From: Nitrospira sp.
GTDB taxonomy: Bacteria > Nitrospirota > Nitrospiria > Nitrospirales > Nitrospiraceae
Direction: 5' to 3'
Length of the DNA stretch: 64,000 bases
Assembly: GCA_024331045.1 (NCBI GenBank)
Contig: JANDJC010000007.1
Location: 1-64,000, forward strand
The notes below the pieces were generated by a model. It was given only the letters and a program-made list of their open reading frames with translations. It did no database searches and was not told where the DNA came from. The stretch's first letter is position 1. Every line of letters begins with the position of its first letter. The position numbers and the translations under genes were made by a program. Positions 1 to 64,000 of this stretch are shown piece by piece.

Positions 1-395
1 CTGAAATAGTCGCGCGGGGGAAGCCGCAGGCCGTTACGCCGGGTGGCGGTTGTCGCCGGTGGACGGAGGCGCCCCCCGCGAGCGCGAAGAGGGAACAGGG
101 AGGCGGATCCGATGACCGGGCCGGGGGTGACCACCCCCGGCCCGGCGTGTTGTGGGCGGTTCCGGTATGAAGTGGCGGATCGGGAGCGGAGGCTGATCCC
201 CCACCATTCCCAACGGAGGAGGAAGGTTGACGGACAGGCCGGTGCCGGGTTGCTCCGTCAGTGTCCCATCGATGGTGGTTGGGTGTCTGTTGGTTGTCTG
301 ACCTGCTTGCGCTCGCGGTGGCTCTCGTCAGAATAGGCGAATGCCCCTCGAATGCTCCCGGCATGAGCATCGGGCATGCGGGATCGTTCCGCCAC
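1..395. other. Left-edge stretch without a convincing gene
   Basis: I see no ORF here that looks like a real protein: the one long frame (43-336, forward) is arginine-rich GC-skewed translation without recognisable features. The only structure found is the strong GC hairpin at 116-145. The stretch is probably the 3' flank of a gene outside the window. Confidence 0.5.
116..145. terminator. Perfect GC-rich hairpin, terminator-like
   Basis: Bases 116-128 and 133-145 are perfect reverse complements (13 bp, almost all G/C) around a four-base loop. No run of T follows on either strand, so this is not a textbook intrinsic terminator. It could be a Rho-assisted terminator or an RNA-end stabiliser for a transcript arriving from the left of the window. 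Confidence 0.35.
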
Positions 396-989
396 TTAAG
401 GCCTTGAGGCATCAGCCTGGGTCCCCACGTACCGCCATTCTTCCCAGGTCTCAAGCTTCTTTGCCCTGTCGGTAATAGAAGCGTGGTCCAGTGAGCCGGT
501 TTGACGTTGCAGGATCGACAGCACGTCGATGAAGTCCTGCGCTCGCCCCGCCTTCAATTTGTGAATCACCACGTCCTCCGGGGAAATGATCCACAGGGAC
601 AGGTTGCCGAGCGCATAGTGCCGACGCCGGCTGAGACAAGTTCGATCGTGGTCGTCTTTGAGGAGCATGAGATCGACCGGGATGGCTCCACGTCGTAACC
701 GAATGTGGGAGTCCCTGAGCGTTGGGTTGTGTTCCGTTCCGCCCATTGGGCATCCTCCACAAATCCGTACACAAATCCGTACTCTTCCAGTGCTTGCAAG
801 AGTTGAGGGCGGTCGGGGTGACCAATGGCGACCATGGCATCGAGGTCGTGCGTCGCTCGTGAAGTGCCCCATGCTCCCAAAGCCAGCGCTCCCATCAAGC
901 AGTAGGGGGTAGGGGAAGGAGAGCTCGTTCAGGGCGCGAAACAGATCATCGAAGGCCTCTTCAAACGGAGGGGACTCAGCGGCGGCCAC
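396..989 (-). pseudogene. Frameshifted nucleotidyltransferase-like gene (remnant)
   Basis: Fragments of one nucleotidyltransferase-fold protein, of the kind annotated as DUF6036 or minimal nucleotidyltransferases, are spread over two reading frames. The first ~30 residues (FEEAFDDLFRALNELSFPY) lie in the frame ending at 396. The middle, with the hallmark G-A-x-A-x-G-x-W-G-T-S-R-x-T-x-D-L-D, lies in the frame covering 566-898. The C-terminal part (IPVDLMLLKD, then EDVVIHKLKAGR) returns to the first frame. Two compensating frameshifts, near 900 and near 720, are needed to join them. The start overlaps the upstream gene (976-1323) by 14 bases, as in two-gene nucleotidyltransferase/partner operons. 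Sequencing error cannot be excluded, but two separate shifts suggest a decayed gene. Confidence 0.6.
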
Positions 990-1323
990 GCGAAGCAGTC
1001 CTCGGTGCGAGCCGGAGCGATGAACGAACCTGTTCCCAGGTCAAAAGAGTCGTGTACGCGAATTCGGCAATGGTCTCGGTTGATGCGTCCGGATGGTGCA
1101 ACCGGGTCGAGGCGATCAACTGCCGGTATCCGAAGTCTGAAAGCTGAATGGAACGCCGTAATCCCTCTTCGGGCGTCGGGGCCACCCGCAAGGATCGGAA
1201 AGCGGGGTTGTTCTTCCCAATCGTAGCGCCCTGAGGGGGAGCCTCATTCGATCCTTTTCTTCTCCTTGGATGCGCATTGGTGCGTCCTCTGGTTTCATGA
1301 GGCATGTCCCCCGCATGTTCCAT
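976..1323 (-). CDS. Hypothetical protein upstream of nucleotidyltransferase remnant
   Basis: Encodes up to 115 residues. The N-terminal ~40 residues are basic and low-complexity, so the true start may be internal. From about residue 45 the sequence becomes regular (RSLRVAPTPEEGLRRSIQLSDFGYR, then a helical stretch ending TLLTWEQVR). I do not recognise a named domain. It overlaps the start of the frameshifted nucleotidyltransferase gene by 14 bases, so the two were probably one translationally coupled operon. Small partner genes in front of minimal nucleotidyltransferases are often toxin-antitoxin-like or substrate-binding helpers, but nothing here proves that role. Confidence 0.5.
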   Translation of the reverse strand: MEHAGDMPHETRGRTNAHPRRRKGSNEAPPQGATIGKNNPAFRSLRVAPTPEEGLRRSIQLSDFGYRQLIASTRLHHPDASTETIAEFAYTTLLTWEQVRSSLRLAPRTASRGRR

Positions 1324-1405
1324 GGACCCCGCACGAGTCTAGCACGGCTCACGAGGGGGCTGACGCCCACAGGGGCTTACACGACTCTCGCAAGAGGCGC
1401 CTTTA

Positions 1406-1435
1406 TTGACAGTCGTTTCGACCTTGTGCTACGGT
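1406..1435 (+). promoter_or_regulatory. Sigma-70-type promoter for rpsF-ssb-rpsR
   Basis: A perfect TTGACA (1406-1411) is followed after 18 bases by TACGGT (1430-1435), about 80 bases ahead of the rpsF start. It closely resembles the promoter-like site in front of the oxidoreductase operon (18525-18554): both read TTGACAGT, then TTG-rich sequence, then GCTACG-T. No other candidate lies between the divergent gene at 1323 and rpsF. Confidence 0.6.
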
Positions 1436-1513
1436 CGCTCCCCGATTGCGCCGAGGGCGCCCCACACCTCGCTCCCGACCGGTTCGGGGGCCTTTGTCCA
1501 GGAGGATTGCCGC

Positions 1514-1870
1514 ATGAGGATCTACGAGTCTCTCTTCATTATTCGTCCGTCCCTTTCCGATGACGAGACGAATGCCCTGATTGAGAAAATGAAAAATGTG
1601 GCCGACAAGGCCGGCGCCCAGTTCATGAGGATTGAAAACCTGGGCAAGAGAAAACTGGCGTACGAAGTGCGCCGCGAACGGAGAGGCACCTACGCCTACT
1701 TTTATTTTAAGGCCCCCAGTCAGACGGTGGGAGAGTTGGAACGGGCCTACCGGCTGGAGGACAATATCATCAAATTTCTCACCGTTCAGCACGAAAAAGA
1801 ATTGCCGCCTCGCCAGGTGATGGAGCCGGCGGTTCAAGAGTCCGTGGGAGCCGAGAGTGGCAGGGTTTAA
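1514..1870 (+). CDS. rpsF: 30S ribosomal protein S6
   Basis: S6 is a ferredoxin-like-fold protein of the small-subunit platform that pairs with S18. The 118-residue product begins MRIYESLFIIRPSL, the usual S6 opening, and has the conserved LGKRKLAYEVRRERRGTYAYFYF core followed by the LERAYRLEDNIIKFL helix. Length is normal. The ATG at 1514 is chosen because it gives the family N-terminus and is preceded by AGGAGG at 1499-1505; the frame is open further upstream but without family similarity. It is the first gene of an rpsF-ssb-rpsR group and its end overlaps the ssb start by 14 bases, which suggests translational coupling. Confidence 0.96.
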   Translation: MRIYESLFIIRPSLSDDETNALIEKMKNVADKAGAQFMRIENLGKRKLAYEVRRERRGTYAYFYFKAPSQTVGELERAYRLEDNIIKFLTVQHEKELPPRQVMEPAVQESVGAESGRV

Positions 1871-2258
1871 CAAAGTTATTCTGTTAGGCAATCTGACTAG
1901 AAATCCTGAGTTGCGGTACACCCCGACCGGAACGCCGGTGGCCAGTTTCGGGCTGGCGGTGAGCCGCCGCTTCAAACAGGGAGATGAGGTGAAAGAAGAG
2001 GTCTGTTTTGTCGATATTGTGGTGTTCGGCAAACAGGCGGAACATTGTGGGCAGTACTTGAGCAAGGGCCACGGTGTCATCGTCGAGGGGCGGCTTCAAC
2101 AACGGCGATGGGAAACCGAGGATGGTCAGAAACGAAGCAAACACGAGGTCGTCGCGCAGAGCGTCACCTTTTTGCCGAAACGGCAGGAGGTCACTTCCGG
2201 CGCGGTGGAGGTGTCGGAGCACGAGGATCTCGCCTACGACATGGATGAGCCGGTATAG
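1857..2258 (+). CDS. ssb: Single-stranded DNA-binding protein
   Basis: An OB-fold protein that coats single-stranded DNA during replication and repair. The 133-residue product has the typical N-terminus (FNKVILLGNLTRNPELRYTPTG), the FVDIVVFGKQAE strand, and VEGRLQQRRWETEDGQKR in the DNA-binding groove. The C-terminal tail is short and acidic (HEDLAYDMDEPV). It lacks the DDIPF tip of many SSBs but keeps acidic residues and a hydrophobic-proline end, so partner binding may be altered. Translation starts at a GTG inside the rpsF end. The placement between rpsF and rpsR is conserved in many bacteria. Confidence 0.95.
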   Translation: MAGFNKVILLGNLTRNPELRYTPTGTPVASFGLAVSRRFKQGDEVKEEVCFVDIVVFGKQAEHCGQYLSKGHGVIVEGRLQQRRWETEDGQKRSKHEVVAQSVTFLPKRQEVTSGAVEVSEHEDLAYDMDEPV

Positions 2259-2287
2259 TCTTGTGGAACGAGCAAGAGGAGGATGGG

Positions 2288-2548
2288 ATGGAGCGGAGCA
2301 GCGAGGCAGAGCGAAGCGGAGGGGGAGGGAAATTGTTTCAGCGCAGGCGCCCCTGCCGTTTTTGCGTGGACAAGACACCGATCGACTTTAAAGATGCCGG
2401 CCTCTTGAAAAATTTCTTGACCGAGCGGGGACGTATCGTGCCACGTCGGATGTCGGGCAATTGCTTGCGTCATCAGCGAGAACTGACGGTGGCGATCAAA
2501 CGGGCGAGGCATATCGCGATCATCAGCTTTGCGGAAGAGCGGCCGTGA
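2288..2548 (+). CDS. rpsR: 30S ribosomal protein S18
   Basis: An S18 family protein of 86 residues that binds next to S6 on the 30S platform. The sequence shows the CRFCVDK motif with two cysteines, IDFKDAGLLKNFLTERGRI, and the C-terminal RQLTVAIKRARHIA-like helix (here HQRELTVAIKRARHIAII). The ATG at 2288 is preferred because GAGGAGG lies just upstream (about 2275-2281); an in-frame GTG at 2261 would add nine residues unlike the family. The two N-terminal cysteines with a further cysteine (NCLRHQR) suggest a zinc-binding (C+) version of S18. Confidence 0.95.
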   Translation: MERSSEAERSGGGGKLFQRRRPCRFCVDKTPIDFKDAGLLKNFLTERGRIVPRRMSGNCLRHQRELTVAIKRARHIAIISFAEERP

Positions 2549-2608
2549 GTGTCGGCGAGGCACGTTCTGCGTCGGCACAGAGAAATGGCCGTGGGATGGA
2601 AGAGGGAG

Positions 2609-3208
2609 ATGATGGATCTTTTGACACCAAAAGTCGCGGATATTATCGCCCATGCCCCCTCACTGTCCGGCGATCTGACGGTGGAAGATTTGGGATTGAC
2701 GCGGGAAGACCTTACGCTTCGGGGGGCGTTGGCCGTGGGGCTCGATTTTCGCGTGGTGGGGAAAACCATTTGCGTCACCGGCGTCCTCGAAGGCACGGCC
2801 ATCCGCCAATGTGTCCGGTGTCTCAAGGAATTCGATGATCCTCTCGCCTTTGCGGTTCATGTGGTGTACGAGCGAGCGGCCAAGCCACCATCATTCCCGA
2901 TGAAGCCGGAACAAACGACCAGGAAACGAGCGGCTGTTATGGTTCAGGTTCACCCTGAAGAGGAGCCGGATGACAACCTATATTACTACTCCGGTGACCA
3001 TTTGGAACTCGCGCCGATGCTGCGAGAGCAATTGATTCTGGCGTCGCCGATGCACCCTCTCTGCAAGGAGGATTGCTTAGGGCTTTGCGCCCAGTGCGGG
3101 AAGGATTTGAACGAGGGGCCATGCCATTGTAGGGGGGAATTAGGGGAAAGTCCGTTCCTGTCTCTGTGGGACAGGCAAGGTAAAGCCCGAAATTCGGCAA
3201 ACCGATAA
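2609..3208 (+). CDS. DUF177 (YceD) family protein
   Basis: The 199-residue product matches the DUF177/YceD family, whose gene almost always precedes rpmF. The bacterial family is linked to 23S rRNA/large-subunit maturation and, in plants, to 23S rRNA accumulation. Visible features are CVRCLKEFDDPL in the middle (the C-x-R-C-L family signature) and a C-terminal cysteine group (CKEDCLGLCAQCGKDLNEGPCHC), which is the usual zinc-ribbon-like end. The ATG at 2609 follows GAAGAGGGAG; the frame is open to 2549 but that extension (basic, MSARHVLRR) is not family-like. It probably shares transcription with rpmF-plsX-fabH downstream. Confidence 0.85.
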   Translation: MMDLLTPKVADIIAHAPSLSGDLTVEDLGLTREDLTLRGALAVGLDFRVVGKTICVTGVLEGTAIRQCVRCLKEFDDPLAFAVHVVYERAAKPPSFPMKPEQTTRKRAAVMVQVHPEEEPDDNLYYYSGDHLELAPMLREQLILASPMHPLCKEDCLGLCAQCGKDLNEGPCHCRGELGESPFLSLWDRQGKARNSANR

Positions 3209-3237
3209 GCGTGCCGCCGGCACAACGAAGGAGCCAC

Positions 3238-3423
3238 ATGCCAAATCCGAAACACAAACATTCGCGGGCACGGCGCGATCAGCGTCGTACCCAGAAGCTG
3301 CGCATGACGCCGCCGGGGATGTCTGTCTGTCCCCAGTGTCATGAATTGAAACTGCCGCATTACACCTGCTTGAACTGCGGGACTTATAAAGGAAAGGCCG
3401 TCATTCAAGTCGAAGAGGCTTGA
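3238..3423 (+). CDS. rpmF: 50S ribosomal protein L32
   Basis: L32 of 61 residues. It opens with MPNPKHKHSRARRDQRR, the standard N-terminus, and carries a zinc ribbon formed by CPQC (Ser-Val-Cys-Pro-Gln-Cys) and CLNC-GTYKGK. All four cysteines are present, so it is the zinc-binding form. The ATG at 3238 is preceded by GAAGGAG at the right distance. The gene lies between DUF177 and plsX, the classic arrangement linking ribosome assembly genes to phospholipid synthesis. Confidence 0.96.
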   Translation: MPNPKHKHSRARRDQRRTQKLRMTPPGMSVCPQCHELKLPHYTCLNCGTYKGKAVIQVEEA

Positions 3424-3625
3424 GCGATCGGTCTGAGCTCCCCTCTCGGTTGTGTGGCTCGGAGGGCGTGGTGTCCAACTGTCGCGCTTCCAGCGTGGCG
3501 TCGTTTTACAACCGAGGGCGGGGCTGCGAGACGATGGGGCCGGCTGGCATCCGAGGGGATCACGAGCAAGGGCATTGGTGGTGCGGTGGTGGTCAAGGCC
3601 GCGGCCGATGATTGCCGTGTTCAGA

Positions 3626-3695
3626 GTGAGCAGCATGCCGCGCGCGAACGAGAAGGTTTCCAAACCCGAACCTGATTGTGAGCAGCATGTCGCGC
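3626..3695 (+). repeat. Direct repeat around the plsX start
   Basis: The 18 bases at 3626-3643 recur at 3678-3695 with one mismatch (GTGAGCAGCATG-C/T-CGCGC). The second copy contains the plsX start codon at 3687. The copies are 52 bases apart, so their ATGs are in different frames. It may be a chance duplication or a leader duplication affecting initiation. Confidence 0.5.
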
Positions 3696-4715
3696 ATGAA
3701 GATTGCCCTTGATGCGGTGGGGGGAGATTACGGTCCTCCGCCCTGCATCGAAGGCGCTCTCCAAGCCGTCAGGGAAGCGGATGTCGAGGTCATCCTCGTG
3801 GGGGATGAGGCCCTGCTCAAGGAGGAATGCCGACGGTTGGGTTGTCACGACAGTCGGCTGTCCATTCGTCATGCCCCCCAGGTTGTGTCGATGCACGAAT
3901 CGCCGTCCACGGTGGTTCGAAAAAAACGGGATTCCTCAATTTGGATTGCCACCACGATGGTCAAAAACGGAGAGGCCGACGCGGTGGTCAGCCCGGGCAA
4001 TACCGGCGCCAGCATGGTGGCGTCGTTTTTCGTGCTGGGGTTAACCAAGGGCGTCGAGCGGCCGGCGATCGCGACCAGCTTGCCGACCGTCTCCGGCGAA
4101 GCCATCATTTTGGATGTGGGTGCCAATGTCGATTGCAGCGCCAAGGATCTCCATCAATTTGCCGTGATGGGCAATGAATATGGGAAACATCTCTTCGGCA
4201 AACCGAACCCCCGCATCGGCTTGCTGAGCATCGGAGAAGAAGACAGCAAGGGCAATGAGGTCACCAAGGAAGCCTTCAAACTGTTAAAAGCCAGCCCGTT
4301 GAATTTCATTGGCAACGTCGAGGGGCGCGAGGTGTACAGTGGGATCGCGGACGTCGTCGTCTGCGACGGTTTCATCGGGAATGTGGCGCTGAAGATCTCC
4401 GAAGGGGTTGCCGAAACGATCAGTAAGTTGCTGGAGAAGGAATTGTCTAGTTCGTGGCTCGGCCGGTTGGCCTATCCGCTGATTGCAGGGCCGTTGCGGA
4501 AATTAAAACGGCGGATTGATTACGCGGAGTTTGGCGGCGCGCCGCTGCTGGGGGTCAACGGCATCACCATCATCTGTCATGGCCGTTCGTCAGCGAAGGC
4601 CATCAAAAATGCGATTCGACGGGCCAAGGGCATGGCCGATGCTCATGTGCGCGAACTGATCCAACGCAATATCGAAGAAAGTCTCGCCCGCTCATCCGTG
4701 GAGGCGCGGACATGA
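3687..4715 (+). CDS. plsX: Phosphate acyltransferase PlsX
   Basis: PlsX converts acyl-ACP plus phosphate into acyl-phosphate, the donor for PlsY, at the cytoplasmic membrane; it feeds glycerophospholipid synthesis. The 342-residue protein starts MSRMKIALDAVGGDYGP (family MxIALDAMGGDxAP), and has SPGNTGASMV, ILDVGANVDC and the GFIGNVALKISEG segment, all conserved. Length is typical. Two in-frame ATGs (3687, 3696) are possible; no strong ribosome-binding site distinguishes them. The stop overlaps the fabH start (ATGA), so the two are coupled. Confidence 0.95.
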   Translation: MSRMKIALDAVGGDYGPPPCIEGALQAVREADVEVILVGDEALLKEECRRLGCHDSRLSIRHAPQVVSMHESPSTVVRKKRDSSIWIATTMVKNGEADAVVSPGNTGASMVASFFVLGLTKGVERPAIATSLPTVSGEAIILDVGANVDCSAKDLHQFAVMGNEYGKHLFGKPNPRIGLLSIGEEDSKGNEVTKEAFKLLKASPLNFIGNVEGREVYSGIADVVVCDGFIGNVALKISEGVAETISKLLEKELSSSWLGRLAYPLIAGPLRKLKRRIDYAEFGGAPLLGVNGITIICHGRSSAKAIKNAIRRAKGMADAHVRELIQRNIEESLARSSVEART

Positions 4716-5692
4716 GACCATGGATCTCCGGAACGGGTTCCTATGCGCCGGCCAAGGTGCTGACCAACGCGGATCTGGAACGGATGGTCGCGACGTCGGA
4801 TGAGTGGATCCGGGAACGAACCGGCATTCGTGAGCGCCGTATTGCGGCGGGGGGAGAAGCCTGCTCCGACCTGGCCGTTCAGGCTGGTCGGCGCGCCCTC
4901 GAAGCAGCCCGGCTTTCTGCGACCGAATTGGACATGGTATTGGTTGCCACCTGTACCGGCGACTATCCGCTTCCGGCGACGGCTTGCGTAGTCCAGTATC
5001 GGCTGGGGGCAACCAAGGCGGCGGCGTGTGATCTCTCCGCCGCCTGCTGCGGATTCGTCTATGCCCTGTCGGTGGCCGATGCCTATGTCAGAACCGGCAT
5101 GCGGCATGTGCTGGTGATCGGGTCAGAGGTCATGTCGGTCATCACGGATTGGACGGACCGCAACACCTGTATCCTCTTTGGTGACGGCGCCGGCGCGGTG
5201 GTTGTGAGTGCTGGCGAGGGAATGGATGGGCGGGGAATCCTCTCCACCCATCTTCGTTCGGACGGCCAGTTAAGTGAGCTGATCACGGTGCCGGCTGGGG
5301 GATCGCGCAATCCGTCGTCGGAAAAAACGATTGCCGAGCGGTTGCAGTGTATCAAGATGAAGGGCCATGAGACCTTCAAAGTGGCGGTGCGGACGTTGGA
5401 GGAGATCGCCCGCGAAACGTTGGCGGCCAATGGTTTGAGCGTGGACGATGTGGACCTCTATGTCCCGCATCAGGCTAACGTGAGAATCCTCACGGCCGTG
5501 ATCGAGCGGCTGGGCTTGCCGCCGGAGAAAGTGATGTTCAATCTTGACCGATACGGCAACACGTCCGCGGCGTCGATTCCCATTGCCCTGGACGAGGCGG
5601 TGCGTGCCGGCCGGATCAAGGCGGGTTCGATGGTTATGCTCGGCGCGTTTGGGGCAGGACTGACCTGGGCGTCCGCGATGATTCGCTGGTAA
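4712..5692 (+). CDS. fabH: 3-oxoacyl-ACP synthase III
   Basis: KAS III condenses acetyl-CoA (or another short starter) with malonyl-ACP to begin fatty-acid synthesis. At 326 residues it is of normal size. The catalytic triad is visible: Cys112 in DLSAACCGF, His253 in VPHQAN, Asn283 in YGNTSAAS. The position next to the nucleophile is Cys113 instead of the common Ala, giving an unusual double cysteine. The ATG at 4712 overlaps the plsX stop by four bases. It begins the fabH-fabD-fabG-acpP-fabF run of housekeeping type II fatty-acid synthesis. Confidence 0.96.
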   Translation: MRPWISGTGSYAPAKVLTNADLERMVATSDEWIRERTGIRERRIAAGGEACSDLAVQAGRRALEAARLSATELDMVLVATCTGDYPLPATACVVQYRLGATKAAACDLSAACCGFVYALSVADAYVRTGMRHVLVIGSEVMSVITDWTDRNTCILFGDGAGAVVVSAGEGMDGRGILSTHLRSDGQLSELITVPAGGSRNPSSEKTIAERLQCIKMKGHETFKVAVRTLEEIARETLAANGLSVDDVDLYVPHQANVRILTAVIERLGLPPEKVMFNLDRYGNTSAASIPIALDEAVRAGRIKAGSMVMLGAFGAGLTWASAMIRW

Positions 5693-5842
5693 GGCGGGAC
5701 CGACAGGCGAGACGGGGTGATTGTACGGATGTGGCCGGATGCCGAGCGTTGCGTAGAGGAGCTTCATCCAGAGCCAAGCGCTTTTCCCGTTGACAATCCG
5801 GTGGGTTTCTACGATATCTAGCGGTTCGATATCGAGCGATTG

Positions 5843-6793
5843 ATGGCACAGAGGGGCGCACAAGACGTTGGTCTAGTCTTTCCTGGACAGGGCTCGCAAG
5901 TTGTTGGAATGGGCCGGGCCTTGTACGAGGCATACCCGGAACTCAAGCGCCTCTACGACGAGGCGTCGGTGGTGCTAGGGTATGACTGCGCGGCCTTGTG
6001 TTTTGAAGGGCCGGCCGAGCGACTGAACTTGACCGAATACACGCAGCCCGCTTTGTTGGTCACCAGCATCGCGGCGTGGCGGGTGTTGGAGCCGGCCGGC
6101 ATCAAACCCGTGGTGGTAGCGGGTCACAGCTTAGGGGAATACTCGGCGTTGGTGGCGGCGGGCGGGCTCTCGTTTGGTGACGCTGTCGCGCTGGTTCAAA
6201 AGCGAGGGCGCTACATGTCGGAGGCGGTGGCGCCCGGGTCCGGGCTCGTGGCAGCCTTGCTTGGATTGACGACGGATGTGGTTGAGGAAGTCTGCCGCCA
6301 GGCATCTTCTGTGGGGGTGGTGGCTCCAGCGAACTACAACTCGCCCGGCCAGATCGTCATTGCCGGAGAAAAGGCGGCGGTAGAACGGGCGATTGAGGTG
6401 GCCAAGACCAAGGGGTGCAAGCGGGCGATTCCCCTGCCCGTCAGCGTGCCTGTCCATACCCCATTGATGCAACAGGCGGCTGATCGACTGGCCGTCGACG
6501 TTGCTTCCATCCCCTGGTCGGACCTGAAGGTGCCGTTGATCAACAACGTCGAAGCCAAGGCCATTACCAAGGCACGCGATGTTCAGTCGTCGTTGATTCG
6601 GCAACTGCCGTCGCCGGTGTTGTGGATCGATACCATTCGCACCATGGCGAGCATGGGTGTCGCGACGTTTGTTGAAGTGGGACCGGGGACCGTGTTGACG
6701 GGACTCATCAAGCGCATTTTGCCGGAAGCGAAGCTTCTTCAGGTGCAGGACCCTGCCACGCTTCGGGCGACGTTGAACGCGTTGGGAGGATAG
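5843..6793 (+). CDS. fabD: Malonyl-CoA:ACP transacylase
   Basis: FabD loads malonyl groups onto acyl carrier protein. The 316-residue product has the N-terminal FPGQGSQ motif, the nucleophile elbow GHSLGEYSA (Ser96) and the catalytic His205 in VPVHTPLM, plus the C-terminal GPGTVLTGLIKRI. The ATG at 5843 is preferred to the TTG immediately before it. A gap of 150 bases separates it from fabH, with no recognisable gene in it. It lies in the housekeeping fatty-acid operon. Confidence 0.95.
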   Translation: MAQRGAQDVGLVFPGQGSQVVGMGRALYEAYPELKRLYDEASVVLGYDCAALCFEGPAERLNLTEYTQPALLVTSIAAWRVLEPAGIKPVVVAGHSLGEYSALVAAGGLSFGDAVALVQKRGRYMSEAVAPGSGLVAALLGLTTDVVEEVCRQASSVGVVAPANYNSPGQIVIAGEKAAVERAIEVAKTKGCKRAIPLPVSVPVHTPLMQQAADRLAVDVASIPWSDLKVPLINNVEAKAITKARDVQSSLIRQLPSPVLWIDTIRTMASMGVATFVEVGPGTVLTGLIKRILPEAKLLQVQDPATLRATLNALGG

Positions 6794-6877
6794 GGGGCGG
6801 AAACTCGGGTCAGCGGGCAAAACGAAGGTGCAACGGCCGGCGGGCACCGGATCGATGAACCAGACGGGAGATGACGG

Positions 6878-7621
6878 ATGTCGTTACAGGGAAAAGTTGC
6901 GATTGTCACCGGCGCGGCTCAGGGGATCGGCCGGGCCATTGCCGAACGGCTGGCGCAGGAGGGTGCCGATGTCGCCGTCGCCGATTTAGATCCGGCCCGT
7001 TCCAGTGAAACGGTGCACGCCGTAGAAAAACTGGGGCGGCGGGCGCTTAATCTCAAGGTCGATGTGGCCGACGCGGGTGAGACCAGGGCAATGGCCGAGG
7101 AGGTCCTCAAGGCCTGGGGGCGAATTGATATATTGGTGAATAACGCTGGCATTACACGGGACGGTCTCTTGCTCCGTATGAAGAACGAAGACTGGAACCT
7201 GGTGCTTCAGGTGAATGTGAACGGGACGTTCAACTGTACGAAGGCCGTCTTGCAGACCATGACCAAGCAGCGGTATGGTCGTATCGTCAATATCGCCTCG
7301 ATCGTGGGCGTGATGGGCAATGTGGGACAAGCCAACTATGCCGCATCAAAGGCGGCGGTGATCGGCTTTACTAAAACAGTGGCGCGGGAATACGCGAGTC
7401 GCAATATCACGGTCAATGCGGTGGCGCCCGGTTTCATCGATACGGCCATGACTCGCGGTTTGCCGGCCGACATCAAAGAGACGCTTCAAAAGCAAATTCC
7501 GTTGGGCCGGTTGGGCACGCCGGTTGATGTCGCTGCGGCGGTGCGGTTTCTCGTATCGGACGATGCGACCTATATCACGGGCCACGTGCTGCATGTAAAC
7601 GGTGGGATGTTGATGGCGTAG
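6878..7621 (+). CDS. fabG: 3-oxoacyl-ACP reductase
   Basis: A short-chain dehydrogenase that reduces 3-ketoacyl-ACP with NADPH in the elongation cycle. The 247-residue sequence shows the cofactor motif TGAAQGIG (residues 11-18), NNAG (88-91), and the catalytic Ser141, Tyr154 and Lys158 (YAASK). It ends in the GHVLHVNGGMLM dimer-interface sequence typical of FabG. A good Shine-Dalgarno-like GGGAGATG region precedes the ATG. It lies between fabD and acpP in the housekeeping operon. A second, diverged fabG paralog is at 60441 in the aryl-polyene-like cluster. Confidence 0.96.
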   Translation: MSLQGKVAIVTGAAQGIGRAIAERLAQEGADVAVADLDPARSSETVHAVEKLGRRALNLKVDVADAGETRAMAEEVLKAWGRIDILVNNAGITRDGLLLRMKNEDWNLVLQVNVNGTFNCTKAVLQTMTKQRYGRIVNIASIVGVMGNVGQANYAASKAAVIGFTKTVAREYASRNITVNAVAPGFIDTAMTRGLPADIKETLQKQIPLGRLGTPVDVAAAVRFLVSDDATYITGHVLHVNGGMLMA

Positions 7622-7711
7622 GGTATGCCAGCGGGGCCCTAGGGGCGGCTGTCACGGTCCCGTGCTGCGCGCACGAGAGTAGTTTCATGAGGGAAGGAGG
7701 GAAGCACAGCA

Positions 7712-7945
7712 ATGGCAACTGTTGAAGAGCGAGTGAAGAAGATCATTGCCGAACAATTGGGCGTGGAGGAGGACGAGGTGACGCCGGAGGCCTCTTTCGT
7801 CGAAGATCTCGGCGCCGATTCGCTCGATACCGTGGAGTTGGTGATGGCGTTAGAGGAAGAGTTTTCGATCGAAATTCCCGATGAGGATGCTGAAAAGATT
7901 CTAACGGTCGGCAAGGCGATGGAGTACATCAAGGAAAAATGCTAG
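7712..7945 (+). CDS. acpP: Acyl carrier protein (fatty acid synthesis)
   Basis: A 77-residue AcpP carrying acyl chains on a phosphopantetheine arm. The attachment site is Ser37 in [11 protein letters not shown], the canonical sequence, and the protein is strongly acidic. A strong GGAAGGAGGG ribosome-binding site precedes the ATG. The last codons overlap the fabF start by seven bases, coupling the carrier to its ketosynthase. It differs clearly from the second carrier protein at 52232 (GLDSIDALEL). Confidence 0.97.
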
Positions 7946-9210
7946 CTCGTCAGTCCGCTCAACCGGATCGGCCAACCCGCCGTGTCGTCGTCACGGGGGT
8001 GGGGCTGGTCACGCCGCTCGGGACCGGGGTTGAAAAAACCTGGAAGGCTCTGTGTGCTGGAGAGTCGGGCATCCGTCGGATCACGAAGTTCGATCCGACC
8101 GGTTACGATGCTCAGATTGCCGGCGAGGTGACCGATTTTGATCCGGCTCAGTTCATCGAAAAAAAAGAGATCAAAAAGATGGATACCTTCATCCACTATG
8201 CCGTGGGTGCCGCTCAATTGGCCGTGGATGATGCGGGTTTGAAGGTCACCGAGGAAGAGGCGACCAGGGTTGGCGTGTACATTGGGTCCGGTATTGGCGG
8301 GCTAGGATCAATCGAACGGTATCACGACGTGCTCAAGGAGAAGGGGCCTGGTCGGGTCTCGCCGTTTTTTATTCCCATGACGATCATCAATTTGGCGTCA
8401 GGGCAGGTGGCGATGCGGATCGGCGCCAAGGGCCCCAATTCTTCCATTGTGACGGCTTGTGCGACCGGCAACCATTGTATTGGGGATGCCTTTCGCCTCA
8501 TTCAATACGGTCGTGCCGATGTGATGGTGGCGGGCGGCGCTGAAGCGGCGGTGACGCCGTTGGGTGTCGCGGGATTTGCCGCCGCCAAGGCCTTGTCCTT
8601 TCGGAATGACGAACCAACCAAGGCTAGCCGGCCGTTTGATCGGGATCGGGACGGGTTCGTGCTGGGTGAGGGGGCCGGCGTGCTCGTCATCGAAGAGATG
8701 GAGCACGCCCGCCGACGCGGGGCGAAGATGTATGCCGAAATCGTTGGGTATGGGATGAACAGCGACGCCTATCACATCACGGCGCCGCCCGAAGATGGCG
8801 AGGGGGCGGTCCGTTGCATGGAACTGGCGATTCAGGACGCGGGCATCGGCAAAGATCAAATCGGCTACATCAATGCCCACGGGACTTCTACGATGGCTGA
8901 CGCCATAGAAACACGTGCCATCAAAACGGTGTTTGGTGAACGGGCCTATGGCATTCCGATTAGTTCGACCAAGTCGATGACGGGACACCTGCTCGGTGCC
9001 GCGGGAGGGGTCGAAGCCATCTTCAGCATTCTAGCCCTCTTTCATGGGGTGGTGCCTCCCACCATCAATCTTGACAACCCGGACCCGGCGTGTGATTTGG
9101 ATTATGTGCCCCACAAGGCACGAACGGTCTCCATTACCGCTGCTCTGTCGAATTCCTTCGGGTTTGGGGGGGTGAACGCCTGTTTGATCTTCAAACGGGT
9201 GGATGCCTAG
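7939..9210 (+). CDS. fabF: 3-oxoacyl-ACP synthase II
   Basis: KAS II performs the elongating Claisen condensation. The 423-residue protein has [13 protein letters not shown] near the N-terminus after a ~14-residue extension, catalytic Cys174 in [11 protein letters not shown], His in NAHGTST, and the K-S[10 protein letters not shown] segment with the second active-site His. The C-terminal [14 protein letters not shown] is standard. The start overlaps acpP and the end overlaps rnc, so translation is coupled along the operon. Confidence 0.96.
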
Positions 9211-9931
9211 TGCCAGGGCGCCGATGACACCGGCTGACCGAGCCGATATCCAGCACGGTTGGCTCTCCTACCGTTTTCGCGATCCGGCGCTGCTCGATGA
9301 AGCCTTGACGCACAAGTCCTACGTCAATGAGAGCAGAAGCGCGGCGCTTCGCCACAATGAGCGACTTGAGTTTCTCGGAGATGCCGTGCTGTCGTTGATC
9401 ATCACCGAGCACCTCGCGGTCCGGTATCCTGGCATGAAGGAGGGCGCGCTTGCGAAGCTCAAGGCTGGTTTGGTCAGCGAGGTGTCATTGGCCGTCGCCG
9501 CTCGGCGGCTCAATCTCGGCCCTCGCCTCAGGCTGGGACGAGGCGAGGAGCGATCGAGGGGGCGGGAAAAGTCGTCCCTCTTGGCCAATGCCCTGGAGGC
9601 TCTCATCGCCGCCGTCTACCTTGATGGAGGACTTGAAGCAAGCCGGGCCTTTGTGCTCGATGTGTTGGGAGAAGAATTGCAAAAGACGGAATTGACGCGA
9701 GCCAATCCGGGCGGCGGTGATTATAAAACAAGGCTGCAGGAGTGGTGTCAAAAACATCGCAAGTCGTTGCCGCTCTACAGGACCTTGCAGGAAACAGGAC
9801 CGGACCATCGCAAAATCTTTGAGGTGGAAGTGATCATGGAGGGGATGACGATCGGCACAGGGCAGGGATTGAGTAAGAAAGAGGCCGAGCAAGAAGCGGC
9901 ACGGTCAGCCTTGGAGCGGTTGCTACGATGA
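9203..9931 (+). CDS. rnc: Ribonuclease III
   Basis: RNase III cleaves double-stranded RNA in rRNA processing and regulation. The 242-residue product has the catalytic signature [12 protein letters not shown], the second acidic patch around [15 protein letters not shown], and a C-terminal double-stranded RNA-binding domain from ~residue 165 ([12 protein letters not shown], ending [19 protein letters not shown]). It follows fabF with an eight-base overlap; the acpP-fabF-rnc order is conserved in many bacteria. An internal ATG at 9224 is an alternative start. Confidence 0.96.
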
Positions 9932-9954
9932 GGCACAAAGAACGGAGGATGGGT

Positions 9955-10581
9955 ATGTGGATGCGACGAGTGGGCGTTACGATCGGTATGGCGTTGTTAA
10001 CAGGATGCGCCTGGTCCCTTTCGGTTCCCGGCTCCATTGTCGCCGCCGACAAACCGTCGAATCAAAAAGAAGCTGTCTCAAAGGGGCCGCGGGCGATCAT
10101 CAAGACGAAATTCGGCGACATGGAGATCAGATTTTTCCCTGAGGTGGCGCCGAGACATGTCGAGAACTTCATCAAACTAGCCAAGTCGGGGTTCTATAAC
10201 GGGACGATTTTTCACCGGGTGATTCCCGGGTTCATGATCCAAGGTGGTGATCCCAACACCAAAGATTCGTTGAAGAAGGACCTCTACGGGATGGGGGGGC
10301 CGACAGATGAAAATGGTCGCCCGATCCGGCTCAAGGCTGAATTCAATGACATTTCGCACAAACGAGGCATCGTCTCAATGGCCAGGGCTCAGGATCCCGA
10401 TTCGGCGGGATCGCAGTTTTTCATCGTCGTGGAGGACTCGCCGTTTCTGGACAATAAATATACGGTGTTCGGTGAGGTGGTGAAGGGGATCGGCGTTGCT
10501 GACAAAATTGTGAATGTGCCGCGAGATGAGCGGGACAACCCGAGAGAGCGGATTGAAATGACGGTCACGATTGTGGACTAG
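9955..10581 (+). CDS. Lipoprotein peptidyl-prolyl cis-trans isomerase (cyclophilin)
   Basis: A cyclophilin-type prolyl isomerase. After a short basic start there is a hydrophobic stretch ending in the lipobox LLTGC, so the mature protein is probably a lipid-anchored periplasmic folding factor. The cyclophilin domain covers most of the rest: NFIKLAKSGFYNGTIFHRVIPGFMIQGGD (F-H-R and Q-G-G-D conserved), SQFFI and FGEVVKG. ATG 9955 has GGAGG at a good distance; in-frame ATGs at 9928 (overlapping the rnc stop as ATGA) and 9949 are alternatives. The loop around DPNTKDSLKKDLYGMGG is longer than in minimal cyclophilins. The substrate is unknown. Confidence 0.9.
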   Translation: MWMRRVGVTIGMALLTGCAWSLSVPGSIVAADKPSNQKEAVSKGPRAIIKTKFGDMEIRFFPEVAPRHVENFIKLAKSGFYNGTIFHRVIPGFMIQGGDPNTKDSLKKDLYGMGGPTDENGRPIRLKAEFNDISHKRGIVSMARAQDPDSAGSQFFIVVEDSPFLDNKYTVFGEVVKGIGVADKIVNVPRDERDNPRERIEMTVTIVD

Positions 10582-10777
10582 CAAACCGACCGATGGCCGA
10601 AGGTTCTCCCCTCTCCGCCGTGCCTCCTCTTCCCGTGCCGAGGGTGTCTCTGTCTCATTCTGAAGCTCCCCCCCTTTCGAGGGACCTCTTCCGTAGCATA
10701 GCGCTGCCGCTCCTGTTTGGCTATCCTTGGCGAGGAGTCGGTCCATTGGTCCACGACGTAGCCAAAGGAGTCGGTCT

Positions 10778-11107
10778 ATGCGTGTGGTCTCCACTCGGCG
10801 GATGTACCGAAGGATTGAGACACGCTGTGGAGGAGTCCTCATCATCCACGGGGTGGCGCAGAGGATGGTGGTGCGCGACCTGTCTTTGAATGGATTGAAA
10901 ATGGAAGTTCCATTTCCTCCTCCGAGGGGCACCCTGGTCGCTGTCCAGCTATGGTTGCCCGTGGGTGAGCTGGTGGAGATTGATCAGGCTCTCGTTCGGT
11001 GGAGCGATGACAGGCAATGTGGCGTTCAGATTGTCTCCCTCTCGAACGGAATGGACCAGCGGTTAGCGCGATATATTGAGAGCCACTTGGCGAGAGGAGA
11101 CGAGTAG
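10778..11107 (+). CDS. PilZ-domain protein
   Basis: A 109-residue protein that looks like a single PilZ domain, the cyclic-di-GMP sensor fold. Visible features are the R-R-x-x-R-like stretch (STRRMYRRIETR) near the N-terminus, VVRDLSLNGLKMEV (the D/N-x-S-x-x-G type motif) and the later LVRWSDDRQCGVQIV strand. The ATG at 10778 has AAAGGAG upstream. It stands alone after the cyclophilin gene, with about 195 uninformative bases between. A second PilZ protein is encoded at 39628. Confidence 0.75.
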   Translation: MRVVSTRRMYRRIETRCGGVLIIHGVAQRMVVRDLSLNGLKMEVPFPPPRGTLVAVQLWLPVGELVEIDQALVRWSDDRQCGVQIVSLSNGMDQRLARYIESHLARGDE

Positions 11108-11338
11108 CATGACGGTTGTTTATCGCCGAAGTGGAATGGGTAGCGTGGGGTGGGAACCGTCGAAGATGAAGAACGGTGGCGCTATGACCTTGGTGCAGCG
11201 GAGTGCTTCGGGGCGTCGATCCATGACCGATCAGGGAGGCTCACGATGGAGTCGAAATGTCACCGGCACAATGACGGTCTCCACAGGATGAGCGTAAAAT
11301 CCCCCCTCTGCGCGGCGGTTCCTGAAGGATTGATACGG

Positions 11339-12052
11339 CTAGTGAGGATGTTCGCATCCTGGCCCATGAACGTGGGGCCCAGAGGTGGTCGTTGGAGGAA
11401 GGGGCGTTGAAGGCAGCAAGGTTGAAGGCAACAAGATGGACCGCTGGTCTCGCTGGGCCCGTAACTGTTCCGCCACGCGGGGGTGGTAAGTGTTGACATA
11501 GCCGAGCAGGCCATTGAGAAATCGTCTGGATTGAAAATCAGTTCCAGAGAACGCCGTGACAAAGGCTACGGCACGGTCGAGAATGTGGGGCGCCTCGTCC
11601 CGCTCGGCAATCTCCCGCGGATGGTCTTTCAAAAAGTCTTCGTACTCCTTCTTGAGATATTCGGCGAAGATGGGCAGAGGTGAGGAAAGCACGTACAAGG
11701 GGCTCAACGCGCGGCGCAACGATTGGAGCGCGGCAATCACCTCGGCGTCGTGACCGTCCCGACGCCCCTCGAAATAGCGATAGGTTGCGACCTCAATCAA
11801 GTTAAATAGCGCGACACCCTTGGGGCCGGCGATGTGCTCCAATTCGTGATAAAACTCCCGTCGCCTCGGCATCAATTGCTCGCCAAGGCGTCTCTCTTGA
11901 TAATCGCCTCCGCTATCCAAATAGTGGCAATGACTGGGACAGGAAATGCGGGAGAGGCGGTGTGCGCCGCAACAGGCGCTGCAGATGGAGCCGCCCAGGG
12001 CAGGGCACGGACGTTTGCCCTTGCGACGAGAACAGTAGGAGCAGAGGCTCAT
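11339..12052 (-). CDS. Cys/His-rich zinc-binding hypothetical protein
   Basis: A 237-residue protein whose N-terminus has a dense cysteine set (CSYCSRRKGKRPCPALGG, then CSACCG, then CPSHCHYLD), very likely a structural zinc site; I recall similar 'zinc-binding' hypothetical proteins but cannot name a family. The middle ~130 residues are helical and regular (ELEHIAGPKGVALFNLIEVATYRYFEG). The C-terminus has short repeats (LLPSTLLPSTPLPP) and a His-rich end (HVHGPGCEHPH). It overlaps the upstream NHL-propeller gene by four bases (ATGA on the reverse strand), suggesting coupled expression. Function unknown. Confidence 0.75.
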   Translation of the reverse strand: MSLCSYCSRRKGKRPCPALGGSICSACCGAHRLSRISCPSHCHYLDSGGDYQERRLGEQLMPRRREFYHELEHIAGPKGVALFNLIEVATYRYFEGRRDGHDAEVIAALQSLRRALSPLYVLSSPLPIFAEYLKKEYEDFLKDHPREIAERDEAPHILDRAVAFVTAFSGTDFQSRRFLNGLLGYVNTYHPRVAEQLRAQRDQRSILLPSTLLPSTPLPPTTTSGPHVHGPGCEHPH

Positions 12053-13101
12053 TTGTTCCCCGTCGCTCCAGGCTGTGGCGAGGCGGTTGGAGGCCGAGGC
12101 GGAGGGGCAATGAATCCGTAGTCCGCGAGGGTTCGCTTGCCGTCCTTGCCCTTGCCGACCGTCGGTGTTTCGAGGCCATTCATTTCGGCGGCGTTGTCAT
12201 ATTGATATGGGACCAGAATGATGTTGTTGGTGCGGTCGATGCTGACGTGCGCGGGAGCGGGCAAGTACTCGGCGATCACACGAAATTTGCCGTCTCGCGT
12301 CATCCGCCAGATTTTTCCTTTGCTCAGGTCAGACACGTACATGTTCCCCCAGCGATCGAAGTCCACGCCGCTCAAGTTCTGAAAACGCCCGGTCAAGAAT
12401 CCGTTGGATTCCAGTTCGGTCAGATGGCCATCGGGAGCGATATCAAAGATTTTCCCCTTGTTCCAACTGACGGCAATCACATGACCGGTCTGAGGATGGA
12501 CGGCGACTCCCCGCGGTCCAGCCAGCCGGTCATCGTGAATCAGAAGAGACACTTTATGATGGGCCAAGGTCTCCACACGGTAGATAGTGTTGGCTCCCTG
12601 ATCCGACACATACAAGAGACCATTGGGTCCGACGGCCACATCCGTCAGCGAAACAGCGCCATGGGAGGAAGGGGGTGGGGGAAACGAGACGGTCACGAGC
12701 AGTTTTCCGGTTGTTTTGTCGAACCCCTTCAGTTGGTCGAGATCCGCAACGTATAGGATCTCCCCCTCAATGGCCATGCCTTTGGGGGCGTGCAGGTGCA
12801 CGTTGTCCACCCCTCCTTGAATGAACTTCAAGTGAGTGACCTTGCCGTGGCTGTTCACTTTGGTGATGAAACCATTGTTGTCTCTGGCTTCTGGTTCCCC
12901 ATTGATGTTGGAAATGAAGTAGTCGCCGGACTGATCACTGACGAAACAGGTAGGCGATTCCAACCCAAGGATCTGAGCTGCGCCGACAGGTGGGGCAAGA
13001 CACAACACCAGGGCGGCGACACGGATCGCTGCGCCTGTGTTGCAGCGCAGGGGAGCCGTCAGCGTCATCATCGTTGGCAATGAGCGGGCCGCCGGTTTCA
13101 T
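12049..13101 (-). CDS. Secreted NHL/SMP-30-like beta-propeller protein
   Basis: A 350-residue protein with a signal peptide (hydrophobic AALVLCLAPPVGA ending in A-x-A around residues 38-42), so probably periplasmic. The body is a run of propeller blades with NHL-like phrases: LTDVAVGPNGLLYVSDQGANTIYRV, GPRGVAVHPQTGHVIAVSW, LSGVDFDRWGNMYVSDLSKGKIWRM. This is the SMP-30/strictosidine-synthase-like or NHL family; without catalytic residues that I can assign, the ligand is unknown. The C-terminal ~25 residues are proline-rich. Its stop overlaps the start of the Cys/His-rich gene, forming a two-gene reverse operon. Confidence 0.8.
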   Translation of the reverse strand: MKPAARSLPTMMTLTAPLRCNTGAAIRVAALVLCLAPPVGAAQILGLESPTCFVSDQSGDYFISNINGEPEARDNNGFITKVNSHGKVTHLKFIQGGVDNVHLHAPKGMAIEGEILYVADLDQLKGFDKTTGKLLVTVSFPPPPSSHGAVSLTDVAVGPNGLLYVSDQGANTIYRVETLAHHKVSLLIHDDRLAGPRGVAVHPQTGHVIAVSWNKGKIFDIAPDGHLTELESNGFLTGRFQNLSGVDFDRWGNMYVSDLSKGKIWRMTRDGKFRVIAEYLPAPAHVSIDRTNNIILVPYQYDNAAEMNGLETPTVGKGKDGKRTLADYGFIAPPPRPPTASPQPGATGNK

Positions 13102-13109
13102 CCGCTAGG

Positions 13110-13328
13110 TCATGAGCAGGATGAGGGGCATCCTAGCCAATGGTGAAAGAGCCTGTCAAGGAAAGTGGCGGCCGCCTCCGTCGTTGACTTGGACAAAAAT
13201 GCCCTGTTAAGTTGGCGCACTTCTGTGCGTGAGGAAGAGGCGGTGGCGGCAGGAGGGGAGGGAGCGGAAGAGCCGGCGCTTGCCTTCACGCGGATGGAAC
13301 GCTTCTTCTTATAAATTTTCATAATCAT
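13110..13328 (-). CDS. Possible small basic protein
   Basis: A 72-residue frame starting in AT-rich DNA (MIMKIYKKKRSIRVKAS) and continuing through an Ala/Ser/Pro-rich stretch. It ends eight bases before the NHL-propeller gene on the same strand, compatible with an operon. No domain is recognised and no clear ribosome-binding site is seen. It may be a leader or a chance frame. Confidence 0.25.
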   Translation of the reverse strand: MIMKIYKKKRSIRVKASAGSSAPSPPAATASSSRTEVRQLNRAFLSKSTTEAAATFLDRLFHHWLGCPSSCS

Positions 13329-13355
13329 ATAGGCAAATTAGGTTGGAGGGAGGTC

Positions 13356-14216
13356 GTGGCGGCACGATTGATCGATGGAAAGGCGCTAGCTCAGCAGGTG
13401 AGAGAACAGTTGGCGGTCGAATCGGCGGCGGTATTGGCAAAGACCGGCATCAGGCCCGGCTTGGCGACGATTTTGGTGGGCGATGATCCGGCGTCGCATC
13501 TCTATGTCAAGAACAAACAGAAGGCTTGTGAGCTGGCCGGCATCTATGTGGATGATCATAAGTTGCCGGCCTCGACGACACAGGCCGAATTGTTGGCATT
13601 GATCGAAAAGAAGAACACTGATCCCACCATCCACGGGATCTTGGTGCAGTTGCCTCTGCCCAAACACATCGACAGCCGGGTCATCCTCGAAGCCGTGTCG
13701 CCCAACAAGGATGCCGATGGGTTTCATCCCTATAACTTTGGCCGGTTGGTCGAGGGCAACCCAGTGTTCGAGGCCTGCACGCCAAAGGGAGTCATCAAGA
13801 TGATCGAATCCACGGGTGTGACGATCGAGGGGAAACGGGCGGTGGTCGTCGGTCGGAGCAACATCGTGGGGAAACCGTTGGCGCTGATGCTCCTGCACCG
13901 CAACGCGACGGTCACCATCTGCCACTCCAAGACGAAAGATCTGCCGGCTGTGTGCCGGGAAGCTGACCTGTTGCTGGTGGCGATTGGGAAGGCCAAGTTT
14001 GTCACGGCGGATATGGTGAAAGAGGGGGCGGTCGTCATTGACGTGGGCACGAATAAGTTGCCGGATGGAAAGTTGTGCGGCGATGTCGATTTTGAGCCGG
14101 TTCGTGAAAAAGCAAGTTGGATCAGTCCGGTGCCAGGGGGGGTTGGTCCTATGACAATCGCCATGTTGTTGGCGAATACCGTGGAATCGGCCAAGCGGAG
14201 CGCCGGGCTGGTGTAA
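13356..14216 (+). CDS. folD: Bifunctional methylenetetrahydrofolate dehydrogenase/cyclohydrolase
   Basis: FolD interconverts methylene-, methenyl- and formyl-tetrahydrofolate. The 286-residue protein has LATILVGDDPASHLYVKNKQKACE with the catalytic Tyr and Lys, the GILVQLPLPKHID motif, and the cofactor-binding VVVGRSNIVGKP loop, ending PVPGGVGPMTIAMLL. It uses a GTG start (13356) after GGAGGGAGG. The AT-rich stretch at 13315-13345 is a likely promoter region. It precedes metF and panB on the same strand; together they form a one-carbon folate group. Confidence 0.96.
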   Translation: MAARLIDGKALAQQVREQLAVESAAVLAKTGIRPGLATILVGDDPASHLYVKNKQKACELAGIYVDDHKLPASTTQAELLALIEKKNTDPTIHGILVQLPLPKHIDSRVILEAVSPNKDADGFHPYNFGRLVEGNPVFEACTPKGVIKMIESTGVTIEGKRAVVVGRSNIVGKPLALMLLHRNATVTICHSKTKDLPAVCREADLLLVAIGKAKFVTADMVKEGAVVIDVGTNKLPDGKLCGDVDFEPVREKASWISPVPGGVGPMTIAMLLANTVESAKRSAGLV

Positions 14217-14403
14217 GTCACCGAGCAAGGAAGAGCCTTGCCTGCGCTCGCTTGTAGCCGTGCAGTTGTCGGGGATGAGGCAGGAGGGGGAGGGATGAGC
14301 CGGAGAGGGGTGGCGGTTTGCACAGGGATACCACGGCCATTGCGACGTGTTCATGGGGGGCTGATGCCAGTGGGGAATGCTGAGGTAATGCTGAGGTAAG
14401 GTC

Positions 14404-15291
14404 ATGATACGGGAACCCAGAAGGCTCAAAGAGGTGTTGGAACAAGGGCAGTTCGCGGTCACGGTGGAGTACAACCCTCCTAAAGGAACCAACATCACGG
14501 CTATTCTGGACAGTGCCAGGCAGTTGTTGGGCCGAGTCCATGGGGTCAATGTGACGGATAACACGGCCGCCGTCGTGCGGGCCGGATCGCTTCCTGTCTG
14601 TCGTCTGCTGTATGAACTGGGACATGATCCGGTCATGCAGCTCACCTGCCGGGATCGAAATCGTATTGCGATGCAATCCGATCTGTTGGGAGCCCACATA
14701 CTGGGGATTCGAAATGTGCTGTGTTTGACGGGCGACTATCCGACGGTTGGCGATCATAAAGACGCGAAGCCGGTCTATGACCTCGATTCGGTTCAAGTCA
14801 TGCAGATGGTTCGCGGTTTGAATGAAGGACACGACATGATGGGCAACAAGCTTGATGGCCCGACATCGTTCGCAATTGGAGCGGCGGTCACGCCGGAAGC
14901 TGAATTGGTCGGTCCGGTGCTGGCGAAGTTTGAAGTGAAGGTCAAGGCGGGCGCTCAATTTTTTCAAACCCAGGCCGTCTATAATCCGGAGATCTTTGCC
15001 GGATTCATGAAAGCCGTGCGCCCCTACAAGGTCAAGGTATTGGCCGGCATCCTCCTTCTGAGGAACGCGAAGATGGCGGAATACATGAACGCTCACATTC
15101 CCGGTATGGCGGTTCCGCAGGATATGATCGAGGCCTTGCGCAAAGCGGGCGACAAAGCCGAAGAGGTCGGGGTCGAGATCGCCGTCGAGACGATCAAGGC
15201 CGTGCGTCCCCATTGCGACGGCGTCCACATCATGGCGTTAAAAGGCATCCACCGCATCGGAGAAATTCTCACCAAGGCTCAGATCGGATAA
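14404..15291 (+). CDS. metF: Methylenetetrahydrofolate reductase
   Basis: The 295-residue protein belongs to the MTHFR family, a TIM barrel with FAD that reduces methylene-THF to methyl-THF. Seen: FAVTVEYNPPKGTN at the start (family E-x-x-P-P-K/R-G), VTDNTAA, the folate/FAD segment MQLTCRDRNR and LCLTGDYPTVGDH, IGAAVTPEAE, and AQFFQTQAVY. It is a minimal MetF without the C-terminal zinc domain; a separate small protein resembling that domain is encoded at 17940-18188. The stop shares a base with the panB start (TAATG). Confidence 0.92.
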   Translation: MIREPRRLKEVLEQGQFAVTVEYNPPKGTNITAILDSARQLLGRVHGVNVTDNTAAVVRAGSLPVCRLLYELGHDPVMQLTCRDRNRIAMQSDLLGAHILGIRNVLCLTGDYPTVGDHKDAKPVYDLDSVQVMQMVRGLNEGHDMMGNKLDGPTSFAIGAAVTPEAELVGPVLAKFEVKVKAGAQFFQTQAVYNPEIFAGFMKAVRPYKVKVLAGILLLRNAKMAEYMNAHIPGMAVPQDMIEALRKAGDKAEEVGVEIAVETIKAVRPHCDGVHIMALKGIHRIGEILTKAQIG

Positions 15292-16082
15292 TGATGACCG
15301 TTCCCGATTTGCAGCGATACAAAGAGGACCAAAAAAAGATCGTCGCGGTGACCGCCTATGATGCCCTCTTCGCGCGCATCGTTGAGCAAGCGGGGATCGA
15401 GACGATCCTGGTCGGCGATTCGCTGGGGATGGTGGTGCAGGGACGGACTACGACCCTGTCGGTGACGATGAGCGAGATGCTCTATCATACAAGATTGGTC
15501 GCCCGCGCCGTTCGACAGTCACTCGTCATCGGGGATATGCCCTTCATGTCGTACCAGATTAGTAAGGAGGAGGCTCTGTGGAATGCGGGTCGCTTTCTCC
15601 AGGCCGGGGCCCATGCCGTGAAGTTGGAGGGAGGAGCCGTCATCGCCGACCGTATCGAAGCTATGACCAGCATCGGCATTCCTGTCATCGGGCATCTTGG
15701 CATGACGCCGCAGTCGGTCAATCAATATGGTGGCTACAAGGTGCGAGGAAAAGACCGGCGCCAGGCCGAACAACTGGTTGCCGATGCGAAGATTCTTGAA
15801 CAGGCTGGGGCACGGGCGATCGTCTTGGAGGCGGTCCCAGCTTCTTTGGCCAAGACCATCACAGAACAGCTCACCATTCCCACCATCGGGATTGGCGCCG
15901 GTCCCCATTGCGATGGACAGGTGTTGGTCTTGTACGATCTGCTCGGCCTGTTCGATGATTTTGTCCCCAAATTCGTCAAGCCCTATGCACATCTCAGGGC
16001 CGATGTTCTCCATGCGCTCCAGCGTTATAAAAAAGAAGTTGAGCATGGGACCTTTCCAGGGCCATCTGAGAGTTACACATAA
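15291..16082 (+). CDS. panB: 3-methyl-2-oxobutanoate hydroxymethyltransferase
   Basis: PanB transfers a hydroxymethyl group from methylene-THF to ketoisovalerate, the first committed step of pantothenate and so of CoA/phosphopantetheine. The 263-residue product has ILVGDSLGMVVQG (metal-binding Asp), DMPFMSYQ, VKLEGG, IGHLGMTPQSVNQYGG(Y), and IGIGAGPHCDGQVLV. Length is standard. Its start overlaps the metF stop, so both folate-dependent enzymes are co-translated. Two adjacent ATGs (15291, 15294) are possible. Confidence 0.96.
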   Translation: MMTVPDLQRYKEDQKKIVAVTAYDALFARIVEQAGIETILVGDSLGMVVQGRTTTLSVTMSEMLYHTRLVARAVRQSLVIGDMPFMSYQISKEEALWNAGRFLQAGAHAVKLEGGAVIADRIEAMTSIGIPVIGHLGMTPQSVNQYGGYKVRGKDRRQAEQLVADAKILEQAGARAIVLEAVPASLAKTITEQLTIPTIGIGAGPHCDGQVLVLYDLLGLFDDFVPKFVKPYAHLRADVLHALQRYKKEVEHGTFPGPSESYT

Positions 16083-16442
16083 AGCGGCGCCTCTCGGACT
16101 CCATGGCTTTCAGTACGAAATGTGAAACATAATGAAGTGAAGTGCCAGGCCTGGACCCTTCAGAGGGTCCATCGCTGTGCCCCTCGTGACCGCGATGGTC
16201 CAGATGGTCCATCTGAGCTGAGGAGGGGGCGATCAGATGTGTGGCCAACCGGTTCGACCAGGGGGCGTTTTTCAGACAATCCATCCCGGTGCGGTTCTTT
16301 CACGTTCATGGTTCGTTGCGTGGGCCTTCGGTTGAAGGGCCCGCGTATCCATGTGCTGGGCCTCATCGGGAAGGATCGATGGGAAGGATCGATGGGGAGG
16401 ATCGATGATCAGGACGTGCCAGACCGGCGCCGTGCGCGACCA
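16083..16442. other. Intergenic region with hairpins and tandem repeats
   Basis: No convincing ORF is seen between panB and the converging apaH gene. The stretch holds a small perfect hairpin (GGACCCT-TCAG-AGGGTCC, about 16155-16172), a related imperfect inverted pair GGTCCATCGC / GCGATGGTCC, and the 13-base tandem repeat at 16368-16406. It lies between converging genes, so termination or RNA-end functions are the simplest reading. Confidence 0.4.
16368..16406. repeat. Three tandem copies of a 13-base unit
   Basis: The unit GGGAAGGATCGAT occurs at 16368-16380 and 16381-16393, and with one change (GGGGAGGATCGAT) at 16394-16406. Each copy contains the palindrome ATCGAT. The array sits 37 bases beyond the apaH stop in the convergent intergenic region. 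Copy-number variation between strains would be expected. Confidence 0.8.
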
Positions 16443-17297
16443 TCACACGTTTAGAGGTTGCCGGGATGAGTCCCCTTCTATTGACCTGGAACCCTCGTTC
16501 AGAATGCAGGCCACCTGAAAAATTGATCGGTCCTCCAAGCGCACCGCTGTCAGGTGTTTGCCCCATACACAACCTGTATCAAGAGCAATGTGGTCCTGCG
16601 TCAAGCGAAGTCCCAGGGCCGCCCAATGGCCGGTAATAAGTGTGAGACCCTGATCGCGGTGGTGAGGCAGTTGGAACCAGGGCGCGAATCCGCCTGGTGC
16701 CTCGTCTGGCGGGCCGGAAAAGTTCGACATCACACCAGTAGAGGTGCAGGTGCGCAGTTTTGTCAGGACCCGAGCGATTGCAGTCAGACGTTCCCATCCG
16801 TGAAGGTTGTCTGACCAAGGTCGGGGGGGACCATGAAAGAGGTGGTGAAGGAATGTCCGGTAGTCGGGGCCTGTGAGGACGGTTTCAACCTCTTGCGCAT
16901 ATCCGATGGCCTCTTCCACCGTCCATTGGGGAAGGAGCCCGGCGTGGACCATGAGATAAGGCCCTTCGCGATGGTGAAGGGGACGGTGCCTCAGCCACGA
17001 AAGGAGGCTCGCCCGGTCGGGTGCGGCTAGAATCTCGCCAATGGTGTCTTGAGGCCGCAATGGGAGCACACCTTCTGCCACGGCCAACAAAAAGAGGTCG
17101 TGGTTGCCAAGAACAATCTGAGCGGATGATCCGAGGTCGCGGAGGTACCGTAGGACCTCTAATGAGTGAGGCCCCCGGTTTACAAGATCGCCCACCAGCC
17201 AAAGCCGATCGGCAGGTGGGTGGAACGCCACTTTGTCAAGAAGGGCTCGAAGAGATCGAAAACAGCCTTGTATGTCGCCGATTGCGTAAGTGGCCAT
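16443..17297 (-). CDS. apaH: Diadenosine tetraphosphatase (symmetrical)
   Basis: ApaH hydrolyses Ap4A to two ADP and also removes Np4 caps from RNA. The 284-residue product shows the metallophosphatase motifs in order: GDIQGC, GDLVNRGPHSLEVL, GNHDLFLL, MVHAGLLPQW and ITGHWAALG, with DTGCVWG near the end. MATYAIGDIQGC matches the family N-terminus, so the ATG at 17297 is chosen; an in-frame upstream ATG (17363) would add 22 residues. It is a single gene on the reverse strand next to queF. Confidence 0.93.
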   Translation of the reverse strand: MATYAIGDIQGCFRSLRALLDKVAFHPPADRLWLVGDLVNRGPHSLEVLRYLRDLGSSAQIVLGNHDLFLLAVAEGVLPLRPQDTIGEILAAPDRASLLSWLRHRPLHHREGPYLMVHAGLLPQWTVEEAIGYAQEVETVLTGPDYRTFLHHLFHGPPRPWSDNLHGWERLTAIARVLTKLRTCTSTGVMSNFSGPPDEAPGGFAPWFQLPHHRDQGLTLITGHWAALGLRLTQDHIALDTGCVWGKHLTAVRLEDRSIFQVACILNEGSRSIEGDSSRQPLNV

Positions 17298-17396
17298 GGG
17301 GTACGTGCCAACAGGCGCCACCGGTTGGGTCGTGTGCGAAAGATCGATCCCCCTTCCGGTCAATGAGTTGCTGGCGCGTCGGTCGTTGTGTATGGT

Positions 17397-17807
17397 TTAA
17401 GGATATTTCGCTTCGATGCGGCTTGAAAGGCCTCCTCGTGCGCTGAATGAGCCGGTCACTTTGGCCCACACGGGCTTACAGGCCTTGACCACGTCTTGCA
17501 GGATACGGTTGACAGCATTTTCGTAGAAAATGCCGAGGTTGCGATAGGCATGGATGTACAGTTTGAGGGACTTGAGCTCGAGACATTCCTTGTCCGGCAT
17601 GTAGTGAATTGTAATGGTGCCAAAGTCTGGAAGTTTGGTTTTGGGACAAATGGCCGTGTATTCTGGGATATCGATGGTAATTTCGTATCCCTTATACTGG
17701 TTGGGGAAGGTCTCAATGTCGGGGAGCGGTGCGTTGATCCCGCTCTTGGCGTGGGCCTCGTTGTAACCTAATCTGGTTGTTTTTCTGGTCGTGGTCGTCC
17801 GTGGCAT
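17397..17807 (-). CDS. queF: NADPH-dependent preQ0 reductase QueF
   Basis: QueF reduces the nitrile of 7-cyano-7-deazaguanine (preQ0) to preQ1 in queuosine synthesis. The 136-residue protein is the short, unimodular (YkvM-type) form. Catalytic Cys54 and Asp61 are seen in TAICPKTKLPDFGT, and the QueF motif with the substrate-binding Glu in ECLELKSLKLY. It is preceded by an inverted repeat (17828-17891) that may be regulatory; I do not see a clear preQ1 riboswitch. No other queuosine genes are in the window. Confidence 0.95.
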   Translation of the reverse strand: MPRTTTTRKTTRLGYNEAHAKSGINAPLPDIETFPNQYKGYEITIDIPEYTAICPKTKLPDFGTITIHYMPDKECLELKSLKLYIHAYRNLGIFYENAVNRILQDVVKACKPVWAKVTGSFSARGGLSSRIEAKYP

Positions 17808-17827
17808 CCTGTTTCCCCCTCCTCACA

Positions 17828-17891
17828 GTGAAGATCGCTGCTGTAGTGTTCCCTGAAATGGGGAAATGGGATGGTGCAGGGAGATCTTCAC
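17828..17891. repeat. Inverted repeat upstream of queF
   Basis: GTGAAGATC at 17828-17836 is repeated as its exact reverse complement at 17883-17891, starting about 20 bases upstream of the queF start codon. The 46-base spacing could allow an RNA hairpin in the queF leader or a pair of protein-binding sites. No T-run follows. Confidence 0.35.
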
Positions 17892-17939
17892 AGTAGTTAG
17901 CTCTTCATGCCAGGTGGACACGTAGTCCTTGAGTGGTGC

Positions 17940-18188
17940 TCATACCTGCTTCAACCAATCCGTCTGGCCGATTTTCTCCAACTCCACGTAAAGGGTCACC
18001 CACGGGCACGGCATGTCAGGGTAGACTTCACAGAACCCGCCTTTCCGAACTCCCCCGCAGGGCCCATGCGTCATGAACTTGGGACATTCAGCCTTCTGGG
18101 ACTCATCGGGAATCGGTGGTCGTTTATGGACCCCACCGACATGGTGTCCGGCATCATCTTCTCCTGGAATGAGCACGCGGCGAGTCAT
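17940..18188 (-). CDS. Small MetV-like MTHFR C-terminal zinc-domain protein
   Basis: An 82-residue protein consisting almost entirely of the cysteine-rich signature of the MTHFR C-terminal domain (PF12225, as in the MetV partner of MetF): CPKFMTHGPCGGVRKGGFCEV followed by PCPWVTLY. In acetogens MetV is about 200 residues and supports electron delivery to MetF; here only the zinc motif and short flanks (MTRRVLIPGEDD at the start, LEKIGQTDWLKQV at the end) remain. It lies about 2.6 kb from metF, separated by panB, apaH and queF, on the opposite strand to metF. No strong ribosome-binding site is seen before the ATG. It may assist MetF or a related flavoprotein; this is inference. Confidence 0.75.
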   Translation of the reverse strand: MTRRVLIPGEDDAGHHVGGVHKRPPIPDESQKAECPKFMTHGPCGGVRKGGFCEVYPDMPCPWVTLYVELEKIGQTDWLKQV

Positions 18189-18702
18189 GATGGAATAGTG
18201 TAAAGAGATGAAGCCGTCATGACAATCACTCCGCCTATTTTTTATTTGGCCGTCTCTTTCGGGCTTGTTGTCACGTCTATACCCTGTCTGTCGTTTTTCT
18301 TCGCTTTTTCATCGAGACACCCATCAAGACGAAAATGCAAGACGAAAATGCCATTGCCCCACGTTGGGGCAAAGGGCCTAGATGTGGATTGTCCGATAGG
18401 CCTTCTTTCGCCTGCCTTGGGCCTTCTGAGAAGTTGAGCAGAACAGCAACTCATTATAGTCTAGCTGGAGATATGCATTGCCCATTCAAGCAAGGGCATT
18501 GTATCCTGAAGGGGGAGAGAAACATTGACAGTATTTTTAGGGCTTTGCTACGATGGCACCTCATGGTGCCGGAAGACCGAGGCGAAGCATCATCCTCTTC
18601 CTGTCATCCTCAGTACCTTTAAAGACAGTCGTCCAGAAATAGTAGAGTTGAGAGGCGAAACCATAACGGGCCGGCGTTCTCGGCAGATTACGGAGGTGCT
18701 CA
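18189..18702. other. Long upstream region of the oxidoreductase operon
   Basis: No convincing protein is seen in any frame. The region contains a 13-base tandem duplication (AAGACGAAAATGC at 18326-18338 and 18339-18351) and the strong promoter at 18525-18554. The ~150 bases from that promoter to the first gene would form a long 5' leader. I see no known riboswitch. Confidence 0.45.
18525..18554 (+). promoter_or_regulatory. Sigma-70-type promoter for the 2-oxoacid oxidoreductase operon
   Basis: TTGACA (18525-18530), an 18-base spacer and TACGAT (18549-18554). The site resembles the rpsF promoter (TTGACAGT at the -35 side and TTG-GCTACG-T at the -10 side), suggesting both rely on the main sigma factor with the same extended context. 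It is about 150 bases upstream of the first subunit gene. Confidence 0.6.
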
Positions 18703-19605
18703 ATGAGTCTCGACTACGTGAAATTTTCGAATGGTTTTGAAAAGTTCATGCCCAAAGAGTACCGGGACATGGTCGAACATGGCCCTTTTGGAAAAAAGGT
18801 GACCGTGTCGCAGATGGGAAGTTTTAAGGAAGTGCTCGAAGAGCATCCCATGTGTGCCGGATGCGCGATGACGCTGTTCATTCGGCTGGCGATGATTGCG
18901 TTTCCCAACCCGGAGGATACGATCACCGTCGGAACGGCTGGATGCGGGAGGCTGGCGATCTCGCAGGCGGCAATTCCATTTGTGTACGGCAATTACGGTG
19001 ATCAAAACGGAGTGGCCAGTGGGTTATCGCGCGGGTTGCGGTTGCGGTTCGGTGATAAACCGAAGGACGTGGTAGTGATGGCCGGCGATGGAGGGACTGC
19101 GGATATCGGCTTTCAGCAGGTACTGCATTCGTGGTTCCGCAAAGAACGGTTCACGACGATCATGTTGGACAATGAGGTGTACGGCAATACTGGCGGCCAG
19201 GAAAGCGGTATGACCAACCGCGGTGCAGTGTTGAAAATGGCGCCACTGGGAAAGAAGTTTGAGAAGATGAACATGGTGGAGCTGGCGAAGGTGGCTGGCT
19301 GCGCGTATGTTGCGACCGTCGTTCCGAACAACCCCCGCCGGGTCGAAAGCGTCATCAAGAAAGCGGTGCTGGTGGCTCGTGAAATCGGACCGTCCTATAT
19401 TCAGGCCTATACCTCCTGTAATATCGAGTACGCGATTCCAACCGACAAGGTCTTGGAAGACGCGAAAGCGGTCGAAAACGATCGGTATCAATTCCAGGAA
19501 TACATCACCGAGGAGGCGAAGCAGTACTTGACCGAGCGATATGGCTACAAGGAGTTTCTTGCCAAACCGGCCGCTCCCGCCGCTGCGATATCGGGGAAGG
19601 TCTGA
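18703..19605 (+). CDS. 2-oxoacid:ferredoxin oxidoreductase, beta subunit
   Basis: The thiamine-diphosphate-binding subunit of a pyruvate- or 2-oxoglutarate:ferredoxin oxidoreductase, which carboxylates acetyl-CoA or succinyl-CoA with reduced ferredoxin in the rTCA cycle. The 300-residue protein has MCAGCA and TAGCGR (iron-sulfur ligands), the TPP motif GDGGTADIG followed by LDNEVYGNTGGQ, and TSCNIEYAIP. It is first in the order beta-gamma-delta-epsilon-alpha. Substrate preference cannot be read from the sequence by eye. Gene names porB or forB have been used for such subunits, so I leave the symbol open. Confidence 0.92.
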   Translation: MSLDYVKFSNGFEKFMPKEYRDMVEHGPFGKKVTVSQMGSFKEVLEEHPMCAGCAMTLFIRLAMIAFPNPEDTITVGTAGCGRLAISQAAIPFVYGNYGDQNGVASGLSRGLRLRFGDKPKDVVVMAGDGGTADIGFQQVLHSWFRKERFTTIMLDNEVYGNTGGQESGMTNRGAVLKMAPLGKKFEKMNMVELAKVAGCAYVATVVPNNPRRVESVIKKAVLVAREIGPSYIQAYTSCNIEYAIPTDKVLEDAKAVENDRYQFQEYITEEAKQYLTERYGYKEFLAKPAAPAAAISGKV

Positions 19606-19637
19606 GGGAGGCGTCTCTTTTTGAAGGAGGTCGACAA

Positions 19638-20357
19638 ATGGCAAGGCGATTTAACATTCGAATGGCAGGGGTTGGGGGGCAAGGCGTTGTCACGGCCTCT
19701 CATATCCTGAGCACGGCGGTCATCAATGCAGGCGGCGAGAGCACGATCGTTCCCTTTTATGGATCAGAGAAACGGATGGCGCCGGTTGAAAGCTATGTGC
19801 GGGTCTCCGACGAGCCAATTTACGAAATAGGAGAAATCACCTTTCCCCACATTATCATCATCTTCCATCCGCAAGTCATTACTCATGGGAAGTCCTATAC
19901 CATGCCGTTCTATTATGGATTGAAAGAAGACGGTATCGCCTTGATCAACCATGACGGGCCTATGAAGCTTCAGTCGGATCAAGCACGGGAATTAGAGGAA
20001 CGGCGTGCGAAACTGTACTATATTCCGGCGACTAAGATCTCATTAGAGGTCTCGGGGATGGATCTGGCGACAAATATGGCTCTGGTCGGCTGCATTGGAG
20101 CCATTACCGGCTTGACCAATATGCAGGCGCTGGAACAAGCTGTAAAAGATCGGTTTTTGGGCAAGGGGTTTGTTGTGTCCGGTGGGACAGCGGCTCTGGA
20201 CAGTGTGGTGGAACGGAAGTTCAAAAAGAAGCAGGAACTGATTGAAAAGAACGTAGCCGTCATGAGAGCGGCATGGAACTATGCCGTCGATCATGGATGG
20301 GCTGCCAAAGATGTCCAACGAGCCGAGGCACCAGTGGCCGCGGCCGCAACGGCTTAA
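19638..20357 (+). CDS. 2-oxoacid:ferredoxin oxidoreductase, gamma subunit
   Basis: The 239-residue gamma subunit carries the MAGVGGQGVVTASHIL motif at the N-terminus and VVPFYGSEKRMAPVESYVR-like sequence (here TIVPFYGSEKRMAP), both standard for the CoA-binding gamma domain. DLATNMALVGCIGAITGL is also conserved. AAGGAGG lies in front of the ATG. The last ~15 residues are an Ala-rich tail. It sits 32 bases after the beta gene in the operon and would form the catalytic core with alpha and beta. Confidence 0.92.
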   Translation: MARRFNIRMAGVGGQGVVTASHILSTAVINAGGESTIVPFYGSEKRMAPVESYVRVSDEPIYEIGEITFPHIIIIFHPQVITHGKSYTMPFYYGLKEDGIALINHDGPMKLQSDQARELEERRAKLYYIPATKISLEVSGMDLATNMALVGCIGAITGLTNMQALEQAVKDRFLGKGFVVSGGTAALDSVVERKFKKKQELIEKNVAVMRAAWNYAVDHGWAAKDVQRAEAPVAAAATA

Positions 20358-20366
20358 AGGAGCATC

Positions 20367-20690
20367 ATGTATCTTGTTGCCGACATTAATGTGGAAATCT
20401 GTGCTGCCAAGAACTGTAAGCTCTGCACCCAGTATTGTCCCGAGGCCAATACCATTCTGTACAGCGATGAACTGGGGAAAGACAAGGGATTCAAGTACGG
20501 ATCGGCCTATGTCGCAGTGGATCGCTGCAAGGGGTGCGCTCAGTGTGTGTGGGTCTGCGACAACATGGCGAAAAATCATGCAATCAAGATGGTCATGATC
20601 GATCAGTTGCCGCAGGCGGCATTGACAGAAAATATCACCTATGGAGAGAAAAGCACGACGGCTGTTCTGACAAGCCCGGTTATCGGGTAA
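20367..20690 (+). CDS. 2-oxoacid:ferredoxin oxidoreductase, delta (ferredoxin) subunit
   Basis: A 107-residue ferredoxin-like subunit with two four-cysteine groups: C-AAKN-CKLCTQYCP and CKGCAQCVWVCD. These should bind two [4Fe-4S] clusters carrying electrons between ferredoxin and the TPP site. It lacks the N-terminal extension of some delta subunits. It follows the gamma gene by nine bases with AAGGAG before the ATG, so the subunits are likely made in equal amounts. Confidence 0.9.
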   Translation: MYLVADINVEICAAKNCKLCTQYCPEANTILYSDELGKDKGFKYGSAYVAVDRCKGCAQCVWVCDNMAKNHAIKMVMIDQLPQAALTENITYGEKSTTAVLTSPVIG

Positions 20691-20745
20691 AGTCTCTAAT
20701 TTGTAAGCGCGGAGTCGTTCGAGAACGGAAGGGGGAGAAACGGGC

Positions 20746-21510
20746 GTGGCGACGACACAAGATACGAGAGAACGCATTATTGTACCGGGGCCGGCAGGGT
20801 TTCATCCGCCGTCGGCGGCGCAGTTGGGAGTGACATTGCCGGAGCCAGGCCAAGGGTTGTTTTATGGTTTGCTAGAGCCTAATGAGGAAGTCGTCATCGA
20901 AGAGATGGCAAGAAAGATGCTCACGAGCCAGAATCCGACGATTTTCCCAGGTCCCTTGATCCTCTGGGCGTGGAATGAGCATGCGGTCGAAAAGGCCAGG
21001 GCGACGCTGGAGATCGCCGCTCAAATTCCCGAAGTCATGATCATTCCTATGCCTGATTACCGGCCCAAATATCCCAAGATTGATCCGGAAGAGGTCATTA
21101 ATCCAAACCATCCCAACCTGACGATTTGGGGTAATAAGATCGAGGCTTGTATCTTTGTCGGAGTGCACTGTCACTACGCGAATCTGACGCTGAAAATGAT
21201 TCGCGCCGGGACAAACTGCTGCACGATGGCGATTTGCGCCGAGCAGGGACATGAAGACGCGATGTTAAGCATTCGTGATGCGGATACCGCGAAGTTGCGG
21301 CGGGTGGCGGAGATATTCAAGCGCGTTCGTGAGGAGATGGGCATCAAGCTTCCGGAGAACGGGGAGAATGTGCGGTTCACGGGTACACAATCGAGGGTTC
21401 ACGGCGGCAAGACCCACACCAATCCTCTCGCGTTTGCGCCGACTCCGGGGGGAGCGGGCAGCGCGGCGATGTTTGGGCACACTGCCGAACAGATGATGCG
21501 GGAAGGATAA
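20746..21510 (+). CDS. Epsilon-like subunit, CO-dehydrogenase-beta-family protein
   Basis: A 254-residue protein related to the family annotated as 'carbon monoxide dehydrogenase beta subunit' and found as the fifth (epsilon) gene of oxidoreductase operons in rTCA bacteria. Visible: NPTIFPGPLILWAWNEHA, IPMPDYRPKYPKIDPE, then GVHCHYANLTLKMIRAGTNC with His and Cys residues that might bind metal or CoA. No CODH active-site cluster motif is present, so it is not a CO dehydrogenase itself. It starts with GTG at 20746. Its role in the complex is not established; a structural or CoA/electron role is inferred from its place between delta and alpha. Confidence 0.8.
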   Translation: MATTQDTRERIIVPGPAGFHPPSAAQLGVTLPEPGQGLFYGLLEPNEEVVIEEMARKMLTSQNPTIFPGPLILWAWNEHAVEKARATLEIAAQIPEVMIIPMPDYRPKYPKIDPEEVINPNHPNLTIWGNKIEACIFVGVHCHYANLTLKMIRAGTNCCTMAICAEQGHEDAMLSIRDADTAKLRRVAEIFKRVREEMGIKLPENGENVRFTGTQSRVHGGKTHTNPLAFAPTPGGAGSAAMFGHTAEQMMREG

Positions 21511-21550
21511 GGCCGGGCGGCGACGCTCGAACTAGCTAAGAGGTGCAACG

Positions 21551-22897
21551 ATGAGCGAGACCGAAGTCAAAACCAATCCCCAGGGCGATCCCATCACCAG
21601 TGTTGCGACTCCAAAGGTGGAAGGAAAGGTGGAAGGGAGGAAGGATCCTCACGCGGAGGCCAAAAAGCAGCGGGTCGTGACGCCCGAGTATATGTTCTTT
21701 GAAGCTCCGCGAACCAGGGAGTTCATTACAGGAAGCGAAGCGGCCAAGGAGGCCATCAGACGGTCGAATGTGGACCTTGCCATCGCTTACCCGATCACTC
21801 CGCAGTCAGAGACCATGCAGCTGGTAGGCGTGCTTTACGGGGAAGGATACGTCAAGGAGTACTATCGAGGTGAGGAAGAGGTGGGGGTGATGGCGGCAAT
21901 CGCCGGAGGGTCCCGAGCTGGCGTGCGGTGTTTTACCGCTACAGCGGGGCCTGGCACCTTGCGGGGCTTGGAAGGCATTGCTTCCTGGCCTGGCCATCGG
22001 CTGCCGGCCGTCGCATTGTTTACCTGTCGGGTTGTCAATGCGCCGTTGGCCATCCAGCCGGACAATGTTGAAATAGCCTATCTGATCAATTGTGGAATGA
22101 TTGTTCTCCATGCAGAAAACCAGCAGGATGTGTTTGATTTCATCATGGCTGGGTTTGTGATCGGTGAGAAGAACGATGTCACCTTGCCGGTGGGTGTCTG
22201 TTGCGATGGCTTTTTTGTCACCCACGCGCGGGGTTATGTGCGGATGCAGGACCGGGGGATCAAACTTCCTCCGCGCGATCCTTGGCGCGGGGCTGTACCC
22301 GTGTTGGATGCGGAAAATCCACCGGCTCGTTTGTCTCGTGATGCCCCGGTTCAGAAATCGAACTTTATGGCGTATAACATCCATGCCGTCTGGCAGCAGG
22401 AAGTGTGGGCGGCAGTGGAACGGTCACGTAAATACATTAACCGCTACCTCGGGGGGCTCTTGACAGCAGAAAATGTCGAGGGCGCGGATGCCGTCATCAT
22501 TGCTTCGGGAAGCGCGGCAGCCCAGTCCCGTGAGGCGGTACGCCTCTGTAAGGAGAAAGGATTCAATGTAGGGCTAATCAAGATTCGGTCGATACGGCCG
22601 TTCCCGACCAAAGAGTTGCGGGAACTCTGCGCCAATGCCAAACTGATCGTGGTCCCAGAATTCAACTATATCGGCTGGTTGGCACGCGAGGTTGCTACGG
22701 CGATCTACGGCTACTCCAAGGCTCGGATCATTGGAGGCCCGCGGGTGTATGGCGGTCAGTCTATGCCGGTGGAATTGATCGTTGATGAAGTGGAATCCGG
22801 GTTGACGGGGAAAAAGTCCACCAATGTGGCCATGTCGCAAATCATGGGGGGGACGGTGAACCCCGAAGAGGTGGCTCACTTCATGCGGAGCATCTGA
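21551..22897 (+). CDS. 2-oxoacid:ferredoxin oxidoreductase, alpha subunit
   Basis: The 448-residue alpha subunit has the pyrimidine-binding domain (FITGSEAAKEAIRRS, AYPITPQSETM, the GEEEVGVMAAIAGGSRAG and TATAGPGTLRGLEG segments) and the C-terminal domain II (VIIASGSAAAQSREAV, GLIKIRSIRPFP). The catalytic Glu environment EEEVGVM is intact. The N-terminal ~50 residues are a charged extension. It closes the five-gene operon and is followed by a strong intrinsic terminator. Confidence 0.92.
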   Translation: MSETEVKTNPQGDPITSVATPKVEGKVEGRKDPHAEAKKQRVVTPEYMFFEAPRTREFITGSEAAKEAIRRSNVDLAIAYPITPQSETMQLVGVLYGEGYVKEYYRGEEEVGVMAAIAGGSRAGVRCFTATAGPGTLRGLEGIASWPGHRLPAVALFTCRVVNAPLAIQPDNVEIAYLINCGMIVLHAENQQDVFDFIMAGFVIGEKNDVTLPVGVCCDGFFVTHARGYVRMQDRGIKLPPRDPWRGAVPVLDAENPPARLSRDAPVQKSNFMAYNIHAVWQQEVWAAVERSRKYINRYLGGLLTAENVEGADAVIIASGSAAAQSREAVRLCKEKGFNVGLIKIRSIRPFPTKELRELCANAKLIVVPEFNYIGWLAREVATAIYGYSKARIIGGPRVYGGQSMPVELIVDEVESGLTGKKSTNVAMSQIMGGTVNPEEVAHFMRSI

Positions 22898-22928
22898 CGG
22901 GCATTCTGCGAAGAGGGATGGCACTCAT

Positions 22929-22966
22929 GGGCCTGGTCGGTGAACCGTCCAGGCCCTTTCGTTTTT
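22929..22966 (+). terminator. Intrinsic terminator after the oxidoreductase operon
   Basis: GGGCCTGG (22929-22936) pairs with CCAGGCCC (22949-22956), with an inner CGG/CCG pairing around a TGAA loop, followed by TTTCGTTTTT. This is the clearest Rho-independent terminator in the window, 31 bases beyond the alpha-subunit stop. Confidence 0.85.
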
Positions 22967-23015
22967 AGAGATGGTCGGAGAGATGAGATGAAGAGGTGGC
23001 GGGCATTCCCCTCTG

Positions 23016-23264
23016 TTAGCCTTGGAGGTCGTCCTCGATCATCTCGTCACTGCTCGGCATGCCATGGGCGACGTATTTGGCGTAGGACAAGTAAATCGCT
23101 GCACTGTCAGTCATGGCCTTTGAGCCTGCAGTCAGGCGGACTACTCTGTCGGATCCGGGCGGTTCAATGTTTTGGAGCATCGTCACGTGCTCATGAAGCA
23201 ACCGGGTGTACCGTTCAACGGCGGCTTCGACCTCTTTGTACGCCTTTAAGATCTCTTCCGTCAT
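23016..23264 (-). CDS. Hypothetical protein
   Basis: An 82-residue acidic, probably helical protein (MTEEILKAYKEVEAAVERYTRLLHE..., ending in SSDEMIEDDLQG). AAGGAGG lies six bases before the ATG at 23264, which supports this start over the upstream codon at 23291. No named domain is recognised. It is transcribed divergently from the Rsm22-like gene with only 38 bases between the starts, so they share a promoter region. Confidence 0.65.
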   Translation of the reverse strand: MTEEILKAYKEVEAAVERYTRLLHEHVTMLQNIEPPGSDRVVRLTAGSKAMTDSAAIYLSYAKYVAHGMPSSDEMIEDDLQG

Positions 23265-23302
23265 AGTTGTCCTCCTTCGTACAATCAGCATACACTAGCC
23301 CT

Positions 23303-24493
23303 ATGCGCCGCCTCAATGTGGCGAGAGTGTCCAGACCGGTTCTTGATGCGATCGAACGGGGGGGCTCCCACCTGGCCGTTGCGTCGGTCCACGTTCGCGA
23401 AGCTGTTCGCGAGTTGTCGAGCCTGTTTACGCGACAGCGGGAGGAATTGCCCGGCGACTACCTTGAACATTCGCAATGGCTGGCCGCCTATGTTCATTAT
23501 TTCCTGCCGGTGAATCTCGCGAAAATCCAGACTCTGCTCGAGGAAATGCCAAAACCAGACTTTGCGAAGCCACTGCGAGTGCTGGACATTGGCTCCGGTC
23601 CGGGAACTGGTCCTCTAGCGGTTGTGGATTGGTGGTGGTCTCATCGGCCCAACGGGTGCCTGTCCGTTGTGGCGGTGGATCGGTCGAGACAAGCGTTAAG
23701 GCTCAGTGGCCTGATCTGGGATGCCTTTTGCCTTGGAGGTGCCAAGGGGCAGGCGTCATTGCGCACATACAACAACCTGCTTGAAGGGTGGCACGACTGT
23801 TCATGGATCTCATCGGAGGGGGAATTTGATCTCATCATTGTGGCGAACAGCTTGAGCGAAATGACCGCCAGTCGTCAGGAGCCGACCAGGGCGATTACGG
23901 AAGGATCGGAGTTTTTGGCCGCTCTTCTGAAAAGACTTGCCCCGGACGGCACGCTGATGGTGGTGGAACCAGCCTTGCGGGTGACATCGCGGATGCTTCA
24001 TCACATCCGCAATCGCTTGCTCGGAGCTGGGATCTGCACGGTCTATAGTCCCTGCCTCCATGAAGCGAGCTGTCCCGCGCTGGATCATCCTGATGACTGG
24101 TGTCACGAAGAACGACCGTGGGAGCCGCCCCAGTCCGTTCGTGAGATCGATAGGGCGGTTGGGTTCATCAAAGATGCGCTCAAATTTTCGTATCTCCTCC
24201 TCCGCAAGGACGGGAAAACCATTGTGGCCCGACAATCAACCACGTATCGGGTCGTGAGTGAGCTCAGAGTGCTGAAGGGTGAAAAGCGGGCCTGGTTGTG
24301 CAATGAACAGGGGCGCATCGAGGTTGGACGCTTGGACCGCTTGGTGTCGCCACAGAACGCCGCCTTCGATGAAATCCGGAGAGGGGATCTTGTGCACATC
24401 GAAGCACTCTGTCGCCGAACGCGGCAGGGGAAACCTTCGTCGTTGGCTCGGATTGATCGAGATGCGATGGTCAGCCTTGTGCAAGGGATCTAA
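23303..24493 (+). CDS. Rsm22-family methyltransferase-like protein
   Basis: A 396-residue protein with an S-adenosylmethionine-binding fold: RVLDIGSGPGTGPLA near residue 93, VVAVDRSRQAL, and FDLIIVANSLSEM. The C-terminal half has a cysteine group (CTVYSPCLHEASCPALDHPDDWCHEERPW), which together with the methyltransferase core is the hallmark of the Rsm22 family; Rsm22 (METTL17 in mitochondria) assists small-subunit ribosome assembly and can hold an iron-sulfur cluster through such cysteines. The C-terminus (ELRVLKGEKRAWLCNEQGR) also fits. Its direct target in bacteria is unknown. Confidence 0.8.
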   Translation: MRRLNVARVSRPVLDAIERGGSHLAVASVHVREAVRELSSLFTRQREELPGDYLEHSQWLAAYVHYFLPVNLAKIQTLLEEMPKPDFAKPLRVLDIGSGPGTGPLAVVDWWWSHRPNGCLSVVAVDRSRQALRLSGLIWDAFCLGGAKGQASLRTYNNLLEGWHDCSWISSEGEFDLIIVANSLSEMTASRQEPTRAITEGSEFLAALLKRLAPDGTLMVVEPALRVTSRMLHHIRNRLLGAGICTVYSPCLHEASCPALDHPDDWCHEERPWEPPQSVREIDRAVGFIKDALKFSYLLLRKDGKTIVARQSTTYRVVSELRVLKGEKRAWLCNEQGRIEVGRLDRLVSPQNAAFDEIRRGDLVHIEALCRRTRQGKPSSLARIDRDAMVSLVQGI

Positions 24494-24582
24494 AACTATC
24501 GGTCAGGGAGACGACATGGAGGTTCCTCGCAGGGGCCCGTAAAAGGCGGGATTGGACGGAAGTGAGGGGGAAAGGAACGTCG

Positions 24583-25281
24583 ATGAAGCCTCGTCTGTAT
24601 CTTCAGGCAATCTATCGCGCCTTTTTGTCTCCAGCCAAGCCCAAGGTGTCCTATGCTCAGTATGGTGAAGACCTCCTGATCAACTTGGCCCTTTCCAATG
24701 GGAAGACCCCGGGCTTTTATGTGGATGTGGGATGCCATCATCCACGGAGAGGATCAAATACCTATGGTCTCTACCGAAATGGGTGGCGGGGATTGTTGAT
24801 TGACGTGGAAGAGGTCAAGGTACTGGCCTGTCAGCTCAGGCGGAGAAGAGATCGAGCCGTCGTTGCGGCGGTCAGCGACCGCGAACATGACGCGGCCATT
24901 TATAGCCCTGGTGCCTTCTCAACCAATACCACGCTCAACCTGTCGGCAGTTTCCAATCCTGACGTCTACCGGCCGGTTGGACACACGATAACGACTACGC
25001 TGACCAAGCTTTTAGAAGATCATCAGGTACCGCCCGATTTTGAATTGCTAAGCGTTGATGTGGAAGGGATGGATTATGAGGTGATCAAGGGATTGAATCT
25101 TCAACGGTACAGACCGCATGTGATCTGCGTTGAGAATTGGGAAGCCCGTAAAGGTATCGAGGCTGTGTTGTCAAGTGCCATGCATCGGTTTCTGACCGAA
25201 CGCTGCTATTCTTTGAGTGGATGGGCCGGGCTTTCGACGATCTACAAGAGGGGGTCGGCCAACCCAGGAACCGGCTGTTGA
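24583..25281 (+). CDS. FkbM-family methyltransferase
   Basis: A 232-residue protein of the FkbM methyltransferase family, which O-methylates sugars and other small molecules. It has SYAQYGEDLLI, GFYVDVGCHHPRRGSNTYGLYRNGWRGLLID (the glycine-rich SAM motif with FkbM-specific flanks) and FELLSVDVEGMDYEVIKGL. The ATG at 24583 (MKPRLYLQ) is preferred over the 24562 codon. It stands alone, without glycosyltransferases nearby, so the substrate is not deducible. Confidence 0.8.
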   Translation: MKPRLYLQAIYRAFLSPAKPKVSYAQYGEDLLINLALSNGKTPGFYVDVGCHHPRRGSNTYGLYRNGWRGLLIDVEEVKVLACQLRRRRDRAVVAAVSDREHDAAIYSPGAFSTNTTLNLSAVSNPDVYRPVGHTITTTLTKLLEDHQVPPDFELLSVDVEGMDYEVIKGLNLQRYRPHVICVENWEARKGIEAVLSSAMHRFLTERCYSLSGWAGLSTIYKRGSANPGTGC

Positions 25282-25336
25282 ACGATTCTGAGAAACGAGG
25301 AAGCCCGATAGAGCGAAGGCCGGAAGAGTGCCGGAC

Positions 25337-25531
25337 TTAGTCTCCCTCCGGCTCCGCACTGCCGTGCTGGTGGGACACCTTGTCCTCTTCGAACAGTTCG
25401 GCCATTTCTTGCTCGATCGTTTCTTGATCGTTGGGAGTGGAGATGACCGGGAGTTCTTTGCGTCCTTTGGGGGGGCGTGGGAGTTCTGCTTGCTCTGGGT
25501 GGGGGATCGGTTGTCGGGGGTGTTCACTCAT
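25337..25531 (-). CDS. Small acidic hypothetical protein
   Basis: A 64-residue product, proline-rich at the start (MSEHPRQPIPHPEQ) and acidic later (NDQETIEQEMAELFEEDK). No domain or signal peptide is visible and no clear ribosome-binding site precedes it. It lies 30 bases downstream of the zinc-ribbon gene on the same strand and may be co-transcribed. Confidence 0.45.
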   Translation of the reverse strand: MSEHPRQPIPHPEQAELPRPPKGRKELPVISTPNDQETIEQEMAELFEEDKVSHQHGSAEPEGD

Positions 25532-25561
25532 GGTCAGACTCGCGCATAGGAAAAATGGAGC

Positions 25562-25921
25562 CTACTCGTAGGCTTCCAAAAACGATTTCTCCGGAAACTG
25601 GCGATGACATCCGCGACAGGTAACGAAATAATAGGCCTCCCGCACGGAGAGGGTTGCGCGAAAGTCCAAGGTGACTCCCTGATGGTTACAGGCCGTACAG
25701 GAAATCTCCTTGAGGCGAAGCGGGACGTCCGGTTGGGTCCGCAGATAGAACTCGACGTCTGTATGAACAGGGAAGGTGTAGAAACAGGCCCGACAGATCC
25801 CGCGCCACTCACCATCCGAGCCCATGGAGCGGTCGTCGATTGCGAAACTAGACTGTTTACATACGGCGCAGGCAACCGAACCGAGCCGTCGCTCCACTTC
25901 CTCTTTGGTGAGAGTCACCAT
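25562..25921 (-). CDS. Triple CxxC zinc-ribbon hypothetical protein
   Basis: A 119-residue protein with four CxxC pairs (CAVC, CRAC, CTAC, CRGC), arranged as two tandem zinc ribbons: CAVC...CRACFYTFP and CTAC...CRGCHRQFP. The two halves look alike (each second pair is followed by an aromatic residue and F-P), suggesting an internal duplication. No enzymatic domain is seen. It could bind nucleic acid or act as a structural adaptor; function unknown. Confidence 0.65.
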   Translation of the reverse strand: MVTLTKEEVERRLGSVACAVCKQSSFAIDDRSMGSDGEWRGICRACFYTFPVHTDVEFYLRTQPDVPLRLKEISCTACNHQGVTLDFRATLSVREAYYFVTCRGCHRQFPEKSFLEAYE

Positions 25922-26058
25922 ATCAAACGCTCAACGTGGTAGGCGAGATGCACAAGGTAGTTGAACCCCCCGCAGTATAGCCATGGGGCCTGTCAAACCG
26001 CAACCAGGCGAGCGAGGTTCCGTGACGGCCTCAACGAGACCATGGTGAGGAAAGATCC

Positions 26059-26511
26059 GTGTATCAGATGACCAAGCGTCTGTTCGTCGGCAACATTGAT
26101 GAGATGGCGTTGCCGCCCGCGCCGATCGGAGCCGTGCTGTTGGTTGCCGAGGAATGCAGGCTCGAGACGCCGCCATGGGTGTCCGCCGCGAAAATCCCCC
26201 TCAAAGAATTCGCTCGGCCGGATGTCGAACGGTTGGTGGACGCAGTGGCATGGATCGAGCAGCAGCTGAAAGAGAACAATGTCATGGTCTGTTGTCGCGC
26301 TGGCATGAGCCGGTCGGTATCGGTGGTCGTTGCATATCTTTGTTGCGTCGAGGGCTACTGCTATGACGAAGCCCTACGACTGGCGACGACTCGGCGGCCT
26401 GGAGCACTACCGTTGCCGGAGTTGGAGGCCACGATAGCGCTCGTCAGGCACATCCGGCGGGCGACTCCTGGGCCTTCGACGATCCGCGACAGGGTTCAGC
26501 CGCCAAGGTGA
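26059..26511 (+). CDS. Dual-specificity phosphatase-like protein
   Basis: A 150-residue protein with the cysteine-phosphatase fold: the P-loop is VCCRAGMSRSVSVVVAYL, i.e. C-X5-R with catalytic Cys and Arg and the following Ser. The usual His just before the nucleophile is replaced by Cys, giving CC-RAGMSR. The general-acid Asp region may be KEFARPDVERLVDAV. It starts at GTG 26059 after GAGGAAA; an ATG at 26068 is an alternative. It may dephosphorylate Tyr/Ser/Thr proteins or a phosphorylated small molecule. It directly precedes mutM. Confidence 0.75.
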   Translation: MYQMTKRLFVGNIDEMALPPAPIGAVLLVAEECRLETPPWVSAAKIPLKEFARPDVERLVDAVAWIEQQLKENNVMVCCRAGMSRSVSVVVAYLCCVEGYCYDEALRLATTRRPGALPLPELEATIALVRHIRRATPGPSTIRDRVQPPR

Positions 26512-26569
26512 TGTCCTTGTCTCCGTCATGCGCTGTTACTCCGACATTGTTGATGGGGGGAGGCCGCAC

Positions 26570-27400
26570 ATGCCTGAGTTGCCCGAAGCGGAGGTTGTCA
26601 CTCGACAGATCAGAGCCAAGCTCACAGGCTGCCGCGTGCGTGAACTATGGATCGGCCGTGCCGACATCGTACGCCAAGGGTATACCTGGCGATCATGGTA
26701 TGTGGATGCCCGGCTGGATTCGGTCACTCGATACGGGAAAAGTATCGCGATCGCCTTTGTGAAGGGTGGCGAGATTCGTTACCTCGTTGTTGAATTAGGC
26801 ATGACAGGATTGCTGCTGTTTTCCTCGGTCGCGATCAAACTTCCTCAGCATATCCACGCCCGCCTGGTTTTCGATGGTGGAAAGGAAACCGAACTGCGAT
26901 ACTGGAATCCGCGGCGATTCGGCCGCCTTCGGCTGTTGGACCAAGGCGGTTTGGATCAGTATGTGAGGAAGCGATTCGGTAGTGACCCCCTCTCCGTTAC
27001 CCTCGAGGACTTCACGACACGGATTAGGGATCGGCGGGGACGGCTCAAGTCGCTGTTGATGCAGCAACAAGTAATTGCCGGCATCGGCAACATCTATGCA
27101 AATGAGATCCTCTTTCGTGCTGGTCTTCATCCACATGCGCGGGCGAACAAATTGGCGCCGTCAAGCCGGGAACGGCTGTACCATGTGACCAGAGCCGTAT
27201 TAACAGAAGCCATTGCCTGTGGGGGGTCTAGCGTTAGGGACTTCTTTGCTCCCGATGGGGGCGAAGGATGCTATAAACGATATCATCGGGTCTATGGAAA
27301 AACGGGCCAGCCTTGTCCGAATCGATGTGGCGCGACCATTCGCCATCTCAAGGGAGAGCGTAGCTCCTTCTATTGCCCTCGCTGTCAGCGGTGGAGGTAA
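26570..27400 (+). CDS. mutM: Formamidopyrimidine-DNA glycosylase
   Basis: Fpg/MutM removes oxidised purines such as 8-oxoguanine and cleaves the abasic site. The 276-residue enzyme must start at ATG 26570 because the catalytic N-terminal Pro2-Glu3 (MPELPEAEVV) depends on it. Also seen: ELGMTGLLL, LRYWNPRRFGRL, the helix-two-turn-helix QQQVIAGIGNIYANEILFRAG and the C-terminal zinc finger CPNRC...CPRCQ. The lysine usually at about residue 57 lies in YGKSIAI. Length is normal. Confidence 0.95.
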   Translation: MPELPEAEVVTRQIRAKLTGCRVRELWIGRADIVRQGYTWRSWYVDARLDSVTRYGKSIAIAFVKGGEIRYLVVELGMTGLLLFSSVAIKLPQHIHARLVFDGGKETELRYWNPRRFGRLRLLDQGGLDQYVRKRFGSDPLSVTLEDFTTRIRDRRGRLKSLLMQQQVIAGIGNIYANEILFRAGLHPHARANKLAPSSRERLYHVTRAVLTEAIACGGSSVRDFFAPDGGEGCYKRYHRVYGKTGQPCPNRCGATIRHLKGERSSFYCPRCQRWR

Positions 27401-27488
27401 CAATGTTTGGGCTAGCTGCTTGATAGTCTCTTGAATGAGAGTCTGAAGTAGGTCTTTTGAGTACTGCTTATGTAGTCCCTCTGGTGCC

Positions 27489-27517
27489 TTGAGTCATAGG
27501 AGAGATTCCGCTAGAAT
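27489..27517 (+). promoter_or_regulatory. Promoter candidate for aclB-aclA
   Basis: TTGAGT (27489-27494), a 17-base spacer and TAGAAT (27512-27517), 62 bases upstream of the aclB start. This is the best sigma-70-like match in the 179-base gap after mutM. Confidence 0.5.
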
Positions 27518-27579
27518 CCCCTTCCCTTTGCAGCGAAACTCGTATATTCACGACATTCATCCTTTCCAAGGAGCAGGTC

Positions 27580-28779
27580 ATGGCCAAGGTGTTGGAAGGC
27601 CCGGGAATGGGGCTGATGAAGAAATGGGGCATTCATGTTCCCAACTATGTTGTCGTCACGTCTGCCGAGGAGTTGGACAAGTTGGGGCAGGCCAATGACT
27701 GGCTGAAACAAGGCAAGCTGGTTGCCAAAGCTCATGAGGCCTTGGGGTCGCGGTTTAAGTTAGGGCTGGTGAAGGTGGGACTGGACCTCCAGGGGGCAAT
27801 AGCCGCCGTCAAGGAAATGATTGGTCGGCAAGTGGGGAGCATTACGGTTTCGCAAGTCATTATTTCCGAGATGGTTTCTCACACGGAGGAGTATTACTGC
27901 GCCGTCAAGTCGGTGCGGGAAGGCAGCGAGATTTTGGTTGCCAATTGTGGTGGCGTCGAGGTGGAGTCGAATTGGGATCGGGTTAAACGGCTCCTCGTGG
28001 AGATCGGACAACAGCCAGCCCATGAGGAGTTGGAGAGGGTTGTCAAGGATGCTGGCTTTACTGGGCCGTTGATCAAAAAGATGGCGGACTTCGCCGCGAA
28101 ACTGTTTACCTGTTTTGACAACGAAGACGCGCAATACCTGGAGGTTAATCCAGTGGTGATGCGCGAGAGTGATGGCGAGTTGGTGGCCTTGGACGCGGTC
28201 ACCTTGCTGGATGCCGATGCCAAGTTCCGTCATCCGGATTGGAATTTTCAATTCGCCGCGGAATTCGGCCGCGCCTATACAAAGAACGAATTGGAGATTA
28301 TGGCGATCGACAGCAAAATCAAGGGATCCGTCAAATTCATCGAAATTCCGGGAGGCGATACGGCCATGCTTCCTGCCGGCGGAGGGGCCAGCGTCTATTA
28401 CTCTGATGCGGTCGTGGCGTTGGGGGGTAAGCTTGCCAATTATGCAGAGTATTCGGGTGATCCTCCGGATTGGGCGGTGGAGGCCCTCACGGAAAAGGTG
28501 TGTAGCTTGCCAGGGATCAAGAACATTATCGTGGGCGGGGCGATCGCGAACTTTACCGACGTGAAGAAAACCTTTGGGGGGATCATTAACGGGTTTCGCA
28601 AAGCCAAGGCTGATGGCAAGCTCAAGGGTGTCAAAATATGGGTACGCCGGGGCGGTCCGCGCGAGAAGGAAGGGCTGGAGGCTATGCGGGCCTTGAAAGA
28701 AGAGGGATTCGATATCGAAGTCTTCGACCGCTACACGCCGCTGACGGACATTGTCGATAAAGCGCTGGCGGGCAAGTGA
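27580..28779 (+). CDS. aclB: ATP-citrate lyase, beta (small) subunit
   Basis: ATP-citrate lyase splits citrate into acetyl-CoA and oxaloacetate, the defining reaction of the rTCA cycle. This 399-residue subunit is related to the ATP-grasp subunit of succinyl-CoA synthetase; its length equals AclB of green sulfur bacteria. Seen: KGKLVAKAH-like ATP-grasp start (QGKLVAKAHEALGSRFKLGLV), YLEVNPVVM, PAGGGASVYYSDAVVALGGKLANYAEYSGDPP and a C-terminal NIIVGGAIANFTDVKKTFGGII. AAGGAG precedes the ATG. The aclA gene follows at 28910. Confidence 0.94.
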   Translation: MAKVLEGPGMGLMKKWGIHVPNYVVVTSAEELDKLGQANDWLKQGKLVAKAHEALGSRFKLGLVKVGLDLQGAIAAVKEMIGRQVGSITVSQVIISEMVSHTEEYYCAVKSVREGSEILVANCGGVEVESNWDRVKRLLVEIGQQPAHEELERVVKDAGFTGPLIKKMADFAAKLFTCFDNEDAQYLEVNPVVMRESDGELVALDAVTLLDADAKFRHPDWNFQFAAEFGRAYTKNELEIMAIDSKIKGSVKFIEIPGGDTAMLPAGGGASVYYSDAVVALGGKLANYAEYSGDPPDWAVEALTEKVCSLPGIKNIIVGGAIANFTDVKKTFGGIINGFRKAKADGKLKGVKIWVRRGGPREKEGLEAMRALKEEGFDIEVFDRYTPLTDIVDKALAGK

Positions 28780-28909
28780 TCAGTGCCAGCTTCAATGTTT
28801 GGAATATTGAGCCCGTGATAAGGTGATGGTTCGTTCCTCGTCCTTCTTGTCTCAAGTGCATCATCGGTCGTTCATCGTCGCGCAAGATTAAGATCAAGAG
28901 GAGATCCTG

Positions 28910-30730
28910 ATGAGCATTCTGGCGAACAAAGAGACTCGTGTGGTGATTCAAGGTGGCCCGGCCGGTGTCAATGCAGCCCGCCGGATGGCGGAGTTCTGCT
29001 ACCTCATCAAACAACCGCTCAACGTGGAAGCCTTCGTTTATCCTCCTGAAGCCGGCAAGACCAACGAAATTCCCTATGGGAGCGGCCTCATCACCGTTCC
29101 GGTCTACGCCACCGTAGCCGAGGCCACTAAACATCATCCGGCAATCAATACGAGTCTTGTGTATATCGGCGCAGATCGTGCGATGAAGGCCGGTATGGAG
29201 GCGTTGGATGATCCACACATCAAGCTGGTGTCGATGATCACCGAAGGGGTGCCCGAGAAAGACGCAAAACTGCTGGGGGCCCATGCTCGTAAATTGGGCA
29301 AGATCTTCAATGGCCCTTCGTCGATCGGCATTATTTCCGCCGGCGCCTGCAGGCTGGGGGTCATTGGCGGCGCCTACGACAACCTGGTGCTCTCGAAGCT
29401 CTATCGGGAAGGCTCGTTCGGCGTCATTACGAAGTCGGGCGGCCTTTCCAACGAAATCATCTGGATTTGCTCGCAGTTTGCAGATGGGATCACCACGGCT
29501 ATTGGGATTGGGGGAGATACCTATCCCGGCACCGACTATGTCACCTATCTTGAGATGTTCGAGCAGGACCCTCAGACAAAAGCGGTTGTCATCGTTGGCG
29601 AAATGGGCGGAGATCTGGAGGAACGGGCGGCCGAGTGGTATGGGGCCCAAAAACGCCGTATCAAGTTGATTGGGATTGTCTCGGGGTTCTGCCAGGAGAG
29701 TTTGCCCAAGGGGATGAAGTTCGGCCATGCCGGCGCTAAAGAAGGCATGAAAGGTGAAGGATCGGCTCGCTCGAAGTCTGAGGCGCTGAAACGGGCTGGT
29801 GCGATCGTCCCCCCGACATTCGGCGCACTTGGTCCCGCCATCAAGGAAGTCTATCAAGAGCTGCTCAAGTCCGGGCAAGTCAAGGAAATTGTTGAGCCGA
29901 CCAGCCTGCCGAAGCTTCCCAAGACCGTCGAAGAGGCGATGAAGGCGGACGAGGTGATCGTCACGCCGCTCATTCGCACCACCATCAGTGACGACCGGGG
30001 CGATGAACCGTATTATGACGGCTATCCGGCGTCCGAGCTGATCAACAAAGGCTACGACATCCCTCACGTCATCGGTCTCCTTTGGGATAAGCGGCTCATC
30101 TCGAAGCAGGAGGCTGAAATCATCCGGCGCATCATCATGCTCTCAGCGGACCATGGGCCCTGCGTCAGTGGCGCCTATGCGACGATTCTGGCCGCCTGCG
30201 CCGGCATCGGGATGGCGCAGGCGGTGGCGGCTGGCCTCATCATGATTGGTCCACGTTTTGGAGGGGCGGTGACCGATGCTGGGCGCTGGTTTAAGTACGC
30301 CGTGGACAATAAGATGAGCGTGGACGAGTTTCTAGCCTATATGAAAAAGAACGTGGGCCCTGTGCCCGGTATCGGCCATCGCGTAAAAAGTCTTCGGAAT
30401 CCCGACAAACGTGTCAAGGAACTGGTTGCCTATGTAAAAAGCTTGAACATTAAGACACCCTGTCTCGACTTTGCCCTTCAGGTTGAGCAAGTCACGGCGG
30501 CCAAAAAAGAGAATCTCATTCTGAATGTGGATGGCACGATGGCGGCCATCCTGGTTGATTTGGGATTCCCCGTCGACAGTTTGAATGGCTTTTTCATTTT
30601 GGCCCGCACCATTGGGTTGATCGGGCATTGGGTTGACCAAAAGCGTCAGGACAGCCGCTTGATCCGGCTGTTTGATTATTTGGTGAATTATGCTGTGCCG
30701 AAACGCCGAGAGGTTCCACCGTTACGGTGA
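28910..30730 (+). CDS. aclA: ATP-citrate lyase, alpha (large) subunit
   Basis: The 606-residue large subunit joins a succinyl-CoA-synthetase-alpha-like part (residues ~1-330) with a citrate-synthase-like part. The phosphohistidine loop is GHAGAKEGMKGEG (near residue 270), and the CoA/citrate domain shows SADHGPCVSGAYAT, GPRFGGAVTDAGRWF and PGIGHRVKSLRNPDKR. It is intact in every visible motif. The 130-base gap after aclB holds no gene. Together with aclB it shows this organism uses the two-subunit ACL form. Confidence 0.95.
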   Translation: MSILANKETRVVIQGGPAGVNAARRMAEFCYLIKQPLNVEAFVYPPEAGKTNEIPYGSGLITVPVYATVAEATKHHPAINTSLVYIGADRAMKAGMEALDDPHIKLVSMITEGVPEKDAKLLGAHARKLGKIFNGPSSIGIISAGACRLGVIGGAYDNLVLSKLYREGSFGVITKSGGLSNEIIWICSQFADGITTAIGIGGDTYPGTDYVTYLEMFEQDPQTKAVVIVGEMGGDLEERAAEWYGAQKRRIKLIGIVSGFCQESLPKGMKFGHAGAKEGMKGEGSARSKSEALKRAGAIVPPTFGALGPAIKEVYQELLKSGQVKEIVEPTSLPKLPKTVEEAMKADEVIVTPLIRTTISDDRGDEPYYDGYPASELINKGYDIPHVIGLLWDKRLISKQEAEIIRRIIMLSADHGPCVSGAYATILAACAGIGMAQAVAAGLIMIGPRFGGAVTDAGRWFKYAVDNKMSVDEFLAYMKKNVGPVPGIGHRVKSLRNPDKRVKELVAYVKSLNIKTPCLDFALQVEQVTAAKKENLILNVDGTMAAILVDLGFPVDSLNGFFILARTIGLIGHWVDQKRQDSRLIRLFDYLVNYAVPKRREVPPLR

Positions 30731-30880
30731 GAATGATGACAATGATTGCGAAGGCTCCCGTCGCCTCTTTGCTGGTGGCGGGATGCATCGCTCTACTGTG
30801 GTGATGAGTGCGGACCTGTGGCGAGGGAGCGTCACTTCCTTGTTTCGGTCCTCGACTCAAGCCCGTCCGTGAGGGAGACT

Positions 30881-33127
30881 ATGTCGCTGGAGATCGCTCA
30901 GAAACTCTATGCCAAGATGCCAGGCCTGTTGGAAAAGGCGAGGAAACGGTTTGGCCGGGGGCTGACGTTGGCAGAGAAAATCCTTGTTTCGCATGCCGAT
31001 AATTTTGACGCGCAAGTCTGGGAACGTGGCAAGGCGATGTTGTCGCTGCGGCCGGATCGCGTGGCGATGCAGGATGCAACGGCCCAGATGGCGATGCTCC
31101 AGTTCATGCAGGCGGGGAAGAAAAAAGTGGCCGTGCCGAGCACCATCCATTGCGACCATCTCATTCGAGCTGAAATGGGGTCGGAAAAGGACCTGCTTCG
31201 GGCCATGGAGGAAAACAAGGAGGTTTACAACTTTCTTGCGTCGGCGGCCAAGAAATATGGCATCGGCTTTTGGAAGCCGGGCGCGGGCATCATTCACCAA
31301 GTCGTGCTAGAAAATTATGCGTTTCCCGGCGGTCTGATTATCGGAACTGATTCGCACACGCCAAATGGTGGCGGGTTGGGCATGTTGGCGATTGGAGTGG
31401 GCGGGGCCGATGCCGGTGAAGTGATGGCAGGGCTCCCCTGGGAGGTGCTCCATCCGAAATTAATTGGCGTTCGGCTTACAGGTCGATTGAATGGCTGGGC
31501 ATCACCCAAAGATGTGATTCTCTACCTGTGCGGGCTTTTAACGGTCAAGGGGGGAACGAATAAGATCATCGAGTATTTCGGCCCTGGGGCCGAGACGATC
31601 AGCGCCACGGGCAAGGGGACGATTTGCAATATGGGTGCGGAGTTGGGGGCCACGACATCGGTCTTCCCCTTTGACCAGAAAATGGTTGCGTATATGAATC
31701 TGACGGACCGGGCGGAGTGGGCCAATCTCGCGTTGGCAAACAGGGAGCATCTGATAGCTGATCCGGAGGTCTATGAGGCTCCGGAAAAGTACTATGATCA
31801 GATTATCGAAATCGATCTCTCGAAGCTCGAACCGTACGTGGTGGGACCCCACACGCCGGATTTGGCTCGCCCGATCTCGAAACTGGCTGCGGAAGCCGAA
31901 GAAAAAAAATATCCGGTTGAACTCAAGGCAGCGTTGATCGGCAGTTGTACGAATTCCTCTTACGAGGACATTAGCCGCTCGGCGCATGTCGCGCGGCAAG
32001 CATTGAAAGCCGGGTTGAAAGCGAAAACGTCGTTTCTTATCTCTCCTGGCTCCGAACGCATTTATCACACAATGAAGCGCGATGGCTTCCTGGACGCGTT
32101 CGAGCAGCTAGGGGGAACGGTTCTGTCGAATTCCTGCGGCCCCTGCATCGGTCAGTGGAAGCGCGCCGATGGTGTCAAAGGGCGGGCGGATTCGATCGTC
32201 AGCTCCTTTAACAGGAACTTCCCCGGCCGAAATGACGGCATTAATGAGACGCTCTCATTCTTGGCGAGTCCTGAGATCGTGACCGCCTTTGCCATCACGG
32301 GAGACCTCCGGTTCAACCCCCTGACGCAACCCGTCAAAGGGGCGGACGGTAAAGAGTTCATGCTTGAGCCTCCGGTCGGAGAAGAACTGCCGGCAAAGGG
32401 GTTTGCGAAGGGGGAGGAAGGTTATGTCCCTCCGGCGGAAAATGGAGAGGGGTTGACGGTAGATATTCCTCCCACCAGCGAAAGGCTTCAGCTCCTCCAG
32501 CCGTTCCCGCGTTGGGACGGAAGAGATTTCGAAAAACTTCCTCTCCTGATCAAGACAAAAGGAAAGACCACGACCGACCATATCTCTCCGGCTGGTCCCT
32601 GGCTGAAATTCCGCGGTCACTTAGACAAGATCAGCGACAACATGTTCCTGGGGGCCAATAACGCGTTTTCTTCCGAGCCAGGGAAGGGAACCAACGTGCT
32701 GACGGGGGAAACCAATCTGACCATTGCGCAGATTGCGCGGGATTACAAGGCCAAGGGGATTGGGTCGGTGGTGGTGGGAGACGAAAATTATGGCGAAGGT
32801 AGCAGTCGCGAACATGCCGCCATGTCGCCACGATTTTTGAATGTGCGGGTTGTGATCGCGAAGAGCTTCGCCCGTATTCACGAGACTAATCTCAAGAAAC
32901 AGGGGATCTTGGCCTTAACCTTTGCTGATCCCAATGATTACGAGAAGATCGAACAATTTGACCGGATCAGCGTGACCGGTCTCAACAATTTGGCGCCAGG
33001 CAAGCCGGTGACGGTGACCATTCATAAGCCGGATGGTCAAACGGTGACGATTCAGGCGAACCACAGTATGACGGAGCAACAAATCGAGTGGTTCAAGGCG
33101 GGTTCGGCACTCAATGCATTGAACTGA
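30881..33127 (+). CDS. acnA: Aconitate hydratase
   Basis: Aconitase isomerises isocitrate and citrate. The 748-residue protein is of the mitochondrial-like type: [51 protein letters not shown], the cluster ligands [10 protein letters not shown] and [10 protein letters not shown], and the swivel domain with [25 protein letters not shown]-like sequence. The ATG at 30881 has GAGGGAG in front; the open frame upstream to 30746 gives an unrelated, Cys-rich extension. It lies 150 bases after aclA. The symbol could also be acn; I use acnA loosely. Confidence 0.93.
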
Positions 33128-33317
33128 ATGATTGACGAAACACAAACGCCATAGCTATCCGCAGGAATGAGCAAGAAATTATGGGCTCAGAGGAAGAGGG
33201 GGCGGTGTCGACGGAAGCAACGTTGGCGTGTGTTGTGGTTGCCGGCATTCCCGTTTCCCGTGTATTGAGAGGAAGTGAGCGTTGCAAGATCAATGACACA
33301 AGAGATCGCATGCGCTA

Positions 33318-33353
33318 CCAAGGATAACAGATGGCCCAAGGATAACAGATGAC
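33318..33353 (+). repeat. 18-base tandem duplication carrying ribosome-binding site and start codon
   Basis: CCAAGGATAACAGATGGC (33318-33335) is followed at once by CCAAGGATAACAGATGAC (33336-33353). Each copy holds an AAGGA Shine-Dalgarno-like element and an ATG. The first ATG (33331) opens a four-codon mini-frame, MAQG-stop; the second (33349) starts the iron-sulfur subunit gene. The two ATGs are in the same frame, separated by a TAA. Confidence 0.85.
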
Positions 33354-34065
33354 CATGGGGCAGAACGATGACAATCTGATCGACCAACCAGAGGTGCTCC
33401 AGCCTCGAATGGTCACGATTGAAATTTCCGGTAAGCAATACACGGTGCCGGAAGGGATCACGGTCATCAAGGCCATGTGGTATGCAGGTCAGGAGGTGGT
33501 CCGAGGTGTGGGTTGCTTAGGAGGATTTTGCGGTGCCTGCGCCACCTACTACCGGACCAAGGATGACCCGAAGGTCAAAACCTGTCTGGCCTGTCAAACG
33601 GCGGTTCAGGACGGCATGTCGTTTACAATGATGCCGCCGTTTCCCGCGCGCAAGGCCATTTACGACATTCGAACGCTCCAGGATCCCAAACAAGACTTGT
33701 TTAATCTGTATCCAGAAGCTCCGTTGTGCCGGAATTGCAATGCTTGCACCGAAGCCTGTCCGCAAAAGATAGATGTGCGGGAAGGAGTGTGGAAAGCGGT
33801 GTTCGGGGATTTCCAAAGCGTGGCGACTATGTTCATGGACTGTGTGATGTGCGGGATGTGTGCACCGGTCTGCATCGCCGATATTGCACCAAATCTCGTC
33901 GCCCTCTACGTCAGCCGTGCGCAGGGAGCACATTTCACTGAGAAGCCGATGGGATTGGAGGCTCGCATCAAAGAAATCGAAGAAGGCCGGTTCAATGACG
34001 AATGGAATAAGATCTTTTCGATGAACAAAGAGGAATTGGCGGAGCTCTGCGCCAAAGTCAAGTGA
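33349..34065 (+). CDS. Fumarate reductase/succinate dehydrogenase-type iron-sulfur subunit
   Basis: A 238-residue electron-transfer subunit. The N-terminal domain has a plant-ferredoxin-type [2Fe-2S] motif (GCLGGFCGACATYYR with a later CLAC). The C-terminal domain has CRNCNACTEACP and CVMCGMCAPVC for further iron-sulfur clusters. This matches SdhB/FrdB or the TfrB-like subunits. With the flavoprotein gene at 34170 it would convert fumarate and succinate in the rTCA cycle. No membrane-anchor gene (SdhC/D or a CCG-domain subunit) is next to it. The start lies in a duplicated leader. Confidence 0.85.
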   Translation: MTMGQNDDNLIDQPEVLQPRMVTIEISGKQYTVPEGITVIKAMWYAGQEVVRGVGCLGGFCGACATYYRTKDDPKVKTCLACQTAVQDGMSFTMMPPFPARKAIYDIRTLQDPKQDLFNLYPEAPLCRNCNACTEACPQKIDVREGVWKAVFGDFQSVATMFMDCVMCGMCAPVCIADIAPNLVALYVSRAQGAHFTEKPMGLEARIKEIEEGRFNDEWNKIFSMNKEELAELCAKVK

Positions 34066-34169
34066 AGGGCTGGCAGTTCCTGGCGCGTCATAAAAAGATC
34101 CCCCTTGCGGGCGCCATCGGCTCAACGAATAGCGGAAGCTGCAAGGGTGGAACCGTCGGCTGACATCAT

Positions 34170-35750
34170 ATGAATATCCATGCGCTGCAACAAATCGTTC
34201 ACCAAACCCGTGACGCCAGACGAAAGCAAACCTTTCCGCGATTGTCGGTCGCCGATCGCGATCAACTGATTCATAAATACCATCCTGATTATCGAGCCAG
34301 TGCCTACCGCCCGCTCCGGTTTGGACCCAATGAGGGGGAAAGAACCGTCGTCGAGTTGGCCACTCTGCTTGAGGGGGACAGCCCGCTCGACGAACATGTT
34401 GTTCTCACTCCTCATTATTATGCTGATGTGCTAGTGATCGGCGGCGGCGGGGCTGGTTGCGCAGCGGCCCTGCATGCCCACGAAGCGGGTGCCAAGGTGA
34501 TCTTGGCAACGAAACTTCGGCTGGGAGACTCCAACAGCGTGATGGCACAGGGCGGCATGCAGGTGTCCGTTGCGCCAGAAGATTCACCCATCACGCATTT
34601 CTTGGATACTCTCAAAGGCGGTCATATGGAAAACGACCCTCATCTGCTCAAGGTGATGGTCGAGGAAGGGCCGTCTATCGCTAAATGGCTGATCGACCTC
34701 GGCGTTCTGTTCGATCGGGATGCGGATGGCAATCTTCATGTCAAAAAAGGGGGTGGCAGTTCCAAACCGCGCTTGTTGACCTGCTCGGACTACACCGGCC
34801 TGGAAATCATGCGGGTGCTCAAGGATGAAGTCATCAACCGGAGGATTCAATTGATCGAATTTTGTGCGGCGATTGAATTGCTCAGTGATGACGATGGGGC
34901 CTGTACAGGGGCCATCCTGAAAGACTTGGATAACCATCAATATGTTGTCATCGCCGCCAAGACCGTGATCGTGGCGACCGGAGGCATTGGACGTCTGCAC
35001 ATCCAAGGGTTCCCTACCAGCAACCACTATGGGGCGACGGGCGACGGTCTTTGTCTGTGCTACCGTATTGGCGCCAAACTCTCCCATATCGACACCTTCC
35101 AATATCATCCGTCGGGAGCGGTGTATCCGGAGCAGTTGGTCGGTGCGTTGGTGACGGAGGGTATCCGGTCTGAAGGAGGCCATCTGGTCAACGCGAGGGG
35201 TGAACGGTTCGTCAACGAATTGGACACGCGGGACGTCGTGTCATCCTCCATCATCCGAGAGTGCGAAGAAGGGCGAGGGATTCGAACGATGTCCGGTCGA
35301 GTCGGTGTATGGCTGGATACTCCGTTGCTCGATATTGAGCATGGGCCCGGCACGCTCGAGAAACATTTTCCCGCCATGGTTCGGCAATTTGAACGGTTTG
35401 GGATCGACATCAGGAAGGAACCGGTGCTCATTTATCCCACCCTCCACTATCAAAACGGCGGTGTCAAGATCGACATCAATGCCGAGACGGGAGTGAGGAA
35501 TCTCTTTGTGGCCGGCGAAGCTTCTGGAGGGCTGCATGGGCGCAATCGCTTAATGGGCAATTCGTTGCTCGACTTGATGGTGTTTGGCAAACGGGCTGGA
35601 TTGACTGCCGCCGCCCGTGCTGCATCGATGAAACAGGGGAAATTGACGCTCAACCATTTGGAACGGTTTCGAGCAGAAGCCAAAAAACACGGCAATGTCA
35701 GCGGTGTGATCTCGCCGATGATCCTGCCGGCATACACGAGAAAGGGGTAA
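34170..35750 (+). CDS. Fumarate reductase/succinate dehydrogenase-type flavoprotein subunit
   Basis: A 526-residue FAD-binding oxidoreductase. After a ~90-residue N-terminal extension with HKYHPDYR comes the dinucleotide-binding VLVIGGGGAGCAAALHAHEAG. Later motifs include DSNSVMAQGGMQ, THFLDTLKGGHMENDP, TGGIGRLHIQGFPTSNHYGATGDG, the fumarate-site-like FQYHPSGA and VTEGIRSEGGHLVN, and GRNRLMGNSLLDLMVFGKRAG. It lies 105 bases after the iron-sulfur gene. The family also contains L-aspartate oxidase, but the partner subunit and rTCA neighbours favour fumarate/succinate chemistry. No tail with membrane segments is visible. Confidence 0.85.
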   Translation: MNIHALQQIVHQTRDARRKQTFPRLSVADRDQLIHKYHPDYRASAYRPLRFGPNEGERTVVELATLLEGDSPLDEHVVLTPHYYADVLVIGGGGAGCAAALHAHEAGAKVILATKLRLGDSNSVMAQGGMQVSVAPEDSPITHFLDTLKGGHMENDPHLLKVMVEEGPSIAKWLIDLGVLFDRDADGNLHVKKGGGSSKPRLLTCSDYTGLEIMRVLKDEVINRRIQLIEFCAAIELLSDDDGACTGAILKDLDNHQYVVIAAKTVIVATGGIGRLHIQGFPTSNHYGATGDGLCLCYRIGAKLSHIDTFQYHPSGAVYPEQLVGALVTEGIRSEGGHLVNARGERFVNELDTRDVVSSSIIRECEEGRGIRTMSGRVGVWLDTPLLDIEHGPGTLEKHFPAMVRQFERFGIDIRKEPVLIYPTLHYQNGGVKIDINAETGVRNLFVAGEASGGLHGRNRLMGNSLLDLMVFGKRAGLTAAARAASMKQGKLTLNHLERFRAEAKKHGNVSGVISPMILPAYTRKG

Positions 35751-35886
35751 GTGCTCTCGGGTTGGCCGACACATTTAGTTTTGGTGAAGGACCTGAGCGG
35801 AACAGTCGGTTGGTCGGTCATGAGGGTGGTTGTAGTTTGAGGAGGGGTCATAAGCTTGTATCGAAGGTCAGATTATTGAGGGTCCG

Positions 35887-37065
35887 ATGAACGTTCATGA
35901 ATTCCAAGCGAAGTCACTGTTTGCTCAGTTCGGGGTGCCGGTTCCACGGGGAAAGGAAGTTACTTCTCCCGAGGCGGCGTCGGCATGGGCGGAAGAACTC
36001 AATGCGCCGGTCTTCGTGGTGAAAGCTCAGATTCACGCCGGAGGGCGTGGAAAAGCCGGAGGGGTTAAGCTCACGAAAGACAAGGGTGCGGTGGCCGGAC
36101 TCGCTAGAGAGTTGCTCGGCAAGACCCTCGTTACCCATCAGACGGGACCCAAGGGACGGGTGGTCCGCCGTCTGTTGATCGAGGAAGGGGCGAACATCGC
36201 CAAGGAACTCTATCTGTCGATCCTGGTCGATCGGGACAGTGGATGGCCGACCTTCATTGCGAGCACCGAAGGAGGCATGGAGATTGAAGAAGTTGCCGCC
36301 CACACGCCTGAGAAGATCATCAAGGAAGCGATCGATCCCGCGGTGGGTTTCCAGGGACACAATGGACGCAACGTTGCGTTTGCTCTTGGACTGCATCAGA
36401 TCGAACCGGCGGTGCTCAATCCGTTCGTGCAATTGATGGAGAATCTCTATCGTCTTTTTATGGAAAAGAACGCCGCGCTCGTCGAAATCAATCCCCTCAT
36501 CATCACCAAGGAGAAAACACTGATCGCGTTGGACGGCAAGGTGTCGTTCGACGACAACGGTCTTTTTAAACATCCCGATGTTCAGCAGATGCGGGATTTG
36601 AACGAAGAAGAACCGTTGGAAATCGAGGCGACGGCCAACAACTTGAATTACGTGAAGCTCGACGGCAACATCGGCTGCATGGTCAATGGCGCGGGTCTGG
36701 CCATGGCCACGATGGACGTCATCAAACTGGCTGGCAGCGAACCGGCGAACTTCTTGGACGTGGGCGGGGGGGCGACCAAAGAAACCGTGGCAGCTGGGTT
36801 TCGAATTTTGCTCAAAGATCCGAACGTGAAGGGCATCTTCATTAATATCTTCGGTGGAATCGTCCGTTGTGAACGGATTGCACAGGGTGTGATCGAAGCG
36901 GCAAAGGAAGTGCAGATCACCGTGCCATTGGTGGTCCGGCTGCAAGGCACGAACGCGGAAGAAGGCCGAAGCTTGCTGGCCCAATCCGGCTTGAAGCTGG
37001 AGGTGGCAAATGACTTGTGGGAAGCGGCGCAGAAAATCGTGAAACTGACCGGCAAAGCAGCGTAA
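35887..37065 (+). CDS. sucC: Succinyl-CoA synthetase, beta subunit
   Basis: The ATP-grasp subunit of succinyl-CoA synthetase, which in the rTCA cycle makes succinyl-CoA from succinate. The 392-residue protein opens [22 protein letters not shown] and has [30 protein letters not shown], and [19 protein letters not shown], with the C-terminal [19 protein letters not shown]. It is followed by sucD after 11 bases. It is a distant paralog of aclB in the same window. Confidence 0.96.
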
Positions 37066-37076
37066 AGGAGTGGGCC

Positions 37077-37949
37077 GTGAGCATACTGGTCAATAAAAAC
37101 ACACGGGTGGTGGTGCAAGGAATCACGGGGAAGGAGGGCTCGTTCCATGCCACGCAATGCAAGGCCTACGGGACGAAGATTGTGGCGGGAGTGACACCTG
37201 GAAAAGGGGGACAGGAGGTCGAAGGAATTCCGGTGTTCAACACGGTTCTTGAGGCTGTGAAAAAAGCCGAATGCGATACGTCGCTGATCTTTGTTCCTCC
37301 TCCCTTCTGCGCCGACGCGATTCTCGAAGCCGCTGATGCGGGCATCAAACTCATTATCTGCATCACCGAAGGCATTCCGGTCAACGATATGGTCAAGGTG
37401 AAGCGGGCCTTACGCGGTCGCGATGTCCGGTTGATTGGCCCGAACTGTCCCGGTGTCATCACGGTGGACGAAGCCAAGATCGGCATCATGCCGGGCTTCA
37501 TCCACAAGCGAGGGGTTGTCGGGGTTGTTTCCCGCAGTGGAACCCTCACCTATGAAGCCGTGCATCAGCTTTCAACGTTGGGGCTGGGCGAGACCACCTG
37601 CGTCGGCATCGGGGGCGATCCGGTCAACGGGACGGGATTCGTCGATGTCCTGTCGTTGTTCGAAAAGGATCCGGAAACGCAAGCCATCGTCATGATTGGC
37701 GAGATCGGCGGCGATGCGGAAGAAAAGGCCGCCGAGTATATCAAACGGCATGTCAAGAAGCCGGTGATCAGCTTCATCGCCGGAATCACGGCTCCTCCTG
37801 GCCGTCGCATGGGTCATGCCGGTGCGATCATCTCAGGCGGTAAAGGCACGGCTGCCGAAAAGATGAAAGCCCTCGAGTCGGCCGGCGTGACCATTGTTAG
37901 AAATCCGGCGGAAATTGGCTTGGCGGTGACAAAGGCCCTAGGCCGATAA
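37077..37949 (+). CDS. sucD: Succinyl-CoA synthetase, alpha subunit
   Basis: The 290-residue alpha subunit binds CoA ([18 protein letters not shown] near the N-terminus) and carries the phosphorylated His in [41 protein letters not shown] and [15 protein letters not shown] are conserved. It starts at GTG 37077, preceded by AAAGGAG just after the sucC stop. It is the last gene of the rTCA block. A weak hairpin (GCCGA/TCGGC spanning 37942-37958) followed by GCTTTTT may end transcription. Confidence 0.96.
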
Positions 37950-38462
37950 AAATTCGGCGTCGCTTTTTGAACCGTCTGTTGTGTGGGAGCACGTTCTTGT
38001 CTCCTTGTCCTCTCTACCTGTTTCCGATCGTCAACCAACTGGAGGTCATCGATTTCCTGCAAAAATGAAGGGTAAGAAAGTGGGAAGGGCGGTCTGTGCT
38101 CGGCTTGGCGATCAATGAAAACCTGGTGTTATCCCCCTGATCATCATCGGGTAGTAGCTGATATTGGATTTACCGATACCTCTAATCCATTTTATCTATT
38201 TTAATAAATCACGAGGGGGTTGTTACTGTTGCGCCGTTCCTCTGGCAGGGAGGCCCCATACTTTCATGACCTTGTCGGTATCGACGACGGACTGGCTTCA
38301 TGCCGGCTGCCGAAAGCGCCTGGAACGTGCAAAAGCCTGGCGTCAACAAGACCTCACAATCGTCTTGGGGCATTCCTTCGCTTGTCGCAGCTATCCGACT
38401 CACATCAGGTCCCGCAGTCATAACTCGTCGAATGGCCTGTTTTCTTTACCGTGGGGGTGAGA
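37950..38462. other. Intergenic region before the outer-membrane gene
   Basis: Besides the weak hairpin with T-run just after sucD (37942-37967), I see no gene. An AT-rich patch at about 38155-38212 (GATATTGG..., TTTTAATAAATC) is a likely promoter zone for the outer-membrane protein gene at 38463. Frames open here look like chance. Confidence 0.4.
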
Positions 38463-39257
38463 ATGAAAACGAAAATTTCGGCGATGATTGTCCTGTTCTG
38501 TATAGTTGGTTTTTCGCAGTCAGCCCGGGCCGCGGCTGAACTGCCTACGATGTCCTCCGGGACCATTGAGCCCTATTTGTCCTTTATGGCCGGTGTGGCG
38601 ATTCCATTCAGCGAGGATGCCACGTTTCGCAATGGCGATGTTGAGCGGGATATCGACTATCAGATGAAACAGTCAGTTGGGGGGAACGCTGGGCTCTGGT
38701 TTCCGACGAGGAACAAGCTGGCGGGGTTTGATCTTGGTTTTGAAATCGAGGGCTATGTCTGGTGGCCGGACATCGCCTGCTGCCGTGAGGGAGTTAATGG
38801 GCGCATGGAGTCCTACGGTTTTGAAGGGACCACAACAGAAATACAAGGCATCTACATTGGCGGCAATGTCATGCTTCGCCGGCCATTTGCGATTTCCGAG
38901 GCCTATCCCAACGGGCGGTGGTTTCCTTACATTGGAGTTGGAGGCGGAGCCCATCAATTCGCGTTTCGGCCAGGTGGAGCCAGAGGAGCGACGTTTGAGG
39001 CGCCCCTCACCACGCAGCGGGATACGGCTCCAGCTTTTCAGGTGAAGGGCGGCGTCAAAGTGTTTCTGATCAAGTACGTCGCGGCCTTTGCGGAGGCCAA
39101 ATATACCCACGCCTTTCACGACGCGCTCGGGACGGATCGATTTGGCCAGTCCGGTCTTCCATTTGATGGCCCGCTCGTTTTAGATGATTACGAATCCACG
39201 ATCAGAACGATCAGTGTCCATGCGGGATTGTCGCTTCATTTTGACATTCGACCATAA
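38463..39257 (+). CDS. Outer-membrane beta-barrel protein
   Basis: A 264-residue protein with a signal peptide (MKTKISAMIVLFCIVGFSQSARAAA, cleavage after A-R-A). The mature part alternates hydrophobic and polar residues with Gly and aromatic belts (PYLSFMAGVAIPFSED, WFPYIGVGGGAHQFAF) and ends in an aromatic/hydrophobic strand (SVHAGLSLHFDIRP). This is the look of an eight-stranded OmpA/OmpW-type barrel. A double Cys (DIACCREG) is in a loop. The ATG at 38463 is chosen because it begins the signal peptide. Specific function unknown. Confidence 0.7.
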   Translation: MKTKISAMIVLFCIVGFSQSARAAAELPTMSSGTIEPYLSFMAGVAIPFSEDATFRNGDVERDIDYQMKQSVGGNAGLWFPTRNKLAGFDLGFEIEGYVWWPDIACCREGVNGRMESYGFEGTTTEIQGIYIGGNVMLRRPFAISEAYPNGRWFPYIGVGGGAHQFAFRPGGARGATFEAPLTTQRDTAPAFQVKGGVKVFLIKYVAAFAEAKYTHAFHDALGTDRFGQSGLPFDGPLVLDDYESTIRTISVHAGLSLHFDIRP

Positions 39258-39627
39258 AATAGCAGAACGCCGTATCGAGCTCCCCACTGTGTGACAGTGG
39301 GGAGCTATGAAGGACGAGGGTTCTGGTGAGAGGGACGACCGTTCTCCGGAGCGGCATGTCAGTCTCTTCCACATTTTCGTTCTTTCTTCTTGCTTGCCTC
39401 TTGCTTCCCATCACTTGCCATAGAGTATCGGTTCGCTTCTCGCGGGATAAGTGAATTGCCCTTCAGGGTGGGTGCCAGGGCCCCAGCGTGCGCCTCGCCC
39501 CTCGGTTCGTACCGCAATCGTCGACCACCGCCATGGAGCGGCGGTTCACGAAATTCAGATAACGCTTAAGACGCTGACGGTGAAGCGAGGAAGTCAACTC
39601 TTTTTTCTGGCATGGCCGGATTGATTG
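39258..39627. other. Convergent intergenic region
   Basis: It holds the hairpin at 39278-39306. A 57-codon open frame (39451-39624, GTG start) lies in it, too weak to call. Tandem 14-base copies GATTGATTGTTAGA/GATTGATTGCTAGG at about 39619-39647 run into the end of the PilZ gene. Confidence 0.35.
39278..39306. terminator. Perfect hairpin between converging genes
   Basis: AGCTCCCCACTGT (39278-39290) pairs exactly with ACAGTGGGGAGCT (39294-39306) around a three-base loop. It sits 20 bases after the outer-membrane gene and faces the end of the reverse PilZ gene. No long T-run follows, but the perfect 13-bp stem suggests a (bidirectional) terminator. Confidence 0.6.
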
Positions 39628-40041
39628 TTAGAGATTGATTGCTAGGGATTTATTGCAGGATAAGCGCACACCGATGGCTATGCAAGCCTCTGGGGGATGC
39701 GGGCTTGTAGGCAGACGCTGCGCGAACGAGAGGATCGGTTGGTGACCAACGATGTGGGCCAATTGATGACGAGCGAGAGCTGACATGCGCAGGAATTCCA
39801 CGCCAAAGACCGTGCTCCGTACCCACCGAACCTGACCCAGCTCAATGAAGAGCGAATGTCTTGCATCTGGAAGAATCACGCTCAGCTTGACAAAGCTTCC
39901 TACGAGCACGGTTCGGTAGCCCACGATGGAACAACCCTTCATGGAAAGGTTGGTGACCGTTCCCTCTCCCACAAAGGGAACTCCTCCAAAGATCACCGGA
40001 TAGCCGGCAGGGTCGCGTTGGAATGACCGAGCTTCTCGCAT
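39628..40041 (-). CDS. PilZ-domain protein
   Basis: A 137-residue protein with a PilZ-like core: REARSFQRDPAGYPVIFGG, then GTVTNLSMKGCSIVG (the N-x-S-x-x-G-C motif common in PilZ proteins) and GQVRWVRSTVFGVEFL. The first RxxxR-like arginines (REAR-SFQR) could serve cyclic-di-GMP binding. A C-terminal ~45 residues are less conserved. It lies downstream of the secretin gene on the same strand with ~150 bases between, so a link to secretion or pilus regulation is possible but unproven. Confidence 0.75.
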   Translation of the reverse strand: MREARSFQRDPAGYPVIFGGVPFVGEGTVTNLSMKGCSIVGYRTVLVGSFVKLSVILPDARHSLFIELGQVRWVRSTVFGVEFLRMSALARHQLAHIVGHQPILSFAQRLPTSPHPPEACIAIGVRLSCNKSLAINL

Positions 40042-40189
40042 AGCGTCCCTCCTCTCAACGTCTCTCCCGCGAGTCTATCGTCGCGACAGTGAGGGGACTA
40101 TTCCTCTTCTGGGGGGATCCAAGCCATCAATGGTGGAATGCCGTGCGTGCAACGGTTGGAGAAAACAGATAGAGAAAGGAGGACGATCG

Positions 40190-41731
40190 TTATCGATGAG
40201 AATTGGCGGGTGAGGATTCTTGACGTTCCAGCCGTTCCAAGATTTCTTGCTTAAGTCTCGTCGGCTCTTCGATGCGATTGTCTCGTTGGAGCGAGTTAAC
40301 CTCCTTTGCCTTTTTGGCGTTGAGGTCTGCTGCGTCCATATCGTCACGGACGAGGTGGGGGGTCAGAAAGACCAGGAGGTTGAGTTTCTCCACCGTCCGG
40401 TTTTGAGAGCGGAAGAACCATCCCAATAACGGAATATCACCAAGCAAGGGCACTTTCCGCTCATTGACGGTGATATTGTCGCGGACCAACCCTCCGACGA
40501 CGAGCGTTTGCTGATCATGGGCGATCGTCGTGGTTTCCATTGACCGCTTCGTCGTCGTGGGGCCAACTGGAATCGAAGCCGTGCCTGATCCGATGGTTTG
40601 GGCGACAGCTTCTGAGATAGCGGTGATTTCTTGCTTGATTTCAAGTCGGATGAGATCGTCTTCGAGGACCTGCGGCGTGATCTCCAAGGTGACTCCCACG
40701 TCTTTGCGCTCGATCGTGACCAGGGTGCCGCCGGTGATGCCCTGAGCCTGACCAGTCGGGAAAGGCCGATTTTCTCCAACAACGATCTTGGCCTTTTGAT
40801 TGTCCGCTGCGAGCACTTGAGGTGTGGACAGGATATTGGTGTCGGTCATGTTCATGAGCAGTTGCATGAAGGCCCGCACGTTGACCGTATTGAGAACGGT
40901 AAAGGCTCCTCCCGTCGCACCGCCAGCGGCAATCCCGCTAATGGCTTGGGCAACGGAGGCAAGGTCTTCGGGGGGACGATTAAAGCCAGCGAGCCCTTGG
41001 GCTGAACCGGAGCGCCAGGCGCCCAACACTTGCGTCGGGTCGGTTCCGATCTGCCGTAAGCGGTCAACTTGGACCTCCATAATGACGGCCTCCACAAAGA
41101 CCTGGGGGCGTCGGACATCGAGGTCGCGGATGACGGCTTGCAATTGGTTATAGGCTGCTTTGGTAGAGCTGATGATGATGGAATTAGTGGCCTTGTCGGC
41201 AAACACCTGGACCGGCGCCTCGAATTCCGTCAGCGGTCTCATGGGAGGCTTCATGCCCGGGGCCATTTGGGCTACGGTTTGAGAGCGTGCAACCAGATTG
41301 GTCAACACGGCGGCGAGGTCCGAGGCGTTCGCATGTTTGAGCCGATAGACAAAGACCCCCCGCTCAGGCGGCAGGTCCCCCATTTGCACGATCTGGTAGA
41401 CATTGCCCTTGGGTACGACGGCCAGTCGCGCAACTTCGAGGGCTGAGACGAACATGTTATAGGCCTGATCCTTGGTGACCTTGGTGGGAGAATAAATGGA
41501 GATTTTGCCGCCCTGCTTTTTGATCGTATCGTCCAGGACGAAGTTTTTGCCGGTTAGCTCGCTGATGAAACGGACCAGGACGGGAATTTCCACCTCGTTA
41601 AAGTCGAGGGTCACCTTGGGCGGTGGGACATTGGTCCCTTGGGCTGACACTTGGAAGGGCAAAGCCATTGTCAAGGCCCAAAGCCACACCCCAATACTGC
41701 GATAGCCCACTCCTCTCGTCATGACCTTCAT
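40190..41731 (-). CDS. Secretin (GspD/PilQ family) outer-membrane channel
   Basis: A 513-residue secretin. A signal peptide (WLWALTMALPFQVSA) is followed by an N0-like domain (VTLDFNEVEIPVLVRFISELTGKNFVLDD), N1-type repeats (VFVYRLKHANASDLAAVLTNL, FADKATNSIIISSTKAAY) and the secretin core with TLVTIERKDVGVTLEITPQV and the VPLLGDIPLLGWFFRSQ signature. It is shorter than PilQ or GspD (often 600-700), lacking extra N-domains or an AMIN domain. None of the other type II secretion or type IV pilus genes is beside it. The C-terminal ~35 residues are charged and helical. Confidence 0.85.
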   Translation of the reverse strand: MKVMTRGVGYRSIGVWLWALTMALPFQVSAQGTNVPPPKVTLDFNEVEIPVLVRFISELTGKNFVLDDTIKKQGGKISIYSPTKVTKDQAYNMFVSALEVARLAVVPKGNVYQIVQMGDLPPERGVFVYRLKHANASDLAAVLTNLVARSQTVAQMAPGMKPPMRPLTEFEAPVQVFADKATNSIIISSTKAAYNQLQAVIRDLDVRRPQVFVEAVIMEVQVDRLRQIGTDPTQVLGAWRSGSAQGLAGFNRPPEDLASVAQAISGIAAGGATGGAFTVLNTVNVRAFMQLLMNMTDTNILSTPQVLAADNQKAKIVVGENRPFPTGQAQGITGGTLVTIERKDVGVTLEITPQVLEDDLIRLEIKQEITAISEAVAQTIGSGTASIPVGPTTTKRSMETTTIAHDQQTLVVGGLVRDNITVNERKVPLLGDIPLLGWFFRSQNRTVEKLNLLVFLTPHLVRDDMDAADLNAKKAKEVNSLQRDNRIEEPTRLKQEILERLERQESSPANSHR

Positions 41732-42476
41732 CAGTCTGTTAGCAAACCGGAATTGTTGTGTGAGGCCAAAAGCCAGGTATCTGACTCAGCCATAGTCATG
41801 AGTCATGTGTCCCGTCATGCTGACTTGTGATGGTCAGCGACTGATTGACGGTATCACAGAGAGAGTGAATGAGACAATAAAAGGGGGCTTCTGTGCTTGT
41901 CAATGAGTCGTTATGGGACACGGACCGGAGATGGCACTGCCTCTCAGTTTAAGGCTGCAACAGCCGATAAGGGATGGGTTTGGAGGGGGTGATTCGGCAG
42001 AAAGAGCATGCCCTCTTTCGAACGGGCCTGGAAGGGAGACGGTTTCTTAGCGCGAAGGGGGAGGAGTGCAGGCGCATGGCAGGGGGGAGAAGAAGCCTGA
42101 TTAAAGAGCCTCGGTCATCGTTTGTCGAAAACCCAACAGAGCCATCCGTGATCACGTTGCTAGCAAGCCTGTGCCAACGTGATCTTCCAGCTCGACCGAT
42201 TTTGAACAGGCTCTGTGCAAAAATGCAACGTGCCGATTGACAGGACTCCTGTCTAGATCAGAAGAGCTTAGGGGGAACGGCCCATTTTTGTAACTATGGG
42301 AGCCAATCGCCGACGGAAGCGAAAAGGATAATCACGTGCAAAGGGGGTACCTGTCTTGCATGCCAGAAGGGGTCGTCATTGTCCCGCCAGGTGATTTGCG
42401 CACGTTGTGATCCGGCAGAAACACGCTTCAAGAACATCGATCCGCCAATTTCGGAAAGGTCTGCTAAGGTTGTAGT
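41732..42476. other. Long divergent intergenic region with operator-like palindrome
   Basis: The region lies between the reverse secretin gene and the forward giant gene. CGTGATCACG (42148-42157) is a perfect palindrome, and GATCACGTT (42150-42158) recurs as its reverse complement AACGTGATC at 42176-42184. Two arrayed sites of this kind suggest a regulator-binding region. A forward frame at 41974-42240 exists but looks like chance (Arg-rich, no domain). Confidence 0.4.
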
Positions 42477-45400
42477 GTGCGAACGGAGAAGAAAAAACCT
42501 CTGAAAGACAAAGAGAAGAATTCGACGGGCCGCACCAGGGGGCTCCAGCCGTCTCTTTCTGGCTATGGTCGGAAAACCGCCCTCTTGGAAGAAGCCATTA
42601 CCCAGATGAATGAAGGTCGGTATGGTAAGGCATCAACCACACTCAAAGAATTACTGGCGCTGGATCCTCATAATATGGAGGCGCGCCGGCTGTTTGCGAC
42701 CCTTCATCTTCGTCTGGGCAGTCTCCTGCCTGCGAGGCAAGCATTTGATTCACTCATCGAGGAGGCCTTTGCACGACAGGACTATTGGCTGGCGGAATCC
42801 CTCCTTCGAGAATACTTGTCCGTTGGTCCCCGCTGTGTCCCCTATCTTGAAAAACTCGGGATGCTCTACCAGGAGAAGGGACAGATCATGGAAGCAGTCG
42901 CCGAATATGCAAAGGCGATTGAGATCTTGATCGAGGATCCGGATCCTGATGATCCAGACTATGCGAGCAGGTTGTATCGTCGCATCAAAGAGCTGGCCCC
43001 TGCCTCTCCGACCGTCATTCGATTGAATCGATATTTTGATCCCGATACGGGAGCCCTTATTGCCAACCCGATTGATGATCCGTCAGAGCCCTCCATGGTG
43101 TCCTCCGAACAAGGTGACCAGTCGCCGCCCGTTGACTTCCCTGGTGGTAGAGAGCCAGCCGAGTTCGAACCAGAAAGCGAATCGACGGTGGGAGTCGAAT
43201 CCCAGGGAACCGAATGGTCCAACGAGCTGTCGCCACTGGTATCAATGGTGGAGCAACCGTTAGCCCTTGAGCTGGAACGAAGAGACAGAGAGGAATCCCT
43301 CGAGGGTGAGGACACCGCCCCGCAGATTGAATCCACCACCTTGGATGATCGGGAATGTGGAACGAGAGACGTGACGATTGAGACGGCTATTCAATGGCCT
43401 CTCGATGAACCGCGCAGGGAGGAAGCGGAGACACCATCTGGCTCGATAGCAGACGGACTAAGTCCAATAATGGTGGTGCCGGACAGGGTCGTCAATGGGC
43501 ATGCGACAGCCTCTTGTGAGGCAATGAGGGACCTCTCCCCCCTCACGACCGACGAGAAGGCCATCCTGTCAACCGATGGGGCTCAGCTTGCTGAAGCTGA
43601 TCCTCCGTCGCCCGCTCTTGGACTGGGCGAGGGAGACCAATTTTCTGTGGCGGTTGAAGAGGGTTCCAGCAACCCTGAGTTCAGCCTCATGACCGAGGGG
43701 TCTCTCGAAATCGCTGCATTTCCTGATCAGCCAACCGAGTTGCCAGAGGAACCGGTTCATTTGGTGACGGCCCTTGAGGGAACAGAGGAAGAGCCAGTTG
43801 AAGGGGAGGACGCGGCTGATCAACGAATGGAGAATGGCGAGGGAACGTCGTCGATTACGAGGACCGATGGACTAAAAAGAATGCAAGAGCCATGGGAGGC
43901 CGACGACGGCGACCCCCTGTTGGTGGGAGAGACCACCGTTCCCCCCGTGGACAAGCCGATAGAATTGGTAAATGAACTGGTGGAGCCGGCGAAGGAGGCC
44001 ATCGAGGCGGAATTGCCACCAGCCCTCTCCGTCGCCTCTGAGGTCGATTCCCTGCTCTTGGAGGGGGATACTGCGACGGGTCCTTCGGTGGAGGGTGAGC
44101 CGTCGCCGGATGAGAGAGTACCGGCCATGCCATTGGAGGTGGCGGTTCCTGAAGGGCAGATGTGGCCGGCCAGTGGCGATCCCTCTCTCGCCTCATATGA
44201 GAAGGAGAGAGAGGAACAATCGGTTGCCGCATCGCTCGATCAGCCGGAGGAGTCCGCTCACACCATCGCCATGGGGCCGGAAGAGGTACAGACTGCTGAG
44301 CCATCTTGGGGGCATGAGCAAGGGATCAACCAAGAACTAGAACCCTCTCCGGAGGCGTTCTTTCCGTTCACTTCATCCCGCATGAACGTGGAGGAACGTG
44401 AGCAGGAAAGCGAGGCAGGCCAAGCGAGTGAACAAAGAGGAGGAACAGAAGAAAGAGCGGAAACAGAAGAAAGAGACGACCAGGAACAGCAGGCTCAAGA
44501 CCACACCGAGTCGTTTGGCGCCGATTCTCCACCCACTCCGGAGACAGGCGAGGTCGGTGGAGAGGAGCGGGACATCGATTGGGCCGAGGAGCAGGGGGCA
44601 GAGGCCGCCATTGCCAGTGAGGCTACAACGTGGCTCGAGGGCGAACCACACGAAGATGAACGGACTACCGCTGTTGGGTCAGATGATGCGGATCGCTCTC
44701 TACTGGCGGAGGAGCAGGTCCTTGGAGCGAGAGCAGGAGGGCAGCTTGAGGCGGGAGCAGATGATCCTGTAGCCGTCCAGTTGCAAGAGAAGCCCACAGA
44801 GCCGGAGCTGCTTGAGCATGGCGTGACGGAAGAAGTGGTGTCTCCCGTAGTCGATGCCCAGGTGCCCACTTATGGGCCCGGTCAGGCGTTTGCGACAAGA
44901 CCTTCCGAGCCTGCCCTCAGCAGGCCAAGTTCCAAAGATGCGAACACAACCGGGGATCGAAGCCAGCCACCCGACAGCTTGAAGACGTGGCCGCCTCAAG
45001 AAACGGTTCATCCGAGCGCGGCTGGTCACATAAGCGCCCTGCGGACGGGCCATGGAGCCGGTGTCACCAGGTCAACAGTCGCAGAGGCGGTCGAGGTTCT
45101 ATTCAATGAGACTGCTTCATCGGGTCTTAAGACGGAAACGGGAGGGATCGACTGGCCGACGAAACGGCTGAGGATCAAGAAACCGGGGCTAGTGACTCGG
45201 ATCAGAAACATGGTCGTGGAGGGCGTTGCAGTGTCCCTCTCCACGACAAGTCTGATAGCACTGACCGGTGTTGTCCTGCTCTGCGTCCTTTGCGTGGGAG
45301 CGGTGCTGGCCATTGGCATGGTTGGTTTGACCTGGCTCGTGATGGAAGAGTCCCCATCTGTCCTCTATCAGCATGTGACGACTGCGCCACCACGGACCGT

Positions 45401-46670
45401 GTCGGATCCTCAGAGGAATGGTTATTTGGTACTGGTAGGATTCAATGTCCCAGAAGGGCAGGACCCCCTTCAGGCGGGATTGGCCATGGTGGGAGAGACG
45501 GTGATAAGTGCAGAGGGAGTGACGAGGAACACCGGCCGTGTAGCGGCCTGTGTGGGCGGTGTCGGAGGCTCGTCATCCCGGCATGCCCATGCCGCTGCCG
45601 CCGTGCTCAACGGATGGATGAGGGGAAGCGATCCTCTCGGCGCTGTTCGGGCCAATCGCGGCCTGCTGCGTTCTTGGATGGGGCAGGCAGAGACGGCACT
45701 GAGCCGCTATCGACAATGGCAGCAACTGCCGTTTGAGGACTGGGGTTTTGGAAAGGCGGTTGCTCCTCCGTGCGACGCCATCGCCTTTGCTCATCATCTG
45801 TATCTGGCGGAAGGGTTCCTGCAGGAGATCGACACTGGCATTGACCGACTGGAGACGGATACGGAGGCGTGGCGGACTGTGTTGGCCCAGGCCAGGACTC
45901 TGCCGGTCAAGGTGCTCGCGATTCAGGCGGTGCGCGACAATGCAGCCCTTGCGTCCGCTCTGTTGGCGGATCCCGATGTGGATGCCAAGTCCATCGGGCG
46001 GTTGGCCCATATGTTCAAGCCGTTGAATCCAACCGAACTGTCCATCCGTTGGCCGATGCACAGTGAACTGGCCTTTGCCGCCTCGTCCTATGAAGCTCAA
46101 CTCGAAGCCGAGATGAAACAAGCGTCTTTCTCCACTACAACCCTAGCCTCCTGGTTTCCTTTACCGAAACAGCGTCGCTTGAATGCCTATGCCACCTATT
46201 ACGATGCGGCGTTTAAAGCGGCCAATGCCAATGAAGGCTGGCAACGGGGCTGGCCCAAGCGAAGCGACTTCGTGCGGTTTCCGGCCGAAACAATGAAAGA
46301 TGTGCTGGTGAATCCCATTGAGAATCTGATTGGTTTGCCACCCTTGCCGGCGTGGGACGACTATGCCGGCATGGTCACCGATGTGGAGGCACATCTGCGT
46401 CTTGTGGGCCTGCAGGCATGGATACGGCGCGGGGGAGGGCAAGTCGACCTGTTTGCTCGTATCGCCAAGGCTGGCCAGGGATTTTATGATCCTTACACGG
46501 GACTGCCTATGTTAGTGAACCTGCAGAAGGGCGTCTTGTATAGTATCGGCCACGATGGGAAAGACCAGGATGGCGATCCGCAATATGATGTGGTGGTAGC
46601 CATTCCTTCTCCTCCTCCTCCTCGATCTGTTCCTTCGAGCACTGCCCTCTTCGGGGCCGATTCGCAGTAA
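42477..46670 (+). CDS. Giant TPR / acidic linker / transmembrane protein
   Basis: A 1397-residue protein in four parts. Residues ~30-185 are TPR-like helical repeats (ALLEEAITQMNEGRYGKAS, LLALDPHNMEARRLFATLH, LGMLYQEKGQIMEAVAEYAKAI). Residues ~200-900 are low-complexity, very rich in Glu, Pro and Ser, with no fold visible. A single membrane helix lies at about residues 926-957 (TGVVLLCVLCVGAVLAIGMVG). The last ~440 residues form a soluble domain ending in DPYTGLPM...LYSIGHDGKDQDGDPQYD, like the C-terminal Ca-loop signature seen in pseudopilins and planctomycete secreted proteins. It starts at GTG without a clear ribosome-binding site. The topology would put the TPR part in the cytoplasm and the C-terminal domain in the periplasm. 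Function unknown. Confidence 0.8.
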   Translation: MRTEKKKPLKDKEKNSTGRTRGLQPSLSGYGRKTALLEEAITQMNEGRYGKASTTLKELLALDPHNMEARRLFATLHLRLGSLLPARQAFDSLIEEAFARQDYWLAESLLREYLSVGPRCVPYLEKLGMLYQEKGQIMEAVAEYAKAIEILIEDPDPDDPDYASRLYRRIKELAPASPTVIRLNRYFDPDTGALIANPIDDPSEPSMVSSEQGDQSPPVDFPGGREPAEFEPESESTVGVESQGTEWSNELSPLVSMVEQPLALELERRDREESLEGEDTAPQIESTTLDDRECGTRDVTIETAIQWPLDEPRREEAETPSGSIADGLSPIMVVPDRVVNGHATASCEAMRDLSPLTTDEKAILSTDGAQLAEADPPSPALGLGEGDQFSVAVEEGSSNPEFSLMTEGSLEIAAFPDQPTELPEEPVHLVTALEGTEEEPVEGEDAADQRMENGEGTSSITRTDGLKRMQEPWEADDGDPLLVGETTVPPVDKPIELVNELVEPAKEAIEAELPPALSVASEVDSLLLEGDTATGPSVEGEPSPDERVPAMPLEVAVPEGQMWPASGDPSLASYEKEREEQSVAASLDQPEESAHTIAMGPEEVQTAEPSWGHEQGINQELEPSPEAFFPFTSSRMNVEEREQESEAGQASEQRGGTEERAETEERDDQEQQAQDHTESFGADSPPTPETGEVGGEERDIDWAEEQGAEAAIASEATTWLEGEPHEDERTTAVGSDDADRSLLAEEQVLGARAGGQLEAGADDPVAVQLQEKPTEPELLEHGVTEEVVSPVVDAQVPTYGPGQAFATRPSEPALSRPSSKDANTTGDRSQPPDSLKTWPPQETVHPSAAGHISALRTGHGAGVTRSTVAEAVEVLFNETASSGLKTETGGIDWPTKRLRIKKPGLVTRIRNMVVEGVAVSLSTTSLIALTGVVLLCVLCVGAVLAIGMVGLTWLVMEESPSVLYQHVTTAPPRTVSDPQRNGYLVLVGFNVPEGQDPLQAGLAMVGETVISAEGVTRNTGRVAACVGGVGGSSSRHAHAAAAVLNGWMRGSDPLGAVRANRGLLRSWMGQAETALSRYRQWQQLPFEDWGFGKAVAPPCDAIAFAHHLYLAEGFLQEIDTGIDRLETDTEAWRTVLAQARTLPVKVLAIQAVRDNAALASALLADPDVDAKSIGRLAHMFKPLNPTELSIRWPMHSELAFAASSYEAQLEAEMKQASFSTTTLASWFPLPKQRRLNAYATYYDAAFKAANANEGWQRGWPKRSDFVRFPAETMKDVLVNPIENLIGLPPLPAWDDYAGMVTDVEAHLRLVGLQAWIRRGGGQVDLFARIAKAGQGFYDPYTGLPMLVNLQKGVLYSIGHDGKDQDGDPQYDVVVAIPSPPPPRSVPSSTALFGADSQ

Positions 46671-46689
46671 CCAAGGGCACATAGTTTAC

Positions 46690-46719
46690 TTGACAGGGTT
46701 AGCACCCCTTTCACACAAT
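46690..46719 (+). promoter_or_regulatory. Promoter candidate for the AIM24-family gene
   Basis: TTGACA (46690-46695), an 18-base spacer and CACAAT (46714-46719), about 70 bases before the gene start. The perfect -35 and 18-base spacing match the two stronger promoters in this window. Confidence 0.45.
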
Positions 46720-46788
46720 CGCGTCCACCGTGGCCGATTATGAATGTATTGCTGACAGGATGAAGACCAACCAAGGAGAATGAGCGAT

Positions 46789-47472
46789 ATGCGAAGTGAG
46801 ATTCTGTACCCGGGAGCCTTTCCAATGGTGAGGATTGAACTGTCAGCTGGAGAACAGATCAAGGCTGAATCCGGCGCCATGGTGGGGGCGTCGCCAACCG
46901 TCGATGTTGAAAGCAAGATGGAGGGGGGCTTTTTCGGCGCCCTGTCAAGGAAGCTGCTGACAGGGGAGAAGTTTTTCTTCCAAACGTTGCGGGCCAGTCG
47001 AGGACCCGGCGAGGTGTTGTTGGCGCCGACGGTTCCGGGCGAGATTGTCATCCTTGAGCTCGACGGCGTCAATGAGTATCTGGTTCAGAAGGATGGTTTC
47101 CTTGCCGGCGCCGATACGGTGAGTATCGAAAGCAAAATGCAGAGTTTTGCCCGTGGACTTATGGGTGGAGAGGGGTTTTTCATCCTTAAGATCGGGGGGA
47201 AAGGCACATTGATCATAAACAGTTTCGGTGCGATCCACCGCATCGATTTGAAGCCCGACCAAGAATACATCGTCGATAACAGCCATATGGTTGCCTGGTC
47301 TGCCACGACCTCCTACACCATCGAGCGGGCCTCGTCCGGCTGGGTAGCGAGCTTCACGTCCGGTGAAGGGTTTGTCTGCCGGTTTCGCGGACCCGGCGTC
47401 GTCTATATTCAAAGTCGCAACCCGAGCGGCTTTGGTGCCTGGATCCGGCAGTTCATTCCGATCTCCGAGTAA
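46789..47472 (+). CDS. AIM24 / TIGR00266 family protein
   Basis: A 227-residue protein of the AIM24-like family (TIGR00266), a tryptophan-RNA-binding-attenuator-like double beta-barrel found widely but without a settled biochemical role. Visible: GAFPMVRIELSAGEQIKAESGAMV, ESKMEGGFFGALSRKLLTGEKFFFQTLRA, and the second-half echo SIESKMQSFARGLMGGEGFFILKIGGKG. AAGGAG lies ten bases before this ATG, while the in-frame ATG at 46780 is too close to it. It is followed by the M48 protease gene. Confidence 0.85.
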   Translation: MRSEILYPGAFPMVRIELSAGEQIKAESGAMVGASPTVDVESKMEGGFFGALSRKLLTGEKFFFQTLRASRGPGEVLLAPTVPGEIVILELDGVNEYLVQKDGFLAGADTVSIESKMQSFARGLMGGEGFFILKIGGKGTLIINSFGAIHRIDLKPDQEYIVDNSHMVAWSATTSYTIERASSGWVASFTSGEGFVCRFRGPGVVYIQSRNPSGFGAWIRQFIPISE

Positions 47473-47557
47473 CGACAAAATGCGTCGTTTCGGTCGTCAC
47501 CGAGTGACGAGATGGAAGACGACCTTCCTTCGCGAATGACGAGAGACACTGCCTACG

Positions 47558-48694
47558 ATGGTATCTGCTCCCAATGCGCTCTGTTTTGGCCACGAGTTGC
47601 CGGCAAGCGGTGCTCCGTGCCTGGTGCAGGTCGGTTTACACGGTCTGACAGTGGTGTTCACCGCTGATGGGCGGGAGCAACAAGAGGAAATCCCCTTTAC
47701 CGCCCTTGCGATCTCCGTGGGAGGATTGGATCACGATCATCTCGTCCTGAAGTGGACCAGTGAGCAGGGTGAACGGACCCTGTATCTCAAAGACGCGGAA
47801 CTGATCAGAACATTTCGTCGGTTTGCGCCGCCATCGTTGCACGTTTCTTTTGAACAGGCAGCGACGGGAGCCAGGTCGGCTCGCTGGAAACGAACGGGAG
47901 CCTGGAGTCTTGCCTTCCTGACCCTCCTCATTTTAGTGGCCGGACTGTGGTGGGGGAGCGACCTTCTGGTCGCGCTGGCGGTGGAACGGATTCCGGTCGA
48001 ATGGGAACAGAAACTGGGTGAGGCGGCCTACCGGGACTTCCTCGCGCACCAGACGGTGCTCAAAGAAGGGCCAGCAGTAGCCGCAGTTCAGGAAATAACG
48101 CAGCGCCTGGTCAGGCCGTTATCGCATAATCCCTATACATTCGAGGTCACGGTGGTCAAGAGTGATGTCGTAAATGCCTTTGCCTTGCCGGGCGGCTATA
48201 TCGTGGTATTTACCGGTCTCATGCAAAGTGCGACAAGTGCCGAGGAGGTCGCGGGGGTGTTGGGGCACGAGCTCAATCACGTGCTGCAACGGCACGGGCT
48301 GGAGCGAATCGTGAAGCGGCTGGGTATCCTTGTTGCTGCCTCGATTGTCGTGGGGGACCAGCAGGGCTTAGCCGGTCTGATGAAACAGTTCGGCGTCGAA
48401 TTGATGACGCTAAAATTCGGCCGTGAGCAAGAGACGGAGGCCGATGTCGCTGGCCTTCGCCTGTTGTATGATGCGAGGATCGACCCTTCCGGGATGATTC
48501 GCTTCTTTGAGCGACTGTCGGAAAAGGACGAGGGACGGGTGGAGTGGCTCTCCACTCATCCCATGAGCCGCGGAAGAGCCGAGCGGCTGAAAGCCGAGCT
48601 TATGGCCATGCCGAAGCTAACCCCCCTGCCCTTCACGTTCGACTGGGCGGCGGTGCGTGAATCACTGGGGGCGCCTTTTGTATCAGAGCCATGA
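47558..48694 (+). CDS. M48-family metallopeptidase, membrane-anchored
   Basis: A 378-residue protein. The first ~110 residues form a beta-rich domain (LVQVGLHGLTVVFTADGREQQEEIPFTAL) resembling the cytoplasmic PH-like domain of some M48 proteases. A membrane helix follows (about 115-140, AFLTLLILVAGLWWGSDLLV). The peptidase domain has VNAFALPGGYIVVFTGL and the zinc site HELNH (residues 237-241), with EQETEADVAGLRLL supplying the third ligand. STHPMSRGRAERL is the usual end signature. It is probably a periplasm-facing envelope quality-control protease of the BepA/HtpX class. Confidence 0.87.
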   Translation: MVSAPNALCFGHELPASGAPCLVQVGLHGLTVVFTADGREQQEEIPFTALAISVGGLDHDHLVLKWTSEQGERTLYLKDAELIRTFRRFAPPSLHVSFEQAATGARSARWKRTGAWSLAFLTLLILVAGLWWGSDLLVALAVERIPVEWEQKLGEAAYRDFLAHQTVLKEGPAVAAVQEITQRLVRPLSHNPYTFEVTVVKSDVVNAFALPGGYIVVFTGLMQSATSAEEVAGVLGHELNHVLQRHGLERIVKRLGILVAASIVVGDQQGLAGLMKQFGVELMTLKFGREQETEADVAGLRLLYDARIDPSGMIRFFERLSEKDEGRVEWLSTHPMSRGRAERLKAELMAMPKLTPLPFTFDWAAVRESLGAPFVSEP

Positions 48695-48754
48695 GCCTCG
48701 AAGAGCATCTCCGGCTCCCGCTCGCTCCAAAGGTGGATGTCCCGGGAAAAATTT

Positions 48755-48785
48755 TTGTGGTTCTTCCCAGCGATTCGTCTATAAT
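48755..48785 (+). promoter_or_regulatory. Promoter candidate for the DUF3015 gene
   Basis: A perfect TATAAT at 48780-48785, with TTGTGG (48755-48760) 19 bases upstream. It is about 50 bases before the DUF3015 start and could also serve the DUF4105 gene. Confidence 0.5.
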
Positions 48786-48835
48786 CCCCTCAGCGGAATG
48801 GGCGAGGTTGCTCACTCTTACCAAGGAGGATTCGA

Positions 48836-49348
48836 ATGAGGACATTGAGCATGGTGGCGCTGATTGGATTGGCGATGGTGGCGCAAGGAGGCGTCGCGCT
48901 GGCTGCCGGGACACCGGACACGGGGCCTGGCTGCGGACTGGGCAAATTGGCTTGGCAAAATTATCCTCATGCCAAAACCAAGGGGGCTCAGATTCTGATG
49001 GCCACGACCAACGGAACCTTCGGCTCGCAGACTTTTGGAATAACCTTTGGCACGTCCGGCTGTACGGACGATGGCCGATGGTGGGCCGAACAGAAGGCGA
49101 CGATGTTTGCTGAATTGAATGCCGATGCCCTAGCCCAAGAGATGGCACAGGGGCGAGGGGAACATCTGGCTTCCATGGCGACCCTCTTGGGAGTCCCTCA
49201 ACAGCACCATGAAACGTTCTTTGCCATGGCTCAGGGACGGTACGCTGCCCTGGCCTCCTCAGGCGATCTGTCCCCAGCCGCCGTGGTCAAGGCCTTGAAC
49301 GAAGGGATTGCCTCAGATCCCGCCCTGGCCCACGTCGCATTAAACTAG
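48836..49348 (+). CDS. DUF3015 family periplasmic protein
   Basis: A 170-residue exported protein with a clear signal peptide (MRTLSMVALIGLAMVAQGGVALAAG). The mature part matches DUF3015: GCGLGKLAWQ, ATTNGTFGSQTFGITFGTSGC and WWAEQKATMFAELNADALAQEMAQGRGEHL. Two Cys (PGCGLG, TSGCTD) may form a disulfide. In pseudomonads a DUF3015 gene also stands next to a DUF4105 gene, as here, so the pair probably works together. The reading frame ends just before a terminator-like hairpin. Function unknown. Confidence 0.85.
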   Translation: MRTLSMVALIGLAMVAQGGVALAAGTPDTGPGCGLGKLAWQNYPHAKTKGAQILMATTNGTFGSQTFGITFGTSGCTDDGRWWAEQKATMFAELNADALAQEMAQGRGEHLASMATLLGVPQQHHETFFAMAQGRYAALASSGDLSPAAVVKALNEGIASDPALAHVALN

Positions 49349-49359
49349 CTCGGTCTCCG

Positions 49360-49386
49360 GGGCCTCCACTCAAACGATGGAGGCCC
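49360..49386 (+). terminator. Intrinsic terminator-like hairpin after the DUF3015 gene
   Basis: GGGCCTCCA (49360-49368) pairs with TGGAGGCCC (49378-49386) around a nine-base loop, followed by TTCT. The T-run is short. It may attenuate read-through into the DUF4105 gene, which starts 22 bases later. Confidence 0.55.
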
Positions 49387-49407
49387 TTCTGGCCTGTCTC
49401 GGAGGCG

Positions 49408-51315
49408 GTGATTCATTTCCTGCTGGTCGTCGCCCTGTTCGCCGCTTCGCAGCCGATCACGGCCCTATCTGCCGATTCCACATTCTATCAGCAGGAGCTG
49501 ATTGAACAGGCGTTGCGGGCTCGTCTGGCGGAAGAACGGGAGTGGCGCCTCCTGCTTCACTATGAGACTGATTGGCTGGGGCGGCTGGTGAGTGAGGAGG
49601 ATGATCCGGGATTTTTCTTGTCACCCCAAGGCAAATATGACCCCGAGGCCGAATTGGAGGCAACGATCCGCGCGTTTTTCTCCACTGAGCCGGTCGGCCG
49701 CTCGCAGCAGCCGGCCCAGTGTGCATTTATTGCGCGATACCACTGGCTTAAGGAACGGCTACACTTTGACGACCGACGACTGGCTCCGCTCGCGTGCGAA
49801 CGGTATCACCGATGGCGAGCAGAGCTGAATCCGCAGGGTGTCAGTTTGATCTTCCCCGCAGCCTTCCTCAACAATCCGGCCTCCATGTTCGGTCATACGT
49901 TCTTGCGTATCGACCAACAGGGGCAGACGGAACAAACGCGGCTGTTGGCCTACACCATTGAGTATGCCGCGGACGTGCCGCCGGAGGCGGGAGTCGAGTA
50001 TGCGTTCAAGGGGATCTTTGGCGGCTACAAGGGATTTTTCTCCACGCCACCCTATTACCTCAAGGTCCAAGCCTATCGGGATATCGAAAACCGCGATATG
50101 TGGGAATACCGGCTCAATCTTTCTCCGGCCCAGATTGATCGGCTGCTTCTGCATGCTTGGGAGATGGGGAACGCCTATTTCGATTACTTTTTTTTCAAGG
50201 AAAATTGCTCCTACCACATTTTGTCGCTCCTGGAATATGCGAATCCTGCGTTGCGCCTGCGCGACCGATTTCGGTTTTGGACGATTCCAGCCGACACCGT
50301 GCGAGCAATCGTGGACCACCCGCAGTTGGTTCTGGATGCCACTTATCGGCCATCCCGCAGCACGATCATCAAGCGCAAGCGCGGTCTGCTTGTGGCCGAC
50401 GAATGGAAGATGGTCAGGAGGCTGATTGAAGATCCCACCGCCGTTGCGGACCCCAGCTTCGCGGCTCTGCCGATGTCGAGACAGGCATTCGTGCTCGATG
50501 TGGTTTCGGATTATCTTCGGTATAAGAGCGAGAGCGACGATCCGGAGACGACCACTTATCGGGAGCGTCTCCGGCGCGTCTTGATCGAGCGGAGCCAACG
50601 ACCAATCCCGTCGCCAGCGCTAGAGATTCCTCCTTACACAAAGCGTCCAGATACTGGGCACCGCACGATGCGTGGAACGATGGGGGGCGGATGGCGAAAT
50701 GAGGACACCTTTGAAGAAGCGTCCGTACGGGCCCTCTATCACGATCTGCTCGATCCTGAAGAGGGGTACACGCCCGATGCCCAGATCGAAGCGCTCGGCC
50801 TGACAGTACGGCATTACAACCGCGCCGGGCAGACCAGAGTTGAACGGGCGACATTGGTGAATGTTGTATCGCTCGCTCCGATCGACGAGCTTTTCCATGC
50901 ACCGTCCTGGAAGGTGAACGTTGGCATGCAAACTGTGAGGCATGGTGCTTGTCGATTGTGCAGCAATGGGATGTTTAATGGAGGAATCGGAGGGGCTGTC
51001 GAGTCGTCGATGCTGTTCAAGCGGGAAGTCCTGTATCTGTTTGCCGAGGGGGAAGCGAACGTCAGTCCCGCCTACCGAGACTTTCATCGGGTGGGAGGGG
51101 GCGTGACGATAGGCCTGTTGGCCGACGTGACGGATCACTGGAAACTCATGGGATCGGGCTCCTATTTGCGCTTTCCCCTCGGCGAGCGATCCGACGACAT
51201 TCGGTGGCATATCGGGTTGCGTTATACACTGGCTCGTGATTGGGCTGCCCGCCTGGAGTACATGCATCGTGACCGTGATAATGATGTGGTGTTTGCGATC
51301 CACGCCTTTTTCTGA
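49408..51315 (+). CDS. DUF4105 (Lnb N-terminal periplasmic domain) protein
   Basis: A 635-residue protein with a signal peptide at the start (MIHFLLVVALFAASQPITALSA). It contains the DUF4105 core: CERYHRWRAELNP, LIFPAAFLNNPASMFGHTFLRID, YKGFFSTPPYYLKVQAYRDIENRDMWEYRLNL, and FDYFFFKENCSYHILSLLE. The SMFGHTFLR and KENCSYH segments supply His and Cys typical of a cysteine-peptidase-like (NlpC-like) active site. The C-terminal ~200 residues are beta-rich (VRHYNRAGQTRVERATLVNVV..., ending RLEYMHRDRDNDVVFAIHAFF), like an outer-membrane barrel. GTG start. It is probably an envelope protein. Confidence 0.85.
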   Translation: MIHFLLVVALFAASQPITALSADSTFYQQELIEQALRARLAEEREWRLLLHYETDWLGRLVSEEDDPGFFLSPQGKYDPEAELEATIRAFFSTEPVGRSQQPAQCAFIARYHWLKERLHFDDRRLAPLACERYHRWRAELNPQGVSLIFPAAFLNNPASMFGHTFLRIDQQGQTEQTRLLAYTIEYAADVPPEAGVEYAFKGIFGGYKGFFSTPPYYLKVQAYRDIENRDMWEYRLNLSPAQIDRLLLHAWEMGNAYFDYFFFKENCSYHILSLLEYANPALRLRDRFRFWTIPADTVRAIVDHPQLVLDATYRPSRSTIIKRKRGLLVADEWKMVRRLIEDPTAVADPSFAALPMSRQAFVLDVVSDYLRYKSESDDPETTTYRERLRRVLIERSQRPIPSPALEIPPYTKRPDTGHRTMRGTMGGGWRNEDTFEEASVRALYHDLLDPEEGYTPDAQIEALGLTVRHYNRAGQTRVERATLVNVVSLAPIDELFHAPSWKVNVGMQTVRHGACRLCSNGMFNGGIGGAVESSMLFKREVLYLFAEGEANVSPAYRDFHRVGGGVTIGLLADVTDHWKLMGSGSYLRFPLGERSDDIRWHIGLRYTLARDWAARLEYMHRDRDNDVVFAIHAFF

Positions 51316-51412
51316 AAGGAAGAGAGGCTTGACTTGCCCAGCGGCGAAAGGTCTTGTTACAAGAAGAGGCAGGGCTTGGTCGAGTGGTTTTCTAAGACCA
51401 TCCAGAACATCC

Positions 51413-52207
51413 ATGACTCGATTTGTAGGACAGCCGGTCAACAACGGTGGCATACGAGGCGATCGCCGCATCGCGCCGCATCCGCCGTTGCGCGCGTATT
51501 ATGAAAAGCCGGAGGAGAGGCAGGCGTTTCTAAACGATCTGTTTAACAAGACGGCAGGCCAGTATCGATACATCGACAGGGCAGCCGGATTAGGGTCCGG
51601 TCGCTGGTATCGAAAGAAGGCACTGGAACTTGCCGGGTTGAAGCCAGGCATGAGGGTGCTCGATGTTGCCTGCGGGCCAGGCTTGATGGGGCAGGGTGCC
51701 GTGCAGCTTGTAGGTCAGGCTGGATTCGTGATCGGACTTGATCCCAGCGTCGGCATGTTGCGCGAGGCGCGACGGGAGGGCTGTCGGCGTGTGGTCCAAG
51801 GGGTGGGGGAACGACTCCCGTTTCGCGACCAGACCTTCGACTTTCTCAGCATGGGCTATGCCCTCCGACACCTGTCCGATCTCAGGGAAGCCTTTGCGGA
51901 GTATTGGCGCGTCCTGAAACCGGGCGGGATCGTGTTGTTGTTGGACATTGCTCGTCCCCGCTCGGCCGTTCTGAGTCGATTATTGCGATGGTACCTCAAA
52001 GAGGTGCTCGGGACGGTGTTGGCTGCCCGAAGTGGGGATGAGAATCTGAAGCGGCTGATGGCGTACTGGTGGGAGACAATCGAGCAGTGTGTGCCTCCCG
52101 CCATCATCGTTCAAACGTTGGAAGAATCGGGTTTCCTCGACTGTCAGGTCACCGAGCGATTCGGTGGTCTCGTGCGTGACTATCGCGCGGTCAAGCTGGC
52201 AGCGTAG
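51413..52207 (+). CDS. Class I SAM-dependent methyltransferase (cluster)
   Basis: A 264-residue UbiE/COQ5-like methyltransferase: FNKTAGQYRYIDRAAGLGSGRWYRKKALELAG, MRVLDVACGPGLMG (SAM motif I), VIGLDPSVGMLREAR, RLPFRDQTFDFLSMGYALRHLSD and YWRVLKPGGIVLLLDIARP. ATG 51413 is preferred because the upstream frame runs into the DUF4105 gene. It opens a tightly packed forward operon continuing to 62049. In aryl polyene clusters a methyltransferase acts on the aryl head group; that is the likely role here by inference. Confidence 0.85.
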   Translation: MTRFVGQPVNNGGIRGDRRIAPHPPLRAYYEKPEERQAFLNDLFNKTAGQYRYIDRAAGLGSGRWYRKKALELAGLKPGMRVLDVACGPGLMGQGAVQLVGQAGFVIGLDPSVGMLREARREGCRRVVQGVGERLPFRDQTFDFLSMGYALRHLSDLREAFAEYWRVLKPGGIVLLLDIARPRSAVLSRLLRWYLKEVLGTVLAARSGDENLKRLMAYWWETIEQCVPPAIIVQTLEESGFLDCQVTERFGGLVRDYRAVKLAA

Positions 52208-52231
52208 ACGTCGCAGAGGCAAGGCATCGTA

Positions 52232-52504
52232 ATGGAGCAGACCGGTTTCTCAGCGATGGAGCGGGATCTTGCCGAATTGATCGTCAAGACGCTGAAGCTC
52301 AAGATTGATCCGGCGTCTATTGAGCCGCAGGCCCCCTTGTTCGGTGAGGGGCTGGGGCTGGATTCGATCGACGCGCTTGAGTTGTCGCTGGCCATTTCAC
52401 AACGGTACGGGTATCAGCTCAAGTCGAGCGATCCGGATATCAAAACCATCTTTTCCTCCTTGCGGGCGCTGGCCCACGCTGTTGAAACGCACCGGACAAA
52501 GTGA
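52232..52504 (+). CDS. Acyl carrier protein (cluster)
   Basis: A 90-residue carrier protein with the phosphopantetheine site GLGLDSIDALELSLAI (Ser near residue 45). It differs from housekeeping AcpP ([10 protein letters not shown]) and resembles the ACPs of aryl polyene clusters (GLDSIDALEL type). The ligase gene starts four bases after its stop. Only one cluster ACP is visible; APE clusters usually have two, so another may lie past the right edge. Confidence 0.9.
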   Translation: MEQTGFSAMERDLAELIVKTLKLKIDPASIEPQAPLFGEGLGLDSIDALELSLAISQRYGYQLKSSDPDIKTIFSSLRALAHAVETHRTK

Positions 52505-52507
52505 GCG

Positions 52508-53866
52508 GTGCCGGCCATGCGCGAAGTCCCCTTGCTCGGGCCCTATCAGCAGGACGATCTCTTGGCGTGGGGGCAGGGAGTGTCTCGTACTGCCGCTCAG
52601 TTTTTAAGCAACGTCTATTCTCTTGCTGACCGGTTGCCCGATCGGCCCACCGTGCTGAACCTCGCCGCCAGCCGCTATGAGTTTCTTGTCGGTTTTGCGG
52701 CGGCAATGATACGACGACAGGTGACGTTGCTGCCCCATAGCCGAGTACCCCATGTTCTCAGGGAGATGGTCCGTGACTATCCTGACAGTTATGTGTACAC
52801 GGATCACGAGACACCCAGTGGGATGAGCGAGCTGGTGCCGGTTCTGAGTCGGCAGTCGTCCGCTTCCGAGTGCTGCCCACCGGATATCCCCGTGATTCCC
52901 TTAGATCAAGTCGTGGCCATTGCGTTCACCTCCGGCACCACCGGGAAGCCGGTTCCTAACCGGAAAACATGGGCCGCATTGATCTCCGTCGCGCAGGCCA
53001 CTGGCGCACGGCTGGGGATCAAGGATCGGGAGCAAATCACCGTCGTGGCGACCGTGCCGCACCAGCATATGTTTGGTCTGGAGGCCTCTGTGATGTTGCC
53101 GATTGTCCATGGGTTGGCAATGCACGAAGGGCGGCCGCTGTTTCCCGCCGATGTCGCAAGCGTGTTAATGGAGGTGCCGGGACGGTGGCTCTTGGTGACC
53201 ACGCCGATTCACCTGCGCGCCTGTGTGGCTGAAGGGGTTTCTGTGCCGAAAAGAGGGCTCATCCTGTCGGCTACGGCGCCGCTGGCTCTCGAGGTGGCAA
53301 GGAGGGCGGAGCAGCAATTTCAATCAGAAGTTCGAGAAATTTTCGGATTTGCAGAGGCGGGCAGTGTAGCGGAGCGACGCACGGTGGCCGGTGATTGGTG
53401 GAGACCATTGGACGGTGTACGAGTGGAGCAGGAGGGAACGGCCTGTGTAGTCCGTGCTTCTTATCTCCCCGTGCCGGTTTCTGTGCCAGATCGGCTCTCC
53501 GTCTCTCCAAACGGAGAGTTTATTGTGCATGGCCGCAAGGCCGATGAGGTTCACGTCGCCGGATATCGAGTATCGCTCGGAGAGTTAAACAGCAAATTAC
53601 TGCAAGTCGAAGGAGTGCAGGATGGCGTCTTTGTCATGCCGGATGAGCAGAGCGGCTTGGTTACGAGGTTGATGGCCTTTGTCGTGGCACCGGGCAAAAG
53701 GAGCGAGGAGATTCTGCGCGCGTTGCGGGCGCATATCGATCCAGCATTTCTACCGCGTCCATTGGTTTGTGTGCCGAAGCTGCCGCGCAACGAAACGGGC
53801 AAGTTACCCCGTGAAACGATCGAAGAGATGGTTCGGTGGTGGAGGGAGGAGAAGGGCCGTGAATGA
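52508..53866 (+). CDS. AMP-dependent acyl/aryl ligase (cluster)
   Basis: A 452-residue adenylate-forming enzyme, likely activating an aryl acid for loading onto the ACP. Seen: AFTSGTTGKPVPNRKTW (the ATP-binding P-loop A3, altered after the second Gly), VPHQHMFGLE, GFAEAGSVAERR (A5-like), DRLSVSPNGEFIVHGRKADEVHVAGYRVSLGELNS (A7-A8) and PRNETGKLPRETIEEM (A10 Lys). It matches the ligases of xanthomonadin/aryl polyene clusters (ApeH/XanA2 type). It uses a GTG start two codons before ATG. The end overlaps the dehydratase start. Confidence 0.87.
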   Translation: MPAMREVPLLGPYQQDDLLAWGQGVSRTAAQFLSNVYSLADRLPDRPTVLNLAASRYEFLVGFAAAMIRRQVTLLPHSRVPHVLREMVRDYPDSYVYTDHETPSGMSELVPVLSRQSSASECCPPDIPVIPLDQVVAIAFTSGTTGKPVPNRKTWAALISVAQATGARLGIKDREQITVVATVPHQHMFGLEASVMLPIVHGLAMHEGRPLFPADVASVLMEVPGRWLLVTTPIHLRACVAEGVSVPKRGLILSATAPLALEVARRAEQQFQSEVREIFGFAEAGSVAERRTVAGDWWRPLDGVRVEQEGTACVVRASYLPVPVSVPDRLSVSPNGEFIVHGRKADEVHVAGYRVSLGELNSKLLQVEGVQDGVFVMPDEQSGLVTRLMAFVVAPGKRSEEILRALRAHIDPAFLPRPLVCVPKLPRNETGKLPRETIEEMVRWWREEKGRE

Positions 53867-54182
53867 TGAACGAACCGTTGTGATCGGATTCGACCATCCG
53901 TCGATCGCCGGCCACTTTCCTCGTCGACCGATCGTGCCGGGCGTGGTGATACTTGGCGAGGTGTTGGAAACGATTCGATTGGCGGAGCCGGACCTGAAAA
54001 CGGTGAGCGGGATCCCCGTCGCGAAATTTGCTTCGCCCCTCAAGCCTGGTGAGTGTCTCGTCATCAAAGTGACTCGGACGGCTCTCGAGCAGGTGTCCTT
54101 TGTCTGCCGTGTTGGTGAACGGGTGGTGGCCTCCGGCATTATTGATTTTGCGATGGCGCCGGCACCGGTAAACGCAGCGTGA
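53859..54182 (+). CDS. Hot-dog-fold dehydratase, ApeI type (cluster)
   Basis: A 107-residue single hot-dog domain: VVIGFDHPSIAGHFPRRPIVPGVVILGEVLETI is the FabA/FabZ-like HPxxxGHFPxxPxxPG motif with the catalytic His. The rest (GIPVAKFASPLKPGECLVIKV) fits the small dehydratases next to the ligase in aryl polyene clusters. GTG start at 53859, eight bases inside the ligase end; the stop overlaps the next gene by four bases. It is a good candidate for the dehydration in each polyene cycle. Confidence 0.85.
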   Translation: MNDERTVVIGFDHPSIAGHFPRRPIVPGVVILGEVLETIRLAEPDLKTVSGIPVAKFASPLKPGECLVIKVTRTALEQVSFVCRVGERVVASGIIDFAMAPAPVNAA

Positions 54183-55075
54183 GTCTTGCGTGGCGACAAC
54201 AACGGGAACGGGGCAGTCGCACCGGCATCCGCGCCATGACCTGGGTGGCGGTGACGTTGGGGCGGACGGTCGCCCGCATGCTGCTGTATCCGATTTGCGC
54301 GTACTTCCTGGTGGGCTCACCGGAGAGTCGGCGGGCGGTAGCTCGGTTTCGGGCAGTCGTCTTCGGTCGGCCCGCCAGGTGGTGGGAACTTTTTCACCAC
54401 TATTACGCCTTTGGGGCGACCATTCTCGATCGTGTGTACTTGCTCCAGGCTCGCTTTGATTTGTTTGATCTCCGATTCCACAACGTGGAAGCGTTGAATC
54501 GCGAGTTGGCCAAGGGCCGTGGTTGTATTCTCATGGGAGCCCATGTCGGCAGTTTCGAGGTGATCCGTGCCGTGGGCGTCTTGGGGCGCCGGCTGGATGT
54601 GATGGTCGTCATGGATGAACATAATGCGCCACTGATGCGCCGTCTCACGGAGGTGCTGAATCCGGCCATGGCGGCGACCGTGATTCAAGCGGGGGGCGTT
54701 GAGGCAATGTTGCGCGCGAGAGAATGTTTGGAGCGGGGTGGGATTGTTGGCATGATGGGAGACCGCCCAATCGGTCGTGAACAGACGGTTGACTGTCTGT
54801 TTTTTGGCCGCCCCGCCCGCTTCCCGACGGGGGCCTTACGATTGGCTGCTCTCCTCGACGTGCCGGTCGTGTTGTGCTTTGGATTGTACAGAGGGGGAAA
54901 CCGGTACGATGTCCATTTTGAATCCTTTCTCAACGGCGGCGACCAGCCTGGCGATCAACAAAAGCCGTCCCTCCACCACGCCATGCAGCACTATGTCGCG
55001 CGCCTGGAAGCGATGTGCCGTCTCGCTCCGGACAACTGGTTCAACTTTTATGAGTTTTGGGACGAAGCCTCGTAG
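54179..55075 (+). CDS. LpxL/HtrB-type acyltransferase (cluster)
   Basis: A 298-residue enzyme of the lysophospholipid/lipid A acyltransferase family. The HX4E catalytic motif is HVGSFE, in GCILMGAHVGSFEVIRA; GGIVGMMGDRPIGREQTVDCLFFGRPARFPTGALRLA is the second conserved block; the end NWFNFYEFWDE is a cluster-family signature. In many aryl polyene clusters this domain is fused behind a GT2 domain; here it is a separate gene. It would attach the polyene to a lipid or sugar carrier. Start GTG 54179 overlaps the dehydratase stop (GTGA). Confidence 0.85.
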   Translation: MSLAWRQQRERGSRTGIRAMTWVAVTLGRTVARMLLYPICAYFLVGSPESRRAVARFRAVVFGRPARWWELFHHYYAFGATILDRVYLLQARFDLFDLRFHNVEALNRELAKGRGCILMGAHVGSFEVIRAVGVLGRRLDVMVVMDEHNAPLMRRLTEVLNPAMAATVIQAGGVEAMLRARECLERGGIVGMMGDRPIGREQTVDCLFFGRPARFPTGALRLAALLDVPVVLCFGLYRGGNRYDVHFESFLNGGDQPGDQQKPSLHHAMQHYVARLEAMCRLAPDNWFNFYEFWDEAS

Positions 55076-55079
55076 GACC

Positions 55080-55670
55080 ATGAAAATGGTCCCGATCCTA
55101 ATTGCCGGCATGTTCGGCGTCGTAGCGCAGGGGATGGCTAGCGATCCTTCGGAGACCGCTTGGACCATTGAGCAGTTGGCTGCTTTAGTGAGGGAGCAGC
55201 GGGAGTCCACGGTTCTCTTTGAGGAGACAACCTACTCTTCGCTGGTAACTCGGCCGCTCGTCACGCGAGGAGTGTTGCGTTTTACGCCTCCGTCTCGATT
55301 GGAGAAAGAGGTACGGGAGCCTTACCGGGAACGGTATGTGATCGAGGGAGATCTGGTGACGGTGGAGAGTGAGCGGCGAAACATGACCAAAACCCTGTCG
55401 TTGGAGAGTTATCCAGGCCTTCGGGGATTTGTTGAGACAGTTCGAGCTGTCCTGAACGGCGATGTAAAGGAGATGATGCGGGACTACGACTGGTCGCTGG
55501 CGGGAGAAAAACGCTACTGGGTGTTACGTCTGCATCCGCGGGAGCAGAGTGGTGTGGTGGTTGAGTCCATTGAGCTGGTGGGAGTAGATGGCCGTATCCA
55601 GACGATTACGATTTGGTTTGCTGGGGGAGACCGCTCTGTGATGGCTCTGTTGCCGGGTCGGCTGCCATGA
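55080..55670 (+). CDS. LolA-like outer-membrane lipoprotein carrier (cluster)
   Basis: A 196-residue exported protein with a short signal (MKMVPILIAGMFGVVAQGMA) and a LolA-like fold: TIEQLAALVREQRESTVLFEETTYSSLVTRPLVTRGVLRFTPPSRLEKEV is the typical LolA opening in APE clusters (ApeL type), and VESIELVGVDGRIQTITIWFAGGDRSVMALLP the end. It would ferry the lipidated polyene across the periplasm. The stop overlaps the MMPL gene start (ATGA). Confidence 0.85.
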   Translation: MKMVPILIAGMFGVVAQGMASDPSETAWTIEQLAALVREQRESTVLFEETTYSSLVTRPLVTRGVLRFTPPSRLEKEVREPYRERYVIEGDLVTVESERRNMTKTLSLESYPGLRGFVETVRAVLNGDVKEMMRDYDWSLAGEKRYWVLRLHPREQSGVVVESIELVGVDGRIQTITIWFAGGDRSVMALLPGRLP

Positions 55671-57988
55671 TCGTGTCTCGATGGGTACTTCTGCTCTGGA
55701 TGGCCGCTATGGGTTCTAGCCTCTGGTACCTCACGGAGACGTTGTCGGTTCGTAACGATTTGGGAGATCTCTTGCCCGAAGGGGTGACCGAAGCTCAGCA
55801 GGTCCTGCTGTCGCAGGTGCGTCAAGGCTTGGCAGGTCGGCTAATCTTGTTGGCAGTGGAGGGCGCGTCGCCGGAGGAGTTGGCTCGGCTGAGTCGGTCT
55901 TTGGCGGAGGCGATCCGGGCTGATGGGACGATTGGGATAGTGGCCAACGGCGTGGACAGCAACCAGGAAACAGAACGGGTCCTGATCGAAAAGTACCGCT
56001 ACCTGCTCAGTCCTGCGATCACCGCGGAGATGTTTTCGGTGGCCGCTCTTCGCGCCTCGCTCGAGCAGCGCTTGGACGATCTCCGCTCCCCGCTCGGGGT
56101 TCTGATAAAGGATCTGATTCCCGCCGATCCGACCGGGGAAACGTGGCGCATTCTGCAAATATGGTCCGGCGGCGATGGGCCGATGAAGTATCGAGGGGTG
56201 TGGATGGCACCGGACCGGACCAGAGCCCTCTTAGTGGTAGCGACAAGGGGAGGGGGATTTGATGTGGATGCCCAGGAATCAATTCAAGTGGCCATCCGAG
56301 CTTTGTTTGATCAGGTGGTGAAGCAAACTGGTCTCCAGGCGCGATTGCATATGAGTGGACCGGGGGTGTTCGCTGTTGAGGTCCAACGAGCCATCGAATC
56401 TGAGGCTTGGCAGTTGTCTGTGGTGGCGTCCGTTCTGGTCGTTGGGCTGCTGTATGTGAGCTACCGGTCGCTGATGCTGGTTGTGCTGAGTCTGATTCCG
56501 ATTCTCACCGGGATTGTGATCGGTGTCCTCGTGGTCAACCACTGGTTCGGCTTCGTCCATGGCATGACCTTGGGATTTGGCATCACTTTGCTGGGCATTG
56601 TGGATGACTATCCGATTCACCTGTTCAGCCACTTGTCCGGTCACGAATCGGCTGGAATGGCGATGCGGACCATCTGGCCGACTATGCGGTTGGGCATGCT
56701 GACAACGGTCATTGGTTTTTCGGCATTGCTGTTGTCTGGCTACCAGGCATTAGCGCAATTAGGGCTCCTGGCGATTGTCGGGCTCGTTACGGGAACCCTC
56801 GTGACCCGGTGGGTGGTGCCGGCCTGCATTGGCTCCCACTTTCTTCCCCTGGCGGTGCCGAGGCATCTTGTGTCACGGCTTGATCTCCTATCGAAGGGGC
56901 AGGTGCCGGCCGCAACCGTGCTAGTCCTTGCCGCGGGAATCTTGATCTGGTCTGATACGCCGATGTGGGAACAGGATGTGACGAGGCTGAGTCCCGTGCC
57001 GGAGGAAAAAAAGCAGTTTGACCAGCAATTGCGACGCGAACTCGGTGCTCCCGAGGTGAGGGATCTGCTGGTTGTCGAGGGATCGACGGTCGAGGAGCTT
57101 CTGGAGAAGGCGGAGGTTGTGGCAGAGAGGATGGAGCGGTTGCGCGCAAACGGCACCATCAAGGGATACGACATCGTCTCCCGGTATGTCCCCAGCCAAC
57201 GGACACAATTGGAACGGCAACGACTCTTGCCAGAGCGGGTGGTGCTGGAGCGAAATCTGGCTGAAGCGTTGAAAGGATTGCCCTTTGCTCCTGGTCTCTT
57301 TGTCCCGTTTGTGGAAGCGGTGCAGGCATCTCGATCGATCGATCCTCTTGGCCTCGATGCCTTCGCAGGAACAATGGTAGGGGTCAAGGTGGAGTCGTTT
57401 CTGTTTCCCCAGGGAAGCCGGTGGATGACCGTGGTGCCGTTGAGCGGAATCGAGGATCGACGGCGGCTGACGGAGGCGGTCGAGGGATGGAAGGATCAGT
57501 CGATCAGGTACGTGGATCTTAAGGAAGAGTCCAACCGAGTGATGATGGCCTATCGCGATCGAACCGTGCAGTTGCTCGGATGGGGGGGCATGGCAATTGG
57601 GGTGGTGCTGGCAGTGGGGTTACGGTCGGTGACATTAGTGGTCCGTGTGTTGACGCCGGTCCTGTGTGCACTGCTTGTGGTGGCGGCAATTCTGAGAGGG
57701 GGAGGGGAGCCACTCTCGCTCTTTCATGTGGCCACGTTTCTGCTTGTTGTCGGACTGGGGCTTGACTATGGACTGTTTCTCAATCGTCCTGAATGCGAGG
57801 GGGAGGAGCGGCTCAGAACCAATTTCGGGCTACTGGTGTGCAGTGGCACCACCATGTTGGTCTTCGGTGTCTTGGCCGTTTCGAAGACGCCGGCGCTCCA
57901 TGCGATCGGTGTCACCGCTGCCAGCGGGTCCCTGTGCTGTCTGCTTTTTGCGTCGGTGATGGCCAGGAGGAAATCCGATGTCGCCTGA
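55667..57988 (+). CDS. MMPL/RND-family exporter (cluster)
   Basis: A 773-residue membrane transporter with two matching halves. The N-terminal half has a first helix (VLLLWMAAMGSSLWYL), a large periplasmic loop, then a helix bundle with FGITLLGIVDDYPIHLFSHL (double Asp in the proton-relay helix). The second half repeats this with VVGLGLDYGLFLN. About a dozen hydrophobic segments are seen. It matches the MMPL exporters of aryl polyene clusters (ApeM type), probably moving the product out of the inner membrane. It overlaps the following ketosynthase by 11 bases. Confidence 0.87.
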   Translation: MIVSRWVLLLWMAAMGSSLWYLTETLSVRNDLGDLLPEGVTEAQQVLLSQVRQGLAGRLILLAVEGASPEELARLSRSLAEAIRADGTIGIVANGVDSNQETERVLIEKYRYLLSPAITAEMFSVAALRASLEQRLDDLRSPLGVLIKDLIPADPTGETWRILQIWSGGDGPMKYRGVWMAPDRTRALLVVATRGGGFDVDAQESIQVAIRALFDQVVKQTGLQARLHMSGPGVFAVEVQRAIESEAWQLSVVASVLVVGLLYVSYRSLMLVVLSLIPILTGIVIGVLVVNHWFGFVHGMTLGFGITLLGIVDDYPIHLFSHLSGHESAGMAMRTIWPTMRLGMLTTVIGFSALLLSGYQALAQLGLLAIVGLVTGTLVTRWVVPACIGSHFLPLAVPRHLVSRLDLLSKGQVPAATVLVLAAGILIWSDTPMWEQDVTRLSPVPEEKKQFDQQLRRELGAPEVRDLLVVEGSTVEELLEKAEVVAERMERLRANGTIKGYDIVSRYVPSQRTQLERQRLLPERVVLERNLAEALKGLPFAPGLFVPFVEAVQASRSIDPLGLDAFAGTMVGVKVESFLFPQGSRWMTVVPLSGIEDRRRLTEAVEGWKDQSIRYVDLKEESNRVMMAYRDRTVQLLGWGGMAIGVVLAVGLRSVTLVVRVLTPVLCALLVVAAILRGGGEPLSLFHVATFLLVVGLGLDYGLFLNRPECEGEERLRTNFGLLVCSGTTMLVFGVLAVSKTPALHAIGVTAASGSLCCLLFASVMARRKSDVA

Positions 57989-59207
57989 ACTTTCTGATCG
58001 CCTTCGCCCCATGACGCCGGTGGCCCTGTCGGCCTATACCTTGGTGACCGCCAACGGGAGGGGTGTTGGCGCCGTCCTTGAGGCCCTGCGGGCCAGGCGG
58101 TCCGCCCTGAGGCCGTGCGACTTCGAGGACGTGCGGTTGAAAACCTACATTGGGCGGGTGGAAGGGCTGGAAGATTTTTCGCTGGATCGCGACTTGGAGC
58201 CCTTTGATTGTCGCAACAACCGGTTGGCATGGCTGGGGCTTCAGCAGGATGGGTTTACGGCGGCGGTGGCCGAGGCCAAGCAGCGGTATGGTACCCACCG
58301 AATCGCCGTTATCATGGGGACGAGCACGTCCGGTATCCTTGAAACCGAACATGCCTACCGGGCGCGCGATCCGCATACTGGTTCGCTGCCCGCTTGGTAT
58401 GTACCGCGGTATCGCTATACCCACAACATGTTTTCTCTTGGGTACTTTGTGCGGACATGCCTTGGTCTGCACGGACCAGCCATGGTCATTTCCACGGCCT
58501 GTTCATCGAGTGCCAAGGTCTTTGCTACCGCCGCCCGCTTGATGCAGGCCGGCCTGTGCGACGCCGCCATTGTGGGGGGAGTAGACAGTCTCTGCCACAC
58601 GACGTTGTATGGATTCTCAGCGTTGCAGTTGTTGTCGCCCGAACCATGCCGACCCTGTGATGAGGATCGCGATGGTCTGTCGTTGGGGGAAGCAGCAGGC
58701 TACGTCTTGCTGGAACGGATCGAGCGAGCGGGCGGTCGAGGAACGGTGGCACTTCTGGGATATGGGGAAAGTACGGATGGGTACCATATGTCGCATCCTC
58801 ACCCGGAAGGAGCGGGAGCGATTCGGGCAATGAGGGATGCGTTGGCACGGGCCGGCATTCGCCCTGAGGCGGTGGACTATGTGAATTTACACGGAACGGC
58901 CACGAGGGCCAACGACGAGGCGGAAGACAAGGCGGTGTACTGTGTTTTTGGCGCTCGGCCGGCGTGCAGTTCGACCAAAGGGTGGACCGGCCACACCTTG
59001 GGAGCGGCGGGGGTGACGGAAGCCATCATCTCCGCCCTGTGCCTCACGCATCATTTCATTCCTGGTACGCTCAATTGCTGGCGGGTGGATTCCTTGTTGA
59101 AGTGCCGAATCCTCCGTGACCATCAGTTCGGTTCGCTGTCCTGTGTGGTGAGCAATATTTTTGGATTTGGAGGCAACAATTGCAGCTTGGTGTTGGGGAA
59201 GCTGTGA
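57978..59207 (+). CDS. Beta-ketoacyl synthase (cluster)
   Basis: A 409-residue ketosynthase with a complete active site: Cys175 in VISTACSSSAK, His305 in NLHGTATRANDEAE, Lys334 and His339 in STKGWTGHTLGAAG. The sequence is clearly diverged from FabF of the housekeeping operon. The arrangement ketosynthase plus chain-length-factor-like partner (next gene) mirrors type II polyketide systems and APE clusters (ApeO-like). The next gene starts at its stop. Confidence 0.9.
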   Translation: MSPELSDRLRPMTPVALSAYTLVTANGRGVGAVLEALRARRSALRPCDFEDVRLKTYIGRVEGLEDFSLDRDLEPFDCRNNRLAWLGLQQDGFTAAVAEAKQRYGTHRIAVIMGTSTSGILETEHAYRARDPHTGSLPAWYVPRYRYTHNMFSLGYFVRTCLGLHGPAMVISTACSSSAKVFATAARLMQAGLCDAAIVGGVDSLCHTTLYGFSALQLLSPEPCRPCDEDRDGLSLGEAAGYVLLERIERAGGRGTVALLGYGESTDGYHMSHPHPEGAGAIRAMRDALARAGIRPEAVDYVNLHGTATRANDEAEDKAVYCVFGARPACSSTKGWTGHTLGAAGVTEAIISALCLTHHFIPGTLNCWRVDSLLKCRILRDHQFGSLSCVVSNIFGFGGNNCSLVLGKL

Positions 59208-59212
59208 GGCGG

Positions 59213-60013
59213 ATGGAGCTGGCCATCCGCGGTATCGGATTACTTGCCCCTGGTCTGTTGGGGTGGGAAGGGAGTCGGTCGGTGCTGGCCGGCATGCAGC
59301 CCTATGTGCCTGCGCCTGTTCCCCAACCGCAGGCAACGATTCTTCCTCCGAATGAACGGCGCCGCAGCAGCGATGCCGTCCGATGGGCGGTCGAGGTGGC
59401 TCATGAAGCGATGGGACGGTCCGGATTGGACCAGAGGGCCGTGCCAGCCGTCTTTACATCGTCCGGCGGTGAGATCTCGGTGTTCGATCAACTGTCCCGT
59501 CTGCTGGCCACGCAGGATCGGCTGGTTTCTCCCACGCTCTTTCATCAATCCGTGCACAATGCCGCCTCTGGCTATTGGGGCATCGCCACCGCCGGTCAGG
59601 AGTCCTCGACCGCCTTGTCGTGCTACGACGATTCATTCATTGCCGGACTGGTGGAGGCGGCGGCGCTGGTGGAAACGGAGGGGCGCCCCGTATTGTTGGT
59701 TGCCTATGATTTGCCCGTGCCGGCTCCATTACACGAGGCGAGGCCCATTACGACGGGGTTCGCCATGGCGTTGGTGTTAAGCCCCCTGGCTGAGGCGTCC
59801 ATTGCCACTGTGACACTGACACTCAAGGAAGCTAGTGAGGGAGAGCCAACCAGCCTTGCTGATCAGGTGTTGGAGCAACTCAGAAAGCACAATCCAGCTG
59901 CTCGATCATTGCCACTTCTCTGCACCATTGCGGCGGGGATGCGGCAGACCGTGGTGTTTGACTGGCTGGGCGATCAACGGATCGAGGTGACGGTAAGACC
60001 ATGCCGGCTTTAA
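59213..60013 (+). CDS. Ketosynthase-like chain-length factor (cluster)
   Basis: A 266-residue protein with a ketosynthase-like N-terminal domain (PF13723 type): MELAIRGIGLLAPGL, then FTSSGGEISVFDQLSRLLATQDRLVSPTLFHQSVHNAASGYWGIATAGQ. Where active ketosynthases have the nucleophilic Cys, this has HNAASGYW, so it cannot condense; it is the partner/chain-length subunit (ApeC-like). The frame runs further up (59180, 59204 GTG). It overlaps the second dehydratase gene by 13 bases. Confidence 0.85.
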   Translation: MELAIRGIGLLAPGLLGWEGSRSVLAGMQPYVPAPVPQPQATILPPNERRRSSDAVRWAVEVAHEAMGRSGLDQRAVPAVFTSSGGEISVFDQLSRLLATQDRLVSPTLFHQSVHNAASGYWGIATAGQESSTALSCYDDSFIAGLVEAAALVETEGRPVLLVAYDLPVPAPLHEARPITTGFAMALVLSPLAEASIATVTLTLKEASEGEPTSLADQVLEQLRKHNPAARSLPLLCTIAAGMRQTVVFDWLGDQRIEVTVRPCRL

Positions 60014-60444
60014 CCAAGGAAGACCTCAGCCGTTTGCTTCCACATGGGGGAGCGATGTGCCTGCTCGACAGGGTGGAGTCGTGGGACGACGAGTCGATTC
60101 GGTGTGGAGCCCGGTCACATCACGATCCGGCGAACCCGCTCCGTCATGAGGGCAGGTTGCCCGTGGTGGCGGGGTTGGAATACGCCGCGCAAGCCGTCGG
60201 TGTTCATGTCGGGTTGCGAGGGGGAGGCGGATCGAACGACCCGGCCATCGGCGTGGTGGGAGGGGTCTGGGATGTCGTCTGTCGTGGAGACCGGCTCGAT
60301 GTTTGTTCCGACGAGTGCATCATCGAGGCCGTTCGCCTGTTGGGGGACGACCGGGGGGTTCTCTACCGTTTTGTGCTCCTGGTGGGAGGGACGGAAATCA
60401 TGAGCGGGCGGCTGTCGATCTTTTTTCAGGGCAGTCCGGTATGA
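60001..60444 (+). CDS. 3-hydroxyacyl-ACP dehydratase, ApeP type (cluster)
   Basis: A 147-residue hot-dog protein beginning MPALTKEDLSRLLPHGGAMCLLDRVESWDDESIRC, the opening typical of the ApeP/FabZ-like second dehydratase in aryl polyene clusters (LPHxGxMxLLD). Later GLEYAAQAVGVHVGLRGG and IGVVGGVWDVVC fit the family. Partial aryl polyene systems require a heterodimer of ApeI and ApeP dehydratases; both are present here. The stop overlaps the ketoreductase start (ATGA). Confidence 0.87.
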   Translation: MPALTKEDLSRLLPHGGAMCLLDRVESWDDESIRCGARSHHDPANPLRHEGRLPVVAGLEYAAQAVGVHVGLRGGGGSNDPAIGVVGGVWDVVCRGDRLDVCSDECIIEAVRLLGDDRGVLYRFVLLVGGTEIMSGRLSIFFQGSPV

Positions 60445-61166
60445 CGGGGAAGCGTGCCTTGGTGACCGGAGCCAGCGGGGTGATCGGCGCCGCCATCGCC
60501 GAACGGCTGGCCGCCGACGGCCATACCGTTATTGTGCATGGCTATCGAAACCGCGAGACGGCTGAGGAGCTGGCGTGCAGGATTCGTCAAAGGGGACGAT
60601 CAGCCACGAGTGTTTGCTTTGACGTCACCGATGCCCAGCAGACAAGCGATGCCCTAGCCGCCCTGTTGCGAGAGGGGCCAATTCAGATCGTCGTCAACAA
60701 CGCTGGTTTGCACGATGACGCACCCATGGCCGGTATGACCAGCGATCAATGGAAGAAGGTGATCGATCTCTCGCTGCACGGATTTTTCAACGTGACGCAG
60801 CCGTTGCTGCTGCCGATGATCGGCGCACGATGGGGGCGGATCATTTCGATTTCGTCCGTGGCGGCCGTGCTCGGAAACCGGGGCCAGACCAACTATGCGG
60901 CGGCCAAGGCTGGTTTGCATGGGGCGAGCAAATCGCTAGCACGGGAGGTGGCGTCGCGGGGGATCACCGTGAATGTCGTGGCGCCGGGGCTGATCGAGTC
61001 TCCTTCAGTCCAGGCAGTGTTCTCACAGGAACAGATTGAGACCCTAGTGCCCATGAAACGGGTAGGACGGCCGGAAGAGGTTGCCGCGCTGGTTTCTTTT
61101 TTGATCTCGGAGCAGGCTGGATACATTACCGGCCAGGTCATCGGCATCAATGGTGGCATGGTGTAG
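60441..61166 (+). CDS. 3-oxoacyl-ACP reductase, FabG type (cluster)
   Basis: A 241-residue short-chain dehydrogenase: TGASGVIGAAIAERLAADG cofactor motif at residues ~9-16, NNAGLHDD, catalytic Ser-Tyr-Lys around SISSVAAVLGNRGQTNYAAAKAG, and a C-terminal GYITGQVIGINGGMV. It is a second fabG, distinct from the housekeeping copy at 6878. It would reduce the beta-keto group in each polyene extension (ApeQ role). Confidence 0.9.
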   Translation: MTGKRALVTGASGVIGAAIAERLAADGHTVIVHGYRNRETAEELACRIRQRGRSATSVCFDVTDAQQTSDALAALLREGPIQIVVNNAGLHDDAPMAGMTSDQWKKVIDLSLHGFFNVTQPLLLPMIGARWGRIISISSVAAVLGNRGQTNYAAAKAGLHGASKSLAREVASRGITVNVVAPGLIESPSVQAVFSQEQIETLVPMKRVGRPEEVAALVSFLISEQAGYITGQVIGINGGMV

Positions 61167-61209
61167 CACGGTATCGGGAGAGGCGGGATTTTATCGCGAG
61201 CGCTAAACG

Positions 61210-62049
61210 ATGAGCATCGGCGGACAACCGATCACCGAGAGCTGTGAGTGTTTGAGCGGAAAGGCCGTGCCTGCCACCTGGAGGGCGGGAAATTGGTTGC
61301 AGACGGAGCAAACGGCATCGTCCTATTGGGTGGTCATTCCTGCCTGTAACGAGGCGGCGACCGTTCGCGAGGTGGCCGCGCGTGCGAGACGGTACTGCCC
61401 GAACGTGATCGTCGTGGATGACGCCTCATCCGATGGGACCGAGCGGGTCTTGGAGGGATTGGACGTGACGGTGTTGCGGAACAAGGTGAATTGTGGGAAG
61501 GCTGGCAGTCTCGCACGAGGCTTCGAGTATGCACTGTCCAAGGGCGCGGTGGGAGTGGTGACGCTGGATGCGGATGGTCAACATGCTCCAGAGGACATTC
61601 CTCGGTTTTTTGAGCAAGCCCGGCGGGAGCCGAATGTCCTGCTGATTGGCGCCCGCCGCCGCGATCAGCGACGTGCCCGCTTCTGGCGCTATGCAGCCAA
61701 TTGTTGTGCCGACTTTTGGATCGGCATAGCGGCGGGACTCTCGATAGAGGACAGTCAGTCGGGATATCGCCTCTATCCCTCTACACTGCTCGCGTCGGTA
61801 AACATTCCACACGGGAGGAGCAGGAGTTTTGTCTATGAGAGCGAGATCCTGATCGAGGCTGCCAGGCAGGGGACGGTGATCAGAACCATTGGCGTGAGTG
61901 TCGGTTTTCGAGGAGGGGCGAGCCCCAGTCACTTTCGACCGTTGCTCGATGGGCTGCGAATTGCCGGGATGGTGACCCGCAAGCTCATCGGCCTCAGCTT
62001 ATCTTCTCTGGGATTGTCCCCCTTAATTCAGCGGGGAGGCATGCGCTGA
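61210..62049 (+). CDS. GT2-family glycosyltransferase (cluster)
   Basis: A 279-residue GT-A-fold glycosyltransferase after a ~38-residue N-terminal extension. Motifs: WVVIPACNEAATVREVA, VIVVDDASSDGTERVL, LRNKVNCGKAGSLARGFEYAL, and the metal-binding VVTLDADGQHAPEDIP, then DSQSGYRLYP (acceptor/catalytic region of dolichyl-phosphate-mannose-synthase-like enzymes). Two hydrophobic patches near the C-terminus suggest membrane association. In aryl polyene clusters a GT2 domain is often fused to the LpxL-type acyltransferase (ApeJ); here the two are separate genes. It ends the forward operon. Confidence 0.87.
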   Translation: MSIGGQPITESCECLSGKAVPATWRAGNWLQTEQTASSYWVVIPACNEAATVREVAARARRYCPNVIVVDDASSDGTERVLEGLDVTVLRNKVNCGKAGSLARGFEYALSKGAVGVVTLDADGQHAPEDIPRFFEQARREPNVLLIGARRRDQRRARFWRYAANCCADFWIGIAAGLSIEDSQSGYRLYPSTLLASVNIPHGRSRSFVYESEILIEAARQGTVIRTIGVSVGFRGGASPSHFRPLLDGLRIAGMVTRKLIGLSLSSLGLSPLIQRGGMR

Positions 62050-62128
62050 GGGGCCCCTTGGAAGAAGCGATCGGACAATAGCTGCGTGGAGCAGAACGAG
62101 GCCACGGCGGCCGGCCAGGCAACGGTGA

Positions 62129-62353
62129 TCAGGCGCTCAGGCCAGAGAGGCGGCGTTTGATCGCGTTATCCAGATTCTCGATCCAGCTTCGGTAATTTTT
62201 GTGAATCGTTTGTGTTGCAGGGTCGTAGTTGAGATTCGTGCTGTCCTTGTAGAGGATGCTATAGGTTTTCGTGGGGTATGGAATTCCGATAACCGCGGTG
62301 TGGCTGCTTAGGTGAAGGGTACCGATAATTTGCCCCGACTTGACGACGGTCAT
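62129..62353 (-). CDS. C-terminal part of a split cluster lipoprotein
   Basis: A 74-residue frame starting at ATG 62353: MTVVKSGQIIGTLHLSSHTAVIGIPYPTKTYSILYKDSTNLNYDPATQTIHKNYRSWIENLD. I recognise this as the C-terminal half of a small exported lipoprotein family of one ORF (~130 residues). Its N-terminal half is the adjacent frame 62350-62532, which ends at a stop overlapping this ATG. Joining requires one extra base or a -1 shift at the six-C run 62357-62362 (G-run on the coding strand). By itself it has no export signal. Confidence 0.6.
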   Translation of the reverse strand: MTVVKSGQIIGTLHLSSHTAVIGIPYPTKTYSILYKDSTNLNYDPATQTIHKNYRSWIENLDNAIKRRLSGLSA

Positions 62354-62532
62354 AGTCCCCCCAGCCCAGAGTCGGCTTCCACGATAGCCTTGATGACCTG
62401 ATCCAAGGTCGCTTCCTTGCCAGTGGCGGTCGTGACGAGTGTGCCTTTTACGTTGTAGATCTCTCCTCCCCCACGGCAACCGGTTAGTCCAATCCCCACG
62501 AAACATAAGCACAGTACCAGCAGTTTCATCAT
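62350..62532 (-). CDS. N-terminal part of a split cluster lipoprotein
   Basis: A 60-residue frame with a lipoprotein signal (MMKLLVLCLCFVGIGLTGCRGGG, lipobox L-T-G-C) followed by GEIYNVKGTLVTTATGKEATLDQVIKAIVEADSGLGGL. This is the N-terminal half of a single-ORF lipoprotein family; the remainder is in the next frame (62129-62353). The stop follows a six-G run and overlaps the downstream ATG. The coding-strand site (G-GGG-GGA) resembles a -1 slippery sequence. Indel, programmed frameshift or coupled split genes are all possible. Confidence 0.65.
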   Translation of the reverse strand: MMKLLVLCLCFVGIGLTGCRGGGEIYNVKGTLVTTATGKEATLDQVIKAIVEADSGLGGL

Positions 62533-62543
62533 CTCTTCGATTG

Positions 62544-63488
62544 TCAGGTGGGACGCTGCCTTTCAACGGACCATGATGGAGCAGAGGTTCTGGGGTGTCG
62601 TGTCGTAGGCCAAGGGTCAGGGAGGACGGTGTCACGCAACGCGGCGGGAGAATACCCAACAGAAAAGACATAATCAATCAACCTGTCAACTAAGTCCAGA
62701 TTGGCCGGTCCCATCCCTCGTTGGTTCCATTTGGACATGTTCTTGGGAAATCGCTGGTCCGTGGCGGGGAGAAATTCGAACGGATGACAGTAGAAGACGA
62801 GATGGGGTGATTGTCGGGCGATCCAACGAATCATGGAGGTGAGGACGGCCAGCCCCAGTACTCGCAGGGCAGCCAGGTTGATGGGGAAGAGATAAGCCGA
62901 GGGGGGGATTTCCACGATTGGCCCATGGCCGGGCTGTCCCAGATGATGAGAGGAGGGGCGATAAGGTGCAAGGGGTGCCCAGAAGTAATCGGTGTAATGA
63001 ACGCGCCCGAATCCCATGTCAAATCGTCTGGCGGGGACGGAGGAGTCAAATTGATATCCCTCTTCGGCTAAGATCCTGACAGTGGTCTCGCCGATACGGA
63101 GGTTGGGTGCCCGAAAGCTGACCGGCCGCACACCGCAGGCTGCCTCGACCGCGCTGGTTGCAAGCCGGATCCATTCCCGTTGTTGTTCGTAAGTGGCGAG
63201 CCGGAAGTCTTCGTCTTCTTCTAAGCTGCCGTGGGCCCAACCATGGGTGCCCACTTCATGGCCGTGCCGATGACAATCCCGGACCAGGTCGGGACAGGAT
63301 TCGGCGAACCGTCCGGCGAAAAAAATTGTCCCTCGAAGTCGATGCTTCTGGCAAAGGACCAATAGCCGTTCGAGACCAGGTTGCGAGCCAGGTACCCAGT
63401 CACAGTCGATCGTAAATGAAAACCGTCGGGGGGGCATCGTGCTCCTTGCTCCGTCATTTTGATCAAGGAAAGGGAGGGCCCTCATCAT
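62544..63488 (-). CDS. Polysaccharide deacetylase (NodB family)
   Basis: A 314-residue NodB-type deacetylase. FTIDCDWVPGSQPGLERLL carries the Asp-Cys-Asp of motif 1 (T-x-D-x-D), HEVGTHGWAHGS the motif 2 His pair, and VSFRAPNLRIGETTVRIL motif 3. ATG 63488 overlaps the chorismatase stop by four bases; an internal ATG would give MPPRRFSF. It deacetylates an N-acetyl-sugar substrate (envelope polysaccharide or a sugar on the product); the exact target is unknown. Such an enzyme is not a standard aryl polyene gene. Confidence 0.82.
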   Translation of the reverse strand: MMRALPFLDQNDGARSTMPPRRFSFTIDCDWVPGSQPGLERLLVLCQKHRLRGTIFFAGRFAESCPDLVRDCHRHGHEVGTHGWAHGSLEEDEDFRLATYEQQREWIRLATSAVEAACGVRPVSFRAPNLRIGETTVRILAEEGYQFDSSVPARRFDMGFGRVHYTDYFWAPLAPYRPSSHHLGQPGHGPIVEIPPSAYLFPINLAALRVLGLAVLTSMIRWIARQSPHLVFYCHPFEFLPATDQRFPKNMSKWNQRGMGPANLDLVDRLIDYVFSVGYSPAALRDTVLPDPWPTTRHPRTSAPSWSVERQRPT

Positions 63489-64000
63489 GCGTGTGGTGCC
63501 TTCGCCACGAGCAGGCCTTCGATTTCCGTGAATAACTCACGGCGGCACAGATCGCCCTGCAGAAACACACAGTGCCGGACAGGCAGTGATGAATCATGGA
63601 ACGCGGCCTGAATGGCCGAGAAATGATCGGGATTCCGGATGTACACTTTGAAAAGGGCGTGGTTGGTTTGAGCCAACAGATTGGCGCCGCAAGCCGAGCT
63701 GGCTCGTTCGAGAACGGCCGTGACGTTGCGAATCGATTCGTGTGTTTGATCGACAGGGGCGCCGATGTGTTGGCTGGCGTGTCCAACCACGCTGGCTGTG
63801 CCGGCGATAAAGAGAGTAGTGCCTTGGGGAAATCGGCACAAAGTCGCCCGCGCGAATGAAGGGCTGCGGGGTCCGTAGGCCGGGGGATATTCGTAGGCAT
63901 TCAGTTGTCGTGGGTTGTCAAGATGTGTCGGCGGTCTGGTGCTTGCCAGAAACATGATCTGAAGGGGTCCATAGGGAGTGCCCACGGCCGTGGCAGCCGG
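63485..64000 (-). CDS. Chorismatase (FkbO/Hyg5/XanB2 family), 3' part
   Basis: The reading frame is open to the right edge, so the start lies outside the window; about 171 C-terminal residues are present. AVGTPYGPLQIMF and, after ~30 residues, FPQGTTLFIAGTASVVGHASQHIGAPVDQTHESIRNVTAVLERA match the chorismatase FkbO/Hyg5 family (a RidA-like fold), as does the end FTEIEGLLVAKAP. XanB2-type enzymes cleave chorismate to 3- and 4-hydroxybenzoate, the starters for xanthomonadin. It heads the reverse operon, coupled to the deacetylase. Confidence 0.82.
   Translation of the reverse strand, partial: PAATAVGTPYGPLQIMFLASTRPPTHLDNPRQLNAYEYPPAYGPRSPSFARATLCRFPQGTTLFIAGTASVVGHASQHIGAPVDQTHESIRNVTAVLERASSACGANLLAQTNHALFKVYIRNPDHFSAIQAAFHDSSLPVRHCVFLQGDLCRRELFTEIEGLLVAKAPHA

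Follow-up and report, generated by a model that had tools for sequence, protein, structure and literature searches.

Among the closest described relatives of the locus is the arcuflavin system of Azoarcus sp. BH72, for which Table 1 of PMC3949708 lists a halogenase, a chorismatase/XanB2 and a polysaccharide deacetylase together with the same polyene set as found here. With purified ArcB, only 3-hydroxybenzoate was formed in an enzyme-dependent manner, 4-hydroxybenzoate being formed without enzyme, while E. coli expressing arcB gave both acids; ArcT adenylates 3-hydroxybenzoate and also benzoates modified at position 4 (PMC3949708). In the xanthomonadin system of Xanthomonas and in Lysobacter, which are likened to the present locus by description, a chorismatase stands beside a type II polyene synthase and supplies 3-hydroxybenzoate, and the Xanthomonas clusters carry a halogenase (PMC3691225). 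Lysobacter enzymogenes deleted for its xanB2 homologue (ORF5) lost about 90% of the pigment and regained it with 3-hydroxybenzoate (PMC3691225). A further role of XanB2 is to provide 4-hydroxybenzoate for coenzyme Q, and sequence alone does not fix the product of a chorismatase (PMC3949708). The aryl polyene of E. coli is predicted to start from 4-hydroxybenzoate made by UbiC (PMC8253772). Within Nitrospira, predictions of aryl polyene clusters exist for N. inopinata, N. lenta, N. japonica and a fourth, unnamed species (PMC9765116); no paper combining “Nitrospira” and “chorismatase” was found in the literature searched.

The window, that is, the whole stretch of 64,000 nucleotides analysed here from a Nitrospira contig, carries a polyene operon of the xanthomonadin/arcuflavin type on the plus strand (51479-62049; Table 1). 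As the earlier note had observed, a chorismatase and a deacetylase on the minus strand oppose this operon and form an arm convergent with it. The gene set expected of this type is present: ketosynthase and partner, acyl carrier protein, AMP ligase, reductase, dehydratases, acyltransferase, LolA, exporter, chorismatase and halogenase, with LolA and one dehydratase recognized by weak matches and the other dehydratase by position. Compared by gene list, the arcuflavin set shares the methyltransferase, acyl carrier protein, AMP ligase, two dehydratases, acyltransferases, LolA, exporter, ketosynthase and a protein with an N-terminal ketosynthase domain, reductase and glycosyltransferase; its halogenase (arcA) is listed beside the chorismatase (arcB), and its deacetylase is arcN (PMC3949708). 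In Azoarcus, however, the genes are spread over two loci and accompanied by dialkylresorcinol genes (PMC3949708), whereas here they occupy a single locus with halogenase, chorismatase and deacetylase as the convergent arm. The gene set is already known from arcuflavin clusters and is newly found in Nitrospirota; it is a system of known biochemistry in another phylum.

Table 1. Genes of the polyene operon and of the convergent arm (window positions unless a locus is named)
Feature	Position	Strand	Remarks
UbiE-type methyltransferase	51479..52207	+	first operon gene; start not settled
Acyl carrier protein	52232..52504	+	NF006617, over cut-off
AMP ligase	52508..53866	+	PF00501; expected to load aryl acid onto the carrier protein
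Dehydratase, FabA-like domain	53733..54182	+	under Pfam cut-off; start not settled
LpxL-type acyltransferase	54179..55075	+	PF03279
LolA-like carrier	55080..55670	+	weak match to LolA2_flexi, below cut-off
MMPL-type exporter	55613..57988	+	PF03176
Ketosynthase	57978..59207	+	NF006618, 517 bits, over cut-off
Chain-length-factor-like partner, ketosynthase N-terminal domain	59180..60013	+	PF13723
Second dehydratase	60001..60444	+	named by position relative to known clusters; no NCBIfam match
3-Oxoacyl-ACP reductase, FabG-type	60438..61166	+	NCBIfam search
Family 2 glycosyltransferase	61210..62049	+	last operon gene
Small lipoprotein-like gene	62129..62532	-	between deacetylase and polyene operon; conserved in relatives
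Polysaccharide deacetylase	62544..63488	-	PF01522, 68 bits; next gene downstream of chorismatase
Chorismatase, 3′ part	63485..64000	-	frame open at window edge
Chorismatase, full gene	G000:C89:63485-64543	-	352 aa; start at contig position 64543
Flavin halogenase-like protein	L002:3596-4954	-	PF04820, 95 bits, over cut-off; next gene upstream of chorismatase

The edge gene and its convergent neighbours

The earlier note had recognized chorismatase signatures in the gene at the right edge of the window and had taken that gene to be cut there. Both points hold, as GTASVVGHASQH and FTEIEG are present exactly in the minus-strand frame, which runs off the end and represents only the 3′ half of the gene. 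The window comprises bases 1-64000 of a contig reaching base 73,027 (the genome, G000, is 84.7% complete), and extension of the contig to the right, which the note had proposed, recovered the complete frame. The encoded protein matches Pfam PF21168 (FkbO_Hyg5-like_N) with 126 bits against a cut-off of 27, over profile positions 1 to 122 of 122. In a PDB sequence search, only FkbO (4bps; E 2e-41, 145.6 bits) and Hyg5 (5ag3, 5a3k; E 2e-39, 139.1 bits) are strong relatives, the next match being at E 0.36.

An AlphaFold2 model built from a 31-row alignment has a pLDDT of 89.7 and a pTM of 0.89. When this model is searched against PDB folds, ranks 1 to 7 are all Hyg5 (5ag3, 5a3k) or FkbO (4bps) with TMq of 0.77 to 0.81 and, for Hyg5, 28% to 29% identity in the fold alignment; among the best 50 rows, cyclic amide hydrolases follow at 0.40 to 0.46 and single RidA-family proteins at 0.24 to 0.30, the latter from rank 26 on. 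Together with the full-length PF21168 match, this whole-chain fold match indicates that a chorismatase N-terminal domain is followed by a RidA-like domain at the C-terminus, and by sequence and model the edge gene is identified as a complete two-domain chorismatase of the FkbO/Hyg5/XanB2 family. The possibility that it aligns only to RidA/YjgF proteins and lacks the chorismatase N-terminal domain, which the earlier note had named as fatal to its reading, did not materialize. Because the protein scores 195.5 bits with NCBIfam TIGR04444, below the curated cut-off of 325, it falls by sequence outside the bounds that NCBI sets for the FkbO/Hyg5 subfamily; membership of the wider chorismatase family does not depend on that model.

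Flavin-dependent halogenases carry the signatures WxWxIP and GxGxxG. The halogenase-like protein encoded next to the chorismatase has both, as WWWIIP and GAGPAG, and gives 194 bits with the CmlS model, under its cut-off of 900.

The deacetylase had been described as coupled to the chorismatase. In the window, the chorismatase stop does overlap a possible deacetylase ATG by four bases, an alternative start lying 47 bases past that stop, but the overlap is not conserved: a start giving it occurs in at least two of the 20 chorismatase-deacetylase pairs measured (the window and L037), and conserved translational coupling by this route was dropped. What stands is that the two genes share a strand in all 20 loci. 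Since the deacetylase mostly travels with the chorismatase, it most likely trims an acylated or glycosylated intermediate. The neighbouring lipoprotein-like gene is read as two frames in the window and as one open frame in the five relatives read; the split reflects a genuine frameshift or else a mistake in the assembly.

Active-site residues and the predicted product

Residues were mapped by counting along the PDB sequence alignment with the nine-residue offset between Hyg5 and Nat-hyg5 numbering, and the rules for chorismatase subfamilies are taken second-hand from PMC7170507. There, Glu334 of Hyg5 is the acid that starts the reaction, and the CH-II residues of Nat-hyg5 are Gly164, Gly231 and Cys318 (PMC7170507). 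The catalytic glutamate has its equivalent in Glu340 of the window protein, and the three CH-II positions correspond to Ala186, Gly248 and Cys333, position 186 being mapped on the assumption that the same offset applies as for the other residues. Two of the three CH-II residues are thus present, and the enzyme is not classed as CH-II because Ala186 replaces the signature Gly of Hyg5. FkbO (CH-I), which has the same fold and belongs to the same family, carries Ala in place of both Gly240 and Cys327 of Hyg5, a criterion read off FkbO alone, whereas the window protein has Gly248 and Cys333; FkbO-type chemistry is unlikely because these two residues of hydroxybenzoate formers are present. The likeness to Hyg5/Nat-hyg5 of Streptomyces (CH-II) accordingly covers the fold, the catalytic Glu and the Gly and Cys of the signature, and the difference lies in Ala186 and in the setting, which is a type II polyene synthase rather than a modular PKS.

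All 16 family sequences compared, and all 31 sequences of a wider set, keep Glu340, Gly248 and Cys333 unchanged. In a larger residue table, in which 123 proteins were reduced to 97 distinct rows by merging identical ones (two typed reference segments included), Glu340 is retained in 93 of 93 readable rows, Gly248 in 95 of 96 (Ala in FkbO) and Cys333 in 90 of 93 (Ser in two, Ala in FkbO). Ala occupies position 186 in 79 of the 96 readable rows, every readable Nitrospirota row among them; six rows have Gly (both references, two proteins from actinobacterial plasmids, Caballeronia and Aureibacter), and 11 rows from proteobacteria have Val, Leu or Cys. The patterns of the named-genome scan include LPA[GA]TAVGT and so favour Ala186. 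A less biased sample comes from a profile search of the Gammaproteobacteria class, in which 71 of 369 genomes had a match and 30 loci were examined: among the 29 readable ones (one was unreadable), 26 have Ala at position 186, two have Val and one has Gly. Ala186 is therefore common to most homologues of this class. XanB2 belongs to the same class, and a XanB2-like product range, 3-hydroxybenzoate with some 4-hydroxybenzoate, appears the likeliest for the window enzyme. No Xanthomonas is among the matches listed (80 loci) in the named-genome scan for XanB2. The window protein departs from columns conserved at 80% at two places only, 315 and 338.

Association with polyene operons and the supply of the starter

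In the 175 genomes of the family, a chorismatase was found in 42 by protein search, and likewise in 42 over cut-off by the Pfam profile, which gave weaker, sub-cut-off matches in three further genomes; the polyene AMP ligase (E up to 1e-30) is in 56 and the ketosynthase (E up to 1e-60) in 51. Operons were typed by ligase identity as type A (at least 50%; 43 genomes) or type B (39% to 42%; 13 genomes), and the ketosynthase identities split likewise, at 64% or more and 62% or less. The chorismatase is present in 41 of the 43 type A genomes versus one of the 132 genomes without a type A operon (Fisher p 2e-36, a descriptive value only, as related genomes were treated as independent). In the two type A genomes where it is missing, the ketosynthase begins 2.7 kb from a contig end on the side where the chorismatase is expected (G076), or the contig ends just beyond the deacetylase (G050, L072). 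All 42 chorismatase genomes have the polyene ligase, and none of the 119 genomes without that ligase has a chorismatase over cut-off. One of these, a single-contig genome, gives a weak match to the chorismatase N-terminal profile (G037:C1:2935150-2935380; 20.7 bits, cut-off 27).

Physical linkage is close. Fifty-one chorismatase places were counted, after a 68-residue fragment (G066:C5, E 2.8e-5) had been dropped together with the type B ketosynthase places, which have no chorismatase, except that of G048. Thirty-three share a contig with a ketosynthase, and the match starts lie 3.5 to 8.3 kb apart in 32 of these 33 pairs and 641 kb apart in G048; for the remaining 18 the contig gives no ketosynthase match, and these represent split assemblies and lone cassettes. 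In the linked genomes (L033-L052), ketosynthase, chorismatase and halogenase are found in 20 of 20 loci with the same convergent layout, and the deacetylase in 19, being missing in L052. Three further type A loci (L062-L064 in G136, G135 and G058) have chorismatase and deacetylase without the halogenase, and one (L065 in G002) has the halogenase without the deacetylase. Outside the family, bins of other Nitrospirales and of beta-, gamma- and alphaproteobacteria have chorismatases adjoining polyene genes, frequently together with a halogenase; some homologues, for example those of Solimonas and Hydrocarboniphaga, have no polyene gene in the flanking DNA examined. Eleven plasmid records (Streptomyces, Pseudonocardia, Aureibacter, Caballeronia and Parabacteroides) also carry homologues.

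Other suppliers of an aromatic starter were considered. A UbiC-type chorismate lyase was rejected, as it was found in 0 of the 175 genomes by a search that did find E. coli among 14 control genomes. An aromatic amino-acid lyase (PF00221) occurs in 13 of the 175, which include a single type A genome (G016) of the 43 and no type B genome; it was rejected for the window locus, being absent from G000 (84.7% complete). The earlier note had proposed that the starter here comes from chorismate, in contrast to the ammonia/aromatic lyases of many aryl polyene clusters. The first part is well supported by inference from co-occurrence (41 of 43), linkage (32 of 33) and the lack of a known rival supplier; the contrast was too sharp, since for E. 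coli, too, the predicted starter of the aryl polyene derives from chorismate (PMC8253772).

Our main reading, to which we assign a probability of about 0.86, is that the product of the window gene is a hydroxybenzoate-forming chorismatase that supplies the polyene starter from chorismate. Family, fold, catalytic residues, linkage and co-inheritance come from sequence and structure comparison; what the enzyme releases, how that acid is loaded, the halogenation and the nature of the pigment are inferred. The chorismatase would take chorismate from the shikimate pathway, Glu340 would protonate its enolpyruvyl side chain, and an arene-oxide intermediate would yield pyruvate and 3-hydroxybenzoate, perhaps along with some of the 4-isomer. 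The acid would be loaded by the AMP ligase onto the carrier protein and extended by the ketosynthase pair, the reductase and the two dehydratases to an aryl polyene carboxylic acid. The halogenase-like enzyme directly upstream of the chorismatase and a methyltransferase may decorate the ring, and delivery of the product to the outer membrane would fall to the acyltransferase, the LolA-like protein and the MMPL exporter. On this basis, part of the Nitrospira family is predicted to make xanthomonadin-like, perhaps halogenated, pigments from chorismate. The Nitrospira group includes nitrite oxidisers and comammox bacteria.

That 4-hydroxybenzoate is the main product and the starter, through the second product of XanB2 or a CH-IV activity, would agree with the altered CH-II residue at Ala186, with the formation of both acids by XanB2 and in arcB-expressing E. 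coli, with the adenylation of position-4-modified benzoates by ArcT (PMC3949708) and with the prediction for the E. coli aryl polyene (PMC8253772). We nevertheless regard it as unlikely, given that the nearest studied systems, arcuflavin and Lysobacter, start from 3-hydroxybenzoate (PMC3949708, PMC3691225) and that with purified ArcB enzyme dependence was seen for 3-hydroxybenzoate only (PMC3949708). An FkbO-like (CH-I) conversion of chorismate to 3,4-dihydroxycyclohexa-1,5-diene carboxylate as the starter is very improbable: FkbO is the best sequence match by a small margin (145.6 vs 139.1 bits), but its Ala residues at the Hyg5 Gly240 and Cys327 positions face Gly248 and Cys333 here.

The chorismatase could also merely adjoin the polyene operon while serving something else, such as a diffusible hydroxybenzoate signal or a quinone precursor. 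Six genomes in which an additional chorismatase, accompanied by a methyltransferase and a deacetylase, has no polyene genes in the flanks examined, and the orphan chorismatase of G048, which stands apart from an operon, would fit such a role; it is quite improbable in view of the lack of a chorismatase over cut-off in all 119 genomes without polyene ligase and of a close linkage repeated in Nitrospirota and in several proteobacterial bins. A plain RidA protein is ruled out by the full chorismatase N-terminal domain and the whole-length Hyg5/FkbO fold match, and the chance that an ordinary RidA/YjgF deaminase merely bears an unrelated N-terminal extension is negligible: the C-terminal half has a RidA-like fold and RidA-family proteins do appear among the lower fold matches, but the catalytic Glu, Cys and Gly are kept as well.

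Operons, cassettes and alleles among the relatives

Not every such polyene operon needs a chorismatase, as 12 of the 13 type B genomes are without one. The type B operons L066-L071 (G032, G034, G046, G006, G039 and G048) have no chorismatase, halogenase, UbiE-type methyltransferase or other starter supplier in the flanking DNA examined, where L066, L069 and L071 were mapped by frame and partly by Pfam, L068 by frame, and L067 and L070 with the proteins of the window only. Another deacetylase lies upstream in L066, L068, L069 and L071 (by Pfam for L066, by eye for the others). L066, L069 and L071 have an additional UDP-glycosyltransferase-like portion, which in L066 and L071 forms a fusion with the family 2 enzyme.

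Lone cassettes in six genomes (L053, L054, L055, L056, L058 and L059) consist of a lipoprotein-like gene, a chorismatase, a SAM methyltransferase and a deacetylase, with no polyene genes in the 7 to 18 kb around them; the catalytic residues of their chorismatases are intact in the distinct rows listed. These genomes also carry type A operon genes, on one contig in G158, G160 and G119 and split in G066, G142 and G154. In G048, whose type B operon is 641 kb away, the orphan chorismatase (L057:8634-9671) occupies the same chromosomal site as the window locus, with no match to a polyene operon, deacetylase or halogenase. The gene order there is AIM24-M48-DUF3015-DUF4105-chorismatase-hydrolase, and the same genes bracket the operon and arm of the window (AIM24, M48, DUF3015 and DUF4105 named by eye).

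A more speculative reading, which we consider less likely than not, is that polyene operons borrow the chorismatase-deacetylase arm as a module for head-group supply with an inheritance of its own: it would be found beside the operon, as lone cassettes in genomes whose polyene operon genes are accompanied by another chorismatase, and as the orphan of G048, perhaps feeding the distant operon of that genome, while the type B polyene would take its starter from no known supplier. The type B operons without a supplier, the lone cassettes and the orphan are more interesting than the window gene itself, above all the chorismatase-free polyene operons of neighbouring genera.

In a chorismatase tree of 94 rows, which left out three short ones (L111, L120 and L061), the window gene falls in a clade of 32 rows (100/100) within which the orphan gene of G048 is nested (97/91). 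A second clade of 14 rows (100/100) unites the lone cassettes with the halogenase-less operon-linked L062, L063 and L102, and the chorismatases of G002 (L065) and L105 lie outside both. The window chorismatase is under purifying selection, as dN/dS is about 0.15 to 0.23 against three relatives (dN 0.28 to 0.29, dS 1.3 to 1.9).

Toward one relative, G096, the chorismatase is 61% identical, against 92% for the ketosynthase and 91% for the halogenase, and its dS of 1.88 compares with 0.37 to 0.80 in the 11 operon genes measured; toward G098 (1.66) and G101 (1.28) its dS is within the range of the operon genes, values above 1 being near saturation. Because the dS toward G096 is raised too, an exchanged allele is likelier than fast or relaxed evolution of the chorismatase, which is disfavoured. 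This suggests, mainly from the one pair with G096, that the convergent arm may have been exchanged between strains independently of the operon. Over window 61210-64000 and L002, the glycosyltransferase end, the deacetylase and the chorismatase diverge more from G096 than do most of the operon and the outer flank, which is a possible sign of allele exchange. A second polyene locus in another genome (L061, G093:C4) contains a ligase fragment, a deacetylase and a chorismatase fragment with an internal stop, and this locus is apparently decaying.
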